DNA of 55,614 nucleotides. It comes from Nitrospira japonica. GTDB lineage: Bacteria > Nitrospirota > Thermodesulfovibrionia > UBA6902. Positions within the stretch are counted from its first letter, which is position 1, and each line of letters begins with the position of its first letter. The notes under the pieces were generated by a model, which made no database searches, was not told the DNA's origin, and saw only the letters and a program-made list of their open reading frames with translations. Both the position numbers and the translations under genes were made by a program. The stretch covers positions 1 to 55,614 of the forward strand of contig DYJL01000019.1 in assembly GCA_020723105.1 (NCBI GenBank), in the 5' to 3' direction. Of the stretch, positions 1-55,614 are shown in pieces.

Positions 1-47
1 GAATAGTCATTAGTGAATAGTCGTTAGTAATTTTTCTGCTATTCACT
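1..47. repeat. dispersed AGTGAATAG-type repeat
   Basis: This stretch is made of near-repeats of TAGTGAATAGTC on the left and CTATTCACTCTTCAC on the right, so the two sides are partly inverted. It lies downstream (on the minus strand) of the last tRNA in the cluster, where a tuf gene would be expected further left outside the window. It resembles the other simple inverted repeats in the tRNA spacers. Confidence 0.5.
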
Positions 48-65
48 CTTCACTGCCGTTTCTCA

Positions 66-138
66 AGCCCATGACCGGGATTGAACCGGTGACCTCATCC
101 TTACCAAGGATGTGCTCTGCCAACTGAGCTACATGGGC
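66..138 (-). tRNA. tRNA-Thr(GGT)
   Basis: Read on the minus strand, this is a complete cloverleaf: acceptor GCCCATG pairs with CATGGGC, the D arm contains AGCTCAGTTGG, and the anticodon loop TTGGTAA gives anticodon GGT. The T arm contains GGTTCAATCC. CCA is not encoded, unlike in the three neighbouring tRNAs. It is the last member of the Thr-Tyr-Gly-Thr cluster. Confidence 0.95.
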
Positions 139-144
139 AATTTC

Positions 145-217
145 AGAGTTAAGAGTCATGAGTTAAGAGTTAAGTAAAAACCGCTTTCTTAACTCCTGAC
201 TCGTAACTCTTAACTCT
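145..217. repeat. inverted repeat, AGAGTTAAGAGT family
   Basis: The left arm (145-174) and the right arm (188-217) are about 30 nt each and match at roughly 26 of 30 positions when one is reversed and complemented. They are separated by a short A-rich spacer. The element fills the spacer between tRNA-Thr(GGT) and tRNA-Gly. A second copy sits at 520-593 and a half copy lies inside the amidotransferase gene near 11532. Confidence 0.8.
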
Positions 218-222
218 AATTC

Positions 223-297
223 TGGAGCGGGAAACGGGATTCGAACCCGCGACCCTCAGCTTGGAAGGCTGACGCTCTACCACTGAGCTACTCCCGC
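223..297 (-). tRNA. tRNA-Gly(TCC)
   Basis: Read on the minus strand: acceptor GCGGGAG, D arm AGCTCAGTGG, anticodon loop CTTCCAA giving anticodon TCC, and T arm GGTTCGAATCC. The gene encodes its 3' CCA (223-225). It is the third tRNA of the cluster. Confidence 0.95.
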
Positions 298-310
298 ATC
301 AACTACAGTG

Positions 311-340
311 ATTAGGGGTCAGGGATTAGGGATTAGAAAA
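311..340. repeat. dispersed repeat, ATTAGGGGTCAGGG family
   Basis: The 30-nt sequence starting ATTAGGGGTCAGGG and ending ATTAGAAAA occurs again, almost identical and inverted, at 12330-12359 between glnK and amt. Related GGGATTAGGGGATAGGG copies occur at 20793 and 45106. It lies in the Gly-Tyr tRNA spacer. Confidence 0.65.
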
Positions 341-406
341 AAAATCAAACAAATCTCTCTTCCCAATCTTTTAACTGACAACTAATCATTAACAACTATT
401 CACTGC

Positions 407-427
407 GAAATTTGCTTTGCAAATTTC
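407..427. repeat. short perfect hairpin in tRNA spacer
   Basis: GAAATTTGC and GCAAATTTC form a perfect 9-bp stem with a TTT loop just downstream of the encoded CCA of tRNA-Tyr (minus strand). It could be a processing or attenuation signal, or a repeat fragment. No strong U-tract follows, so it is not called a terminator. Confidence 0.5.
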
Positions 428-428
428 C

Positions 429-513
<85 letters not shown>

Positions 514-519
514 TGATTT

Positions 520-593
520 AGAGTTAAGAGTCATGAGTCAGGAGTTAAGTAAAAACCCCTCTTTCTTGACTCTTAACTCATAACTCTTGACTC
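520..593. repeat. inverted repeat, AGAGTTAAGAGT family
   Basis: The left arm (520-549) and right arm (565-593) are about 29-30 nt inverted copies with a few mismatches. This is the same family as 145-217. It separates tRNA-Tyr from tRNA-Thr(TGT). Confidence 0.8.
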
Positions 594-597
594 CCAA

Positions 598-673
598 TGG
601 AGCCGATGAAGGGATTCGAACCCCCGACCCTCTGATTACAAATCAGATGCTCTACCAACTGAGCTACACCGGC
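598..673 (-). tRNA. tRNA-Thr(TGT)
   Basis: On the minus strand the acceptor is GCCGGTG, the D arm is AGCTCAGTTGG, and the anticodon loop TTTGTAA gives TGT. The T arm contains GGTTCGAATCC and CCA is encoded (598-600). It is the first gene of the tRNA cluster that in many bacteria precedes tuf; the expected tuf would lie left of position 1. Confidence 0.95.
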
Positions 674-854
674 ATCCCATCAATATTCTCATACAAACGC
701 AAAAATACACTTAATCGAAGCCTTCTTTTCCAAAGCTCCGCTAAAGCGTTATCTTTACATAAATTCCAAAACCTTATTTATTAGAATTGATAATATAATA
801 GATTAATATGGTTTTGGTCAACCAGTAATCATAACACAAGATTTTTTTCTTTTA

Positions 855-1721
855 CTACCCTGTTCCATCCCGGCTACCCCATAAACGGGGATCAAGGGCA
901 TCCTGTAACCCTTCTCCAACAAGGTTATAACTTAACACCGTAATTAAAATAGCAAGGCCCGGGAAAACCGAAAGCCACCATGCTATCTCGATGTTGTCTT
1001 TGCCTAAGGTAAGGATATTGCCCCAACTCGGGATGGGCGGTTGAATACCTATCCCCAAGAAACTTAGCGCTGATTCTACCAGTATTGCGCTTGCAATTCC
1101 CAGGACAGCAGAGACAAAAACCGGCGCCATGCTGTTTACCATAATATGTTTAAAAATTATCCTTATATCACTTGCACCTAACGCCCTTGCAGCAAGCACA
1201 AACTCTCTTTCTTTCAGTGATAAAAATTCTGCCCTCACCAATCGGGACACTCCCATCCATGAAGTAAGCCCTATAACAATCATTATGTTCCAGATGCCGG
1301 GGCCGATAAAGGCAATTACTGCAAGTATGAGAAAAAAGGTTGGTATCGAAAGCATAATGTCAATAATCCTCATGATTATCCTGTCCGTCCAGCCTCCGTA
1401 ATAACCAGATATTGCACCAAACAACATTCCAATAACCGTTGCTATTCCTATTGCCACAAAACCTACTGAAAGGGATATCCGGCTCCCGTATATCATCCTT
1501 GAAAGGACATCCCTGCCAAGATCATCAGTGCCTAAGATATGTTTACTATTTGGTGCTTCAAGGATATGTTTTCTGTCAATATCGCTTGGATCATATGGAG
1601 AAATAAACGGGGCGAAGATCGCTGTGATAAATAGCAGCAGAACGGCAAGTCCGCCTGCCATTGCGAGTTTGTTTTTTTTGAACCGCTTCCAAAATAATTT
1701 ACTGAGAGAATAATTCCCCAT
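855..1721 (-). CDS. oligopeptide ABC transporter permease, DppC/OppC type
   Basis: This is the second permease of a peptide/nickel-class ABC importer in the inner membrane. The 288-residue protein has an N-terminal cytoplasmic tail and first membrane helix, the OppC-type N-terminal region (NSKHILGTDDLGRDVLSR), then the BPD_transp_1 core. The core carries the EAA-like loop (AARALGASDIRIIFKHIMVN) that contacts the ATPase. Length is normal for DppC. It is the third gene of a minus-strand run, binding protein - DppB - DppC. No ATPase genes follow, so the ATPases must be encoded elsewhere. Substrate (dipeptide, oligopeptide or other) cannot be read from sequence. Confidence 0.9.
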   Translation of the reverse strand: MGNYSLSKLFWKRFKKNKLAMAGGLAVLLLFITAIFAPFISPYDPSDIDRKHILEAPNSKHILGTDDLGRDVLSRMIYGSRISLSVGFVAIGIATVIGMLFGAISGYYGGWTDRIIMRIIDIMLSIPTFFLILAVIAFIGPGIWNIMIVIGLTSWMGVSRLVRAEFLSLKEREFVLAARALGASDIRIIFKHIMVNSMAPVFVSAVLGIASAILVESALSFLGIGIQPPIPSWGNILTLGKDNIEIAWWLSVFPGLAILITVLSYNLVGEGLQDALDPRLWGSRDGTG

Positions 1722-1769
1722 AGTTTTTTTCTTTTTCTACCCCCTCGTTACCCTATCCCCTATTTTTTT

Positions 1770-2768
1770 TCATCTTGCCCTTATTCTCGGGTCCGCAAAC
1801 ATGTAGCCGATATCAGCCAACAGATTGCCGATTAAAGTTAGTATGGCCCCGATTGTCAGAATACCCATAACCAAAGGATAGTCTCTCTGCATAACACTCG
1901 CATAAAACAATTGCCCCATTCCTGGTATGCCAAATATGTTTTCGAAAATAACGCTTCCGCCTATCAATCCAGGAACAGAAAGTCCCATTAGAGTGATAAT
2001 AGGCAGTAGAGCATTTTTCAGGGCATGTTTATATATAACCGTCTTTTCAGAAAGGCCCTTTGCACGAGCGGCTGTAATATAGTCCTGCCTGATAACCTCA
2101 AGCATGCTGCTTCTCATGTATCGTGAATCTGCGGCAAGTCCAGTAAAGGCAGATACAAATATTGGAAGTATAAGATGACTTAACCTGTCTGCTATTTGGC
2201 CGAGCACTGACAGGGAATCATGGTTTACAGATTTAAGCCCTGATATAGGAAGCCAGTGAAGGTGAATTCCAAAAAACATCATCAGGAGCAATGCAAACCA
2301 GAACGAAGGCATGGCAAATCCTATAAAAACAATTACAGTTGTAATCTTGTCATAAAGCGAGTATTGGTGTGTGGCAGAAAAAATACCCAGAGGGATTGCT
2401 ATGATCATGATAATAAACATGGATAGCAAATTAAGCATAAATGTTATAAACAACCTCCTTTCAAGAAGCGGTTGTTTGGTGTCCCAGATCTTTTCCATAA
2501 CAGGCCTTCTGTCGGTTGAGAAAGAATTGCCGAAATCGAGTTGGGCCACTCTCTTCAGCCAGATACCGTATTGAACCATTAGCGGCTTATCAAGTCCGTA
2601 TAATTTTTCGAGCCGCTCCCGTGCCTCAGGCGTAATTTTCGGATTCATTTCAGTCAAAATATCAGTAGGTTTCCCGGGGGCAAGCTGAAGGATCAAAAAC
2701 GAAACAAGGGTAATCCCAAATAAAGTTGGAATCATTTCAAAGAGTCGTTTGGCTAAGTAAGTTATCAT
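1770..2768 (-). CDS. oligopeptide ABC transporter permease, DppB/OppB type
   Basis: This is the first membrane subunit of the peptide importer. The 332-residue protein starts with the typical N-terminal helix ([20 protein letters not shown]). It then has a periplasmic loop, further helices and the EAA loop ([20 protein letters not shown]). It ends with a [11 protein letters not shown]-type segment and a conserved final DPRIRAR. It sits 48 nt upstream of the DppC-like gene. A repeat (2769-2824) lies directly upstream, so no good ribosome binding site is visible and translation may be weak or coupled. Confidence 0.9.
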
Positions 2769-2824
2769 GTTAGTTTTTAGTTGTTAGTTTTTAGTTGTCA
2801 TACTAACAACTAAAAACTAACAAC
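2769..2824. repeat. inverted repeat between binding-protein and permease genes
   Basis: GTTAGTTTTTAGTTGTTAG (2769-2787) is repeated inverted at 2803-2821, with nested direct copies of the same unit. It fills nearly the whole gap between two genes of one operon. It may be a stabilising or attenuating hairpin in the transcript or simply an inserted miniature repeat. Confidence 0.7.
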
Positions 2825-2830
2825 TGTCTT

Positions 2831-4450
2831 TCACTGCTCTATCCTGTGCTTCTGCAACCTCTCCGGCACATACCATTTGTGAAGATTATAGCTTATTCCT
2901 ATTGTCGTGGGTTTAATGCCTTTAAACCTTGAATGTACAATTGGTGTAGCGTCGGGAACATACAAAAAGATATATGGCACTTCTTCTGCAAGTATCTCCT
3001 GAATCCTGTAATAATATTTTTTCCTTTTTTCAATATCAAAAGTCCTTCTGCCTTGTTCCAGCAAATCATCTACTTCCTTATTATTGAAACTGACAAAATT
3101 GAATTCCTTCTCCCGGGTCTTGCCTGAATACCAGATATCGTACTGGTCCGGGTCAATTCCGATGCTCCAGCCGAGTATAACAGCCTCAAAGCGCCTCTTA
3201 TCAACAAATTCATTTATAAATGTACTCCACTCGATCGCCCTTATATTAACCTTTATGCCTATCTTTGCAAGCCTCCACTGAATAATCGTCGCTGTATTCA
3301 TTCTCAGGCTATTACCCTGATTGGTCAGAATGCTGAATTCAAAAGGCTTACCGTCTTTTTCCAGAATCCCGTCACCATCCCTGTCTACCCATCCGGCATC
3401 CTTCAGGAGGTTTCTTGCCTTGTCCAGACTATATTCATATTTCCTTACATGAGGATTATACGGCCAGGTGTTTGGAACATAGGGCCCCGTTGCCGGGCTC
3501 CCAAGCCCGAATAAAACGACATCCACAATTTCACTTTTATCTATTGCATGAGCTATGGCCTGTCTCACACGCTTGTCCTTAAACCAGGGGTGTTTGAGAT
3601 TGAATCCCATATAAGTGTAGGAAAAAACGGGATAACGGAATTTCTGGAAATTTTCCTTATAAAAATCCGTACTCGTCTGCTTCGTATACTGAATCGGGGT
3701 CAGCCCCATCATGTCGATGCTGCCTGCATGCAATTCCAGAAACATAGTGGCAGGGTCAGGGATTATTTTGTAAACATACCTGCTGATATAAGGTCTTCCT
3801 TCGAAATAATCCTTATTGGATTCTAGGACTACCTCCTGTCCGGGTGACCACCTGAGGAGTTTGTAAGGACCGAGCCCGATGGGATTGCGCGTGAATTCTG
3901 TTTTTGTGATGTCCTTGCCTTCGAGCAGGTGTTTCGGAAGTACTATCAGACTCCCCCATGTAGTAAGGGCCGGGGCAAAAGGCTTTTCGTATATGACCCT
4001 GAAGGTGTAACGGTCAGGCATCTCGGCCTTTTTCACCTGGAGATAATCTTCTTTGTATGGAGTAGGCGTCTTTTCATCAATTATGGTTTTATAGCCGAAC
4101 ATGATATCTTCGGCAGTAAATTCAACGCCGTCAGTCCATTTCACTCCTTTTTTCAAGTGAAATGTAATAACCAGACCATCCGGAGAGATGTCCCATGAGT
4201 CTGCAAGGTCTCCGATGACGCTAAGGTCCGTATCATATTTTACAAGGCCGTTGAAAACCAGACCCGCAACTTCATGCGAAGCACTGTCGCCGGCAAGCAT
4301 CGGAATGAGAATGCTCGGTTCACCGATAGAACCAGCTATCAAGGCATCTCCATAAGTTGCCTGTTCAGGTTTTTCTGAACTGGTTACGGATTGCTGAGAT
4401 GCTGCCACGAAAAGCATTGCTATCAATAAAACGAGATATAACTGTTTCAT
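2831..4450 (-). CDS. peptide ABC transporter substrate-binding protein (SBP_bac_5)
   Basis: This is the extracytoplasmic binding protein of the peptide importer. The 539-residue product has an N-terminal signal peptide of about 20 residues (hydrophobic LYLVLLIAMLFVAA). The family 5 solute-binding fold follows, with characteristic blocks such as GLVKYDTDLSVIGDLADSW near residue 70, and KDKRVRQAIAHAIDK and GDGILEKDGKPFEF further on. No lipobox cysteine is seen, so the mature protein is probably periplasmic and soluble. It is the first gene of the transporter run; upstream (4451-4672) is a non-coding gap shared with the divergent helicase gene, where I see no clear promoter. Confidence 0.9.
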   Translation of the reverse strand: MKQLYLVLLIAMLFVAASQQSVTSSEKPEQATYGDALIAGSIGEPSILIPMLAGDSASHEVAGLVFNGLVKYDTDLSVIGDLADSWDISPDGLVITFHLKKGVKWTDGVEFTAEDIMFGYKTIIDEKTPTPYKEDYLQVKKAEMPDRYTFRVIYEKPFAPALTTWGSLIVLPKHLLEGKDITKTEFTRNPIGLGPYKLLRWSPGQEVVLESNKDYFEGRPYISRYVYKIIPDPATMFLELHAGSIDMMGLTPIQYTKQTSTDFYKENFQKFRYPVFSYTYMGFNLKHPWFKDKRVRQAIAHAIDKSEIVDVVLFGLGSPATGPYVPNTWPYNPHVRKYEYSLDKARNLLKDAGWVDRDGDGILEKDGKPFEFSILTNQGNSLRMNTATIIQWRLAKIGIKVNIRAIEWSTFINEFVDKRRFEAVILGWSIGIDPDQYDIWYSGKTREKEFNFVSFNNKEVDDLLEQGRRTFDIEKRKKYYYRIQEILAEEVPYIFLYVPDATPIVHSRFKGIKPTTIGISYNLHKWYVPERLQKHRIEQ

Positions 4451-4672
4451 AAAGGTAAATTAAGTTAATTTAAAATATAACTATTGTCAATAATCATGAA
4501 TGGCTCGCCCATTTGCTGCGGTAACCTGCCGTGACCTTGACACAATTTCCCCAAACTGTTACGCTTAGGCATCAAATAACTGCAGTACCCGGATGAAAAC
4601 TACGTCATTGTAATCCCCGAATACACCTTGGCTTTTTTCCCCGAACGCAGAACAAAAGAAAGAAGGAGTTTT

Positions 4673-5884
4673 ATGGAATTTAACGAATTTGATTTACACC
4701 CCCATGTTGCGGCCGGGGTAAAGGCCGCGGGCTATTTAACGCCGACACCAATTCAGTGTCAGGCCATACCGACGGTTCTAAAAGGAAGCGACGTAATGGG
4801 TCTGGCTCAGACTGGAACAGGTAAGACAGCGGCCTTTGTGCTGCCAATTCTGCACCGTCTGATACAAGGACCGCGCGGCCGGGTCCGGGCCCTCATCATC
4901 GCCCCAACACGCGAGCTGGCTGAACAAACGCATGAGTCCATTGGCAGCCTGGGAAAGCAAACCCGCCTCAGAAGCATAACCGTCTACGGCGGCGTAGCCA
5001 TGAACCCGCAGATACAGAAATTGCGTAACGGCGCCGAAATCGTTGTGGCATGCCCGGGCCGTTTGCTCGATCATATCAACCAGCGCAGCATCAACCTGTC
5101 GCACTTGGAGGCGCTTGTGCTTGACGAGGCGGACCGGATGTTCGACATGGGGTTTCTGCCTGATATCAGAAAGATCATAAGTCATGTGCCGGTCAAAAGA
5201 CAGACGCTGATGTTTTCGGCCACCATGCCGGATGATATCCGCAGGCTGGCGCACGAAGTCCTCCACGCGCCCGTCACGGTGCAGGTCGATCACGCCGCGC
5301 CTGCAAACACCGTCGCGCACGCGCTGTATCCTGTTGAGCAGCACCTGAAAACCTCTCTGCTCCTTGAGCTGCTGCGCCATACCGATACAGACTCCGTGCT
5401 GGTCTTTACGCGCACAAAACACCGCGCAAAACGCGTGGGGCAGCAACTTGAAAAGTCCGGCTACCGGGCCGTGTCTTTGCAGGGGAACCTGTCACAGAAC
5501 AAGAGACAGTCAGCGTTAGACGGCTTTCGTAAGGGCGCATATCAGATACTTGTTGCAACAGATATAGCGGCGCGCGGCATAGATGTCTCAAGCATATCCC
5601 ACGTCATAAACTACGACATGCCTGACACCGCCGACGCATACACACACCGGATTGGCCGCACTGGCCGTGCTGCAAAAACCGGCGACGCTTTCACATTCAT
5701 TACTCGTGAAGACAATGACATGGTGCGGAGCATCGAACGAATTCTCGGCGAGAAAGTAGAACACCGCATACTTGAAGGCTTCGATTATAAAACGCAAAGC
5801 GCCGCTCAAAAACATACCGGGCCTCACGCGGGAAGAACGGTAAAGAGAAGGTTCGGAACTATCGCCCTGTCTCCATCCCGCTGA
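4673..5884 (+). CDS. DEAD-box RNA helicase, RhlE-like
   Basis: This is an ATP-dependent RNA helicase, probably for ribosome assembly or RNA turnover. It carries the ordered motifs: Q motif (TPTPIQCQAIP), Walker A AQTGTGKT, PTRELA, CPGR, DEAD (LDEADRM), SAT, VFTRTKHRAKR, ATDIAARGIDV and HRIGRTGRA. The ATG at 4673 is preferred over the one at 4628 because AAGGAG precedes it and the family's Q-motif region follows directly. That gives 403 residues with a short basic tail (HAGRTVKRRFG). Codon use looks more GC-rich than in neighbouring genes, which hints at transfer. Its last 26 nt overlap the convergent ABC-F gene. Confidence 0.93.
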   Translation: MEFNEFDLHPHVAAGVKAAGYLTPTPIQCQAIPTVLKGSDVMGLAQTGTGKTAAFVLPILHRLIQGPRGRVRALIIAPTRELAEQTHESIGSLGKQTRLRSITVYGGVAMNPQIQKLRNGAEIVVACPGRLLDHINQRSINLSHLEALVLDEADRMFDMGFLPDIRKIISHVPVKRQTLMFSATMPDDIRRLAHEVLHAPVTVQVDHAAPANTVAHALYPVEQHLKTSLLLELLRHTDTDSVLVFTRTKHRAKRVGQQLEKSGYRAVSLQGNLSQNKRQSALDGFRKGAYQILVATDIAARGIDVSSISHVINYDMPDTADAYTHRIGRTGRAAKTGDAFTFITREDNDMVRSIERILGEKVEHRILEGFDYKTQSAAQKHTGPHAGRTVKRRFGTIALSPSR

Positions 5885-7718
5885 GTCTTTCTTCAAACTC
5901 CTGGGTTCGGGTCTCAAGTTCGATATGTAGCTGCTCCAGTTCAGAGAAGAGAGATTCTATCCTCGATTGCGAATTATGAAGTGACTTTGACAGTGAGGTG
6001 ATGGCGCTGCCGTCACCTTTAGCTGATGCATCCATAATTTCTTTATTGCCTTGCTTAATCATCGCTTCAAGGCCCATGATCTCGCTTTCAATTTCAATAG
6101 TCCGCTTCTGCAAGGCACCGAGGGTCCTTGATTTCTCATTGACAAGTTCCGCTCGGAGGCGGCGGCGGAGTTTCTTGTCCACGGCTTTCCCTCCATTCGC
6201 TTTAGGGTCCCGCGGGGCCGGAGGGGTTTCATTACTCCATCCCACTCTGTCAAGGAAGTCCTGATATGTGCCTTCAAAAAGTGTGGCCTTCCCGCCATCA
6301 AAAACAATGAGCCGTGTTGCAATGGCATGGAGTATCATTTCACTGTGAGTAACGATAACTACAGCGCCGTTAAATTCATCTATCGCCTCAAGCAGAGAAT
6401 CGGTAGACTCCATATCGAGATGGTTTGTAGGTTCATCAAGTATCAGCATATTGGCCGGGCTGACGAGTAATTTTCCAAGCAGCACGCGGCTCTTTTCACC
6501 GCCGGAGAGGACGCTTATTTTTTTTAGAGCATGGTCCTTCGGAAACATCATGATACCGCATATGCTGCGCGATACACCCCTGTTATGGTCCGGGTGTGCG
6601 TCCATAATCTCTTCTTCCACTGTTTTCTGCGGGTCCAGCCTGTTTATATTTGTCTGTCCGAAATATGCAAACTTCAGGTCATTGTGACAGTGGACCTCGC
6701 CGCTTAAAGGAGCTAATTCACCAGTCAAAAGGTTTAAGAGTGTTGTCTTACCCTTGCCGTTTTTTCCTATTATTGCGATGCGGTCCTTTTTTCCGATATA
6801 AAAACTCAATCTGTCAATTAATGGTTCGCCGAATTTAAATCCGAAATACAGGTCTGTTATTTCCATAAGCTGTTTGCCTGTAAAAGGGGCTGAATTAAAG
6901 GTGAAGTCAAGGTTCCTTGTATCGGACAATTTTTCGAGTCGCTCCTGTTTCTGCAAGGCCTTGACCCTTGATTGAACCGCTTTTGCCTTGGTAGCCTTGG
7001 CCCGGAAGCGGTTTATGAACTGCTCGATCTCCGTCCGCTTTTTCTCGTCATTTATACGAGTCTTCTCATATATCTCTTCTTCAAGCAGAAGCTGTTGATA
7101 CACATTTTCTGTAGGCCCGGCTATCTTTTTTATCCCGCAACGATGGATAGCCATTGTGTGTGTTGTAACAGAGTCCATGATTGAGCGGTCATGCGTAATT
7201 ATCATCAGCTCCTTTCTCCAGCTTCGTAAAAATTGTACAAGCCATCGGAGCGATACGATGTCGAGATAGTTCGTGGGTTCGTCAAGCAACAGGAGATTCG
7301 GGTCTGAGACAAGCACCTTTGCAAGGTTCAGCCTTACCTGAAACCCGCCGGACAACCGCAGGGGATCTATACTGAAATCGTCAGTGGAAAACCCGAGACC
7401 CATAAGTATAGCTTCAGCCTTGTAGCTCTCATCCTTGTGGTCCTCACGGGGAGGAAGGCTAAGGCATGCTTCTTTCAGTACCGTATCTTCAGAGAACCTT
7501 ATGTGCTGCGAGAGATGCCCGATTCTGTAACCGGCGGGAATGCTGATGACACCGGAGTCAGGATGTTCCTGCCCGAGCATCAGCCTGAAGAGTGTTGTCT
7601 TGCCGTGACCGTTTCGCCCCACAAGTCCAATGCGCTCACCGGGATTGATTATAAAACCAATCTTGTCGAAGAGAACTTGCTGACCGTATGATTTATATAA
7701 GTTGCTGACCTGTATCAT
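5859..7718 (-). CDS. ABC-F family ATPase (ribosome-associated)
   Basis: This soluble protein has two ABC ATPase domains and no membrane segment, as in ABC-F proteins that act on the ribosome during stalling or give antibiotic protection. Domain 1 has Walker A GRNGHGKTT and LSGGFQ, then LLLDEPTNYLD. The linker (roughly 230-290) is charged and helical. Domain 2 has GKNGKGKTT, LSGGEKSR and LILDEPTNHLD. A long charged C-terminal coiled coil follows. At 619 residues it is the size of YheS/Uup-like members; the exact subfamily is not decided. It converges with the helicase gene (26-nt overlap) and diverges from darP. Confidence 0.92.
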   Translation of the reverse strand: MIQVSNLYKSYGQQVLFDKIGFIINPGERIGLVGRNGHGKTTLFRLMLGQEHPDSGVISIPAGYRIGHLSQHIRFSEDTVLKEACLSLPPREDHKDESYKAEAILMGLGFSTDDFSIDPLRLSGGFQVRLNLAKVLVSDPNLLLLDEPTNYLDIVSLRWLVQFLRSWRKELMIITHDRSIMDSVTTHTMAIHRCGIKKIAGPTENVYQQLLLEEEIYEKTRINDEKKRTEIEQFINRFRAKATKAKAVQSRVKALQKQERLEKLSDTRNLDFTFNSAPFTGKQLMEITDLYFGFKFGEPLIDRLSFYIGKKDRIAIIGKNGKGKTTLLNLLTGELAPLSGEVHCHNDLKFAYFGQTNINRLDPQKTVEEEIMDAHPDHNRGVSRSICGIMMFPKDHALKKISVLSGGEKSRVLLGKLLVSPANMLILDEPTNHLDMESTDSLLEAIDEFNGAVVIVTHSEMILHAIATRLIVFDGGKATLFEGTYQDFLDRVGWSNETPPAPRDPKANGGKAVDKKLRRRLRAELVNEKSRTLGALQKRTIEIESEIMGLEAMIKQGNKEIMDASAKGDGSAITSLSKSLHNSQSRIESLFSELEQLHIELETRTQEFEERLSGMETGR

Positions 7719-7833
7719 TTTGCTGTATGTTAATCTGCACTGTGATTTTATGGTACTATTTAACTTTCATGCATTTCCAGTGCGTATCAAAACAGGAACT
7801 GGCAGTTCGAGGAGTCAACGGGGAAAATATACT

Positions 7834-8340
7834 ATGGAGCCGACAAGCAAAACTCGTAAGAAAAAAGAAGCGCACTCTCTGCAAGAAATTGGCGAGCGGC
7901 TTATGGAATTATCTGACGATCAGCTCAGGATTATTGATCTGCCCGCAGAAATCTATGAGGCTGTCGCCTTCGCAAAAACAATCAAAAAAGGCGGTGGACT
8001 CCGCCGACAGAAGCAGTATATCGGCACCCTGATGCGGAAATGTGATCCCGATCCTATTCAGGAAGCCCTTCAAAATATAGAACAGGGGAACTACAACAAC
8101 ACTGCAGCGTTTAAAGAGATTGAATATTGGCGGGATGAACTTGTAGCAGGAAATAAACGGCTTATGGATGACCTTCTGAAAAAATGCCCTGATGCAGAAC
8201 GGCAACAATTAGCCCAACTCATCCGGACTGCCATAAAGGAAAGAGAAAATAACCGACCTCCCAAAGCATCCCGGGCCTTATTTCAGTATCTGAAAGAAAT
8301 TCGTTTTGAACAATCTGAAGAAACAGACAAAAGTCATTGA
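7834..8340 (+). CDS. DarP/YjgA family ribosome-associated protein (DUF615)
   Basis: DarP (YjgA) binds pre-50S ribosomal particles and helps late assembly. The protein is 168 residues from the ATG at 7834, which has GGGGA about 9 nt upstream; the open frame runs back to 7702 but that part does not resemble the family. Recognisable blocks are LPAEIYEAVAFAKTIKKGGG, LRRQKQYIGTLMRK (near 60-75) and the C-terminal KASRALFQYLKEI. It is charged and has no membrane segment. The next gene starts inside its 3' end (35-nt overlap), so the two are probably co-translated. Confidence 0.85.
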   Translation: MEPTSKTRKKKEAHSLQEIGERLMELSDDQLRIIDLPAEIYEAVAFAKTIKKGGGLRRQKQYIGTLMRKCDPDPIQEALQNIEQGNYNNTAAFKEIEYWRDELVAGNKRLMDDLLKKCPDAERQQLAQLIRTAIKERENNRPPKASRALFQYLKEIRFEQSEETDKSH

Positions 8341-9679
8341 TCTTAGCGCCGGAAGTATGTGGCAAAACATATGGAGTATGTCATGGCCCATGCTGCTTGT
8401 CATGTTCTTCAATTTCTTTGTCGGCCTTACCGACGTATATGTTGCTGGTTTTCTGGGCCCTGAAATTCAGGCCATTGTAGGTTTTGTCAGCCAGCTCTAT
8501 TTTTTTATCATTATTGTTGCAAACGCCATCAGTATTGGTACGGTTGCTCTGCTATCAAGGGCTGTCGGCGCCGGCAAGTACGATGAGGCCCTGTCTGTAG
8601 CAAGGCAATCCCTGCTCTTTGGAATTGCATGCGCCCTGGCGCTTACAGGGGTCTGCCTAATTTTACAGGATCAAATTATCTCGCTTGCGGGTTTTACAGG
8701 AAAGGTCCGGCAAATCGCCGTGGACTTCTTTGTGATTTTTGCGTTCTCTCTTGCGCCAAATTATATTGTGCTGCTGGCAAATGCAATTTTCCGTGCCAGC
8801 GGCGAGGTAAAACTGTCTCTGCTCGCTATGTTCTTTACCAGTCTGATTAATATCGCCCTGAATTTTCTTCTGGTCTTTGGCCTGTTTTCATTTCAAGGCC
8901 TTGGATACAGAGGCATCGCTCTCGCCACTGCAAGCGCCATGTCCGCAGGCATGATTATATGCTTAATCCTTTTCAGATGGAGCCGATGGAAAAACATCTT
9001 TTCAGGTGCGTGGCGTGTATCAGCAGACCTGGTCCATCGGATTTTCCTTTTGAGTTGGCCTGCTGCCCTCATCCAGATATCGTGGAATGCAGGTAACGTG
9101 GCCCTCTATAATCTTCTCAGCCGTCTTCAGGAGGGAAGTATTACGGCAATGGCAGCGCTTACCAACGGATTGAGAATAGAAGCCGTCCTCTATCTCCCAG
9201 CTTTCGCCCTCAACATGGCGGCATCAGTGCTGATAGGCCAGAATCTTGGCGCGGGTGCAATTGAGAGGGCGGAAAAAATCGGCTGGAAGATATCCCTTTC
9301 AGGAGCAGCTGTTGTCAGTATAATGGCATTGCCGGTCTTTATATGGGCTGCGGATCTTTCTGCACCAGTAGCAAAAGACCAACGCGTGCTCGCTGAAACT
9401 ATCCAGTATCTGAGGATTACTATGTGGTCCGAACCTTTTATGGCAATCAGTGTTATTCTGGCAGGATGCCTCATGGGCGCAGGCGATACAAAAGGGGTTA
9501 TGTTCGTCATTGTAAGCGCCTTGTGGATTATTCGGTTGCCGCTCGCATATTTCCTCGCAGTGGTTATAGGGTACGGCGCTTTTGCCGTCTGGCTATCTAT
9601 GGTTCTGTCAATGTTCTTTCAGGGCCTTGCCATGACCATCCGGTTCAGAAACGGCCATTGGAAAACCATGAAGATTTGA
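8306..9679 (+). CDS. MATE family efflux transporter
   Basis: This is a multidrug and toxic compound extrusion protein of the inner membrane, normally a Na+ or H+ antiporter. The 457 residues form about 12 membrane helices in two related halves, each with a family pattern: WPMLLVMFFNFFVGLTDVYV in the first, SWPAALIQISWNAGN in the second. The start is a TTG at 8306 inside the end of darP; a later ATG at 8357 would cut into the first helix region. A GC-rich hairpin at 9693 follows the stop. Confidence 0.9.
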   Translation: MNNLKKQTKVIDLSAGSMWQNIWSMSWPMLLVMFFNFFVGLTDVYVAGFLGPEIQAIVGFVSQLYFFIIIVANAISIGTVALLSRAVGAGKYDEALSVARQSLLFGIACALALTGVCLILQDQIISLAGFTGKVRQIAVDFFVIFAFSLAPNYIVLLANAIFRASGEVKLSLLAMFFTSLINIALNFLLVFGLFSFQGLGYRGIALATASAMSAGMIICLILFRWSRWKNIFSGAWRVSADLVHRIFLLSWPAALIQISWNAGNVALYNLLSRLQEGSITAMAALTNGLRIEAVLYLPAFALNMAASVLIGQNLGAGAIERAEKIGWKISLSGAAVVSIMALPVFIWAADLSAPVAKDQRVLAETIQYLRITMWSEPFMAISVILAGCLMGAGDTKGVMFVIVSALWIIRLPLAYFLAVVIGYGAFAVWLSMVLSMFFQGLAMTIRFRNGHWKTMKI

Positions 9680-9692
9680 GAAGCAAAAGAAG

Positions 9693-9711
9693 AGGGGGGC
9701 AAGCCCCCCCT
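9693..9711. terminator. bidirectional hairpin between MATE gene and glnA
   Basis: AGGGGGGC and GCCCCCCCT form a strong 7-8 bp stem with an AA loop between two convergent genes. A short T-rich stretch follows on the minus-strand side. It likely ends transcription of both the MATE gene and glnA. Confidence 0.6.
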
Positions 9712-9717
9712 TGCAGA

Positions 9718-11130
9718 TTAAATATCAAAATACAGGAAGAACTCATAAGGATGCGGCCTTAATCTGAGCGCATCAACTTCATTTTTCCTCTTGTATGCTA
9801 TCCATGTTTTAATCGCGTCTTCTGTGAACACATTGCCTTTCAGCAGAAATTCATGGTCTTCTTCAAGATGATTGAGTGCTTCTTCAAGAGTTCCTGGCAT
9901 TGTCGGCACATTTGCAAGCTCTTCTGGTCCGAGATCATAAATATCCTTATCGAGAGGTTCGCCAGGGTGGATTTTGTTTTCTATTCCATCCAGTCCTGCC
10001 ATAAGCATGGCTGAAAACGCAAGATAGGTATTGCATGACGGATCAGGGAACCTTACCTCTACCCTCTTGGACTTGGGGCTTGCAGAGTAAGTCGGGATCC
10101 TGATTGATGCAGAGCGGTTTCTTGCAGAGTATGCGAGATTGACCGGCGCTTCAAACCCGGGGGTTAGTCTCTTGTAAGAATTGGTAGTCGGATTGGTAAT
10201 TGCTGCAAGCGCCTTTGCATGCTTTAACACGCCCCCGATATAGTAAAGCGCCATGTCGCTAAGTCCTGCATAGCCATTGCCTGCAAAGAGAGGCTTGCCG
10301 CCTTTCCAAATGCTCTGATGGCAATGCATTCCGGAGCCGTTGTCACCAAATAAAGGTTTTGGCATAAAGGTCACTGTCTTGCCGTGACGCCTTGCGACGT
10401 TTTTGATGATATATTTGAAGAGCATATTTTTGTCGGCCATATTGACCAGAGAATCAAATCTCATGTCAATCTCTGCCTGTCCAGCCGTTGCAACTTCATG
10501 ATGTTCCCTTTCAACATAGATGCCGACTTTTTGCATCTCCAGAACCATCTCGGTCCTGATATTTACCTGACTGTCGGTCGGTGGCACCGGGAAGTAACCT
10601 TCCTTGTGCCTCGGCTTGTATCCAAGGTTGGGGTTCTCCTCCCTGCCTGAATTCCAGATGCCTTCTACAGAGTCTATAAAGTAGTACCCGCTGTTTGAGG
10701 TCTGGTCAAATCTGATTCCATCGAAAATGAAAAATTCTGCTTCTGGCCCGAAATATACGGTATCGCCCACACCCGTTGATTTCAGGTAAGCCTCGGCCTT
10801 CTGCGCTATATATCTTGGATCTCTTGTATAAAACTCCTTTGTTATGGGGTCCACGATATTGCAGATTAAGCTAATTGTCGGATACTCCATGAAGGGATCC
10901 ATAAATGCTGTTTTAGGATCAGGAATTATAAGCATGTCAGATGTGTGAATTGCCTGCCATCCCCTGATAGAAGATCCGTCAAAGCCGAGTCCCTCTTCAA
11001 ATATCTCCTCCTTTAATTCTGCTATCGGCACTGCAAAATGCTGCCAGATGCCGGGAAAATCAAGGAACTTGAAATTTGCCATAACAGCCTTGTTTTCCTG
11101 CGCCATCTTGATTACGTCTTTTGGTGTCAT
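9718..11130 (-). CDS. glnA: glutamine synthetase, type I
   Basis: It makes glutamine from glutamate, ammonia and ATP, in the cytoplasm as a dodecamer. The 470 residues match GSI length. The N-terminal beta-grasp domain has [10 protein letters not shown] and [10 protein letters not shown]. Active-site blocks are [38 protein letters not shown] and [18 protein letters not shown] near residue 405 carries the tyrosine that is adenylylated in GSI-beta enzymes, so covalent control is likely. A strong ribosome binding site (AAGGAGG) precedes the start. It ends the minus-strand series amt, glnK, amidotransferase, glnA, though a repeat (11174-11248) separates it from the amidotransferase gene. Confidence 0.97.
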
Positions 11131-11173
11131 TGTATACCTCCTTTTGTTTTGATTTGTTTAATGTCTTGTTTCT

Positions 11174-11248
11174 GTCATTCCGACTTGTTCGGAATCTTTC
11201 TTTTTCATTTTGTTATATATAAGGAGATTCCGGACACGCCGGAATGAC
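11174..11248. repeat. inverted repeat, GTCATTCCG...CGGAATC family
   Basis: The arms 11174-11196 and 11226-11248 are 23 nt and match at 20 of 23 positions when inverted. They are separated by an AT-rich centre. This type of ends-paired miniature element is common in related genomes. Here it lies between the amidotransferase gene and glnA and could affect transcript read-through. Confidence 0.8.
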
Positions 11249-11266
11249 AAGAAAATAAATTCATAT

Positions 11267-11935
11267 TTATGAGAAAAATCCCTTATAAAAATTTTCCGCC
11301 CGTTCTCTATATTTAGCAAAAAATGATTCCGTCTCTCCTGCAATCTGTTGAAAATTCGGTTCATCCTTTAACCATTCCAGTATCATCTCCTTTCTCACCT
11401 CTATGTGAAACTGAAAGGCATACGCCCTTCTGCCGTATCTGAACGCCTGATTCGGATATAATTCTGAAGATGCAAGCCTCACTGCTCCTTCAGGTATATC
11501 AAATGTCTCGCCATGCCAGTGAAAAACAGTTGAGAGTTTAGAGTTATGAGTTAAGAGTGAAGAAAAGACCTCATCTTTCAATCCATCTTCAGTAGCAGAT
11601 ATAGCATACCAGCCTGTTTCCTCTTTGTGCCCTTTATAAACTTTTGCACCCAATGCCTTTGCCATTATCTGTGCACCAAGGCATATTCCTAATATTTTTT
11701 TGTCTTTTTCTGCAAAATCCCTGACCAGTTTCTCCTGCTCCCTGATATAGGAAAGTTCATCATTCACGCTCATGGGACCGCCCATCATTATCAGTGTATC
11801 GAAGGCATCAGGGGCCGGAAGCCTCTCTCCGGTTGATAATTCTACAATATGATAAGGTGCCTTCGCTATCCTGAGATAATCTTCTATAGTCCCTGGGCCT
11901 TCGGTCACTATGTTTTTACAAATCAGCACCGCCAT
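11267..11935 (-). CDS. class I glutamine amidotransferase-like protein
   Basis: The fold is a GATase1 domain like that of GuaA or CarA, which removes ammonia from glutamine. The nucleophile cysteine is in GICLGAQ (about residue 84). The histidine-glutamate pair is in FQFHIEV (about 173-179). At 222 residues it is a free-standing GATase with no synthetase domain, so the acceptor is unknown. It lies 23 nt after glnK and before glnA, pointing to nitrogen metabolism. Residues about 125-135 (LLTHNSKLST) are encoded by half a copy of the AGAGTTAAGAGT repeat, in a surface-loop position just before the conserved WHGE segment. Confidence 0.85.
   Translation of the reverse strand: MAVLICKNIVTEGPGTIEDYLRIAKAPYHIVELSTGERLPAPDAFDTLIMMGGPMSVNDELSYIREQEKLVRDFAEKDKKILGICLGAQIMAKALGAKVYKGHKEETGWYAISATEDGLKDEVFSSLLTHNSKLSTVFHWHGETFDIPEGAVRLASSELYPNQAFRYGRRAYAFQFHIEVRKEMILEWLKDEPNFQQIAGETESFFAKYRERAENFYKGFFS
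11532..11562. repeat. half copy of AGAGTTAAGAGT repeat inside a gene
   Basis: The run GAGAGTTTAGAGTTATGAG followed by TTAAGAGTGAAG matches one arm of the tRNA-spacer repeats at 145 and 520. It is in frame within the amidotransferase gene and does not interrupt it. Confidence 0.65.
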
Positions 11936-11958
11936 GTTTGATCCCTCCCTGCTTTTCC

Positions 11959-12359
<401 letters not shown>

Positions 12360-12366
12360 TCCTGTT

Positions 12367-13677
12367 TTATTGCGTATACCCGCTTTCACCATGTAATGAA
12401 TGATCCAGCCCCACAAACTCCGCTTGCGCATCAACCCGTAAACCGGTAGTAGCATCAATTACTTTCAGGATTATATAAGTCATTACAAATGCAAAAACAA
12501 TGGTTGCAATTACAGCCTGAAGCTGTATATTTAACAGTGACGGGTTGCCGAAGAACAACCCGTTCTGACCTGCCGGGTTTATATCTTTGGATGCAAAAAG
12601 CCCCACTGCCAATGTTCCAATAACGCCACCAACTCCATGCACCCCCACTACGTCAAGGGAATCGTCGTAACCGAACTTGTTTTTCAGATTTACTGCCTTA
12701 TAACATACAAATCCTGCAACAAGCCCTATTACCAGTGCAGATACAGGACCGACAAAGCCCGATGCAGGAGTAATAGTTGCAAGACCCGCCACAGCTCCTG
12801 TTGCTGCACCGAGTACGGTCGGCTTACCGCGCTGCACCCATTCTGCTGTCACCCATGCAATGGTTGCCGCGCACGATGCAAGATGTGTTACTACGAATGC
12901 CGATGTTGCGGTTGATCCTGAAGCCACTGCACTTCCGCCATTGAAGCCAAACCATCCAAACCAAAGGAGGGCGGTCCCTAAAAGTGTCATTGTAAGATTA
13001 TGAGGCGGCATCGGCTCAACACCGTGACCTCTCCTTTTTCCGACCATTATTGCTGCAGCAAGCGCGGCTACACCGGAGCTGATGTGTACTACAATGCCTC
13101 CCGCAAAATCCAGCGCGCCCATATTTCTCAGCCACCCGTCAACGCCCCATACCCAGTGGGCCAAAGGAAAATAGACAAGTGTGCTCCAAAGAACAAGAAA
13201 CAATATATATGCAGAAAATTTAAACCGTTCTGCAAAAGCCCCTGTTATCAAAGCAGGTGTTATAGCCGCAAACATCATCTGGTATATCATAAAGGTCTGA
13301 TGAGGTATGGTTGCCGAATAATCAGGGTTCGGAAGCAGGCCGACACTATTCAACCCTACCCAGTCAAGACTGCCTATCACGTGCCCTATATCAGGGCCAA
13401 AGGCCAGGCTGTAGCCATACAAAACCCACAATATTGATATAACACCAAGCGCAATAAAGCTCTGCATTATCGTACCAAGAACATTCTTTTTTCTGACCAT
13501 TCCGCCGTAAAACAGCGCAAGCCCCGGGGTCATAAGCATAACAAGGGCAGTTGATATGAGCATCCATGCCGTATCTCCGCTGTCGACAGTTTGAGCATCC
13601 CCGGCAATAGTTATACCAGGATACAGTAAAATCAGTGAAACCAAACTACTCGCAATTGCGATGAACTTTACATTCAT
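12367..13677 (-). CDS. amt: ammonium transporter (Amt/Rh family), copy 1
   Basis: This inner-membrane trimeric channel takes up ammonium. It has 436 residues, with a signal-like N-terminus (ends near IAGDAQ) and 11 membrane helices. Diagnostic blocks are ALVMLMTPGLALFYGGMVR, FPLAHWVWG (first pore histidine) and DVVGVHGVGG (second pore histidine). The tail [13 protein letters not shown]-type segment is the conserved C-terminus that meets GlnK. The start has GGAGG upstream. A sigma-54 promoter (13709-13726) lies just upstream, giving a leader of about 20 nt, and glnK copy 1 follows. Confidence 0.96.
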   Translation of the reverse strand: MNVKFIAIASSLVSLILLYPGITIAGDAQTVDSGDTAWMLISTALVMLMTPGLALFYGGMVRKKNVLGTIMQSFIALGVISILWVLYGYSLAFGPDIGHVIGSLDWVGLNSVGLLPNPDYSATIPHQTFMIYQMMFAAITPALITGAFAERFKFSAYILFLVLWSTLVYFPLAHWVWGVDGWLRNMGALDFAGGIVVHISSGVAALAAAIMVGKRRGHGVEPMPPHNLTMTLLGTALLWFGWFGFNGGSAVASGSTATSAFVVTHLASCAATIAWVTAEWVQRGKPTVLGAATGAVAGLATITPASGFVGPVSALVIGLVAGFVCYKAVNLKNKFGYDDSLDVVGVHGVGGVIGTLAVGLFASKDINPAGQNGLFFGNPSLLNIQLQAVIATIVFAFVMTYIILKVIDATTGLRVDAQAEFVGLDHSLHGESGYTQ

Positions 13678-13708
13678 AGCGCCTCCTTCGAATTTTTAGA
13701 CTTAATGT

Positions 13709-13726
13709 AAGCAAGCGCTATGCCAA
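13709..13726 (-). promoter_or_regulatory. sigma-54 promoter for amt-glnK-amidotransferase
   Basis: On the minus strand the sequence is TTGGCATAGCGCTTGCTT. It matches the -24 TGGCA and -12 TTGCT boxes with GG-to-GC spacing typical of RpoN. Transcription would start near 13698, about 20 nt before the amt start codon and its GGAGG. Paired palindromes lie 43 bp upstream. Confidence 0.88.
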
Positions 13727-13767
13727 ACCAAACCTATTGATTTGATTGGTTTCTTAATAATTTTTCA

Positions 13768-13799
13768 GCTACAATTTTGTAGTCGCTACAATTTTGTAG
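13768..13799. promoter_or_regulatory. tandem palindromes, likely activator sites for amt copy 1
   Basis: GCTACAATTTTGTAG occurs twice as an exact direct repeat (13768-13782 and 13785-13799), 17 bp apart. Each copy is a CTACAA-TT-TTGTAG palindrome. They lie 43 bp upstream of the -24 box, a normal place for an enhancer-binding protein. Similar ACAA/TTGT palindromes lie at 16689-16735 before the second amt operon. They do not match the textbook NtrC or NifA sites. Confidence 0.75.
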
Positions 13800-13803
13800 G
13801 ATT

Positions 13804-15590
<1,787 letters not shown>

Positions 15591-15605
15591 CTTTTCCCTC
15601 CAGAG

Positions 15606-16337
15606 TTAAAAATCTATATCCAACTGCACCGTTGCAGTCGGTTTATATGTGCTTTCGTTGTATATGTCATAACCAAATATCACTCCAACGTTTGGCGCAA
15701 ATTTCCAGGCAATACCAAAACTCAATGCGCCGTAGCCGTTGTCACCGCCCTGATAATCTATCGCAGCCCATAGGTTGTCCGATATCTCCGAAATCGTCCT
15801 GTCCCATGAAAGGAGCACCCCGTCATTATCCTTATTACCGTCAGTATCAACTAAAAGGTCCTTATTACCCGTGTAATATCCCGCTGACAATCTTCCAACC
15901 TTTCCGAGAGTCTTTGCTATAAGACCATAAAATATGTTGTAGTCAGTAACTTCACTCTTTGTGCCAAAGTCATATCCTCCGATTGCCAATGCCGGCGCTC
16001 CCTCAAACAGCGCTCCCTCCGGCGTTCCGAGTTTTGCATTAAATAACAACGGGTATGCATGCTCGCCGCCAGTATCCCTGTAATCAATTCCAACCTCAAG
16101 CTGCATTTTTTCAAACGGCAATACGCCCGTGGTTAACCCCAGATTCGTAATAGTCGGTTCTGTAGCGCCGTTCTGGCTTTTTGTTTTTATATAACTGTCA
16201 AAACCGAAATGTACTTTCTTGTACGGCTGGATATCCGTAGACGGAATCCATATTTGAGTTGAAGGCGTGGCATATGCAATTCCAGCCAAAAAAACGATTA
16301 AACTGATTTTCACTGCAAATACCCTGAAGATTTTCAT
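15606..16337 (-). CDS. predicted outer-membrane beta-barrel protein in the amt operon
   Basis: The 243-residue product has a signal peptide (MKIFRVFAVKISLIVFLAG, cleavage near AYA). It then has alternating amphipathic strands with aromatic ends, finishing TATVQLDIDF, a typical last barrel strand ending in phenylalanine. I do not recognise a named family. The ATG at 16337 is chosen because GGGAGGA precedes it and the signal peptide begins there. It sits between the Fis-type gene and amt copy 2, so it may let ammonium or another nitrogen source cross the outer membrane. This last point is inference from position. Confidence 0.75.
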   Translation of the reverse strand: MKIFRVFAVKISLIVFLAGIAYATPSTQIWIPSTDIQPYKKVHFGFDSYIKTKSQNGATEPTITNLGLTTGVLPFEKMQLEVGIDYRDTGGEHAYPLLFNAKLGTPEGALFEGAPALAIGGYDFGTKSEVTDYNIFYGLIAKTLGKVGRLSAGYYTGNKDLLVDTDGNKDNDGVLLSWDRTISEISDNLWAAIDYQGGDNGYGALSFGIAWKFAPNVGVIFGYDIYNESTYKPTATVQLDIDF

Positions 16338-16379
16338 GTGGTCCTCCCTAATTTTCTGTATCGCAGGCTGATGCCCGCT

Positions 16380-16408
16380 GTAGGGGCGAGGCACCGCCTC
16401 GCCCCTAC
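16380..16408. repeat. short perfect inverted repeat GTAGGGGCGAGGC
   Basis: The arms 16380-16392 and 16396-16408 are perfect 13-nt inverted copies with an ACC loop. It overlaps the stop region of the Fis-type gene and lies before the barrel gene. It could act as an attenuator or RNA-stabilising hairpin. Its ends match the REP-like family at 14156 and 49681. Confidence 0.75.
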
Positions 16409-16602
16409 AATTCTTTACTCTTAACTCTGTCTTTACCCCTTACCTCCTTCCTTATCCCGTATTTTCTTATCTTGTACCCAATCATTCTTTCTGTTATGCC
16501 GAGTTGCCTTGCGGCCTTTGCCATGATCCAGTTGCAGTCCTTAAGAGCCCTGATTATTTCCTCCTTCTCAATTTCTCTGATCTGATCCTTCAATGAGTTC
16601 AT
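16405..16602 (-). CDS. stand-alone Fis-type helix-turn-helix protein (NifA/NtrC C-terminus-like)
   Basis: This 65-residue protein is essentially only a DNA-binding domain of the kind found at the end of sigma-54 activators. The segment EKEEIIRALKDCNWIMAKAA followed by RQLGITERMIGYKIRKYGI forms the HTH_8 fold, with the recognition helix about residues 37-47. There is no AAA+ or receiver domain. The final residues (RVKSKEL) come from a repeat half copy. It heads the operon with the barrel protein, amt and glnK, under its own sigma-54 promoter. It could bend DNA, bind the palindromes at 16689 and 13768, or act as a competing regulator. Confidence 0.85.
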   Translation of the reverse strand: MNSLKDQIREIEKEEIIRALKDCNWIMAKAARQLGITERMIGYKIRKYGIRKEVRGKDRVKSKEL

Positions 16603-16628
16603 GGTTGTTTCCTTTAAATATCTCTTAG

Positions 16629-16645
16629 AGCTAAATCTGTGCCAG
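16629..16645 (-). promoter_or_regulatory. sigma-54 promoter for the Fis-barrel-amt-glnK operon
   Basis: On the minus strand CTGGCACAGATTTAGCT matches the -24 TGGCAC box and a GC-containing -12 box at the right spacing. The expected start of transcription is near 16619, about 17 nt before the ATG at 16602. The first palindrome lies 44 bp upstream of the -24 box, almost the same as at the other amt operon. Confidence 0.85.
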
Positions 16646-16688
16646 CGTGTAACATATTAATATTTAAGATATTTGGGGTTTTTAAGTT

Positions 16689-16735
16689 ACAACAATGTAT
16701 TGTTGTCCTACAAATTTGTCCTGCAATATTGTCAG
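16689..16735. promoter_or_regulatory. cluster of ACAA/TTGT palindromes, likely activator sites
   Basis: Three related palindromes lie side by side: ACAACAATGTATTGTTGT (16689-16706), CTACAAATTTGTCC (16708-16721) and CTGCAATATTGTCAG (16721-16735). The second is close to the CTACAATTTTGTAG copies at 13769 and 13786. Position and similarity point to one activator acting on both sigma-54 promoters. Confidence 0.72.
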
Positions 16736-16816
16736 TTTTGGTTAAAGTAATTAAGAACCATACCTGTTTAGTAGATTAATTGATGAAATTAACCAACATA
16801 ATTCGAAAGGATTGAT

Positions 16817-17077
16817 ATGCAACGCAGGGTTTCAGTTAATTTAGGCAACTTGGTGCTTTCACTCTCAGACGCAATGGATCTGGCAAGTCCCTCTCTGTGG
16901 CAGCATCAGCAGAGAACGGCATTTATCGTATGGGAAATGGGCCGGATTGCAAAGCTTTCTGATGTACGGATAGAAAACAGCTTTATAGCAGCGCTGCTTC
17001 ATGATATAGGCGCCTGCAAACGGGTTGATCTGCTCCCATTTATTCTTTTTTTGATTTTTTCTATACAAATTATCTAA
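16817..17077 (+). pseudogene. truncated HD-domain (HD-GYP-like) protein fragment
   Basis: The frame codes 86 residues that begin like a c-di-GMP phosphodiesterase of the HD-GYP type (LSLSDAMDLASPSLWQHQQR, then FIAALLHDIGA with the metal-binding HD). After residue 68 the sequence turns into hydrophobic residues unrelated to the family (LLPFILFLIFSIQII) and stops. The rest of the domain, including the GYP motif, is missing. A ribosome binding site (GAAAGGA) remains. It is probably a gene remnant; translation into a short product is possible but it could not have full metal-site activity. Confidence 0.75.
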
Positions 17078-17191
17078 TATAAAAAAGTTTTTATTTCCTC
17101 ACGTTGTTATGTATTAAGAAGTTCATAATTAATATCCCATAGTTGTTATTCCTCCCGAATCATCAGGGGGGCATAGAAGGAGAGATAATTT

Positions 17192-17956
17192 ATGATAAAA
17201 GCAGGAATCATAGGCGGCTCAGGACTTGATAATCCTGACATTCTCAAAAATGCTAAAGAAATCGCAGTAAAGACACCTTATGGCTCACCAACATCATCGC
17301 TTACTTGCGGAACGATTGAAGGAACCGATGTAGTTATCATTGCCCGACACGGAAAAGACCATTCCATTTATCCGTCAAAAGTGAATTTCAGGGCGAATAT
17401 CTGGGCCTTGAAAGAACAGGGCTGCACACATATCCTTGCATCAACTGCCGTGGGCTCTCTCCGGGAGGAAATCGCCCCCGGGCACCTCGTATTTCCCAAC
17501 CAGTTTATAGATCATACAAGGAAAAGGGAAACTACCTTTTTTGACGAAAATGTTGTTGTACATACACCTATGGCAGAGCCCTTTTGTCAAAACCTCACTG
17601 ATTTACTTGCCTCGTCCGCAGGAGAGTTGAATTTAACCTTTCATAAAAATAAAACTGTTATTACGATAGAAGGGCCGCGTTTTTCAACAAAGGCGGAGAG
17701 CCATATGTTCAGAAGCTGGAACGCTGATGTTATAAATATGAGTACGGTTCCTGAAGTAGTGCTTGCCAGAGAGAAAAAGATGCATTATGCAGCAATAGCA
17801 ATGTCCACAGATTATGACTGCTGGCATGAAGAAGAAGAGCCTGTAACGTGGGAAATGATTCTGAATACCATGAAGGAAAATGCAGACAATGTAATAAGGC
17901 TGTTTTTAAATGTCATTCCGAAGATAAAAAAATATAATGATATCTGTATAACATAA
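17192..17956 (+). CDS. mtnP: S-methyl-5'-thioadenosine phosphorylase (MTAP/PNP family)
   Basis: It splits 5'-methylthioadenosine with phosphate to adenine and methylthioribose-1-phosphate. The 254-residue protein has the N-terminal IGGSGL phosphate loop and the RHGKDHSIYPSKVNFRAN block. It continues with TAVGSLREEIAPG, TIEGPRFSTKAESHMFR and NMSTVPEVVLARE. The MSTDYDCW segment is the MTAP-type base-site signature, not a guanosine-specific one. A strong ribosome binding site (AAGGAGAG) precedes it. The adenine phosphoribosyltransferase gene follows after 19 nt, so the adenine released can be recycled to AMP at once. Confidence 0.92.
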   Translation: MIKAGIIGGSGLDNPDILKNAKEIAVKTPYGSPTSSLTCGTIEGTDVVIIARHGKDHSIYPSKVNFRANIWALKEQGCTHILASTAVGSLREEIAPGHLVFPNQFIDHTRKRETTFFDENVVVHTPMAEPFCQNLTDLLASSAGELNLTFHKNKTVITIEGPRFSTKAESHMFRSWNADVINMSTVPEVVLAREKKMHYAAIAMSTDYDCWHEEEEPVTWEMILNTMKENADNVIRLFLNVIPKIKKYNDICIT

Positions 17957-17975
17957 AGATTGAAAGGAGAAAACC

Positions 17976-18509
17976 ATGCCTATCAAATCAAAAATACGCA
18001 CCATTCCCGACCATCCCAAAAAAGGAATCATGTTCAGGGACATAACTACATTGATTAAAGATCCCGTAGGATTCAGGCTCGTAATTGATACTTTTACCCA
18101 AAGATATATTAAAGGCGATATCAATTACGATCTTATTGTTGGCATAGAGGCCAGGGGTTTTATTATTGGAGGCGCATTGTCTTACACGCTCGGCAAGGGG
18201 TTTGTGCCAATCAGGAAAGTTGGCAAGCTTCCGGCAGAGGTAGTAAGGCACGAATATCAGCTTGAGTATGGTACAGATACAGTAGAAATCCATAAGGATG
18301 CAATAACACAAGGGGCCAGGGTTCTTGTTGTTGACGATCTGCTTGCTACAGGCGGTACCGCGCTTGCGGCAGCAACGCTTATTGAAAAGCTTGGCGGCGC
18401 TGTTGCAGAAATGGCATTTATCGTCAACCTTCCAGATGTAGGCGGAGAGAAAAAGTTAAAAGAAAAAGGGTATAAGGTTTACTGTCTTACTGAGTTTGAA
18501 GGAGATTAA
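17976..18509 (+). CDS. apt: adenine phosphoribosyltransferase
   Basis: It converts adenine and PRPP into AMP. At 177 residues it is normal length. The N-terminus KSKIRTIPDHPKKGIMFRDI is typical of Apt, GIEARGFIIGGALSYTLG follows, and the PRPP-binding loop is VLVVDDLLATGGTA. GGAG precedes the start. It lies between the MTA phosphorylase and DUF1015 genes with short spacing, consistent with one operon. Confidence 0.95.
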   Translation: MPIKSKIRTIPDHPKKGIMFRDITTLIKDPVGFRLVIDTFTQRYIKGDINYDLIVGIEARGFIIGGALSYTLGKGFVPIRKVGKLPAEVVRHEYQLEYGTDTVEIHKDAITQGARVLVVDDLLATGGTALAAATLIEKLGGAVAEMAFIVNLPDVGGEKKLKEKGYKVYCLTEFEGD

Positions 18510-18516
18510 AAGATAA

Positions 18517-19785
18517 ATGGCAGAAGTAATTCCTTTTAAAGGTATTTTGTATAATCCACAGAAGGTTGTCGCCGATGAGACTCTTGCGCCACCATACGAT
18601 ATTATCACGCCGGAATTTAAAGAAGCTCTTTACAAAAAAAATTCCTACAACATTATACGTATTGATTTTGGCAAGGATGAAGACGGAGATAATGAAAACG
18701 AGAATCGCTATACAAGGGCTTCAAGATTTTTGTCTGACTGGCTTGAGGAAGGGATTTTAATTAATGATGCGGAACCGTCCTTTTATTGCTACGAGATAAC
18801 TTATGAACTGAATAGCCAGATTAAAAAAACAAGGGGATTTCTCGGCGCTGTCAGGATTGAAGACCTGGGATCGGGCAGAATTCATCCGCATGAAATGACG
18901 TACTCAAAACCAAAATCAGACCGGCTTAACATACTGCGATACTGCAGTGCAAATACCAGCCCTATCTTTTCCCTTTACAGCAGTACAGAAAGATACACTT
19001 CATCCCTCCTTGAGGATATCGTCAGGGAGAAACCCTTCATTGAAGCAAAGAACGGGGACGGTTTCATGCACAGGCTCTGGCGGATAAACGACAAGGCTTC
19101 AATCGAAACAATAAAGAAAGAAATGTCGGATAAAGATATTTTTATCGCAGATGGCCATCACCGTTATGAAACGTCGCTTAAATTTAAAAAAGAAATGTCG
19201 GATAAAGGGCTCAACAAAACCGGCGATGAGCCTTTTAATTATACCCTGATGTTTCTTGCAAATATGGAAGATGACGGCTTGACCCTCCTGCCAACACACC
19301 GGATAGTTGAAATTGATTCAGATATTAACACGAAAGAAACCCTCAGAGAATATTTCAGCATACAAAAAGCAGGTTCTGCAGAAACATCCGAAGAACAGGC
19401 GAGACAGAAGATGTTTGAAGTAATGCACAAGAACACACATTCGTTTGGAATGTTTCTTACCAACTCAAATACTTACTATACTCTGCTTTCTACCGGCCTA
19501 AAGACAGAACTGACTCTGCCCGAATGCCTTAAGAATCTTGACGTAACCATGCTTCATAAACTGATATTCGAAAAGCTGCTGAAAATAGAGCATTATGAAT
19601 ATGAAATGGACCCTGACATCGCCGTGGAAAGGGCCCGGAAAGGCTCCTTTGAGGCTGTTTTTTTCCTGAACCCTACAAAAATACACGATGTCAAAGAAGT
19701 CGCCCTTGCAGGCGAAAGAATGCCGCCGAAATCAACATATTTTTATCCTAAACTTCTGACAGGAATGGTGCTTTACAAATTTTAA
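18517..19785 (+). CDS. DUF1015 family protein
   Basis: A 422-residue soluble protein of a widespread family with no firmly assigned activity that I know. Family marks are APPYDIITPEFKEALY near the N-terminus, then NIIRIDFGK. GRIHPHEMTYSKPKSDRL comes near residue 125, and IFIADGHHRYETSLKF near 208. There are no membrane segments. It starts 7 nt after apt with GGAG upstream, so it is likely co-transcribed with mtnP-apt, though this does not prove a part in purine salvage. Confidence 0.85.
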   Translation: MAEVIPFKGILYNPQKVVADETLAPPYDIITPEFKEALYKKNSYNIIRIDFGKDEDGDNENENRYTRASRFLSDWLEEGILINDAEPSFYCYEITYELNSQIKKTRGFLGAVRIEDLGSGRIHPHEMTYSKPKSDRLNILRYCSANTSPIFSLYSSTERYTSSLLEDIVREKPFIEAKNGDGFMHRLWRINDKASIETIKKEMSDKDIFIADGHHRYETSLKFKKEMSDKGLNKTGDEPFNYTLMFLANMEDDGLTLLPTHRIVEIDSDINTKETLREYFSIQKAGSAETSEEQARQKMFEVMHKNTHSFGMFLTNSNTYYTLLSTGLKTELTLPECLKNLDVTMLHKLIFEKLLKIEHYEYEMDPDIAVERARKGSFEAVFFLNPTKIHDVKEVALAGERMPPKSTYFYPKLLTGMVLYKF

Positions 19786-19863
19786 TTTCCGATATATTTG
19801 TTTCATTGGTTTAATTAGTTTGATTGGTTTTATTAGTTAACAAATGGAACTAATAGAACCCTT

Positions 19864-20003
19864 AGCAGGTTGCTGAAAAAGTATTTTAGCTGTCTTTGCG
19901 AGCGAAGCAAACTCACTTCTTTATAAATCAATAAGTTTGAGATTGCTTCGTCGCAAAATACGCTCCTCGCAATGACAAGTACAGACTTTTTCAGCAGACT
20001 GTT
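19864..20003. repeat. miniature inverted-repeat element with CTGAAAAAGT ends
   Basis: The ends AGCAGGTTGCTGAAAAAGT (19864-19882) and ACTTTTTCAGCAGACTGTT (19985-20003) are inverted, matching at 16 of 19 positions. The inside holds a second inverted pair of TTGCGAGCGAAGCAA and TTGCTTCGTCGCAA type plus CTCCTCGCAATGACA. No protein is encoded. It looks like a non-autonomous mobile or REP-type element filling the gap between the DUF1015 and methyltransferase genes. Confidence 0.8.
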
Positions 20004-20029
20004 AGAACAAAATTTTATGAAGTAGTGAT

Positions 20030-20689
20030 ATGTTCCTGAACTTTAGACATACTCTTTTAACAGGGCTTATAAAAATACTGCAGAAATATGGTTCTCACCA
20101 TGTACTGGTCTCAGGAAGATTATATGAGATTTCAGAAAATGTATTTAATCCCAAATTTTATTTTACAAGCAGCTTTATGGCAGAGCATATCAACGTGACA
20201 TCCAAAGATGAAGTTCTTGATATGGGAACAGGCTCCGGCATTCAGGCCATCACTGCTGCTCAAACTGCGCAGCGGGTCCTTGCTGTGGATATTAATCCCG
20301 AAGCCGTGCAGTTTGCAAGAGCAAATGTTAAGACCCATGTCTTCGAAAAAAAAATACTGGTACTGCAAAGTGATCTCTTTTCTTCAATTCCTCAGGAATA
20401 TAAATTTGATGTTATATTGTTTACGCCGCCATATTTTGATGGTATTCCTAAGACCTTTTTTGAACAGGCCCTGATGGATCCTGACAAGAAACTTATTAAA
20501 AAATTTTTTGGTGCAGCAAAAGATTATCTAAAACCAGGGGGATATGTTCAGATGCTGTATTCATCAATTGCAGGGTCTGAGAATGCATTAGAAATAGCTG
20601 GAAATTTAGGATGGAAAAGCTTAATATTAGCTCAATCAAAAACCTGGTCCGAGACCTTTTATATTTATAAATTGACACCTGTCATATAA
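20030..20689 (+). CDS. class I SAM-dependent methyltransferase, HemK-like
   Basis: The 219-residue protein has the SAM-binding motif VLDMGTGSGIQAI (about residue 64), the acidic AVDINPEAV and the catalytic-loop motif LFTPPYF near 144. That motif is a variant of the NPPY seen in HemK/RsmC-like N-methyltransferases. Its target (protein glutamine, RNA base or small molecule) cannot be told. The replacement of Asn by Thr in the NPPY position is unusual for an amino-methylating enzyme. It stands alone between two repeat-bearing gaps. Confidence 0.8.
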   Translation: MFLNFRHTLLTGLIKILQKYGSHHVLVSGRLYEISENVFNPKFYFTSSFMAEHINVTSKDEVLDMGTGSGIQAITAAQTAQRVLAVDINPEAVQFARANVKTHVFEKKILVLQSDLFSSIPQEYKFDVILFTPPYFDGIPKTFFEQALMDPDKKLIKKFFGAAKDYLKPGGYVQMLYSSIAGSENALEIAGNLGWKSLILAQSKTWSETFYIYKLTPVI

Positions 20690-21021
20690 ATCTGAGTAAC
20701 GGGCAAACATGGCCAAGATTATTCATGGTGAACTCTGTTGCAATGGTTGCTGACATGGAAGGCTGTGGAAGAATTTCTATACGACGCCTTTGAAAAGGGA
20801 TTAGGGGATAGGGAGTAGGGGGTAGTCAAGAAGAAATAAGAAAAACAGCTTGAAGCAAAAATGTAATATGCCGTTTGTCGTTTATAGAAATTCTGGAACA
20901 GACTTTCATGTCGGCTAAAAGATCTTAAATAAGTTTGATGATTAATAACATAAAAGTCAGAGCAGAAAAATTTATGAATATTACAGGATAGATAATTTTT
21001 GGGAAAGGACAAAGCAATATT
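20690..21021. other. non-coding gap with GGGATTAGGGG repeat
   Basis: This gap of about 330 nt has no convincing gene. It contains the 25-nt repeat at 20793-20817, which is exactly shared with 45106-45130. The rest is AT-rich and presumably holds the promoter of the phosphoesterase gene. Confidence 0.6.
20793..20817. repeat. dispersed 25-nt repeat, AAAAGGGATTAGGGGATAGG
   Basis: The run beginning AAAAGGGATTAGGGGATAGG and ending GAGTA is identical at 45106-45130. A degraded related copy lies near 1735-1770, between the two peptide permease genes. Confidence 0.7.
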
Positions 21022-21510
21022 ATGAAAATCGGAATAATGTCAGATTCACATGACCATTTCAGGAATATCCAGAAAAGTCTGCAGATATTCAGGGATAAAA
21101 GTGTTGCTTACATATTGCATCTTGGCGATTATGTTAATCCCAACTCCGTACGGACCTTCCAGGGAATAAAGTTGATTGGAATATTCGGGAATAATGATGG
21201 AGACAAGTTCAGGTTGATTGCCGCTTTCAATGAGATAGGCGGAGAGATCAAAGGCGACTTTTATGAATTTGAAGAAGATGGTTTAAAGTTTGCCTGCTAT
21301 CATGGAACCGAACTGCAAGTAAAAGATGCTTTAATAAACTGTCAACAGTATGATGTGGTCCTCTATGGACACACACATCAGTGTAAAGATATTATTGTTG
21401 GAAAAACGCTTGCACTAAATCCTGGCACAGCACATGGTTTTGGTGATAAGGCAACAATAATGGTATTTGACACTGAAACGAGACAGTCTGAATTTATTAA
21501 TTTACTATAG
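21022..21510 (+). CDS. YfcE/MJ0936-family metallophosphoesterase
   Basis: This is a small calcineurin-like phosphodiesterase of 162 residues. Metal-binding motifs appear in order: SDSHD at the N-terminus, LGDYV near 34, GNNDGD near 58, CYHGTE near 92 and GHTHQ near 118. The substrate is a phosphodiester but its identity is not given by sequence. No signal peptide, so cytoplasmic. It lies upstream of, and convergent with, tRNA-Met. Confidence 0.9.
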   Translation: MKIGIMSDSHDHFRNIQKSLQIFRDKSVAYILHLGDYVNPNSVRTFQGIKLIGIFGNNDGDKFRLIAAFNEIGGEIKGDFYEFEEDGLKFACYHGTELQVKDALINCQQYDVVLYGHTHQCKDIIVGKTLALNPGTAHGFGDKATIMVFDTETRQSEFINLL

Positions 21511-21555
21511 AACTCCCTGTCACTACGTTGGCAACACAGAAAAATATTAAGTAGT

Positions 21556-21632
21556 TGGTGGCGGTGGCTGGACTCGAACCAGCGACACTACGGATATGAG
21601 CCGTATGCTCTAACCGACTGAGCTACACCGCC
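21556..21632 (-). tRNA. tRNA-Met(CAT)
   Basis: Read on the minus strand: acceptor GGCGGTG, D arm AGCTCAGTCGG, anticodon loop CTCATAT giving CAT, T arm GGTTCGAGTCC, and encoded CCA (21556-21558). The first acceptor pair is G-C, so it is not an initiator of the usual C-A mismatch kind. An Ile2 tRNA with a modified CAT cannot be fully excluded. Confidence 0.9.
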
Positions 21633-21717
21633 GACATGCAGTAAAAAGTGGAATTTCAAGTTAACAAAATCCTGTCGGCAAAGTCAACAGCATTGCGATG
21701 TATAATTATTGTCACAT

Positions 21718-22128
21718 ATGTTCCCTGTAAGCCCTGAAAAAGAAAAGCTGTTAGCGGCAAAACTTGATAGTCTTGGTATTCATGAGAAAGACCTTCAGGA
21801 ATTATTTGTCCGCTCGCAGGGCAAAGGCGGACAAAATGTGAACAAAGTCTCTACCTGTGTTTATCTTAAACACCTGCCAACAGGCATTGAGGTCAAGTGT
21901 CAGAAATCCCGCTCTCAGGGACTAAACCGGTATTATGCAAGGGTGCTCCTCTTCGAAAAAATAGAACGTTTAATAAAAGGCCGGGAAAGCGAAGAAAAAC
22001 AGCGTATCGAAAAAATCAAACGGCAGAAGCGCAAACGCTCAAAACGTGCAAAAGAAAAAATTCTCGCAGAAAAGCACTTACAGTCAAAAAAGAAAGCTGA
22101 ACGTTCTTATTCAATTAACAATGAGTAA
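21718..22128 (+). CDS. RF-1 domain (GGQ) release-factor-like protein
   Basis: It carries the peptidyl-tRNA hydrolysis loop GKGGQNVNKVSTCVYL near residue 36 and lacks the codon-reading domains of RF1 and RF2. A basic C-terminal tail (KRQKRKRSKRAKEK) is present. This layout resembles ArfB-type ribosome rescue factors, which release peptides from stalled ribosomes. The ATG at 21718 gives 136 residues; a TTG at 21709 is possible. No clear ribosome binding site is seen. Confidence 0.85.
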   Translation: MFPVSPEKEKLLAAKLDSLGIHEKDLQELFVRSQGKGGQNVNKVSTCVYLKHLPTGIEVKCQKSRSQGLNRYYARVLLFEKIERLIKGRESEEKQRIEKIKRQKRKRSKRAKEKILAEKHLQSKKKAERSYSINNE

Positions 22129-22206
22129 TTATTTGTTAACCTTTGCATATCTGTTGCTTTTTTTGCATAATATTTACGAAACAACTATTTTCAAACGAGA
22201 GGGGCT

Positions 22207-22677
22207 ATGCTCGAAATAGATATTCCGGGTTTTGGCGCTGTTAAACTGCAGCATCTTGTCTCAGATTTTACAGGAACGCTATCCTTCAATGGAAAACTTA
22301 TTTCGGGCGTCAAGGAACGTTTGAACCAGATATCCAAAATTCTTGAGATCCATATCCTCACGTCAGACACTTTTGGAACAGCCCTTGCAGAAACAAATGG
22401 CATCCCGTGTAAAACGCATGTCCTGGAAGGAGAGTATCACGATCTGCAGAAAGAAGAATATGTAGAAAAACTCGGCGCCGGTTCCGTAGTTGCATTTGGA
22501 AATGGCAATAATGACCGGAAGATGCTGAGAACTGCACGGATCGGCATAGCAGTCACCGAGGGCGAAGGCTGCGCAGTTGATATTCTTATGGCCGGTGAAA
22601 TACACGTTACAAGCATAAACGCAGGACTTGATCTTCTTTTATATCCTAAACGGCTAAAGGCAACACTTAGGTATTGA
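22207..22677 (+). CDS. soluble HAD-superfamily protein with P-type-ATPase-like motif
   Basis: The 156-residue protein has HAD motif I as DFTGTL (residues 23-28). The second acidic residue is replaced by Thr, as in the DKTGT motif of P-type ATPases. Motif II is HILTSDT and the final acid motif is AFGNGNNDRKML. There is no membrane segment. It matches the small archaeal and bacterial 'soluble P-type ATPase-like' phosphatases. It likely hydrolyses a small phosphate ester; the substrate is unknown. Confidence 0.82.
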   Translation: MLEIDIPGFGAVKLQHLVSDFTGTLSFNGKLISGVKERLNQISKILEIHILTSDTFGTALAETNGIPCKTHVLEGEYHDLQKEEYVEKLGAGSVVAFGNGNNDRKMLRTARIGIAVTEGEGCAVDILMAGEIHVTSINAGLDLLLYPKRLKATLRY

Positions 22678-22762
22678 TCGCTCCCATGTATAAGCAGTCC
22701 GGATATAGCACTTTCGCTCATTCTCGTCCCGATACATTATGTAATATCATGAAGGAAAATTG

Positions 22763-23734
22763 ATGAATTTCTTCGAAGTGTTTTTTCCGGTATCAGGTGT
22801 AAAAACATCCATATTAATCCCTCCTCTTGTTGCGCTTATTATTTCGTTCTTTACATCCATGGGCGGTGTTTCAGGTGCGTTCCTGCTTTTGCCTTTTCAG
22901 ATGAGTGTGCTGAAATATACAAGTCCTTCTGTCAGCGCAACCAATTTTGTATTCAACATAGTCGCTATCCCAAGCGGTGTCTACCGGTACATAAAAGAAG
23001 GACGCATGGCATGGCCGTTGACGTGGGTTGTAATTGTCGGAACCTTGCCAGGCGTATTTATTGGTTATTATCTCAGGATTTTTTATCTGCCTGACCCAAA
23101 GGTATTCAAACTCTTTGTCGGCTGTGTCCTGCTCTATATTGGCATCCGTCTCGTTTATGAAGTTACCGGCAAGGCTGCAGCAGGTAAAAGCAAAATGAAG
23201 GCGCTGGAAGACAAATTCCAACAGAGGGCCGAGGAACTGAAAAAACAGCAGAATGCACGAATCGCATCAGGGCTTCCAAAGGAGGCTGTGGTAAAAACAA
23301 TTTCATGGAGTCTTGCAAAGGTTGAGTATGAATTCTGGGGGGAAATTTTTTCATTCAGCACGCTTGGTATGTTTCTGCTTGCTTTCATAGTTGGAATTAT
23401 CGGAGGAACCTATGGAATCGGCGGCGGCGCTATCATTGCCCCGTTCTGTGTGGCAGTTTTTCATCTGCCTGTTTATACAGTTGCAGGAGCCGCACTGATG
23501 GGGACATTTTTAACATCTATTGCCGGAGTTACTTTCTACAGCATAATGCCGGCAAATAATGGACTCGCCACATCTCCAGACTGGCTACTTGGATTTCTTT
23601 TCGGCGCAGGCGGTTTTATAGGTATGTATCTTGGTGCAAGATTCCAGAAATTCATGCCGCAGAAATTCATAAAGATAATGCTCGGATGTGTTATTGTATT
23701 TCTGGCGGTAAAATACATCGTGCAATATTTTTAA
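22763..23734 (+). CDS. TauE/SafE family membrane permease
   Basis: This inner-membrane protein of about 323 residues has two homologous bundles, GGVSGAFLLLPFQM near residue 32 and GGTYGIGGGAIIAPF near 214. That is the family hallmark. A charged cytoplasmic loop rich in K, E and Q (about 135-190) is longer than usual between the halves. The family exports or imports sulfite, sulfoacetate or other small organosulfur anions. The ATG at 22763 follows GAAGGA with good spacing. The NHL protein gene starts 10 nt after it. Confidence 0.88.
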   Translation: MNFFEVFFPVSGVKTSILIPPLVALIISFFTSMGGVSGAFLLLPFQMSVLKYTSPSVSATNFVFNIVAIPSGVYRYIKEGRMAWPLTWVVIVGTLPGVFIGYYLRIFYLPDPKVFKLFVGCVLLYIGIRLVYEVTGKAAAGKSKMKALEDKFQQRAEELKKQQNARIASGLPKEAVVKTISWSLAKVEYEFWGEIFSFSTLGMFLLAFIVGIIGGTYGIGGGAIIAPFCVAVFHLPVYTVAGAALMGTFLTSIAGVTFYSIMPANNGLATSPDWLLGFLFGAGGFIGMYLGARFQKFMPQKFIKIMLGCVIVFLAVKYIVQYF

Positions 23735-23744
23735 TATCAATAAC

Positions 23745-25232
23745 ATGACAAAAAAGCATTTAACACCATCTCTATTAGTCATCGTAATAATTCTCTTTTT
23801 ATGCGTCTCGATTTTTTTCCATTATGCAAAAAAATGGAAATATTTAAACCGAACCTCCAGGCAGCGCTTAGTAATTCCGAATTACGCAAAGCTTAACAGG
23901 CCGAACAAAAAAGATTTTATCTTTCTCCTGGAGACCACAAATAAAAATAATCCTGTTTTTCACGATGCTGAACCGGATGGAGATGATATTCTTTTTGTTT
24001 TAGCTGAAGGTAAGACAAGATTAGAACATAAAATAAAGGAGTTTGTTAGCTCAGATAATAACCATAAACTGTCTGTTCATTTAAAGTTACCGGACTTATT
24101 GTCTAATGACGTACAAATTTATATGTATTACGGCAACGTAATCAACTTTAAAATAATTACCCGTGCTTTTGATAGTAATATACCATCTCAAGGTATATCA
24201 GCAATTAATTATTCCGACAGCCCTGTTAATCAGGGCTGCCCTGAGAACAGTATTATTTTTGAAACAGAGGAAACCATGGCCTCCAGATTTGTTGCCAAAC
24301 TTAACTCATTGTTCAGAATCAAAATAAAATTTCCTGAGGCTGTTACACCCGTAAAGGAAAAGGTTTTTGTATCTGATACCAATAACGCTCGCATTCAGGT
24401 ATTTGATACTAACGGTAATTTTGTTATGGAGTGGGGAGCACTTGGTTCTCTTAACGGGCAATTAAAAAGCCCCCGTGCAATAGCCGTCTATAAGAATGAA
24501 ATATATGTAGTTGACAGAGCCAACGAACGTATTCAGGTCTTTGATCTATCCGGTAACTATAAGAGAAAGTGGGGTGCATTCGGTGATAAAGACGGACAGT
24601 TTTGCGGTCCTCGTGGAATAGCTGTTGTCAATAACGAGGTCTACGTTGTAGATACTTTCAACAGTCGTATTCAGGTGTTCGATTTAAGAGGTACATTTCA
24701 GAGAAAGTGGGGGCGCAGGGGCAGCGGGCCCGGCGAGTTCCAGGTGCCAATAGGTATTGCAGCATATAAAGATGAAATTTATGTTGTTGATGCCTATAAC
24801 TACAGGGTCCAGGTATTTGGGTCAGATGGTTCATTCAGAAGGCAATGGGGTAAATATGGATGTGGAAATGGTGAACTTAACAGCCCCATAAGATTGGCTG
24901 TTTATAATGATGAAGTTTATGTAGGCGATAAATATAATCACCGTATCCAGGTATTTGATCTCGCAGGTAATTTTAAAAGAAAGTTCGGCGGACTTGGCAC
25001 ATCTGATGGATACTTATATGAACCCTATGGCATAGCGGTTTACAATAATGAAATTTACATTGCTGACAGAAGGAACAACCGAATTCAGGTATTTGACCTT
25101 CAAGGAGCTTTTCTCAGAAAGTGGGGAACCCTTGGTATCTGTTATGACGGAGACCAAAAACTTCCTTGTGGTACTGGGGAGTTTTATATACCTTTTGGGG
25201 TTACAGTAACACAGGAGGGCAGCGATGAATAG
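23745..25232 (+). CDS. membrane-anchored NHL-repeat protein with DUF2341-like domain
   Basis: The 495 residues start with a signal anchor (SLLVIVIILFLCVSIFF). Residues about 40-130 resemble the DUF2341 sandwich domain (NDVQIYMYYGNV end). From about 205 onwards come six NHL repeats of 45-47 residues, each with the unit RIQVFD and a GxFxxxWG turn, together forming a beta-propeller outside the membrane. Such propellers bind proteins or glycans. A small lipoprotein gene overlaps its stop by 8 nt, suggesting a pair. Confidence 0.82.
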   Translation: MTKKHLTPSLLVIVIILFLCVSIFFHYAKKWKYLNRTSRQRLVIPNYAKLNRPNKKDFIFLLETTNKNNPVFHDAEPDGDDILFVLAEGKTRLEHKIKEFVSSDNNHKLSVHLKLPDLLSNDVQIYMYYGNVINFKIITRAFDSNIPSQGISAINYSDSPVNQGCPENSIIFETEETMASRFVAKLNSLFRIKIKFPEAVTPVKEKVFVSDTNNARIQVFDTNGNFVMEWGALGSLNGQLKSPRAIAVYKNEIYVVDRANERIQVFDLSGNYKRKWGAFGDKDGQFCGPRGIAVVNNEVYVVDTFNSRIQVFDLRGTFQRKWGRRGSGPGEFQVPIGIAAYKDEIYVVDAYNYRVQVFGSDGSFRRQWGKYGCGNGELNSPIRLAVYNDEVYVGDKYNHRIQVFDLAGNFKRKFGGLGTSDGYLYEPYGIAVYNNEIYIADRRNNRIQVFDLQGAFLRKWGTLGICYDGDQKLPCGTGEFYIPFGVTVTQEGSDE

Positions 25233-25617
25233 CAGGTATGACTTCTTAATAACACTTGCCCATGCTGTCATATTAATAACCATCTTGACTGCGTGCTCTG
25301 ATTCAGACTTTCGCAAAGGGCATTATGAAGCAATTAACGATCTAAGCTCCGGAAAGTTACAGATTAGATATTTCGGAGACCCTATCAGTGATTCATTTTC
25401 TGAAGAGAACCAGATTCGGGAGTTTATCAGGAAAGAATATCGTATTGATTTTATCAGGATTCATGGGTGTGGTGTTTCAAAAAAAACCAGAGAACATACC
25501 TTTGGATATAACAAAGTGATGCAGGACGCAATTCAAGAAAAGACCGGGTTAAGTTTTCAGGAAATTTTGAAGAAAGCCTATCCTGATGCAGACAGGTTAA
25601 TTGCCATTCGTTTCTGA
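25225..25617 (+). CDS. small predicted lipoprotein, unknown function
   Basis: The 130-residue product has a signal peptide ending in a lipobox (LTAC, Cys about residue 24). It then has a charged domain with no family I recognise. Features are a HGCGVSKKTREHTFGYNKVM segment and a C-terminal helix. The start codon overlaps the end of the NHL-propeller gene, so the two are translationally coupled and may work together at the cell surface. Confidence 0.7.
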   Translation: MNSRYDFLITLAHAVILITILTACSDSDFRKGHYEAINDLSSGKLQIRYFGDPISDSFSEENQIREFIRKEYRIDFIRIHGCGVSKKTREHTFGYNKVMQDAIQEKTGLSFQEILKKAYPDADRLIAIRF

Positions 25618-25692
25618 AAAATCTCAATTTCTCCATATAGTAAGGTGTAACCCTTGTAAGCTCAATTCGCAATCCTGTATCATATACGGCAA

Positions 25693-27135
25693 ATGGCTTA
25701 CAAAGATTTACGCGCGTTTTTAGCTCTACTGGAAAAAAAAGGTCTCCTGAAACGAATCCGGGTTGAAGCTGACCCAGCCCTCGAAATTGCAGAAATCAAT
25801 GACCGGGTTGTAAAAGCAAATGGTCCCGCCCTCCTGTTTGAGAATCCTAAAGGTTCGAAGTTTCCGGTCCTTGTCAACACCTTCGGCTCTTATGAAAGAA
25901 TGCGGCTTGCGCTTGAGGTCGAAAATCTTGATGATATCGGCGGTAGAATACTCGAATTTCTTGAGCCTGAAATTCCGACTAATTTTATAGAAAAACTCAA
26001 GGCGCTTCCCAAGCTCAAAAAGCTCTCGGATTTTTTTCCAAAAATCGTAAAAACAGGTCCGTGCAAGGAAGTAATCATCAGGGACAATCCGTCACTTGAT
26101 GTATTCCCTATACTGAAAACATGGCCTGAAGACGGGGGAAAATTTATTACCCTGCCGATGGTCTTTACAAAAGACCCTGAAAAAGGGGATAGAAACTGCG
26201 GAATGTACCGCATGCACGTGTATGATTCCAAAACGACCGGAATGCATTGGCATATGCATAAAGATGGCGCGAGACATTACAGAAAAGCAGAACAGCAGGA
26301 CAAAAGACTGGAAGTCGCTGTTGCAATAGGTTCGGACCCTGCTGTTATGTATTCTGCTACAGCGCCCTTGCCGGAAGGGATTGACGAGATGCTGTTTGCA
26401 GGATTTCTGAGAAATGATACTGTGGAGCTCGTCAAATGTGAGACCGTGGATCTGGAAGTTCCGGCCAATTCAGAGATAGTGCTTGAGGGTTATTGCAATC
26501 CCGGAGAACGCAGAATCGAAGGGCCCTTTGGAGACCACACAGGCTATTATTCACTTTCTGATGAATATCCGGTTTTTCATATCACCTGTATCACGCACAG
26601 GAAAGATGCAATCTATCCTGCCACAATCGTTGGGAAACCACCTATGGAAGACTGCTACATCGGCAAAGCAACAGAGCGAATCTTCCTTCCGTTATTAAGA
26701 AAACAGCTTCCTGAAATTATAGATATGAATCTCCCGCTTGAAGGCGTATTTCATAATATTGCTGTTATTTCCATTGACAAGCGTTTCCCCGGACATGCAA
26801 GAAAGGTAATGTATGCCTTGTGGGGAATGGGGCAAATGAGTTTTACAAAAGCCATCATTATTGTAGATAAATGGGTTAATGTTCAGGACCTCAGCGAGGT
26901 TGTCTGGAGAATTGGGAACAATGTTGATCCGAAAAGAGACACTGTGATTATTGAAGGCCCTCTTGATGTGCTTGAACATGCATCAGATATCCCGGCCTAC
27001 GGCGGGAAAATAGGAATTGACGCCACTAAAAAATGGCCCTCTGAAGGTTTTACCCGCGAATGGCCGCCTGAAATAGTAATGTCAGAAAATATCAAAAAGT
27101 ACGTCACCGGGAGATGGAAAGAATACGGGTTTTAA
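25693..27135 (+). CDS. UbiD-family decarboxylase (menaquinone biosynthesis type)
   Basis: UbiD enzymes use prenylated FMN to decarboxylate aromatic acids. At 480 residues this matches the menaquinone-pathway decarboxylases. Seen are FENPKGSKFPVLVN near 49-62, the substrate and metal region CGMYRMHVYDSKTTGMHWH, and EGPFGDHTGYYS near 277. The VGKPPMEDCYIGKATER block and a C-terminal PSEGFTREWP follow. It probably acts in futalosine-type menaquinone synthesis, or on 4-hydroxybenzoate-like acids. It starts 13 bp after a putative promoter-poor gap and has no UbiX partner nearby. Confidence 0.88.
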   Translation: MAYKDLRAFLALLEKKGLLKRIRVEADPALEIAEINDRVVKANGPALLFENPKGSKFPVLVNTFGSYERMRLALEVENLDDIGGRILEFLEPEIPTNFIEKLKALPKLKKLSDFFPKIVKTGPCKEVIIRDNPSLDVFPILKTWPEDGGKFITLPMVFTKDPEKGDRNCGMYRMHVYDSKTTGMHWHMHKDGARHYRKAEQQDKRLEVAVAIGSDPAVMYSATAPLPEGIDEMLFAGFLRNDTVELVKCETVDLEVPANSEIVLEGYCNPGERRIEGPFGDHTGYYSLSDEYPVFHITCITHRKDAIYPATIVGKPPMEDCYIGKATERIFLPLLRKQLPEIIDMNLPLEGVFHNIAVISIDKRFPGHARKVMYALWGMGQMSFTKAIIIVDKWVNVQDLSEVVWRIGNNVDPKRDTVIIEGPLDVLEHASDIPAYGGKIGIDATKKWPSEGFTREWPPEIVMSENIKKYVTGRWKEYGF

Positions 27136-27230
27136 AATTAAACTCTCCTGTTAATTACCCCTGTTTTTGTGATGCAAAACGTTGACATTACCCCTGCAAG
27201 CTTCTAAGATAAAATTACGAGTTATTAAAA

Positions 27231-29408
27231 ATGAAAAACGATATCATCCTATTACAGGAAGCAGCCCAGGAATTCGCTGCCAAAGGCGAATTTGACAAGG
27301 CCATTGCAACATGGAAAAAACTTTTAACGGTCCGTCAAGATGGCAATATCTACAATATAATCGGGGACTTATACTTCAAGAAGGGTTCTCCCAAAGAGGC
27401 CGTTGAGTTTTTTACAATCGCCGCCAACAAATTCAGAAATGATGGCTTTCAGCAAAAGGCCCTAGCACTTTATAAAAAAATCCTCAATATCGCCCCTGAC
27501 GATATAGAAACACTCATTGGCGTGGCTGAACTTTATGCTGCACAGGGATTTGAAAATCTCGCTATTGAGAGTTTCCTTTCCGTATCTGAACTGCATATAA
27601 AAAACAACGCTGTTGCAAATGCATTAGAAATCTATGAAAAGATACTGCGTCTTTTCCCGTTTAATATTAACATCAGAATAAAGCTTTCCGAACTCTATAT
27701 CAAAATCGGGCTTAAAGAAAGGGCCGCTCAGGGATATACAGCAATTGCCGCCAGTTATCTTGAAAAAGACGACCCCCAAAGAGCCCAGGAATTTTACCTC
27801 CGGGCCATTGAAATTGATCCGAACAACATATCAGCGCTTACAGGATTAAGTGAATTAGCCGAAAGTCTGAACGACTTTGATAAGGCCCTTGAATATTTAT
27901 CACATGCAATGTCCTCCGATTCGGCTAATAATAATCTTCTGTTGAACTATGCAAGGCTTGCGATTAAGGCAAACCGGATAGATGAACATACAAAAGATAT
28001 TTTGTTAAAATTTATTGAAAGCCATCCTGACAATACCCAGGCCAGACAATATCTTGGAACAATTTATCTTGCCGAGGACCTCCCCGAAAAAGCCTGGAAT
28101 GAATTTCAACCATGCATTGATGAAAAAGTGCGCGAGGAGGCCTGGGCCGAAGCGCTTGAATTACTGAACCGCTTTAAAGAGTTATTCGCTGTACCTGTAA
28201 CAGAACGCCTGATAAATATTTACAGAGCCAAAGGCGACAGGGAACAGCTCATAGCAGAATTACAGAAACTGGCAAATTTCTATAAGAGTGAAAATTCCTT
28301 TCAGGAAGCGCTGCACTTATACAAAGAACTTCACGAACTAAATCCTGATGATGTCATAACAGCCGGTATGATTGCAGAACTTGAACACATTTTAGAAGAC
28401 CTCTCTCTAACGTCAGAGACTATGGCCTCTGACATTTCTGCAGAAGATTTTAATATTGAAACCGTCCAGATTCAAGAACCGCATGAACCTGCTATGTCAG
28501 AAGAATTTCAGGAAAAAAAGCTCGAAGCAGATTTTTATGCTGAGCAAGGCCTGAAGGAAGAGGCCCTGAAAATCTATGAACGCCTCCTGTCCGCTGCTCC
28601 GGATAATTCAGAAATCATAAACAGGATTGAAGCCCTTCGGTTTATACAGGAGACAGAGACAGTTGTTATACAAGAATATGAACCTGCTATGTCAGAAGAA
28701 TTTCAGGAAAAAAAGCTCGAAGCAGATTTTTATGCTGAGCAAGGCCTGAAGGAAGAGGCCCTGAAAATCTATGAACGCCTCCTGTCCGCTGCTCCGGATA
28801 ATTCAGAAATCATAAACAGGATTGAAGCCATGAGACATTTACCAGAGATAGAAAGTCCGGACAACTCCTTACAGCTTGACACCGAACAGAACGATACAAT
28901 AACCGAAACACTCCTTGAGGAAGCGCAAGTTTCACCCACTGATGCCTTTGAAATAAAAACTGCGTCTTCTGAAGCTGGCTCAGACGAAGAAGATAATGAA
29001 TCCCCCTACAATTCAGGGGTTGAATTTAAATCGAGAGGGCTTTTAGACGATGCTATCAGAGAATTTCAGATAGCATCCGGAGATCCGGAGAAAATGTTGC
29101 TCAGCTTAAGAATGCTTGCATTATGCTATATAGAGAAAAAAGATTATTCAGCAGCCATTGAAGAATTTAACAAACTTATTCAACTAAGCTCTTCTTCTGA
29201 TAAAAGATGCCTTGATATAAAATATGAATTGGCTGATGCCTACATGAAGAACAATGATTTCAATATGGCTCTGAAGATTTATTCAGACATCTATGCAGAG
29301 GACCCTAAATTCAAAGATGTTTCGCAAAAATACGGCTTGCTGAAAATCCAATTAAACAGATCTCTAAAAAAAATAAAAAATAAAAAAGACAAGATTTCCT
29401 ACTTATAA
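27231..29408 (+). CDS. large TPR-repeat protein
   Basis: 725 residues made almost entirely of tetratricopeptide helices (for example GDLYFKKGSPKEAVEFF and AIEIDPNNISALTGLSELAE), without signal peptide or membrane segment. TPR arrays bind other proteins. Residues about 418-468 and 483-533 are an exact tandem copy (see repeats). An acidic stretch follows near 570-590, then more TPRs and a very basic end (LKKIKNKKDK). It lies just before an ExeA-like ATPase gene, so a part in secretion or pilus assembly is possible but unproven. Confidence 0.85.
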   Translation: MKNDIILLQEAAQEFAAKGEFDKAIATWKKLLTVRQDGNIYNIIGDLYFKKGSPKEAVEFFTIAANKFRNDGFQQKALALYKKILNIAPDDIETLIGVAELYAAQGFENLAIESFLSVSELHIKNNAVANALEIYEKILRLFPFNINIRIKLSELYIKIGLKERAAQGYTAIAASYLEKDDPQRAQEFYLRAIEIDPNNISALTGLSELAESLNDFDKALEYLSHAMSSDSANNNLLLNYARLAIKANRIDEHTKDILLKFIESHPDNTQARQYLGTIYLAEDLPEKAWNEFQPCIDEKVREEAWAEALELLNRFKELFAVPVTERLINIYRAKGDREQLIAELQKLANFYKSENSFQEALHLYKELHELNPDDVITAGMIAELEHILEDLSLTSETMASDISAEDFNIETVQIQEPHEPAMSEEFQEKKLEADFYAEQGLKEEALKIYERLLSAAPDNSEIINRIEALRFIQETETVVIQEYEPAMSEEFQEKKLEADFYAEQGLKEEALKIYERLLSAAPDNSEIINRIEAMRHLPEIESPDNSLQLDTEQNDTITETLLEEAQVSPTDAFEIKTASSEAGSDEEDNESPYNSGVEFKSRGLLDDAIREFQIASGDPEKMLLSLRMLALCYIEKKDYSAAIEEFNKLIQLSSSSDKRCLDIKYELADAYMKNNDFNMALKIYSDIYAEDPKFKDVSQKYGLLKIQLNRSLKKIKNKKDKISYL
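28483..28634 (+). repeat. 152-bp perfect direct repeat, copy 1 (inside TPR gene)
   Basis: This 152-bp block is identical to 28678-28829, with the copies 195 bp apart (65 codons, so in frame). It encodes one TPR module. Perfect identity at all codon positions means a very recent duplication or ongoing conversion. Confidence 0.95.
28678..28829 (+). repeat. 152-bp perfect direct repeat, copy 2 (inside TPR gene)
   Basis: Second copy of the block at 28483-28634. The 43 bp between the copies are not repeated exactly. Copy number could vary between strains. Confidence 0.95.
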
Positions 29409-29471
29409 TTGCAATGAATTGCTGCAGTTTGTAAAATACGTAGCACATATCATCTGTTGAAAGAATTTATT

Positions 29472-30281
29472 ATGGAATATTTAAACTTCTACAAGTTAAA
29501 AGCTTATCCTTTCTCTAATGCCATTGACAATAAATTTTACTTTAACAGCGCTCAACATGCTGAGGCCCTGTTAAGGCTCAGATATGCCGTGGACACAAGA
29601 AAAGGACTGGCGGTTCTTGTTGGTGAAATCGGAACCGGCAAAACCACAATTACAAGAAGAATCCTGACTGAACTTGATGAAAGCAATTATACCGCTGCTC
29701 TTCTGGTAGTGCTTCATTCCTCAGTTACAACTGACTGGCTTTTAAAAAAAATTGCCATGCAGCTCGGTGTACGAAAAACAGGAAATACAAAACTCGACAT
29801 CCTCTCGGAACTTCACGACAGGCTGATGCAGATGTATGAATCGGGGATAAAGCCCGTGATAATTATTGATGAAGTGCAGATGCTTCAGTCCAGGGAAATT
29901 ATGGAAGAACTCCGCGGGCTCCTTAACATGGAGGTTTCTGAAGGAAAACTTATAACGCTTATCTTATGCGGGCTCCCTGAGCTTGAGGATGTTATCGCCC
30001 TTGATGACCCATTGAAACAACGGGTGGCCGTAAAATTTAAACTATCAAGCTTTGATCAGAACATCACTCATGAATACATTCAGCACAGGCTTAAGGTTAG
30101 CGGCTCTGAAGAGGAGGTCTTTACCCCGGAAGCAATCAAATATATTCATATCTACTCAAAAGGCAATCCACGTCTGATAAATACTATTTGTGATAACGCC
30201 ATTTTTGAGGGCTTTCTCATCAAGCAAAAGCCTATTGATAAAGACACTATTGATTCTGTAGCTGCAAACCTTGATATTTAG
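29472..30281 (+). CDS. ExeA/GspA-like AAA+ ATPase
   Basis: ExeA-type ATPases help place the type II secretion secretin through peptidoglycan. The 269 residues begin MEYLNFYKLKAYPFSNAIDN, the usual N-terminus. Walker A is GEIGTGKTT near 53, Walker B is VIIIDEVQML near 134, and sensor-like LILCGLPELE follows. The C-terminal peptidoglycan-binding part of full ExeA is absent. The ATG at 29472 is preferred to a TTG at 29457. The 3' end overlaps the convergent lipoprotein gene. Confidence 0.85.
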   Translation: MEYLNFYKLKAYPFSNAIDNKFYFNSAQHAEALLRLRYAVDTRKGLAVLVGEIGTGKTTITRRILTELDESNYTAALLVVLHSSVTTDWLLKKIAMQLGVRKTGNTKLDILSELHDRLMQMYESGIKPVIIIDEVQMLQSREIMEELRGLLNMEVSEGKLITLILCGLPELEDVIALDDPLKQRVAVKFKLSSFDQNITHEYIQHRLKVSGSEEEVFTPEAIKYIHIYSKGNPRLINTICDNAIFEGFLIKQKPIDKDTIDSVAANLDI

Positions 30282-31008
30282 ACGGAATCTTAAAATCAAA
30301 CTCTCCCGGAGCAGGATTTTTCAGCAAGTTATCAATAGTCACTCTAAAATTCACCTTATCGACAGATAGTTCCATTTTTGACGGATGCCAGAAGCCGGCA
30401 TAATCCATAGGGGTATTGTATGTTACGTGAATAACTTTGTTGCGCAAATTAAGGTCCTGCTTTAATGGCAAGAGGGTCGCCTTGCTCAAATGAATTTCCC
30501 TGTTAACGGTTTTTATAATGTACTCATCTCCCTCTGTAAACAAGGCGCCGTTTTCCAGATTCTCCCACCAGAGTACAGCATGAAAAAATTCCTTAATGAG
30601 TTCCTTCATTTTAATATCGCTCTTTCCCGCCAGTATATAAAAATAACCTTCTTTCATTACAAAGTCATTTACCAGCGTACCGAATTTATATATCCTCATG
30701 TGTATGCTGTCAGGCCTCTGAATAAGCACTGAGGCATTAATCTGGTCATAGAACTCATTATCTTTTTCTATCCTGATATCTACAATGGCCTTTAAAACCT
30801 GAATGTCTTTGCCGGCCCTTGAAACAATCTCGTCGAGCGAGAATTCTTCTATGTATTGAGGCGGGACGGGAGTGACTGCTTTGGGAGTGCAACCAATAAA
30901 AAAGTGAGAAGTGAGAAGTAAAAAGCCAGCAGTAAGTAGCAAGTAGCAAGGGGGAAGGATCAAAGTGAACCTGCTAATAGAAAAGTATTTCAATTGTTTC
31001 TTCAACAT
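30247..31008 (-). CDS. DUF4292/LolB-like outer-membrane lipoprotein
   Basis: 253 residues: a lipoprotein signal with cysteine at residue 40 (HFFIGC) and then an LolA/LolB-like half-barrel. Later blocks include QINASVLIQRPDSIHMRIYK near 87 and PTKYQG-like ends. Proteins of this kind carry or receive lipoproteins or lipids at the outer membrane. The signal-peptide core (residues 20-36) is encoded by a dispersed repeat (30903-30951). It follows radA with a 35-nt overlap and converges with exeA by 35 nt. Confidence 0.8.
   Translation of the reverse strand: MLKKQLKYFSISRFTLILPPCYLLLTAGFLLLTSHFFIGCTPKAVTPVPPQYIEEFSLDEIVSRAGKDIQVLKAIVDIRIEKDNEFYDQINASVLIQRPDSIHMRIYKFGTLVNDFVMKEGYFYILAGKSDIKMKELIKEFFHAVLWWENLENGALFTEGDEYIIKTVNREIHLSKATLLPLKQDLNLRNKVIHVTYNTPMDYAGFWHPSKMELSVDKVNFRVTIDNLLKNPAPGEFDFKIPSKYQGLQLQNQ
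30903..30951. repeat. TAAGTAGCAAGTAGCAAG repeat forming a signal-peptide core
   Basis: The stretch is built of short iterations such as GTGAGAAGTGAGAAGTAAAA and AGTAAGTAGCAAGTAGCAAG. It has the style of the simple dispersed repeats elsewhere in the window. Read on the minus strand it supplies the hydrophobic PCYLLLTAGFLLLTSHF part of the lipoprotein signal. Confidence 0.6.
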
Positions 31009-32314
31009 TCTTCACCCCGATAATTTCTATACCATGGCCTTCAAGTCTCTGGGCGTTGTTAGCCGGAACAATTCCTTTTGCAAAACCCAGTTTTGCAGCC
31101 TCTTTAATCCTCGTCTCAGCCTGGCTTATGGCCCTTACCTCGCCGGATAATCCTACTTCACCAAATGTAAAAGTCCCGGGTCCTATTACATTGTTTTTAT
31201 AAGAAGACGCAATGGCTGCTATTATTCCCGTGTCAATTGCAGGTTCATCAATTTTCAATCCGCCTACAATATTTATAAAGATATCCATTGCGCCAAGATG
31301 CATTCCAAGGCGTTTATCAAGAACCGCAATAAGAAGGTTGACTCTGTTATAGTCAACTCCGAGCGCCGTTCTCCGGGGAACTCCAAAGTTGGATGTGGTG
31401 ACAAGGGCCTGAATTTCAACAAGCAAGGGACGCGTACCTTCGAGGCTTACAGTAACTACAGAACCCGGCACATTCAGGGGTCTTTCTGAAAGAAAAAGCT
31501 GCGAAGGGTTGTCCACTTCCTTCAGTCCTGATTCCTGCATCTCAAAAACGCCGATTTCATTCGTGGAGCCAAACCTGTTTTTTACAGTCCGCAAAATCCT
31601 GAACGGATTGCCCTTGTCTCCTTCAAAATAGAGCACCGTGTCAACAATGTGTTCGAGAACCTTGGGCCCTGCAATAGCTCCTTCCTTTGTAACATGTCCG
31701 ATGATAAACAGGGGTACTGAATATTTTTTGGCAAAAAACATCAGTTTTGTTGCGCACTCCCTTATCTGGCTTACAGAACCCGGCGCAGAGGGAAGCTCAA
31801 GGGAGAAAATCGTCTGAATCGAATCTATTACTATGACCTGCGGGTTAATATCCTGCGCTACAGAGATTATTCCTTCGAGAGAAGTTTCGGGAAGGAGTAT
31901 GATGCTATTTGATGCAATCTGTAATCTTTCAGCTCGTAACTTAACCTGCTCCGGCGACTCCTCTCCTGAAACATAAAGAACCTTCCCCAGATCTGTAAGC
32001 CCTTTAAGAGACTGAAGGATTATTGTAGATTTCCCGATGCCTGGATCTCCGCCTATCAGTACGACGGAACCCTTTACGACACCACCGCCAAGGGTCCTGT
32101 CAAGCTCCTTAATCCCCGTAGAATATCTGGCGCCTGTAGAAGCTGAAATATCCGAAAGCACGACGGGCTCGGCTGTTTTCTGCTTTTTCAGTTTTGCAAC
32201 GCGCTCTTCCTCAACAAAACTGTTCCACTCACCACAGTCTGGACACTTCCCAAGCCATTTCAGGCTTGCATGTCCACAGTTTTGGCATTGATAGAGTATC
32301 TTAGTGCGTGACAT
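30974..32314 (-). CDS. radA: DNA repair protein RadA (Sms)
   Basis: RadA is a RecA-like ATPase that drives branch migration during recombination repair. 446 residues from the ATG at 32314 (five codons inside the longest frame). In order: zinc finger CQNCGHASLKWLGKCPDC, Walker A GGDPGIGKST near 94, the RadA motif KNRFGSTNE near 250, and the C-terminal Lon-protease-like domain (DIFINIVGGLKIDEPA). It is divergent from the radical SAM-ArsM gene and overlaps the DUF4292 gene downstream. Confidence 0.95.
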   Translation of the reverse strand: MSRTKILYQCQNCGHASLKWLGKCPDCGEWNSFVEEERVAKLKKQKTAEPVVLSDISASTGARYSTGIKELDRTLGGGVVKGSVVLIGGDPGIGKSTIILQSLKGLTDLGKVLYVSGEESPEQVKLRAERLQIASNSIILLPETSLEGIISVAQDINPQVIVIDSIQTIFSLELPSAPGSVSQIRECATKLMFFAKKYSVPLFIIGHVTKEGAIAGPKVLEHIVDTVLYFEGDKGNPFRILRTVKNRFGSTNEIGVFEMQESGLKEVDNPSQLFLSERPLNVPGSVVTVSLEGTRPLLVEIQALVTTSNFGVPRRTALGVDYNRVNLLIAVLDKRLGMHLGAMDIFINIVGGLKIDEPAIDTGIIAAIASSYKNNVIGPGTFTFGEVGLSGEVRAISQAETRIKEAAKLGFAKGIVPANNAQRLEGHGIEIIGVKNVEETIEILFY

Positions 32315-32483
32315 ACGGTATTGTAGCAACTTTAAAATTAAAATTGTAACGAAACCTGCAATAACAGATGAGCCATGATTTACATATTTAATAACTTTTC
32401 TCTTTTAAAAACCTTTGCTAACGTGCCTTGTTAATTTCTTTATAAATAGTTATAATGATTAACATTAAGTGAGCAATTATCCT

Positions 32484-32588
32484 ATGTTTATTATTTCCTC
32501 TTTCTGTATCTATCAAGTTTTTAGAGTTTGTTTCCGTTTAATATACAAAGAGAGATTTGTCATTTTATTTGAAAGGCTTGGAGTGTAA
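32484..32588 (+). CDS. possible 34-residue upstream peptide before the radical SAM-ArsM gene
   Basis: An ATG at 32484 opens a frame of 34 codons that ends TAA one base before the ATG of the next gene. The peptide (starts MFIISSFCIYQVF, ends LFERLGV) has two cysteines and is hydrophobic and basic. No clear ribosome binding site precedes it. It could be a leader peptide coupled to the enzyme, a peptide substrate for the PqqD-like domain, or chance in AT-rich DNA. Confidence 0.3.
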   Translation: MFIISSFCIYQVFRVCFRLIYKERFVILFERLGV

Positions 32589-32589
32589 A

Positions 32590-35010
32590 ATGGCTCAAGG
32601 TTGTTGCGAGGCAGACAGAGAAGCAAGAATCAAGAAATACAGTCTGGATTACTGGAAGGTTACAAATCCTAACCTTAGAACTTTCCGGCCCCATGACACT
32701 TTATTTACACCGGAATACATTAAAAAACAGAAAGGCGGAATAGCCCTCTTTATTGACCCTAAACTGCCTAACTGGATTAGTGTTAATGATACCGGCGCAG
32801 AAATTATCAGACTTTGTAACGGCAAAAACACTGTAGCTGAAATACAGGAAGCTATTTGTAAAAAATACAATATATCCGGACCCAACAGAGAACAGGTAAA
32901 GCGGGAAGTTTCCGAATTTCTCAGTGCAGCAGGGTTGCTGGAATTTATCTCTAATTCAAAGATTGAACGACCTGAATATACAGGCAGAAGCAAGGCCCTG
33001 GCCCCATATAAACTTGATGAATTGTGGTTGTATTACACCCTTGCCTGTAATCTCAGATGCAAGCACTGTCTTGTCAGCGCCGGGAAAGGGTTAAAAAAAG
33101 AATTAACAACTGACGAATTTAAAAAAGTCATAGATGAAGGGATTAAGCTGGGGGTAAAACGGTTTTATATTACCGGCGGGGAGCCTTTCATAAAAGAAGG
33201 GATTTTCGAGCTTATACGATATATTACAAAGATAAAGAAACGCGAACTCATTATACTTACAAATGCTACTCTTTTTGATGATAACAAAATAGCCAGGCTT
33301 AAAAAAATAATGAGCCCCAAACTCCTCCTGCAAGTCAGTCTTGAAGGGCCGAATGCAAAGATCCATGATAAACTCCGCGGCAAGGGAAGTTTTGATGCAG
33401 CGGTAAACGGCATTAAAAAACTGGTAAGCATTGGCATAGTACCCATAATTTCCACAGCAATAAATAAATGCAATGAGCAGGAGATTTTAAAGACCTCCCG
33501 CTATCTGTCAAAGCTCGGGATTAAAGAACACAACATCCTCTGGATGCATACAAAGGGCCGCGGGGCGCAGCATCTCAACGAGCTGTTTGTTCCTTCGGAC
33601 AGTGTCGCCCGGACCATGCGGAAACTTAAGAAGTCCTATAAAGAACAGGAAGTTATTTTAGATAATATTGAGTCCCTGAAGGTGCGCATACGTACCAAAA
33701 GAGGGAGGAAAAACGATCTGTGCAACAATTGTTATGAAAAAGTTTGCGTGAACGCAGACGGGCATGTCTATCCTTGCGGCTCTCTCAATGGAGACCCGCA
33801 TTTTGATGCAGGTTCCGTAAGAAAGAAATCTTTAAAGGATATCTGGTTAAATTCAAAAGTCATGAAAAGAGGCCGGGACAACAGCGTTCAGAATAAGCCT
33901 GAATGCAGAAACTGCTATCTCGAATATTTTTGCGGCGGAGGATGTACCTCCCACAGTTTCTACGCAAGTGAGGTTGAAACCGGCAAGGGTTCAATAACCG
34001 CAACAGACCCTTATTGTTCAACATATAAAGCGCTTTTTGAAGATATTATCTGGGAGCTGGCTTCTGAAGGCGTTCCTTCACAAGAAGGAAAAGGCTATTT
34101 CACACCTCTTGTTTATAATGCAATGGATTCAAAGCTTCCTTCTCATCTTGGCGCCGGTATCAAATCAGTTGATAAAAAATTTGATGTAGGCTGCTATCAT
34201 TGCTCCTGTGTGCTGTCTGTTGACGTTGAAGATGACGAAGAAGTTTGCAAACCTGAAATAAAAGGCCATGTCACTAAAACCGTCAAGAAAAAATTTTCAA
34301 AAGCAGCATATGCGCCGGTGGCTGATTATTACTGCCCTACCGGTTATGATCCAAAAGAACTGAAACACATTCCCAATGAAGTGCTGGAAGTTTCTTACGG
34401 ATGCGGAAATCCGGCAGCCCTTGCAGATATAAAAGAAGGTGAGACTATTGTGGACCTGGGAGCAGGCGGAGGCATTGACTGCTTCATTGCTGCCAAAAAA
34501 CTGGGCCGGAAAGGGAAAGTAATCGGCATAGACATGACCGATGAGATGGTGGAAAAGGCCACAATAAATGCCGAAAAAGTTGCAAAAGTTCTTGGCTACA
34601 ATGTTGTTGAATTCCGAAAAGGAAACATCATGGAGCTCCCCGTTGAAAGCAATTCTGTGGACCTTGTCATATCCAATTGTGTAATTAATTTAACAGAGGA
34701 CAAGACAAAGGTCCTTGATGAAATCTTCAGGATTTTAAAGCCTGGCGGAAGGTTTATTATCTCTGACATTGTTTCTGACAAGCCGGTGCCCGGCTACCTG
34801 AAAAGGGACAAAGAACTGTGGAATGCCTGCCTGTCAGGCGCACTCACAGACAAGAGGTTTAAAGAAGCAGCAGAGAATGCCGGATTCCCCGACGTTCAAT
34901 TGACAAAGAATTATCTCTATAAAAAAGTAGAGTTTATAGAATTTTATTCTGTAACCATGAAGGCCCTGAAACCCCAAAAAGTTGCGTGCGGGTGTATGGC
35001 CTGTGGTTAA
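32590..35010 (+). CDS. PqqD-like/radical SAM-SPASM/ArsM-like methyltransferase fusion
   Basis: 806 residues from the ATG at 32590 (GGAG upstream). The N-terminus has vicinal cysteines (QGCCEAD). Residues about 50-115 form a PqqD-like peptide-recognition domain. The radical SAM core follows with C153, C157 and C160 (CNLRCKHC) and the TGGEPF strand, then a SPASM region (CNNCYEKVC, CGS, CRNCYLEYFCGGGC). A Cys-rich link has C535xxC538xC540. From about 560 the protein is ArsM-like: YYCPTGYDP, YGCGNP (C605), DLGAGGG, SNCVINL (C697) and ACLSGAL (C747). These are the three cysteines that hold arsenite in ArsM. It ends CGCMACG. Known parts are each clear; the fusion's product is unknown. It is followed by a cobalamin radical SAM gene. 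Confidence 0.88.
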   Translation: MAQGCCEADREARIKKYSLDYWKVTNPNLRTFRPHDTLFTPEYIKKQKGGIALFIDPKLPNWISVNDTGAEIIRLCNGKNTVAEIQEAICKKYNISGPNREQVKREVSEFLSAAGLLEFISNSKIERPEYTGRSKALAPYKLDELWLYYTLACNLRCKHCLVSAGKGLKKELTTDEFKKVIDEGIKLGVKRFYITGGEPFIKEGIFELIRYITKIKKRELIILTNATLFDDNKIARLKKIMSPKLLLQVSLEGPNAKIHDKLRGKGSFDAAVNGIKKLVSIGIVPIISTAINKCNEQEILKTSRYLSKLGIKEHNILWMHTKGRGAQHLNELFVPSDSVARTMRKLKKSYKEQEVILDNIESLKVRIRTKRGRKNDLCNNCYEKVCVNADGHVYPCGSLNGDPHFDAGSVRKKSLKDIWLNSKVMKRGRDNSVQNKPECRNCYLEYFCGGGCTSHSFYASEVETGKGSITATDPYCSTYKALFEDIIWELASEGVPSQEGKGYFTPLVYNAMDSKLPSHLGAGIKSVDKKFDVGCYHCSCVLSVDVEDDEEVCKPEIKGHVTKTVKKKFSKAAYAPVADYYCPTGYDPKELKHIPNEVLEVSYGCGNPAALADIKEGETIVDLGAGGGIDCFIAAKKLGRKGKVIGIDMTDEMVEKATINAEKVAKVLGYNVVEFRKGNIMELPVESNSVDLVISNCVINLTEDKTKVLDEIFRILKPGGRFIISDIVSDKPVPGYLKRDKELWNACLSGALTDKRFKEAAENAGFPDVQLTKNYLYKKVEFIEFYSVTMKALKPQKVACGCMACG

Positions 35011-35041
35011 AAAATATGACCAAGAAAAGGGGAAGGGAACT

Positions 35042-36526
35042 ATGAGAGTCACTTTAGTAAATGCACAGGTATTAGACGGCAATAACGTTGTTCCGCCTTT
35101 AGGGCTTATGTATATTGCCGCTGTTTTGGAAAAGGCAGGGCATGCCGTCCAGATTTATGATTCAGATCCCGAATACCAGGCCAGCATGATAAAAGAGATA
35201 AAGGATTTCAATCCTGATTTAATAGGTCTCAGCTTCTTAACGGTCGGTTACCAGAGGGCGTTGCACCTTATGCAAAACCTGAAAAAGGAACTGCCAAATA
35301 AAATATTCTGCTCCGGCGGCGTTCATACAACTGTCAAACCCAAAGAAACCCTGGAAGAGTTTGGTGTTGACTTCATCGTAATTGGAGAAGGCGAAGACAC
35401 CATTGTTGAAGTGTGTCAGAAGCTGGGAAACAATGAAAGCCTTGCTGGCGTAAAGGGTGTGATGTACCGTGATAACGGCACTATTACAGATAATGGCAGG
35501 CGTGACATGATACAGGATCTTGATACTATCCCATTCCCTGCACGACATCTGATAGATATGACTCCATATCTCAAGCCGCCTGGAATTATAAGGGGTTATG
35601 CAACCAAAAACCAGACAACCATTGTTACAAGCAGGGGCTGTCCCTTCAAATGCATATATTGCGGCAGCCACAATATTTTTGGCAGAAAGACCCGAAGGCG
35701 TTCGGTCAAAAATGTTGTGGATGAGATAGAGCATCTCCACAAGAATTATGATATCAAAGGTGTATATTACTGTGATGATACATTCACACTGAGTCCCAAG
35801 TGGGTAAAAGAATATTGTGAGGAGCTAAAGCGGAGAAATCTGAATATCAAATGGGGATGCCAATCAAGGGTAGACCAGACGGATATGGAATTAATGAAAA
35901 TGATGAAGGCTTCGGGTTTAGTCCAGCTTGATTTCGGCGTTGAAAGCGGCTCCGAGAAGATCCTCAGGGTGCTCGGCAAAGGCGGCGCCGGAGACCGGAC
36001 AGCTCAGATTAAACATTCCTTCAAGCTTTGCAAAGATCTTGACATCAGAACACTGGCTACTTTTATCATCGGAAACCCTGAAGAGACCAAAGAAGATATA
36101 GAACAGAGTTTTCAGGTAGCAAAAGATATTAATGCCGATTATACAGCCTTTTATTTCCTGACGCCTTATCCGGGAACAGATATTTATGATATGGCTATTA
36201 AAAACGGCTGGCTCGACCCTAATCTCCCGTTTTCAGAGATATGGGCGCACAGGCAGCCTGAACTGCCTCTTATGGCAATAACATTTCAAAAAGAAGAGCT
36301 TCGGGACATTCGCAGAAAACTGCAGAACGCCTTCTTCATGAAAAACTATTTCACGCGCAAGAGCAACATAAGCTTTTATTCCATTCTGTTCAGTATCCTG
36401 TTTAAGCATCCCAAGGTCTTTCTTGATGCCATTGGTAAATTGATAAGAACTCGCAGAATTGATTATATTGTCGAGACCCTCAATGCTGAATACTGGCGAA
36501 TGAAAAAATATGAAGGTCTCGGATAA
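35042..36526 (+). CDS. cobalamin-binding-domain radical SAM protein (class B)
   Basis: 494 residues from the ATG at 35042, preceded by GGGAAGGG. The N-terminal half (1-140) is a B12-binding Rossmann domain (PPLGLMYIAAVLEKAGHAV). The DxHxxG histidine motif is not evident, as in many BchE-like members. The radical SAM cysteines are C200, C204, C207 (RGCPFKCIYC). YYCDDTFT, VESGSEKIL and TLATFIIGNPEET mark the rest of the barrel. Such enzymes methylate unactivated carbon or phosphorus or make ring closures. The gene starts 31 nt after the fusion gene, so they probably share a transcript and pathway. Confidence 0.9.
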   Translation: MRVTLVNAQVLDGNNVVPPLGLMYIAAVLEKAGHAVQIYDSDPEYQASMIKEIKDFNPDLIGLSFLTVGYQRALHLMQNLKKELPNKIFCSGGVHTTVKPKETLEEFGVDFIVIGEGEDTIVEVCQKLGNNESLAGVKGVMYRDNGTITDNGRRDMIQDLDTIPFPARHLIDMTPYLKPPGIIRGYATKNQTTIVTSRGCPFKCIYCGSHNIFGRKTRRRSVKNVVDEIEHLHKNYDIKGVYYCDDTFTLSPKWVKEYCEELKRRNLNIKWGCQSRVDQTDMELMKMMKASGLVQLDFGVESGSEKILRVLGKGGAGDRTAQIKHSFKLCKDLDIRTLATFIIGNPEETKEDIEQSFQVAKDINADYTAFYFLTPYPGTDIYDMAIKNGWLDPNLPFSEIWAHRQPELPLMAITFQKEELRDIRRKLQNAFFMKNYFTRKSNISFYSILFSILFKHPKVFLDAIGKLIRTRRIDYIVETLNAEYWRMKKYEGLG

Positions 36527-36593
36527 CATCTGTTAATTAATTCAAAAATCCTATCCCCGTAGTATGCGGATGCAGTATTGTGAAAGGTAAAAT

Positions 36594-37322
36594 TTGGACT
36601 TTGGTTCTCTGGGCAGCATAGCGTTTGACCTCAACTTCATATCCGGCATTTTCAGTATCATAATAATTGATCTGGTCCTGGCTGGTGACAACGCCGTAGT
36701 CATTGCCATGGCCGTAAGGTCCCTTCCTCAGGACCAGCGAAAAAAAGGGATAATATTCGGTTCAGGCGCCGCAGTTCTGCTACGAGTCGTTCTTACGTTT
36801 TTCGTCTCCCAGCTTCTTCAGATAAATTATATAAAACTTGTCGGCGGCATATTGATTACGTGGATTGCCCTGAAACTTTTTATGGAAGGAATGCCTGAGG
36901 AATCTTCAGGCAAAGAGGCCAACACAATGTGGCAAGCCATGAAGACCATCATCATTGCCGATATCACAATGGCAACCGATAATATGCTGGCCGTGGCAGG
37001 CGCATCACACGGCAATCTGTTTCTCCTGCTTTTCGGGCTGGGCTTAAGCATTCCCTTTATTGTCTTTACAAGCAATCTGCTTTCCATGCTGATGGATAAA
37101 TATCCAATCATAATTTATATTGGCGCGGCAATACTCGGGAAGGTCGGGGGGGAGATGATAATTACAGACCCCGTTGTTATGAATATGCTCAACCCCGGGA
37201 AAGTGGTACAATATTCAGTGGAAATTGCCTTTGCAATCGGCGTTATTGCAGTTGGCAAGCTATGGATGAAATGGAAGAGTTCAAGGGAAGAGAAAAAGGA
37301 GCATGTGCATGAGGATGCATAA
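36594..37322 (+). CDS. TerC/YjbE family integral membrane protein
   Basis: The 242-residue protein has about seven membrane helices. The family motifs with buried acids are present: LVLAGDNAVVIAMA near residue 28 and ADITMATDNMLAVAG near 125. Members have been tied to tellurite resistance or to metal (Mn) export, so a metal-ion transporter is likely. The start is a TTG at 36594 after GAAAGG. It lies 67 nt downstream of the two radical SAM genes; whether it belongs to that pathway is unknown. Confidence 0.88.
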   Translation: MDFGSLGSIAFDLNFISGIFSIIIIDLVLAGDNAVVIAMAVRSLPQDQRKKGIIFGSGAAVLLRVVLTFFVSQLLQINYIKLVGGILITWIALKLFMEGMPEESSGKEANTMWQAMKTIIIADITMATDNMLAVAGASHGNLFLLLFGLGLSIPFIVFTSNLLSMLMDKYPIIIYIGAAILGKVGGEMIITDPVVMNMLNPGKVVQYSVEIAFAIGVIAVGKLWMKWKSSREEKKEHVHEDA

Positions 37323-37394
37323 TGATATATCAAGCAGGCAAAATATAAAAATATCATATCCTGCCTGCCGCTTCAAACAGGCTGAGGAGATATT

Positions 37395-38192
37395 ATGGCT
37401 ATATTAACCGTCTCAAGGGAGTTTGGCAGCGGGGGGCGAGAAATCGCACAGGGCGTGGCAAGGCTTTTGAGTTATGAATATGTGGACAAAGAGAGGATTC
37501 TTTCAGATTTAAGGGCTGCCGGCGGAGAATGGGGGAAACGGGCCCAGGAGCTTGACGAACACCGTCCGACCATCTGGGAAAAATATGACTGGTCGTTCAG
37601 GGGATTTTCTGCCCTGATTCAAAGCTGTATTCTTAATCATGCACTCAGAGGAAATGCAGTGATTGTCGGCAGAGGCGGGAATTTTCTACTGAAAGACATA
37701 CCGTCTGCACTGAATATCCGCATTACAGCTCCGCTTGACAAGAGGCTTCGGAGGATAATGATGCGAGAGTCAGTTGATATGGAAACTGCAAGATGGCTTG
37801 CAAAAAAAACCGATAAGGACCGGGCCAGCTTTATACATGCTATTTATAATAAACAGTTGGATGACCCTGCTGAATACGATCTGATATTTGACACCAGCAT
37901 TAAAAGTGAAGATGAGATAGTAAAAACCATAAAAGACCTCCTCATGGAAAAAGACCAATTTACTTCCGACATAAAAACCCTTCAAATGCGGGCGGAGGCC
38001 GCAAGGGTCCAGGCTGCGCTGCTTACAAACCCGAGATTTATTATTCCCACCCTGGAGGTCTATCATGACGGAAAGGACATAGTCCTTCGCGGCATAGTAC
38101 ATACCCCGCATGAACACAAGCTTGTTGAGGAAGAAGCAAAAAGAATAGCTAAGGGCTTGCCTGTAAGGTGCGAGCTGCACTACCGGAAATAA
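37395..38192 (+). CDS. cytidylate-kinase-like protein with C-terminal BON-type domain
   Basis: 265 residues. The N-terminus MAILTVSREFGSGGREIAQG is the P-loop of the cytidylate-kinase-like family (AAA_26). VDKERILSDL and IVGRGGNFLL follow. The C-terminal third (about 195-265, with PRFIIPTLEVYHDGKDIVLR and RCELHYRK) resembles a BON phospholipid-binding fold, an unusual partner for a nucleotide kinase. True cytidylate kinase activity is not assured. GGAG precedes the start. Confidence 0.75.
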   Translation: MAILTVSREFGSGGREIAQGVARLLSYEYVDKERILSDLRAAGGEWGKRAQELDEHRPTIWEKYDWSFRGFSALIQSCILNHALRGNAVIVGRGGNFLLKDIPSALNIRITAPLDKRLRRIMMRESVDMETARWLAKKTDKDRASFIHAIYNKQLDDPAEYDLIFDTSIKSEDEIVKTIKDLLMEKDQFTSDIKTLQMRAEAARVQAALLTNPRFIIPTLEVYHDGKDIVLRGIVHTPHEHKLVEEEAKRIAKGLPVRCELHYRK

Positions 38193-38422
38193 TATAACAG
38201 GCAATCGCCCAAGTAATTCATAAGTTATTATATTGGAGCAGACATGGAGAAAAAATATCTTTAATGCGATAAATTTTTAAATATTGAAGTTACAGAATGT
38301 ATTCCTTCTGTTTTCGCTAACCCGCCTTCTGCAGTTTGAACTGCGGAAGATGGGCTAATGTATCGCGAAATATATTTTTTATCCATGCCTGCTCCAGATT
38401 AATGAATATGAGTTACCTGTTA

Positions 38423-39076
38423 TTATGGCTGGCAGACTTTTATGCAAAGCCCGCAGATGTATTGGCCGACATTATGTTCTTTAGCAAAGTATTTCAGCTT
38501 TGCCAGGCAAGCCGGTTTATCCCAATCTTTGTATGATTCCCTGATTGCTGAAACAGGACAAATTTCCATACACTTTTTACAGACGCCACAGTCTCTTTCA
38601 AGAGAGTTATCTGTTTGAAGAGGCATGTTGGTCAATACAGTTGCAATTCTAATTTTGGAGCCGGCTTCGGGGTGCACAAGAAGGTTATTCCTTCCTATCC
38701 ATCCAAGGCCTGCGCGCAATGCAATCATCTTGTGTGAGAGATGGGCGGTCTGTTTTTCCCAATCCACAATCTGGCTTGCAGGAATCGGAAGCGCATTGTA
38801 ACCCCTGTCCTGAATGGTAAGAGATATTTTCAGCGCAGTCTGATCCAGCAGGAGATTGAGCATTTTATAATGGTGCAGATAATGACGGGTAGGTCCCATT
38901 ATACAACCTTTAAGCACTGAGGCTGAGACCCTGGCGCCAATGGAAATTCCAAAAGACAGCCCCTCTGTCTGATCCATCGGCAAGGCATCAAAATGAGGTC
39001 TTAAGTCATCAATATAACCGACGCCGAATGCAGTAAGGCCTGCTGAGACAGCAATGTTTTTAAGTTTGCTATACAT
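38423..39076 (-). CDS. QueG-like 4Fe-4S protein
   Basis: 217 residues, shorter than true epoxyqueuosine reductase (about 350). It has the GRNNLLVHPEAGSKIRIATV segment of the QueG family and a double ferredoxin cluster (CGVCKKCMEICPVSA, then CGLCIKVCQP). The N-terminal cobalamin-contact part of QueG looks partial. It is probably a relative using iron-sulfur chemistry for another reduction. It is followed upstream by the TlpA gene with 4 nt between. Confidence 0.75.
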   Translation of the reverse strand: MYSKLKNIAVSAGLTAFGVGYIDDLRPHFDALPMDQTEGLSFGISIGARVSASVLKGCIMGPTRHYLHHYKMLNLLLDQTALKISLTIQDRGYNALPIPASQIVDWEKQTAHLSHKMIALRAGLGWIGRNNLLVHPEAGSKIRIATVLTNMPLQTDNSLERDCGVCKKCMEICPVSAIRESYKDWDKPACLAKLKYFAKEHNVGQYICGLCIKVCQP

Positions 39077-39080
39077 CCCC

Positions 39081-39599
39081 TTATAAATACTTCTCGATTA
39101 TTTTTATACTTTCAGGACTGTCCCATTCTGCCGGACCCACTATCTTTTCTCTCACTATCCCGTCCTTGTCTATAATGAAAGTCTCCGGAACACCAGTGAT
39201 GCCATAAAGTTTTGCCATCTCATTTTTGGGACTGATAAGGGTGGGAATGCTTACAGGTTGTCTCTTATAATACTCGGAGAGATTTGCCGGATTATCCCTG
39301 AAAAGAATACCGAGCATCTGAAGAGGCCGGCCCTGCATTTTCTGGTAAAGGACCTCTTTATGGGGCATTTCTGCTTTGCACGTAGTGCACCATGTAGCCC
39401 AGAAGTTCAAAAATATAACTTTACCCTTAAGATCGGAAAGGTTCCACAGGTTGCCGTTTGTATCTTTGAGTTCAAATGCCGGAGCGGGCTTGCCTACTGA
39501 TGCGATCTCGTCATATTTCTTTCCACCTGGTTTTATAAAGAACCACGCCACAAGGCAAAGCGCTATAATGACTACAAGGATAAGACCTTTATGTTTCAC
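39081..39599 (-). CDS. TlpA/ResA-like thiol-disulfide oxidoreductase
   Basis: 172 residues with an N-terminal membrane anchor (LILVVIIALCLVAWFF). A periplasmic thioredoxin fold carries WATWCTTCKAEMP (CxxC) near residue 70 and the cis-proline GVPETFIIDKDG. Such proteins reduce cytochrome c haem-binding cysteines or periplasmic disulfides. The stop is 4 nt before the QueG-like gene. Confidence 0.9.
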   Translation of the reverse strand: MKHKGLILVVIIALCLVAWFFIKPGGKKYDEIASVGKPAPAFELKDTNGNLWNLSDLKGKVIFLNFWATWCTTCKAEMPHKEVLYQKMQGRPLQMLGILFRDNPANLSEYYKRQPVSIPTLISPKNEMAKLYGITGVPETFIIDKDGIVREKIVGPAEWDSPESIKIIEKYL

Positions 39600-39665
39600 A
39601 ACTACCTCCTGAACAGTAAATTGAGATTATTATAACTTAAAAAAACAGTTGTTGGCTGACGACTA

Positions 39666-40136
39666 TCAACTTTTCTTTAACAAACATACCGCATACGCCG
39701 CAATTCCCTCGCCCCTTCCGATAAAGCCCATGCCCTCATTGGACTTGGCCTTTATATTTATTGAATAAATGGGAATCCCTGCTTTTGAAATATTCTCTTT
39801 CATCGCTTCAATGAATGGAGCAAGCTTTGGTTTTTCTGCTATAACTGTTGAATCAATATTGACAATGCCGAACCCTTTCTGTCCAGCCAGCTCTACGATC
39901 TTTGAGAGGAGATAAATGCTTGATACATTTTTCCATCTTTCATCCGTGTCAGGGAAATGTCTGCCAATGTCGCCTTCGCCCAAAGCGCCAATGATTGCGT
40001 CTATTATCGCATGGCAGAGCACATCCGCGTCGGAATGACCCAGGAGTCCCTTTTCAAAAGGGATTTCCACCCCTCCGATGATGAGTTTTCTTCCTTCAAT
40101 TAGCTTATGGGAGTCGTACCCAATACCTATTTTCAT
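39666..40136 (-). CDS. ispF: 2-C-methyl-D-erythritol 2,4-cyclodiphosphate synthase
   Basis: Fifth step of the MEP isoprenoid pathway. 156 residues from the ATG at 40136, which overlaps the ispD stop by 4 nt (ATGA). Metal and substrate residues are in GIGYDSHKL (Asp, His) and [28 protein letters not shown] and the end [12 protein letters not shown] are also typical. Part of a tight run PIN/TRAM - ispD - ispF. Confidence 0.96.
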
Positions 40137-40849
40137 ACTTCCCCTAAACCCTGTTTTTTCATTATCCAATCCACCAGCTCTATGTCCTCAGGCGTTGTAA
40201 CCTTAATATTAAAGGGACTGCCGGTTATAATTTTTACCTTCCTGCCTATTTTCTCAACATGCGCTGCATCATCCGTTGCATAAAAACCCTTTGCATAAGC
40301 CGTATCATATGCTTCTTTAATTATACCGAACGAAAAGGCCTGCGGAGTTTGCACGGACCAAAGCTTTTCCCGGTTGACCGTAGACTTAACCGTTCCATCG
40401 GGAGAAATCTCCTTAAGGGTCTCTTTTACGGGAAGCCCGGGGATAATGCCGTCGAAATTATTTAACTCGCTGATAAGGGTTTCAATCAGCCCCTCCGGTA
40501 TAAACGGGCGGACGCCGTCATGGATTAAAATGATGCTGTCGGGGGCCGTTTTATTATCTTCAAGAAGTTTCAGTGCATTATAGATTGAATCCTGTCTTTC
40601 GGGCCCTCCTTGTGCTATCTGTTTTACTTTATTCAGATTATGTTCTTTAACCATCTGAAATACGCTCTCAATATCTTCCTTCATAAGTACAGGGATAACT
40701 TCCGTAACAGCCTCTTCCCTGCAAAGCCTTTTTAAGGTATGAATTAGAAGCGGGGCACCACTTAAATTGAAGAAGGTTTTTTTAATGGATGAATTAAATC
40801 TCTTTCCAAGGCCAGCCGACGGAACTATAGCAATGACTTTTTTGTTCAT
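40133..40849 (-). CDS. ispD: 2-C-methyl-D-erythritol 4-phosphate cytidylyltransferase
   Basis: Third step of the MEP pathway; it adds CMP to MEP. 238 residues. The CTP-binding start is [20 protein letters not shown]; the usual KQ after the lysine is KT here. [10 protein letters not shown] and [16 protein letters not shown] follow. Its start codon overlaps the stop of the PIN/TRAM gene (TAATG), and its stop overlaps ispF, so the three are translationally coupled. Confidence 0.95.
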
Positions 40850-41853
40850 TAATGCCGTGCCATTTTCATCTCTTCTCTGTCAGCGTCTTCCTTGAGCTTT
40901 GCAAATATCATCCGCCCTGCAGTAGTTTGAAGTATGCTTGTCACGATAACGTCTATCTGCTGGTTTATCAATTTTCTTGCGTTATCAACCACTACCATGG
41001 TGCCGTCTTCAAGATAACCTACTCCCTGATTGAATTCCTTGCCTTCTTTAACAACAAAGATATTCAATTTTTCACCCGGGAGTACTACGGGTTTCAGGGC
41101 ATTGGTAAGTTCATTGAGGTTGAGCACTGTAACTCCCTGAAGTTCGGCAACCTTGTTCAGGTTGAAATCGTTTGTTATTATCTTTGCGCCAATAAGCCTT
41201 GCAAGCGCTACCAGTTTTGCATCAACTTCTTTTATTTTCGGAAAATCCTCATCTATAATCTTTACTGTAATATTGGACATCTTTTGTATCCTGTGAAGGA
41301 TGTCCAGCCCTCTTCTTCCCCGCGCCCTTCTCAGGGGATCTGCGGAATCCGCAATATGCTGAAGCTCCTGCAAAATAAACTGGGGTATAACAAAAGTTCC
41401 CTCTACAAAGCCTGCTTCGCAAACGTCTGCTATTCTGCCATCTATAATTACACTGGTATCAATTATTTTGGCATGCTCCTCTTCCACTCTGGTTCTAAAG
41501 GTCTTCACTATACTTGCCAATGTAAAATCTTTCCCGGCCCTCAGACCCAGGAGCAAGCCGCTGTAACCAAATAACGCATTGAAGATTACACCGATATATG
41601 TTCCGTCCATATTGGTAAAAACTGTTTTTATGGGGAAATAGATCAATTTTGCAAATAATAACCCCAACGACAAGCCAATCAAACCTGCAATCACTGTAGC
41701 AAAGCCAACCATGGTGAGGACATGTTCCAGGATGAGAGCAATAATGCCTACCCCTGCGCCCCATATAATTCCCTGATATGATACCCCCGCCCTCATGCCG
41801 AGAATATAACCGCCTGCTGCAAAAATCAAGAAAAAAATTATTCTGTATAGCAT
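40849..41853 (-). CDS. PIN/TRAM-domain membrane protein (YacL-like)
   Basis: 334 residues: about four N-terminal membrane helices, then a PIN ribonuclease domain (IIDTSVIIDGRIADVC near 143, with later acids in LVALARLIGAKIITNDFNLN). A C-terminal TRAM RNA-binding domain (LEDGTMVVVDNARKLI) completes it. This is the YacL architecture, often next to ispD in Firmicutes and others. A membrane-tethered RNase role is likely, not shown. Confidence 0.9.
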   Translation of the reverse strand: MLYRIIFFLIFAAGGYILGMRAGVSYQGIIWGAGVGIIALILEHVLTMVGFATVIAGLIGLSLGLLFAKLIYFPIKTVFTNMDGTYIGVIFNALFGYSGLLLGLRAGKDFTLASIVKTFRTRVEEEHAKIIDTSVIIDGRIADVCEAGFVEGTFVIPQFILQELQHIADSADPLRRARGRRGLDILHRIQKMSNITVKIIDEDFPKIKEVDAKLVALARLIGAKIITNDFNLNKVAELQGVTVLNLNELTNALKPVVLPGEKLNIFVVKEGKEFNQGVGYLEDGTMVVVDNARKLINQQIDVIVTSILQTTAGRMIFAKLKEDADREEMKMARH

Positions 41854-41868
41854 ATCTCTGTCCTTTTC

Positions 41869-43341
41869 TTAAGAGTACCCTTTTAAGGTAATATAAAATT
41901 TACTGGTGCCTCTGTTGATAAATAACAGCAGCGTATCTCCCTTTTTTATTCTGGAGACGACGCTGTTAAAATCGTTTATGTTTTTTATGGGTTTCTTATT
42001 GATTTCCTGGATCACATCGCCTTTTTTTAAACCTGCATCTTCTGCAACGCTGTAAGGTTCAACCCTGACAATTACAACACCTTTTTCATCCCTTGAAAGA
42101 TCAAGCTGTGTTGCTATCTCCTGCGTCAGGTTCATTACGCTGAAACCGGCAAGGGCATTCTCCTCCGTAGAAAGTTTTTCTTCTTGGTCCCGGGGGACCG
42201 TCTGTGCAATATCCTGGGGAAGCTCTGTAATAGTTACGTCAATAATAAGAGGTTTGCCATCTCTTATAACATTTAACTCTATTTTGCTTCCGACTCTGCT
42301 CTGAGCAATTATATTCCGCAGGGTTTCTACATTTTTAACTTCCTTATCATCAAGTTCAGTTATAATATCTCCCCTCTTTATTCCCGCTTTTTCAGCCGGC
42401 CCGTTTTTCATTATCTCTGTAACAAGTGCGCCGGTAGATTTTTTCAGACCGAATTCCCTGGCAAGTTCAGGAGTAAAGTTCTGTATGGTAACACCCAGCC
42501 AGCCTCGTGTAACCTTTCCCTGATTTATAAGCTGATTCATGACTGACTTTGCCATATTGCTCGGAACTGCAAAACCAATCCCCTGATAACCCCCGGTTCT
42601 CGAAAAAATAGCTGTATTAATCCCGATTAATTCTCCTTTTATATTTACAAGCGGACCGCCTGAATTGCCTGGATTAATGGCCGCATCCGTCTGAATAAAA
42701 TCCTCATAGTCTGCAATGCCGACATTGGCCCTGCCTACCGCACTGACAATGCCCATTGTTACAGTATTGCTCAGGCTGTAAGGGTTCCCAAATGCAAGCA
42801 CAAACTCGCCGACCTGAATATTGTCTGAATTTCCCCATTTTATCGTCGGCAAATTCTGAATGGAAATCTTTATGACGGCCATGTCTGTCTTGGGATCAGA
42901 GCCTATTATTTTACCCTTAAAATTCTGCTGGTCCTGCAGGGTGACCATTATCTCGTCTGCCTTTTCAACAACATGGGCATTTGTCAGGATATATCCGTCA
43001 GGAGAAACTATAACTCCTGAACCCAGGCTCCGTTCTTTCCACTTCTTAGGTTTATAATGGGGCTCCATAAAATCAAAAAACTGATCGTCAAAAAAATCCG
43101 AAAAAGGATTGGCATCTCTTTCCACTATTTTTGAAGTAGAAATATTTACCACCACAGGGCTCACAACCTTTACAATTTCTGAAAAGGCTGTGCTCTCTCC
43201 GGAAAGCTCCTTGGGTGTTTGAAAGTTGTAAGTATATGGAGGGGATGATGGTTTATTCGAGAATATATTTATACGATTCCCAATCAAGTATCCCGAAATT
43301 AACGCAATTACCACAAACAACAGGAACGTAGTTTTTTTCAT
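41869..43341 (-). CDS. HtrA/DegQ-like periplasmic serine protease
   Basis: 490 residues with an N-terminal membrane anchor or uncleaved signal (LLFVVIALISGYLIG). The catalytic triad is visible: His in ILTNAHVVE, Asp in PKTDMAVIKI, Ser in NPGNSGGPLVN. Two PDZ domains follow (about 285-380 and 400-485). It handles misfolded envelope proteins. It lies 15 nt upstream of the PIN/TRAM gene. Confidence 0.95.
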   Translation of the reverse strand: MKKTTFLLFVVIALISGYLIGNRINIFSNKPSSPPYTYNFQTPKELSGESTAFSEIVKVVSPVVVNISTSKIVERDANPFSDFFDDQFFDFMEPHYKPKKWKERSLGSGVIVSPDGYILTNAHVVEKADEIMVTLQDQQNFKGKIIGSDPKTDMAVIKISIQNLPTIKWGNSDNIQVGEFVLAFGNPYSLSNTVTMGIVSAVGRANVGIADYEDFIQTDAAINPGNSGGPLVNIKGELIGINTAIFSRTGGYQGIGFAVPSNMAKSVMNQLINQGKVTRGWLGVTIQNFTPELAREFGLKKSTGALVTEIMKNGPAEKAGIKRGDIITELDDKEVKNVETLRNIIAQSRVGSKIELNVIRDGKPLIIDVTITELPQDIAQTVPRDQEEKLSTEENALAGFSVMNLTQEIATQLDLSRDEKGVVIVRVEPYSVAEDAGLKKGDVIQEINKKPIKNINDFNSVVSRIKKGDTLLLFINRGTSKFYITLKGYS

Positions 43342-43462
43342 TATTCAAATTATACATCTGACAGTTTAACCTTGTAAACCCTGCTGATCCAGGCCCTGTT
43401 AGAAGACCTTTTGATTTTTAATCTTTCCTTTTAGTATATTACGTTGAATCTTGCATTCTTAC

Positions 43463-44845
43463 ATGACTACTATCCGATCTTATAAAAAACATATTGAGAA
43501 TCTGGACCAACAGTTTCTGTGGCACCCCTTTACTCAGATGAAGGAGTGGATGGGAGAGCCACCACTGATAATCACGGAAGGACGCGGCTCTTTCCTGAAA
43601 GATATTAATGGCAAATGGTATCTTGATGGTGTTTCATCCCTCTGGGTCTCGGTCCATGGTCACAGGAAGAAAGAGATAGATCTTGCCATAAAAGAACAGA
43701 TTGATAAAATCAGTCATTCCACCCTGCTCGGCCTCACGCATCCACCGGCAGCGCTTCTGGCAGAGAAACTGGTGAAACTCATTAACTTGTCACTGCTCCC
43801 TCGTCACTCATCACTGACAAGGGTTTTCTATTCTGACAACGGCTCAACCGCGGTTGAGATAGCGCTTAAAATGGCTTTTCAGTACTGGCAGCATAAAGGC
43901 ATCAAAAGTAAAAAAACTTTTCTCTCTCTTGATAATGCATATCACGGTGATACTCTCGGCGCAGTAAGTGTCGGGGGCATTGATATATTTCATCAAACAT
44001 TTTCTCCTCTGCTTTTTAAAACATACCGGGCGCCTTCACCATATTGTTACCGCTGTAAGTTTGGTAAGAGCTCCCCATCGTGCAAATTTTTCTGCCTTCA
44101 GAAAATGGAAAGCATTATGCAAAAACATCACAAGTCCTTAGCTGCATTAATCATTGAGCCGATTGTACAGGGCGCTGCAGGCATAATAGTAGCTCCGCCA
44201 GGGTATTTAAAGGGGATCCGGAGGCTGTGCAGTAAATATAATATTTTAATGATTGCCGACGAGGTTGCAACGGGCTTTGGAAGGACAGGGAAGATGTTTG
44301 CCTGTGAACATGAAAATATAATGCCAGACATCCTCTGCCTTGCAAAGGGAATTACGGGGGGCTATCTTCCTCTTGCGGCAACCATTACAAGCAAGCAAAT
44401 TTATGATGCTTTTCTCGGAGCGTTCAGAGAGTTAAAAACCTTTTTCCACGGACATACTTATACTGGAAATCAGCTTGCTTGTGCAGCAGCTATTGCCAAC
44501 ATCGGTTTGTTCAAAAAAGAAAAAACCTTAAATTCTCTGCAAGGGAAGATTAAATTCCTCAAAAAAGAACTGGATAACATAAAAGAGCTTCGTCGTGTTG
44601 GAGATGTCAGACAGAGAGGTTTTATGGCAGGAATCGAACTTGTAAAAAACAAAAAGACCAAAGAACCTTATCCGATCGAAGACAAAATGGGCTGGAAAGT
44701 TTGCTGCAAGGCCAGAGAACACGGTGTAATAATACGGCCTCTCGGCAATGTGATAGTCATAATGCCTCCGCTCAGCATATCTAATCAGGAACTAAAAAGC
44801 CTCGTGCGGATAACCGCTGAGGCTGTCAGGGAAATCACAGGGTAA
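43463..44845 (+). CDS. bioA: adenosylmethionine-8-amino-7-oxononanoate aminotransferase
   Basis: A PLP enzyme of biotin synthesis that makes DAPA from KAPA using SAM as amino donor. 460 residues from the ATG at 43463. The N-terminus FLWHPFTQMKEW is typical of BioA and sets it apart from other class III aminotransferases. DNGSTAVEIALKM, LIADEVATGFGRTGKMF and the PLP lysine in LAKGITGGYLPLA are present. Residues about 195-215 (CYRCKFGKSSPSCKFFC) are cysteine-rich and could bind metal. No other bio genes are in the window. Confidence 0.92.
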   Translation: MTTIRSYKKHIENLDQQFLWHPFTQMKEWMGEPPLIITEGRGSFLKDINGKWYLDGVSSLWVSVHGHRKKEIDLAIKEQIDKISHSTLLGLTHPPAALLAEKLVKLINLSLLPRHSSLTRVFYSDNGSTAVEIALKMAFQYWQHKGIKSKKTFLSLDNAYHGDTLGAVSVGGIDIFHQTFSPLLFKTYRAPSPYCYRCKFGKSSPSCKFFCLQKMESIMQKHHKSLAALIIEPIVQGAAGIIVAPPGYLKGIRRLCSKYNILMIADEVATGFGRTGKMFACEHENIMPDILCLAKGITGGYLPLAATITSKQIYDAFLGAFRELKTFFHGHTYTGNQLACAAAIANIGLFKKEKTLNSLQGKIKFLKKELDNIKELRRVGDVRQRGFMAGIELVKNKKTKEPYPIEDKMGWKVCCKAREHGVIIRPLGNVIVIMPPLSISNQELKSLVRITAEAVREITG

Positions 44846-44854
44846 CAGGGGCTT

Positions 44855-45016
44855 TTAATTCAATCTTCTCTCAATAAATTCTTCGAGATACTGAACCAAC
44901 TTCGGATTGTTCACAGAGACGATATAAAAATCATCCTCCGGGTTGCGTTTATAGTATGACAAAAAATCTCTGTATAGTCTCTTGCGCATCGTATTTAACA
45001 CCATGAAGTTGTACAT
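44855..45016 (-). CDS. small conserved-looking protein, 53 residues, unknown function
   Basis: A short frame on the minus strand with a very good ribosome binding site (GAGAGGAGAAAAC before ATG). The product starts MYNFMVLNTMRKRLYRDFLS, has a charged centre (NPEDDFYIVSV) and ends VQYLEEFIERRLN. It has no membrane segment and is likely helical with one strand. It converges with bioA, 9 nt apart. I do not recognise a family. Its ribosome binding site and good composition are the reasons to call it. Confidence 0.6.
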   Translation of the reverse strand: MYNFMVLNTMRKRLYRDFLSYYKRNPEDDFYIVSVNNPKLVQYLEEFIERRLN

Positions 45017-45105
45017 GTTTTCTCCTCTCTCAAAAATCCTTTGTCTCTCTGCTTTACTTCTCGGAATATCGGTATGAAAGCTTTAGCCCAAATAGTGTAT
45101 TGTTA

Positions 45106-45130
45106 AAAAGGGATTAGGGGATAGGGAGTA
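45106..45130. repeat. dispersed 25-nt repeat, identical to 20793-20817
   Basis: The run starting AAAAGGGATTAGGGGATAGG and ending GAGTA is the same as at 20793-20817. It belongs to the GGGATTAGGGG family also seen at 311 and 12330. Confidence 0.7.
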
Positions 45131-45305
45131 TAAGAGGCAATTCGTTATATTGACAATGCGGTAGTTATATATGTTTTAATATATGGAGTTTTTTGGGGGA
45201 CCTATTGGCTGAGATACTATTATTGCCAATCACAACTTCCAGTAAGTAACAATACGTTTTCTGGAAGATATATTTGTCTATCTGCAGCAACAAATAACAC
45301 CCTTT

Positions 45306-45395
45306 GAGAGGATGCTGATATTGTTGGGGACATGGTTGAATTTAAAGCGCAGTTAGCCCTTTAAATGAAAGCAAAAATCAGATCGGCATCCTCTC
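45306..45395. repeat. 90-bp element bounded by inverted GAGAGGATGC ends
   Basis: GAGAGGATGCTGAT (45306-45319) and ATCGGCATCCTCTC (45382-45395) are inverted with one mismatch. The 62 nt between them do not encode a protein. It may be a miniature inverted-repeat element. Confidence 0.55.
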
Positions 45396-45436
45396 ATCCT
45401 GATTCGACAATTGATGAGTTCAGATAACTTCATGAT

Positions 45437-46112
45437 ATGTTCATAAGAATCATCTTATCGGCGCTATTCCTTGTCGTAGCCGTTTGGCCGGGCGCATATG
45501 CCCTTGAAATCATGCTGTCTCAGGTGTATGAGCAAGGCGTCGATGTCTCAAGCTGGCTGATGAGCGAAAAGCTTGATGGGGTGAGGGGCTATTGGGACGG
45601 CCGACAACTGCTCTCGAAAAACGGGACGCCGTTTTATCCACCATCTATCTTTGTCAGAAATTTTCCTGACTTTGCGATCGAAGGCGAAATATGGGGCGGC
45701 AGAAGAACTTTTGAGAAAACCGTCGGCATAGTCAAGAAACAGGAAATCGATAATAACTGGCTGGAGTTGAATTTTGCAGTATTCGACGTTCCGGCAGCAA
45801 CAGGAGGTTTTGAGGAACGGCTGAAGGTTGCTGAGGAGCGGCGACATACTCAAAGTCAAAAGCTATTTCGACATGGAAGCCGTTGTAATCGGTCATATTG
45901 CCGGGGCGGGAAGAAACAAGGGCAGGATGGGCTCATTGATAGTGGAATTGCCCGGCACCAAAATAAGATTCAAAATAGGCACTGGCTTTTCCGACAAGGA
46001 AAGGGAAATTCCTCCTCCTATCGGGTCGCTCGTTACCTTCAAATATTACGGGTTTTATGAATCCGGTATACCTAAATTTCCCTCTTTCCTGAGGATCAGA
46101 GAAAAATTCTAA
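45437..46112 (+). pseudogene. ATP-dependent DNA ligase, broken by internal deletion and frameshift
   Basis: The first part (45437 to about 45830) has a signal peptide (MFIRIILSALFLVVAVWPGAYA) and a ligase adenylation domain with the active lysine in MSEKLDGVRG and AIEGEIWGG. The second part, in another frame from about 45828, gives ILKVKSYFDMEAVVIGHIAG and IGSLVTFKYYGF, the OB-fold end of the same family. The middle, including the conserved EG(L/V)MLR motif, is missing. So a deletion of roughly 60-80 codons plus a frame change has destroyed a periplasmic-type ligase. Confidence 0.8.
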
Positions 46113-46201
46113 CACAGCATAAGGCCATTTTAATTTCCTCGACAGGTAGCAGTAAAAAATTAGCCACTTTATAGCGGCATCCTCCAGTTATTTCAGATTG
46201 T

Positions 46202-46813
46202 TCAGAAAGCATCTTCTGTTATAACCTCGAGTCCTAATTTAAGGATGTTTCTGTTATGAGGGTTGTCAAAAGTTGCTATAGATTTGCCCTTGTCTAATAA
46301 CTCCCTGCAAAATATTTCTGTCTTGCTGTTTGGTTCTGCATGAGGGATCAATATCTTGTCAGCAATTGCTGCAATAAAGCGATTACGCTCTAATGCTCTC
46401 TCTGACGATATACGTTTCTCTTTTTTGCTAAAGGGGGAAAGGATAAGCAATATGCCATCCTCAAGAGGTTTTTTAAATTCCGGGTTAATGCGCATTCCAT
46501 CTATGTTTCGCGCAGGGCAATAAATAATCGGCTGTTTGCCTTTGAGCAGGACATTCAGGCATTCCCGTTCCAATGGAGAATGAAAACCGCTGATGACCGT
46601 TATCCCCATATCCCTGATTTTTTTCATCAGGTCATAAGTTTTCAGAATAATGCTGCCGGGGCATTTTGAAGAACTGAAAACAGCAAGGGGCTTGTTTTTC
46701 AGGATGTCGAGGTTGCCAACGGCATCGACGGTAGCAGGCGCATATTCACCCAGATATTGATTCAATGACTGTGAGTAATAGGTATCGTCTTTATAAATTT
46801 TGACGAGTTTCAT
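46202..46813 (-). CDS. DprA/Smf-like Rossmann protein
   Basis: 203 residues similar to the core of DNA-processing protein A, which loads RecA on single-stranded DNA. Seen are LAVFSSSKCPG near 43, GITVISGFHSPLERECL near 70-86 and the ERNRFIAAIADKILIPHAE segment near 140. It lacks the N-terminal SAM and C-terminal winged-helix parts of full DprA. Short DprA-like proteins occur in defence and mobile regions, and this one lies at the edge of the methylase-helicase island. Confidence 0.75.
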   Translation of the reverse strand: MKLVKIYKDDTYYSQSLNQYLGEYAPATVDAVGNLDILKNKPLAVFSSSKCPGSIILKTYDLMKKIRDMGITVISGFHSPLERECLNVLLKGKQPIIYCPARNIDGMRINPEFKKPLEDGILLILSPFSKKEKRISSERALERNRFIAAIADKILIPHAEPNSKTEIFCRELLDKGKSIATFDNPHNRNILKLGLEVITEDAF

Positions 46814-46924
46814 TTAAAACTTCACCCCCTCGCCCTCCCGCGCCATGCGGTAATTGATGTCGTAATTGATGATGAAGTCCAGCTCCTTGGGAATCTCTAT
46901 TTCTGCAGGAGCGGTCAATGAGGC
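46814..46924 (-). pseudogene. remnant of a second Eco57I-type methylase C-terminus
   Basis: Read on the minus strand, this short open stretch encodes IPKELDFIINYDINYRMARE followed by GEGVKF and a stop. That matches the C-terminus of the methylase at 48047 (EELDFIINYDIKYRMGRE). Upstream it is closed by a stop codon within about 37 codons. It is the left-over end of a related gene, or a decayed duplicate. Confidence 0.85.
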
Positions 46925-46955
46925 CTAATGTTAGCATATTGAACTGGATCCAAAT

Positions 46956-47594
46956 TTACCGAGTTCTTTGTGGTGGCCAAAGACCTTCTTTTAATATCCG
47001 CTTTTCTATTACCTGTTCGGAAACTTCAAAATGTTTGGCAATAGCGTGAGCAATAAATTCGCGTGTCGAGTCACCCGTTGAATCCCATCCACGAAATCCA
47101 GCCTTCTCCGCAACCGAAACAGCTTCTTGCAGTTTCTCAGTCAGCTTTTCTCGCGGCACAAGCAGACGCCCGGCAAACTCGTAGGCATGCTGCTCAATCC
47201 AGTAATACTGATCATCAGGTATCTTTTGGAAAAACTCTATCCATTCCTGGATCGATGAATACTCTATGTTCGAAAATAATTCAGCATGAAGCGTAAAGTG
47301 CCCAAGTTCATGAGCTATGGAAAATCTAAGCCTGTTCTGCGCTCTTTCATCCAGAAAGTCTCCCTGATCCACTACGATGGTTTTAAGATCGCCGAGCAGG
47401 AGAGCATCGACATCGCCTGCCTCTCTCAGGCTTGCTATTGTCCTGATTTCCAGATCAAGTTCGAATTCCAGAATCTCGAATATATCAACAGGGACTGAAT
47501 CCCGCGGCCAATGTCTTGCACGAAACTCATCAGCCGTGTTTCTTATATCCTCGATCTTAATGTATGGAGCCCTTAATTCCCCTGGATCTATCAC
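46956..47594 (-). CDS. ImmA/IrrE family metallopeptidase
   Basis: 212 residues with the zinc-protease motif IAHELGHFTLHAE (HExxH near 90) and a downstream helix QHAYEFAGRLLVPREKL that supplies the third ligand. ImmA-type proteases cut the XRE repressor beside them to switch mobile or defence genes. The start is GTG at 47594, 6 nt after the XRE gene. Length is a normal single-domain size. Confidence 0.9.
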   Translation of the reverse strand: MIDPGELRAPYIKIEDIRNTADEFRARHWPRDSVPVDIFEILEFELDLEIRTIASLREAGDVDALLLGDLKTIVVDQGDFLDERAQNRLRFSIAHELGHFTLHAELFSNIEYSSIQEWIEFFQKIPDDQYYWIEQHAYEFAGRLLVPREKLTEKLQEAVSVAEKAGFRGWDSTGDSTREFIAHAIAKHFEVSEQVIEKRILKEGLWPPQRTR

Positions 47595-47600
47595 GTCTCG

Positions 47601-47978
47601 TCAACTCTTTTTAATCTTCGCTGCCAATTTTCTCATTTCTTCTTCTGTAGGTTTTTGTCCTCTCAAAGTTCTGAAAAAAGCAGGGAGCATCCTGACTACT
47701 TCTTTATCAGACATAAGGTCTTTCGGTATTATTCCGCGGTCAGCAGCAGCAAGGTCGAAGAATATATACCAGTCATCGCTTCCCTGTTTAATGCCGAGCG
47801 CTTTTGCGTATCGTTCAAGAATATCGTTATCCTGCGGAGGAGGCATTGCTCCGCGCTCAAGGCGGCTTATATTGGCGGGGTCTGACTGCGCCTGAAGACA
47901 GAAATCTCTAAGCGTTATTCTCTGCTTTTTTCTAAGGCTTTTAAAAAAGTCCCCAAAGGATTTATATTCACCCGACAT
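47601..47978 (-). CDS. XRE-family transcriptional regulator
   Basis: 125 residues with an N-terminal HTH_3 (RKKQRITLRDFCLQAQSDPA, NISRLERGAMPPP) and a C-terminal helical part. It has a strong ribosome binding site (GGGGGAAGGG). It precedes the ImmA/IrrE gene in the classic repressor-protease order. A 17-nt-arm palindrome (47994-48032) lies directly upstream and is the likely operator, so it should repress its own operon. Confidence 0.9.
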   Translation of the reverse strand: MSGEYKSFGDFFKSLRKKQRITLRDFCLQAQSDPANISRLERGAMPPPQDNDILERYAKALGIKQGSDDWYIFFDLAAADRGIIPKDLMSDKEVVRMLPAFFRTLRGQKPTEEEMRKLAAKIKKS

Positions 47979-47993
47979 AACCCTTCCCCCTCT

Positions 47994-48032
47994 GTTTGTA
48001 ATAATTGTACTATTTGTACAATTATTACAAAC
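47994..48032. promoter_or_regulatory. perfect 17-nt-arm palindrome, likely XRE operator
   Basis: GTTTGTAATAATTGTAC (47994-48010) and GTACAATTATTACAAAC (48016-48032) are exact inverted copies with a 5-nt spacer. The site is 15 nt before the XRE start codon and also 14 nt after the methylase stop codon. Position fits autorepression; it could also act as a terminator-like hairpin for the methylase transcript. Confidence 0.8.
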
Positions 48033-48046
48033 TTATTGGACCGATG

Positions 48047-51000
48047 TCAATCCCCCTCGCTCTCCCGTCCCATGCGGTATTTGATGTCGTAGTTGATGAT
48101 GAAGTCCAGCTCCTCGTCCGTGAAACCGTAGTGCTTCGCCAGCATGCGGTCGATTTCGTCGATGATGGGTTTGGAATTCTTTGGAATAATACACTGGACT
48201 GTCAGAGTATCATGCTTATATCGCATTGTACGAGTCTCTGACTTTCGATTTAAATCATTTGAAAGACGAGAAGCGAGATTACCGATCTCAGGAAAATCTT
48301 CAACAACTTTTTGCGGATCAAATCTAATATTATCTACTTCGCGTCGATTAACATGGCTGCCGTCTGATACAACATCCATAAACCATCTATAGAGAGTACT
48401 ATTAAAACAGCAGAATACCGCATCTGCCACTTTCTTAGAAGAAAAAGACATTTTTTTGAATTCAGACGGCGGGCGGAGGTGCCCTTTGCCATCTCGAACC
48501 TCTGGCACAAAGTTAAGTATTTGCAGGAAGGCGTTAACCTTGCGAGAATAGTAAGTTATAAAAGACGAGTCCTCAACATAAAATGTTGATAGAGGCTTAT
48601 CTCTATGAAATATCTTATTCCATATGCCTTCCTCAATGGGAGAACCTATTTTTGGCCAACACCCCTTAAGTTCCGGGGTGGGAGTACGGGTATACTTAAG
48701 AAGTGGAAATAAATTGGTCCTTTCCTCGGCACTCCATCTACTAAGGCGCGTGGAGTGCCCAGTGAATTGGCTGACCTTACGTGCTAATAGTAAAATTGAC
48801 AAGGTATTCTTGTCCAGTCCATCAAAAAGATGGGAGGGTCTATCATCAAATGAGCTAAATGCAATTTCTCGATGTCTAAGTGTTTCCTGTAGCTCTAAAT
48901 ATCCTTCGGTTGCAACCGATGACACTGGAACAATAAAACCTTGTCTCGATTTATCGGAAACGAGAGATTGACACCTCTCAAGAATCAAAGAATAGAGATT
49001 TCTTGTTTTGCTTGTTTTATAGCCCTTAATCATGTATTCCTTGAGATCCTTAAAATCAACATACGGTGGATTCCCAATAATCACATCAAATCCGCCGTTC
49101 TTGAGAATCCCATAGAACTCAATGAACCAATGAAACGGTTGGTGGGATTTGCGCCATTTTTCATGGGCTGTCTTTTTACGTGGATCAATCCCATATTCAC
49201 CTGCGAGATATTGATTCAGTTCATCTTCCAGCGACTTCAAACGATCTCTTAATTCCTGCTTGTCTTCCGGGGTGACCTGGCCGCCTAATTCCGTCTGCTG
49301 TTGATGGAAGATTTTAAACAGGCGGTCGACGTCCTCTGCCTGTTCTTCAATCCTCCCCATGTTGTTTTCAAAGTCCAGCTTGCTTGTGACAACCTGCTTT
49401 ACTTCATCGTATGTCGCAAAGCCGACAAGGGTATTGCCTGCGCGGATATTGAAATCAATATCGGGCAACGGCTCGATACCTTCAGCGCTGTCAATCTGGG
49501 CCACGAGTTTGAGGAACAGGCGGAGCTTGCAGATTTCAACGGCCTCTTCCATGATGTCGACGCCGTACAGATTATTGACGATTATTGATTTGTAGATAAA
49601 GTATTTGAGATTGGGATGTTCGGCAACACGATTCAATATCTTTTTGAAATCCCCGTATTTGTCGGAGCGGTGTTTCTTTTGTAGGGGCGCACCTGTGTGT
49701 GTGCCCTTGCCTGCATCGTTATCGGGGCAGACACGCAGGTCTGCCCCTACATTTATTTCCAGCTCATCAAGAAAAACCTGCATCCGTTCAAGACATCCCT
49801 CATACAACGGCTCAAGGACGTTCAACGCGGCAAAGAGAAACGCGCCTGAACCACAGGTAGGATCGAGAACGGTCACATTTTCTATCGCATGATAAAACGC
49901 CCTCAGGAGCTCAGGCCCTTCTGAGTTATAAATCACATCCTGGGCAAACTGACGGATATCGAGATTATAGGTGATAAGGTCATTGATTGACCGGACTTCA
50001 CCGCTAAGCATTTTGGTTTTAACTTCCTCATATCTTTGCCGTCTCGCAACAACTTCTCTCCATATCTCAGTCGGCAAGGCATATTCCGGTGAAGCGGGCT
50101 TGTTCCAGCCGGTACGCTTTGAGACATCAATAATGCCTGATTCAATTTCAGCAGGCAACGGCAGATCGACACCTTTTCTTACTGCTGAATAAATATAACG
50201 GTCAGGGTCGCTTTGCAGCAATTGCCAAATCGTCGAACTGGGTGAAGGGCTATTCGCCCCCACAAAGGCAATTTTACATTTCTCTTTGGCGGCATCAAAA
50301 AGAAAGGGAATAACCGTGTTCTTGCTTATATATTCTGTAATGTCTTCTTTGGTGTAATACGCCCCCATCTGTTTCTGGTTGATGTATTTTTCAAAGATAT
50401 AGCCGAGCACATCAGGATTGATCTCGTTGTCTTTCCGGAGAGGTCTTTCATCAAGATGCCACTGGTATAGATCAAAGAAGTCAAAGAGCTTTTCAAAGGC
50501 CTTATCGGATATCTCAATATGCCTGCCGTGAAGCTCTTCTATCTGATGTTTCAGGAACAAACCGCCGTTCAGGTATGGGATATCGCCGAGAAGCTTGTTG
50601 ATTGACGCGGAACGCTCACTCGCCTTCATCGCAAAACCATCAAAAAACAACGGGCAGAGGAGTTTCTTGTAGAAGAGGTCTTTTCCCTGTTCCCTGCTTT
50701 GGACCAGTTTGTTTCTCAGGTAGTCGTCATCACCGGCAAGAAATCTCTTTTTCTGAATAAAGTAAATGAACATGAGCCGGTTAAGCATGACTGATGCATA
50801 CCACCTGTGAAGCTCGTCATCGGGAATACCTTCAATGAATTCAAGGAATGAATCGTGCTCGTTTTTAAAGCGGTCGTAAAACTTCTTCGTGACCTTCTCA
50901 ACATCGAAGGCCGTCCGGGCTTTCCCGGTAACGTCAATAATGGTTATAGTCTCTTCTTCATCAAGCGTGACCGCCAAATTCCGGATTTTCTGTATCAGGG

Positions 51001-51379
51001 AATCGCCCGGCTGATTGACGTGATATGCATGTTCACGGCAGGCAGTCGGCTTGCCCGCTTCACGCTTTACCCATTGCCATATCTGAGTAGTCTTTGCGTG
51101 ATCGGAGTAGATGATTATGTGTTCATGAACGGACTTTGCGATTTGCCTCTCTATCTTGCGCCTGACAGCATAATCAGGGATATTGCCATTGCTTAGAGGC
51201 CCGCACAAAAAAGCCGCCATCCCCCGCTTCTCCGCCACTGCATTTAAGTTAAACTCGTGACCGTCTACAGATACTTCTTGACTGTTACCGTAATGGTCCC
51301 AGCCAAGCTCTTCTGTAAAGATATTCCTGAAGTCGAATTCCTGAAGAAGATTGCGGACTCGTGTGATGTCAAGGTTCAT
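48047..51379 (-). CDS. Eco57I-type/PglX-like N6-adenine DNA methyltransferase
   Basis: 1110 residues. A long N-terminal region contains YIFEKYINQKQMGAYYTKED near 345, the hallmark of COG1002 enzymes. The SAM motif LDPTCGSGAFL is near 503 and the catalytic NPPY (VIIGNPPYVDF) near 767. The C-terminal third likely recognises the target DNA. Type IIG enzymes of this build can cut as well as methylate, but no clear PD-ExK motif is visible to me; a methylation-only role beside the helicase is possible. Residues about 544-567 come from a REP-like insertion. It is downstream of a truncated dinD and the SNF2 helicase gene. Confidence 0.88.
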   Translation of the reverse strand: MNLDITRVRNLLQEFDFRNIFTEELGWDHYGNSQEVSVDGHEFNLNAVAEKRGMAAFLCGPLSNGNIPDYAVRRKIERQIAKSVHEHIIIYSDHAKTTQIWQWVKREAGKPTACREHAYHVNQPGDSLIQKIRNLAVTLDEEETITIIDVTGKARTAFDVEKVTKKFYDRFKNEHDSFLEFIEGIPDDELHRWYASVMLNRLMFIYFIQKKRFLAGDDDYLRNKLVQSREQGKDLFYKKLLCPLFFDGFAMKASERSASINKLLGDIPYLNGGLFLKHQIEELHGRHIEISDKAFEKLFDFFDLYQWHLDERPLRKDNEINPDVLGYIFEKYINQKQMGAYYTKEDITEYISKNTVIPFLFDAAKEKCKIAFVGANSPSPSSTIWQLLQSDPDRYIYSAVRKGVDLPLPAEIESGIIDVSKRTGWNKPASPEYALPTEIWREVVARRQRYEEVKTKMLSGEVRSINDLITYNLDIRQFAQDVIYNSEGPELLRAFYHAIENVTVLDPTCGSGAFLFAALNVLEPLYEGCLERMQVFLDELEINVGADLRVCPDNDAGKGTHTGAPLQKKHRSDKYGDFKKILNRVAEHPNLKYFIYKSIIVNNLYGVDIMEEAVEICKLRLFLKLVAQIDSAEGIEPLPDIDFNIRAGNTLVGFATYDEVKQVVTSKLDFENNMGRIEEQAEDVDRLFKIFHQQQTELGGQVTPEDKQELRDRLKSLEDELNQYLAGEYGIDPRKKTAHEKWRKSHQPFHWFIEFYGILKNGGFDVIIGNPPYVDFKDLKEYMIKGYKTSKTRNLYSLILERCQSLVSDKSRQGFIVPVSSVATEGYLELQETLRHREIAFSSFDDRPSHLFDGLDKNTLSILLLARKVSQFTGHSTRLSRWSAEERTNLFPLLKYTRTPTPELKGCWPKIGSPIEEGIWNKIFHRDKPLSTFYVEDSSFITYYSRKVNAFLQILNFVPEVRDGKGHLRPPSEFKKMSFSSKKVADAVFCCFNSTLYRWFMDVVSDGSHVNRREVDNIRFDPQKVVEDFPEIGNLASRLSNDLNRKSETRTMRYKHDTLTVQCIIPKNSKPIIDEIDRMLAKHYGFTDEELDFIINYDIKYRMGRESEGD
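49681..49750. repeat. 70-bp REP-like element inside the methylase gene
   Basis: The element begins GTAGGGGCGCACC and ends GCAGGTCTGCCCCTAC. It has the same ends as the element at 14156. It is in frame and adds about 23 residues (GADLRVCPDNDAGKGTHTGA and a few more) without breaking the gene. Position is between SAM motif I and the catalytic NPPY. Confidence 0.85.
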
Positions 51380-51423
51380 GAGTTGTCTCTTCAGAAGGCC
51401 CGATTAATCCCTTTGCGTCCTTC

Positions 51424-51669
51424 TCAGCTTCCACCTTTCCCTCCCTCGATCGGTTTGCCGGCGCCGGCAAAGTGATATGAAGGTTCGTTCCCTGATTGTT
51501 TACAGGAAGTTACAGCTCTGCTAATAGCATCTTCAAAGCGCCTCCATTGGCTGTATCCCAAAAGAGGCTGAAGCTCCCGCGCGCTCCAATATTCTGCGCC
51601 GTGTTCGTTGACTTTCTTTAAATCTTCAAAAGACTTATTCCCTATCGCTGCCAAATCTTTTTTTGCCAT
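51424..51669 (-). pseudogene. truncated dinD (BRO-N domain) fragment
   Basis: 81 residues from the ATG at 51669 (GGAGGGG upstream). They match the start of DNA damage-inducible protein D: NEHGAEYWSARELQPLLGYS, FEDAISRAV and FAGAGKPIEGGKG. DinD is normally about 270-290 residues; here a stop comes right after GGKG, 45 nt before the methylase start. The gene is therefore cut short, although the product might still fold as a BRO-N module. Confidence 0.75.
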
Positions 51670-51725
51670 ATCCCCTCCATTTTTTTGCATATTAATAAAG
51701 TATCATTCAAGCTATTCATTAATTT

Positions 51726-51776
51726 TATGTAACGTTAAGCCGGTTTTGTTACATATGTCAATTTATATGTAACGTT
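51726..51776. promoter_or_regulatory. TATGTAACGTT repeats upstream of dinD'-methylase
   Basis: TATGTAACGTT occurs at 51726-51736 and 51766-51776, exactly 40 bp apart, with an inverted GTTACATA at 51748-51755 between them. This layout in a short AT-rich gap between helicase and dinD' suggests an operator for a dimeric regulator. The protein that binds is unknown. Confidence 0.55.
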
Positions 51777-54700
51777 CAAGGCGATTTCTTTAATAAGCCC
51801 ATTGAACAAATTATCCTCGGCTCCTGGATTTGCTCCTCCTCATGAATGACACAAAGCCGCCCTTCGTTACGCAAAGTAATGACGATCTGTGCAAGGGTCT
51901 CGTCGGAGATGCCGCTCCTTAACTGCCGGTTGAGTGTGTCTATGGCTGTTTGTCTGAGGGGATAACGATATATCTCATCAATTGCCTTCAGAAGTTCCTG
52001 CGATTCAAAGAGGGTCCCTTTAATTTCCTCTGCATATCTCTTGAGTCTTTCATAAGCGCGGAAGCGTGCGCCTGATGGTCTTCCCAATTGTCCGCCGACG
52101 GATTTTTCCTCTTCAATTATCAGCTCAACCCCTTTTTGCACCAGCTCATGATGGTTGTCGGCACGGGGAATCGCAGGAGTTTCGGGCAAACATTCCGCCG
52201 TCTTTAATATTTCATATTGAGACTCGGTAACCCCCTTGCCATCCTTATCAATCCATGCCAATGCGTCATTGCCTTCTGCTGTTTTTAGATAAATGAGCAC
52301 GCCTTCGGGACACACCCCTGCACCCCTCTCAAGAGGGGACGGATTCAATTCCCCTCTAAGAAGAGGGGTTAGGGATGTGTTAATTGCCTTTGTCGAATAA
52401 ACAACCTGCGGTAAAGACGGTATGATCCTTTGTAATTCAGGATTTGCAGTTATAGCATTCTTCCAGATTTGGTATGCATAGGAGGAAAGGTCCACCTCCC
52501 CATCAACGTCGCCATCAAGAATGCCTGATTTTTCATTATAAAGGTCAAGAATAATTTGATCATTACAGTCATCTTCAAAAAATGCCTCATCTGTCCCTAC
52601 AACCTCTGCATTTTGCCGGAGTCTCAGCCGGACGCGCTCCCGCAACTTAATAATACGATTTACTCCTTCGGCAGGAAGAAAAGAGTAACATAAAATGTTT
52701 TCTGCCTTTTGTCCTATACGATCCACACGGCCTGCCCGCTGTATCAATCTTATAATGGCCCAGGGCAGATCAAAGTTCACTATTATGGAGCAGTCCTGAA
52801 GGTTCTGTCCTTCACTGAGGACGTCCGTTGCAATGAGAACACGCAATTCTTCTTCGGGTCTTATCTTATCTCGCTTTTCATTGCTTTCCGGACTGAACCG
52901 CCACGCTATTTCGGTTGGATCATCTGAATCGCCGGTCACTCCTGCGATACTTGTTATACCCCTTTTCATAAGTTCAAATTCAAGGTAGCGAACAGTGTCT
53001 GCAAATTGACTGAAAACGATTACTTTATCACCAAGATGCTTTTTTGCAAGCAAGTTAATCAGCGCATCTAATTTGGCGTCTTTATCTGAGTTCCATTCAC
53101 CACACTTATGCAGGACTTTTAATAAAGAGTTAATGTCATACCGCAAGTCATTGGCTAAATCGTTAAGGAAAAGTGTGGGGCGGAGCCATTTGAAACGACT
53201 TCTGTACTGAGTTTCATATTCTTTATATACTTCAGCTGCCCTGCGCTTAAAATCATCCTCTGCCCGTAATTGTTTTCTTGCGCCCTCTATTGAGCCATTG
53301 CCATTATCATCTTCAAACATATTGGCAGTTACGCTAACATCATCAGCATCTTCATCATTTATGCGGGCATCCAGCATTCCAGAATCCTGTGTGCCGATAG
53401 GAAGCAGTTTTTCATTTTCAATTGCGTATAAAAAAATATAATTACGGAGAATATGGCGTTCAATGGATTGCATGAAGGCCTTCCCTCCGCTTTCAAGACG
53501 TTTAAATATGTTGGTACGGCAGAATCCCATGAGCCGTTTACCGGCGCGTGAGAGGTCCTGAAGGATTCTGGCGTCATTTTGAGTCGGTGGTTCGTGAGGA
53601 GTTTCCACAATATAATTACCAAGACCATATCTCGGCAGATTGAGCCCATTGACTGTATCTACTACATCTGAAGCATAAAGTCGCGCATATTGATCGTCCG
53701 GATTTTTGTCATCAATTTTAAATCTGATTGTCTTAGGCTGTCGAACCGGGAAATAAGAGAGGCTCCCATCTTCAAAGGTCAGGAATTTGCGGCCCGTGGC
53801 GGCATCGGTCCCAGCATAGTTGTCCTGGATAAAACTCCGTGTGCGTCTGACCATGTAGAGACGCACGAGGTCGCGCCAATCATCGGCGTAGTCGCTTTTT
53901 TCAAATGCAGAGAGTGAACGGACAGGGCACTGATGTCTGCGTATGAATTCCGTCTCGCCTAATTCACGGAGCAGTTTTTCAGGCCGAATACCTAAATCCT
54001 TATCCTCTGGGACAAATAGACGAAGCTGGTTGGAAAGATCACGATAGGTCTTGTTATAAGGCGTTGCTGAAAGCAGGATGCATTTGCTCTCATTCTCCTG
54101 TACGTATTCATGAATCGCCTGATACCGTTTGCCCTCACGATTTCTGAGATTATGACTTTCATCTATGAGGACCAACCGGTATCTGCGCAAGTCCGGCAGC
54201 TCATTTATTGCACGAGTGACTGATAAAACCTTTGCCCGCATACGATAGTTGTAAACATAATCCTCCCACATCTTAACAAGATTTTTCGGGCATATTATCA
54301 ATGTCTCCAAGCCGAAGTCATCTTCAAAGATGCGTGCAACGGCGGTCGCCATGAGAGTCTTGCCCAATCCGACTACATCTCCGATTAAAACACCGCCTCT
54401 TTTGTTGAGATGATGCGCTGCGATTTTTACTGCTGCTGTCTGGAATTCAAAAAGTTTCCGTCCAAAGTCTCTGGGTATCCGAAACTGAAGAAGCCCACCG
54501 CGCGCTTCTTCTGCAAGATGATATGCCATCTTTACATAGATATAATACGGCGGTATTAATTCTTCACGCGCCCAGCTCTCTTCAATTATGCTCACTAATT
54601 CATCAGATATATCCATACACCATTTGTCATTCCACCTGTCTTCAAACCATTGCGCCAGCTTCTGACAGGCATCATGGTCCAGGACGTCAATATTTAATTC

Positions 54701-55216
54701 TCCCTGCTTTGAAAGCCCGGCAAATGTAAGGTTACTGCTGCCCAGGTAGCCGATTGTCGGATTGATAGGGTCAGGCCGAAAGAGGAGATATAGCTTTGCA
54801 TGTAATTGATGTCTGAGGAATAATTTGACAACGACCTTCTTGGCCTTGATTTGCGCTGCGAGTCTGCGGAGGCCGGCTTCATCTTCATTAGTCGGGATGC
54901 CGAGGGTCAATTGATTGCGGAATTCTTCAGCTAATTTCTTTTTTATACGAAGTGCTGTTTGCTGATCAATTCCCTTATCCGATTTGACAAGACTCAATGC
55001 GGATATGAGCTCTTCCTGCGGAAGTTTCTGCATTCCGACGAGAAGGCGGCAGCAATTGCCCTTGCCGCCGGACCAGTTCTCTATGTATGAATCGAGCTGT
55101 TTCCATCCCCGAAGATTGAAATATCCCACACAGAAGTCGGCGCGATCAGCAACATGAAGGGTCTCTTGTAATGCGGGAAGCAGCGATTTTTCTATGTTGT
55201 CAAAAATCCTTGGCAT
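51776..55216 (-). CDS. PLD-like nuclease domain/SNF2 helicase
   Basis: 1146 residues. The N-terminus (to about 180) is a phospholipase-D-type domain with an HKD-like motif, H139 and K141 in HAKLYLLF and GSSNLTF following. The Swi2/Snf2 motor comes next: Walker A GDVVGLGKT near 280, LIDESHN near 351, LLSATPYN, and motif VI QRAGRVDRIGQ. The C-terminal part is charged. Such PLD-SNF2 proteins occur beside adenine methylases in anti-phage islands (for example DISARM-like sets). No drmA/drmB genes are present. Residues about 946-969 are encoded by an in-frame repeat. It is the first gene of the minus-strand island. Confidence 0.9.
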   Translation of the reverse strand: MPRIFDNIEKSLLPALQETLHVADRADFCVGYFNLRGWKQLDSYIENWSGGKGNCCRLLVGMQKLPQEELISALSLVKSDKGIDQQTALRIKKKLAEEFRNQLTLGIPTNEDEAGLRRLAAQIKAKKVVVKLFLRHQLHAKLYLLFRPDPINPTIGYLGSSNLTFAGLSKQGELNIDVLDHDACQKLAQWFEDRWNDKWCMDISDELVSIIEESWAREELIPPYYIYVKMAYHLAEEARGGLLQFRIPRDFGRKLFEFQTAAVKIAAHHLNKRGGVLIGDVVGLGKTLMATAVARIFEDDFGLETLIICPKNLVKMWEDYVYNYRMRAKVLSVTRAINELPDLRRYRLVLIDESHNLRNREGKRYQAIHEYVQENESKCILLSATPYNKTYRDLSNQLRLFVPEDKDLGIRPEKLLRELGETEFIRRHQCPVRSLSAFEKSDYADDWRDLVRLYMVRRTRSFIQDNYAGTDAATGRKFLTFEDGSLSYFPVRQPKTIRFKIDDKNPDDQYARLYASDVVDTVNGLNLPRYGLGNYIVETPHEPPTQNDARILQDLSRAGKRLMGFCRTNIFKRLESGGKAFMQSIERHILRNYIFLYAIENEKLLPIGTQDSGMLDARINDEDADDVSVTANMFEDDNGNGSIEGARKQLRAEDDFKRRAAEVYKEYETQYRSRFKWLRPTLFLNDLANDLRYDINSLLKVLHKCGEWNSDKDAKLDALINLLAKKHLGDKVIVFSQFADTVRYLEFELMKRGITSIAGVTGDSDDPTEIAWRFSPESNEKRDKIRPEEELRVLIATDVLSEGQNLQDCSIIVNFDLPWAIIRLIQRAGRVDRIGQKAENILCYSFLPAEGVNRIIKLRERVRLRLRQNAEVVGTDEAFFEDDCNDQIILDLYNEKSGILDGDVDGEVDLSSYAYQIWKNAITANPELQRIIPSLPQVVYSTKAINTSLTPLLRGELNPSPLERGAGVCPEGVLIYLKTAEGNDALAWIDKDGKGVTESQYEILKTAECLPETPAIPRADNHHELVQKGVELIIEEEKSVGGQLGRPSGARFRAYERLKRYAEEIKGTLFESQELLKAIDEIYRYPLRQTAIDTLNRQLRSGISDETLAQIVITLRNEGRLCVIHEEEQIQEPRIICSMGLLKKSP
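52311..52380. repeat. 70-bp inverted repeat inside the SNF2 helicase gene
   Basis: The ends ACACCCCTGCACCCCTCTC and AGAGGGGTTAGGGATGTGT are inverted near-copies, with a CTCTC/GAGGGG hairpin inside. The element is in frame and adds about 23 residues (SLTPLLRGELNPSPLERGAG and neighbours). It is C-terminal to helicase motif VI, so the motor is intact. Confidence 0.8.
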
Positions 55217-55517
55217 AAGCCTTTAATTGATCTTAATGTGAGGCATTCTTTCTAAGCTGCATACTGCCCATCTTTCATATCTATCAGCATAAAAAAACTA
55301 TCACCAATTTTATCACAAGCAATATTTTTTATTAGAAGAATTTTAAAGGATTGCACGAGTATTCGGATATAACGCTCTACCCCTTCCCGCAGTTGAGCGA
55401 GGATGCTCTGCGCATATGAAGACAAGATCGACGGGATTATCAGGAAAGGGCTAACCTACTGAAAACCGTACTTTCGAACTGCTCCCTGAAAGACGGAACT
55501 CCTTATCCCATATATAA
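55217..55517. other. non-coding gap upstream of the SNF2 helicase gene
   Basis: About 300 nt with no convincing gene. It separates the helicase gene from tRNA-Glu and must hold the island's promoter. I could not pick a clear -35/-10 pair. Confidence 0.5.
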
Positions 55518-55549
55518 AAATCCCTTTGGCATGATAGCCAAAGGGATTT
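55518..55549 (-). terminator. intrinsic terminator of tRNA-Glu
   Basis: AAATCCCTTTGGC and GCCAAAGGGATTT form a perfect 13-bp stem with a 6-nt loop. On the minus strand it is followed by a T-rich run (TTTTTATATA). It lies 11 nt after the tRNA 3' end. Confidence 0.85.
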
Positions 55550-55560
55550 CAAATGAGAGC

Positions 55561-55614
55561 TGGCGTCCCCACGGGGATTCGAACCCCGGTTACCGCCGTG
55601 AAAGGGCGATGTCC
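55561..55614 (-). tRNA. tRNA-Glu(TTC), partial at window edge
   Basis: The minus strand gives the 3' two-thirds of a tRNA: anticodon loop within CCCTTTCACG (TTC), T arm GGTTCGAATCC, acceptor GGGGAC and encoded CCA (55561-55563). The 5' end lies beyond the window. The match to tRNA-Glu is very strong. Confidence 0.92.

Follow-up and report, generated by a model that had tools for sequence, protein, structure and literature searches.

What would be made by a protein that joins a PqqD-like domain, a radical SAM core, a SPASM domain and an ArsM-like methyltransferase in one chain, and what is the role of the second radical SAM enzyme encoded 31 nt behind it? Both genes lie in a 55,614-nucleotide stretch of a Nitrospira japonica assembly (contig DYJL01000019.1 of GCA_020723105.1; hereafter the window). 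The initial annotation proposed an organoarsenical route different from ArsS and ArsL. This proposal is supported by a linkage to arsenosugar genes, by the replacement of ArsS in one group of relatives, and by the conserved cysteines. The fusion protein is probably a bifunctional organoarsenical synthase, one chain that would do the job of ArsM and ArsS in canonical arsenosugar synthesis. A description of the fusion layout was found neither among the NCBIfam models nor in the literature, and the initial annotation knew of no described system arranged in this way.

Domains and cysteines of the fusion protein

An alternative TTG start lies upstream at 32557, but the ATG at 32590 is preferred since the homologues begin there (M-A/S-x-x-CC). 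The four parts ascribed to the 806-residue chain, with their key cysteines, were confirmed by Pfam matches above the curated cut-offs and by alignment. Conservation is given below for 20 window-type proteins (those of the window's order) and for a 35-protein alignment that combines the window's order with a 36-40%-identical group from other lineages (the mid group).

32590 to 35010, + strand: fusion gene (PqqD-like / radical SAM / SPASM / ArsM-type methyltransferase), 806 aa; orthologues in 22 genomes of the order
32602 to 32607, + strand: N-terminal vicinal Cys5-Cys6, both kept in 20/20 window-type proteins
32755 to 32925, + strand: PqqD-like (RRE-type winged helix) domain, residues 56-112, PF05402
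33034 to 33501, + strand: radical SAM core, residues 149-304, PF04055 (92 bits, E 5e-26)
33046 to 33069, + strand: CxxxCxxC [4Fe-4S]/SAM motif C153-C157-C160, invariant in the 35 proteins barring one unread residue
33721 to 34017, + strand: SPASM domain, PF13186, with all auxiliary-cluster cysteines (C381, C396, C439, C442, C448, C452, C476)
34207 to 34209, + strand: C540, linker cysteine closing the radical SAM module, 35/35 and invariant in a 43-row alignment
34318 to 34926, + strand: ArsM-type methyltransferase core, residues 577-779, NF008823; top PDB matches by sequence and fold 5evj, 6cx6 and 4fr0
34333 to 34335, + strand: C582, counterpart in the alignment of the N-terminal ArsM cysteine, 35/35
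34402 to 34404, + strand: C605, aligned with ArsM, 35/35
34678 to 34680, + strand: C697, aligned with ArsM, 35/35
34828 to 34830, + strand: C747, aligned with ArsM, 34/35
34987 to 35007, + strand: C-terminal tail CGCMACG; a Cys-bearing tail is present in most window-type proteins

The PqqD match (about 41.5-46 bits, cut-off 23.4) is the only one in the genome, and the SPASM match scores 38.7 bits (cut-off 21.5). The CxxxCxxC motif and the full SPASM pattern (C381-X9-G-X4-C396 / C439-X2-C442-X5-C448-X3-C452 / C476) are those of SPASM radical SAM enzymes. The SPASM cysteine set is complete in 20/20 window-type proteins and in this clade only, being degenerate in the distant groups. C540 has a counterpart in a protein that consists of the radical SAM module alone (locus L150), and the distant fusions have CC as their C-terminus.

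Is the ArsM-like domain complete, as first claimed? The methyltransferase core with its four cysteines is, but the window clade lacks the C-terminal domain that full-length ArsM and the distant fusions have. By sequence and fold in the PDB, this part is a class I methyltransferase closest to ArsM; CrArsM (5evj) is the best structural match, and identity to CrArsM and CmArsM (4fr0) is 34-38% over the core. Methyltransf_31 scores 122 bits, and NF008823, the NCBI arsenite methyltransferase model, scores about 257-260 bits, narrowly below its cut-off of 263. C582, C605, C697 and C747 correspond to C44, C72, C174 and C224 of CmArsM. Arsenic binding by these cysteines is predicted from homology to solved ArsM structures. 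In 6 of 18 window-type genomes, no other ArsM was found at E<=1e-30. Selenocysteine was considered and rejected: the in-frame TGAs of some matches appear at reading-frame ends, as judged from the coordinates of one case.

A B12-binding radical SAM partner in one order

The gene located 31 nt behind the fusion stop codon is of the B12-type radical SAM kind, as initially annotated.

35042 to 36526, + strand: B12-binding radical SAM protein (ORF2), 494 aa, PF02310 and PF04055 above cut-off
35639 to 35662, + strand: CxxxCxxC of the B12 enzyme (C200, C204, C207), invariant in alignment A3

The pairing of the two genes is not a matter of chance: 22 genomes of the order have it, with identities of 65-96%. 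Among 396 Nitrospirota genomes, a B12 orthologue (77-96% identity) occurs in exactly the 22 that have a window-type fusion; the best matches in the remaining genomes reach only 38-40%, and the only other close relative is a 66% paralogue in genome G312. The two genes are adjacent at every locus whose contig continues, although the flanking genes differ. In contrast, the B12 gene is absent beside the 30-43%-identical fusion relatives of other lineages (about a dozen phyla), so that the fusion has the B12 enzyme as an obligate partner in the window's order alone. The initial annotation treated it as part of the system and called for a survey of the pair; as worded, that part of the proposal is not supported. 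Loss of the B12 gene together with loss of the ArsM cysteines in homologues had been named as evidence against the proposal; the first is seen, but the cysteines are kept.

ORF2 shares its two domains with BchE, HpnJ and AprD4-type enzymes, and AprD4 (6fd2) is its best PDB sequence match, but it scores under every equivalog cut-off (BchE, 218.6 vs 481; HpnJ, 203 vs 578; P-methyltransferase, 157 vs 575; ArsL, 65 vs 450). A structure predicted from a 10-row alignment was of low confidence (pLDDT 58.7) and is left out of the argument. As a partner it is specific to one clade, and the system at large does without it.

Linkage to arsenosugar genes and to ArsS

The fusion family occurs in about a dozen phyla, including Nitrospirota, anammox planctomycetes, Acidobacteriota, Elusimicrobiota and Desulfobulbaceae; orthologues are found in Scalindua and Elusimicrobia, and Desulfurivibrio sp. 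AMeS2 has the far form (L139). The arsenosugar glycosyltransferase TIGR04282 lies within about 5 kb of 17 of 78 loci of the 30-43%-identical relatives (expected, 0.3). Neighbours of distant members include TIGR04283 (226 bits, cut-off 182) and TIGR04282 (197 bits, cut-off 134), as well as MerA-like, VTT, DUF547, Pit transporter and GT2 genes. At L048 and L080, an unbroken same-strand run reads TIGR04282, GT2, one further gene, TPR, membrane protein, GT2 and a window-type fusion; in L048, TIGR04282 scores 201.6 bits and the B12 gene follows the fusion. At L068 and L150, the radical SAM module stands as a separate protein beside TIGR04282/4283. Since relatives often adjoin arsenosugar genes, the family is probably an undescribed carbon-arsenic route. 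The arsenosugar label of TIGR04282 and TIGR04283 at NCBI presumably stems from genome context, not from assay. A single fusion event or two? The trees favour two origins, but a single one is not rejected by the AU test (p 0.094).

At the genome level, TIGR04282 was found in 33/34 fusion genomes versus 1/14 controls, and in all 22 window-type genomes. In ArsS-negative Nitrospirota it occurs in 29/32 genomes with the family and in 23/147 without (p 5e-16, shared ancestry ignored). In the window's own genome (G000), it sits on another contig and TIGR04283 has a match below cut-off only. ArsS is found in 0 of 20 genomes, 15 with mid-group fusions (36-41% identity), which never share a genome with ArsS, and 5 with the radical SAM module only (p 7e-8, shared ancestry ignored). 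The replacement of ArsS is clean in these two groups only, because an ArsS-model protein is encoded as well in 10 of the 22 genomes with a window-type fusion.

A second, tentative set of partners lies in the window itself.

17192 to 18509, + strand: PNP/MTA-phosphorylase-like and adenine-phosphoribosyltransferase-like gene pair, PF01048

The PNP/MTA-phosphorylase-like paralogue was found in 16/18 fusion genomes versus 1/4 without the fusion, about 15 kb or less from the fusion in G000, G312 and G332. A GAF/sigma-54 activator gene often stands divergently upstream of the pair; the sigma-54 promoter that it brought to mind was dropped, as no credible -24/-12 site was found upstream of the pair. 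A small upstream ORF was also considered as a RiPP precursor and rejected: its likeness is confined to close relatives, and it is probably part of a neighbouring gene or intergenic DNA.

Predicted reactions and alternatives

The fusion is best read, from sequence and context, as a non-orthologous, usually one-chain substitute for the ArsM+ArsS pair. Like that pathway (TIGR04167, NF038099, TIGR04282, TIGR04283), it couples As(III) methyltransferase and radical SAM parts, and the accessory glycosyltransferase genes of that pathway lie close by or elsewhere in the genome. It differs in being one chain with a PqqD+SPASM-type radical SAM half instead of ArsS, and in the obligate B12 partner of the window clade. 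The ArsQML arsinothricin cluster (ArsL, NF040542) likewise unites ArsM and a radical SAM enzyme for a C-As natural product, which for the fusion is predicted; however, the fusion locus has no ArsL, and its radical SAM families and gene layout are different. Arsenic adenosylation by the radical SAM enzyme ArsS and C-As formation in arsinothricin are precedents for such chemistry (PMC12159101).

What the fusion acts on, which two reactions it performs and in which order, and what the B12 enzyme contributes are predictions. The C-terminal ArsM core would hold As(III) on C605, C697 and C747, with C582, and methylate it with SAM. The PqqD/radical SAM/SPASM module would next form a further C-As bond on the trivalent methylarsenical, most likely by addition of the 5'-deoxyadenosyl radical, with C540 as a candidate arsenic ligand. 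The surplus electron could pass to the SPASM clusters in the window clade; this role cannot be general, because the cysteines are degenerate in distant groups. The arsenic nucleoside would be processed by the TIGR04282/TIGR04283 glycosyltransferases and possibly also by the MTA-phosphorylase-like enzyme. In the window's order, the cobalamin radical SAM enzyme may tailor the product by C-methylation or by sugar deoxygenation or rearrangement.

Might the C-As bond be a different one, to a 3-amino-3-carboxypropyl group as with ArsL or to a lipid or alkyl carbon, so that the product is an organoarsenical but not an arsenosugar? The SPASM enzymes are non-homologous to ArsS beyond the radical SAM core (70 bits against the TIGR04167 cut-off of 300, in the first half of the model only), and the window-type genomes with an additional ArsS, like the B12 partner there, would fit such a product. 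The clustering with arsenosugar glycosyltransferases and the lack of ArsS in the mid-fusion genomes suggest the same intermediate, and this alternative is unlikely. Selenium, antimony, tellurium or mercury bound on the same cysteines is a good deal less probable: MerA-like genes are among the neighbours and ArsM-type domains also occur in selenoproteins, but the linked genes are named for arsenosugar synthesis, Pit (phosphate/arsenate) transporters accompany them, and the match to solved arsenite methyltransferases is close.

The N-terminal half resembles PqqD/SPASM peptide maturases (SkfB, SuiB and kin) in architecture and fold; the sactipeptide maturase StsB is among the better model matches, and SuiB, ChlB and sactipeptide-maturase folds appear in the structure search. 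A RiPP maturase, whose PqqD-like domain (PF05402 above cut-off) binds a leader peptide, whose SPASM part forms a thioether or C-C bond in it and whose methyltransferase methylates the peptide, is nevertheless very improbable, given the appended ArsM domain with its arsenic-binding cysteines, the arsenosugar-gene neighbours and the lack of any family-wide conserved short ORF or precursor peptide in the upstream stretches searched. Equally hard to credit is a detoxifying ArsM with an accessory, non-biosynthetic radical SAM domain: for all its homology to ArsM, and although most of the order's genomes encode ACR3, many of them carry another ArsM gene close to acr3 and away from the fusion (e.g. 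G268:C28, G378:C17, G158:C41), and the radical SAM module also occurs by itself beside TIGR04282/4283.

Only a few enzymes are known to form C-As bonds beyond methylation. Those of arsenosugar and arsinothricin synthesis, both radical SAM enzymes, are named in PMC12159101. If the bifunctional synthase proposed here is real, it would be a third, non-homologous C-As-forming enzyme, present in about a dozen phyla, and a model of how polar methylation and radical chemistry can be coupled within one chain. I put forward only tentatively, with doubt slightly outweighing belief, the wider proposal of a second widespread arsenosugar-type route through a PqqD-SPASM radical SAM/ArsM enzyme, perhaps fused twice, which in one Nitrospirota order a cobalamin radical SAM enzyme would extend to a new organoarsenical class. 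The obligate partner in that order points to an arsenic metabolite that nobody has sought. With the synthase, deep-subsurface and nitrogen-cycle bacteria would join the makers of organoarsenicals, and its gene would serve as a metagenome marker for organoarsenical synthesis.

The fusion gene and its B12 partner

The contig belongs to a 3.13 Mb Nitrospirota genome, whose named close relatives are Nitrospiraceae / Thermodesulfovibrionia MAGs. Two of its genes are the subject here:

32590-35010: fusion gene (806 aa), with PqqD, radical SAM, SPASM and ArsM-like methyltransferase parts, all above the Pfam cut-offs
35042-36526: B12-binding radical SAM ORF, starting 31 nt behind the fusion ORF

The fusion was modelled with AlphaFold (pLDDT 84), and Foldseek matched the model to ArsM structures (5evj, 6cx6 and 4fr0) and also to the SPASM peptide maturases 6efn (SkfB), 5v1q (SuiB) and 5wgg. 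Window-type fusions (64-88% identity) were found in 22 of 396 Nitrospirota genomes, all 22 of the window's order, and B12 orthologues (77-96% identity) in exactly the same 22. Apart from a 66% paralogue in one genome (G312), the next-best B12 relatives in this set show 38-40% identity (G124, G014 and G374). The two genes are adjacent at every locus where the contig permits the check, and the flanking genes vary. The fusion and the B12 gene are an inherited unit. The initial annotation asked whether they stay together; within the order both occur in all 22 genomes that have a window-type fusion, but the fusions of 30-43% identity outside it lack the B12 gene.

One same-genus genome (G268:C5:23175-25591) has two overlapping frames in place of the single fusion gene, with the break near residue 375; this is either a frameshift or a true two-protein form. 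Around eight genomes of the family (L036-L043, L050) have a divergent gene for a GAF/sigma-54 activator adjoining the fusion on its upstream side. Elsewhere in the window, genes for an Eco57I-type restriction-modification methylase and an SNF2-family helicase (48047-55216, minus strand) are perhaps a defence island.

Conserved cysteines and origin of the fusion

The key ArsM cysteines ascribed to the chain by the initial annotation were borne out. Across 35 aligned fusions (20 window-type, 15 distant), C582, C605 and C697 do not vary, and 34 of the 35 have C747; the four residues align with C44, C72, C174 and C224 of CmArsM. The radical SAM triad is likewise invariant in this alignment. The window clade keeps the full set of SPASM cysteines, but most of them are lost in distant groups. 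The linker C540 is invariant, even in a methyltransferase-free form (L150). Cys-rich tails are common (CC at the N-terminus; CC or CGCMACG at the C-terminus).

In the radical SAM tree, the window type groups with proteins having the radical SAM module only (89/83), apart from the mid (36-41% identity) and far (more distant) fusions. In the methyltransferase tree, the window-type ArsM core groups with stand-alone ArsM (95/97). Two independent fusion events are favoured by these trees; a single origin was not rejected by the AU test (p-AU 0.094).

Association with arsenosugar genes

The fusions of 30-43% identity come from anammox planctomycetes, other Nitrospirota, Acidobacteriota, Elusimicrobiota, Omnitrophota, Gemmatimonadota, Wallbacteria, Latescibacterota, Nitrospinota, Chloroflexota and Desulfobulbaceae. 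Their neighbours include TIGR04282 and TIGR04283, both above cut-off and named "arsenosugar biosynthesis glycosyltransferases" by NCBI, as well as a MerA-like reductase, a VTT membrane protein, DUF547, a Pit transporter and GT2. With duplicate loci removed, TIGR04282 lies 1-5 kb away in 17/78 loci, against 0.3 expected. The radical SAM module alone, lacking the methyltransferase, adjoins TIGR04282/4283 in L068 and L150, and in L068-type genomes ArsM is encoded separately, on a different contig (L071, L192, L193).

Fusions of the far group have an added C-terminal extension, and those of L131, L139, L146 and other Desulfobulbaceae loci are about 1050 aa long in all; in L146 the extra part scores 134 bits against NF045648 (metal-binding double selenoprotein MbdU). 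Pit-type phosphate transporters adjoin 20/52 mid-group fusions (e.g. L086:2565-3692 and L087:10759-11883), and Pit carriers can import arsenate as well. The anammox fusions (L085-L089) adjoin DUF547 or GT2 genes, with an ECF sigma factor also nearby in L087 and L089; the literature searched seemingly contains no report of arsenolipid chemistry in anammox cells.

Window-type fusions also meet these genes. In two genomes from another family of the window's order (L048 and L080), the fusion closes an unbroken same-strand run of TIGR04282, GT2, a 323-aa protein, TPR, a 698-aa membrane protein and GT2. The B12 gene follows in L048, and the L080 contig stops inside the fusion. TIGR04282 of L048 scores 201.6 bits (cut-off 134), and the GT2 next to TIGR04282 is 46% identical to a Scalindua GT2. 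On the 3.2 Mb chromosome of G312, TIGR04283-TIGR04282 lies 15 kb from the fusion. The 66% B12 paralogue of G312 (C1, L184:4136-10877) has no fusion beside it; it is found with genes for a class-III aminotransferase, another radical SAM enzyme and a large membrane protein that shares 51% identity with the 698-aa one, possibly a related pathway without arsenic.

All 22 window-type genomes have TIGR04282, as do 13/15 mid and 4/5 radical SAM-only genomes. Among ArsS-negative genomes, it occurs in 29/32 with the fusion family versus 23/147 without (Fisher p 5e-16, shared ancestry ignored). ArsS is found in 10/22 window-type genomes and in none of the 20 mid and radical SAM-only genomes (p 7e-8, shared ancestry ignored); in a wider set, it exceeds the cut-off in 3/30 fusion genomes, and TIGR04282 is present in 33/34. 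The window genome has one TIGR04282, a separate ArsM on contig C88 and, by profile search, no ArsS above cut-off. In several of its relatives the separate ArsM lies near acr3.

A possible route

The ArsM core would convert As(III) to methylated As(III), and the radical SAM half, by analogy with ArsS, may perform 5'-deoxyadenosyl radical chemistry. Adenosylation of arsenic by ArsS has been reviewed (PMC12159101). A second MTA-phosphorylase-like paralogue at 17192, paired with an APT-like gene at 17976 (together 17192-18509 of the window), is unevenly distributed (16/18 fusion genomes versus 1/4 without the fusion) and lies about 15 kb or less from the fusion in three genomes. This enzyme could free adenine, although with so few genomes sampled the hint is weak. 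For the B12 enzyme, sugar tailoring is as likely as methylation, because its nearest kin are BchE, HpnJ and AprD4, whose families cyclise, rearrange or deoxygenate, and because its 38-40% relatives lie in clusters with genes for glycosyltransferases and further radical SAM enzymes.

Neither protein reached the cut-off of any NCBIfam model in the profile search, and the two-gene layout is described in no paper found by the literature search. The fusion system is probably a form of organoarsenical biosynthesis, filed as neither ArsS nor ArsL.
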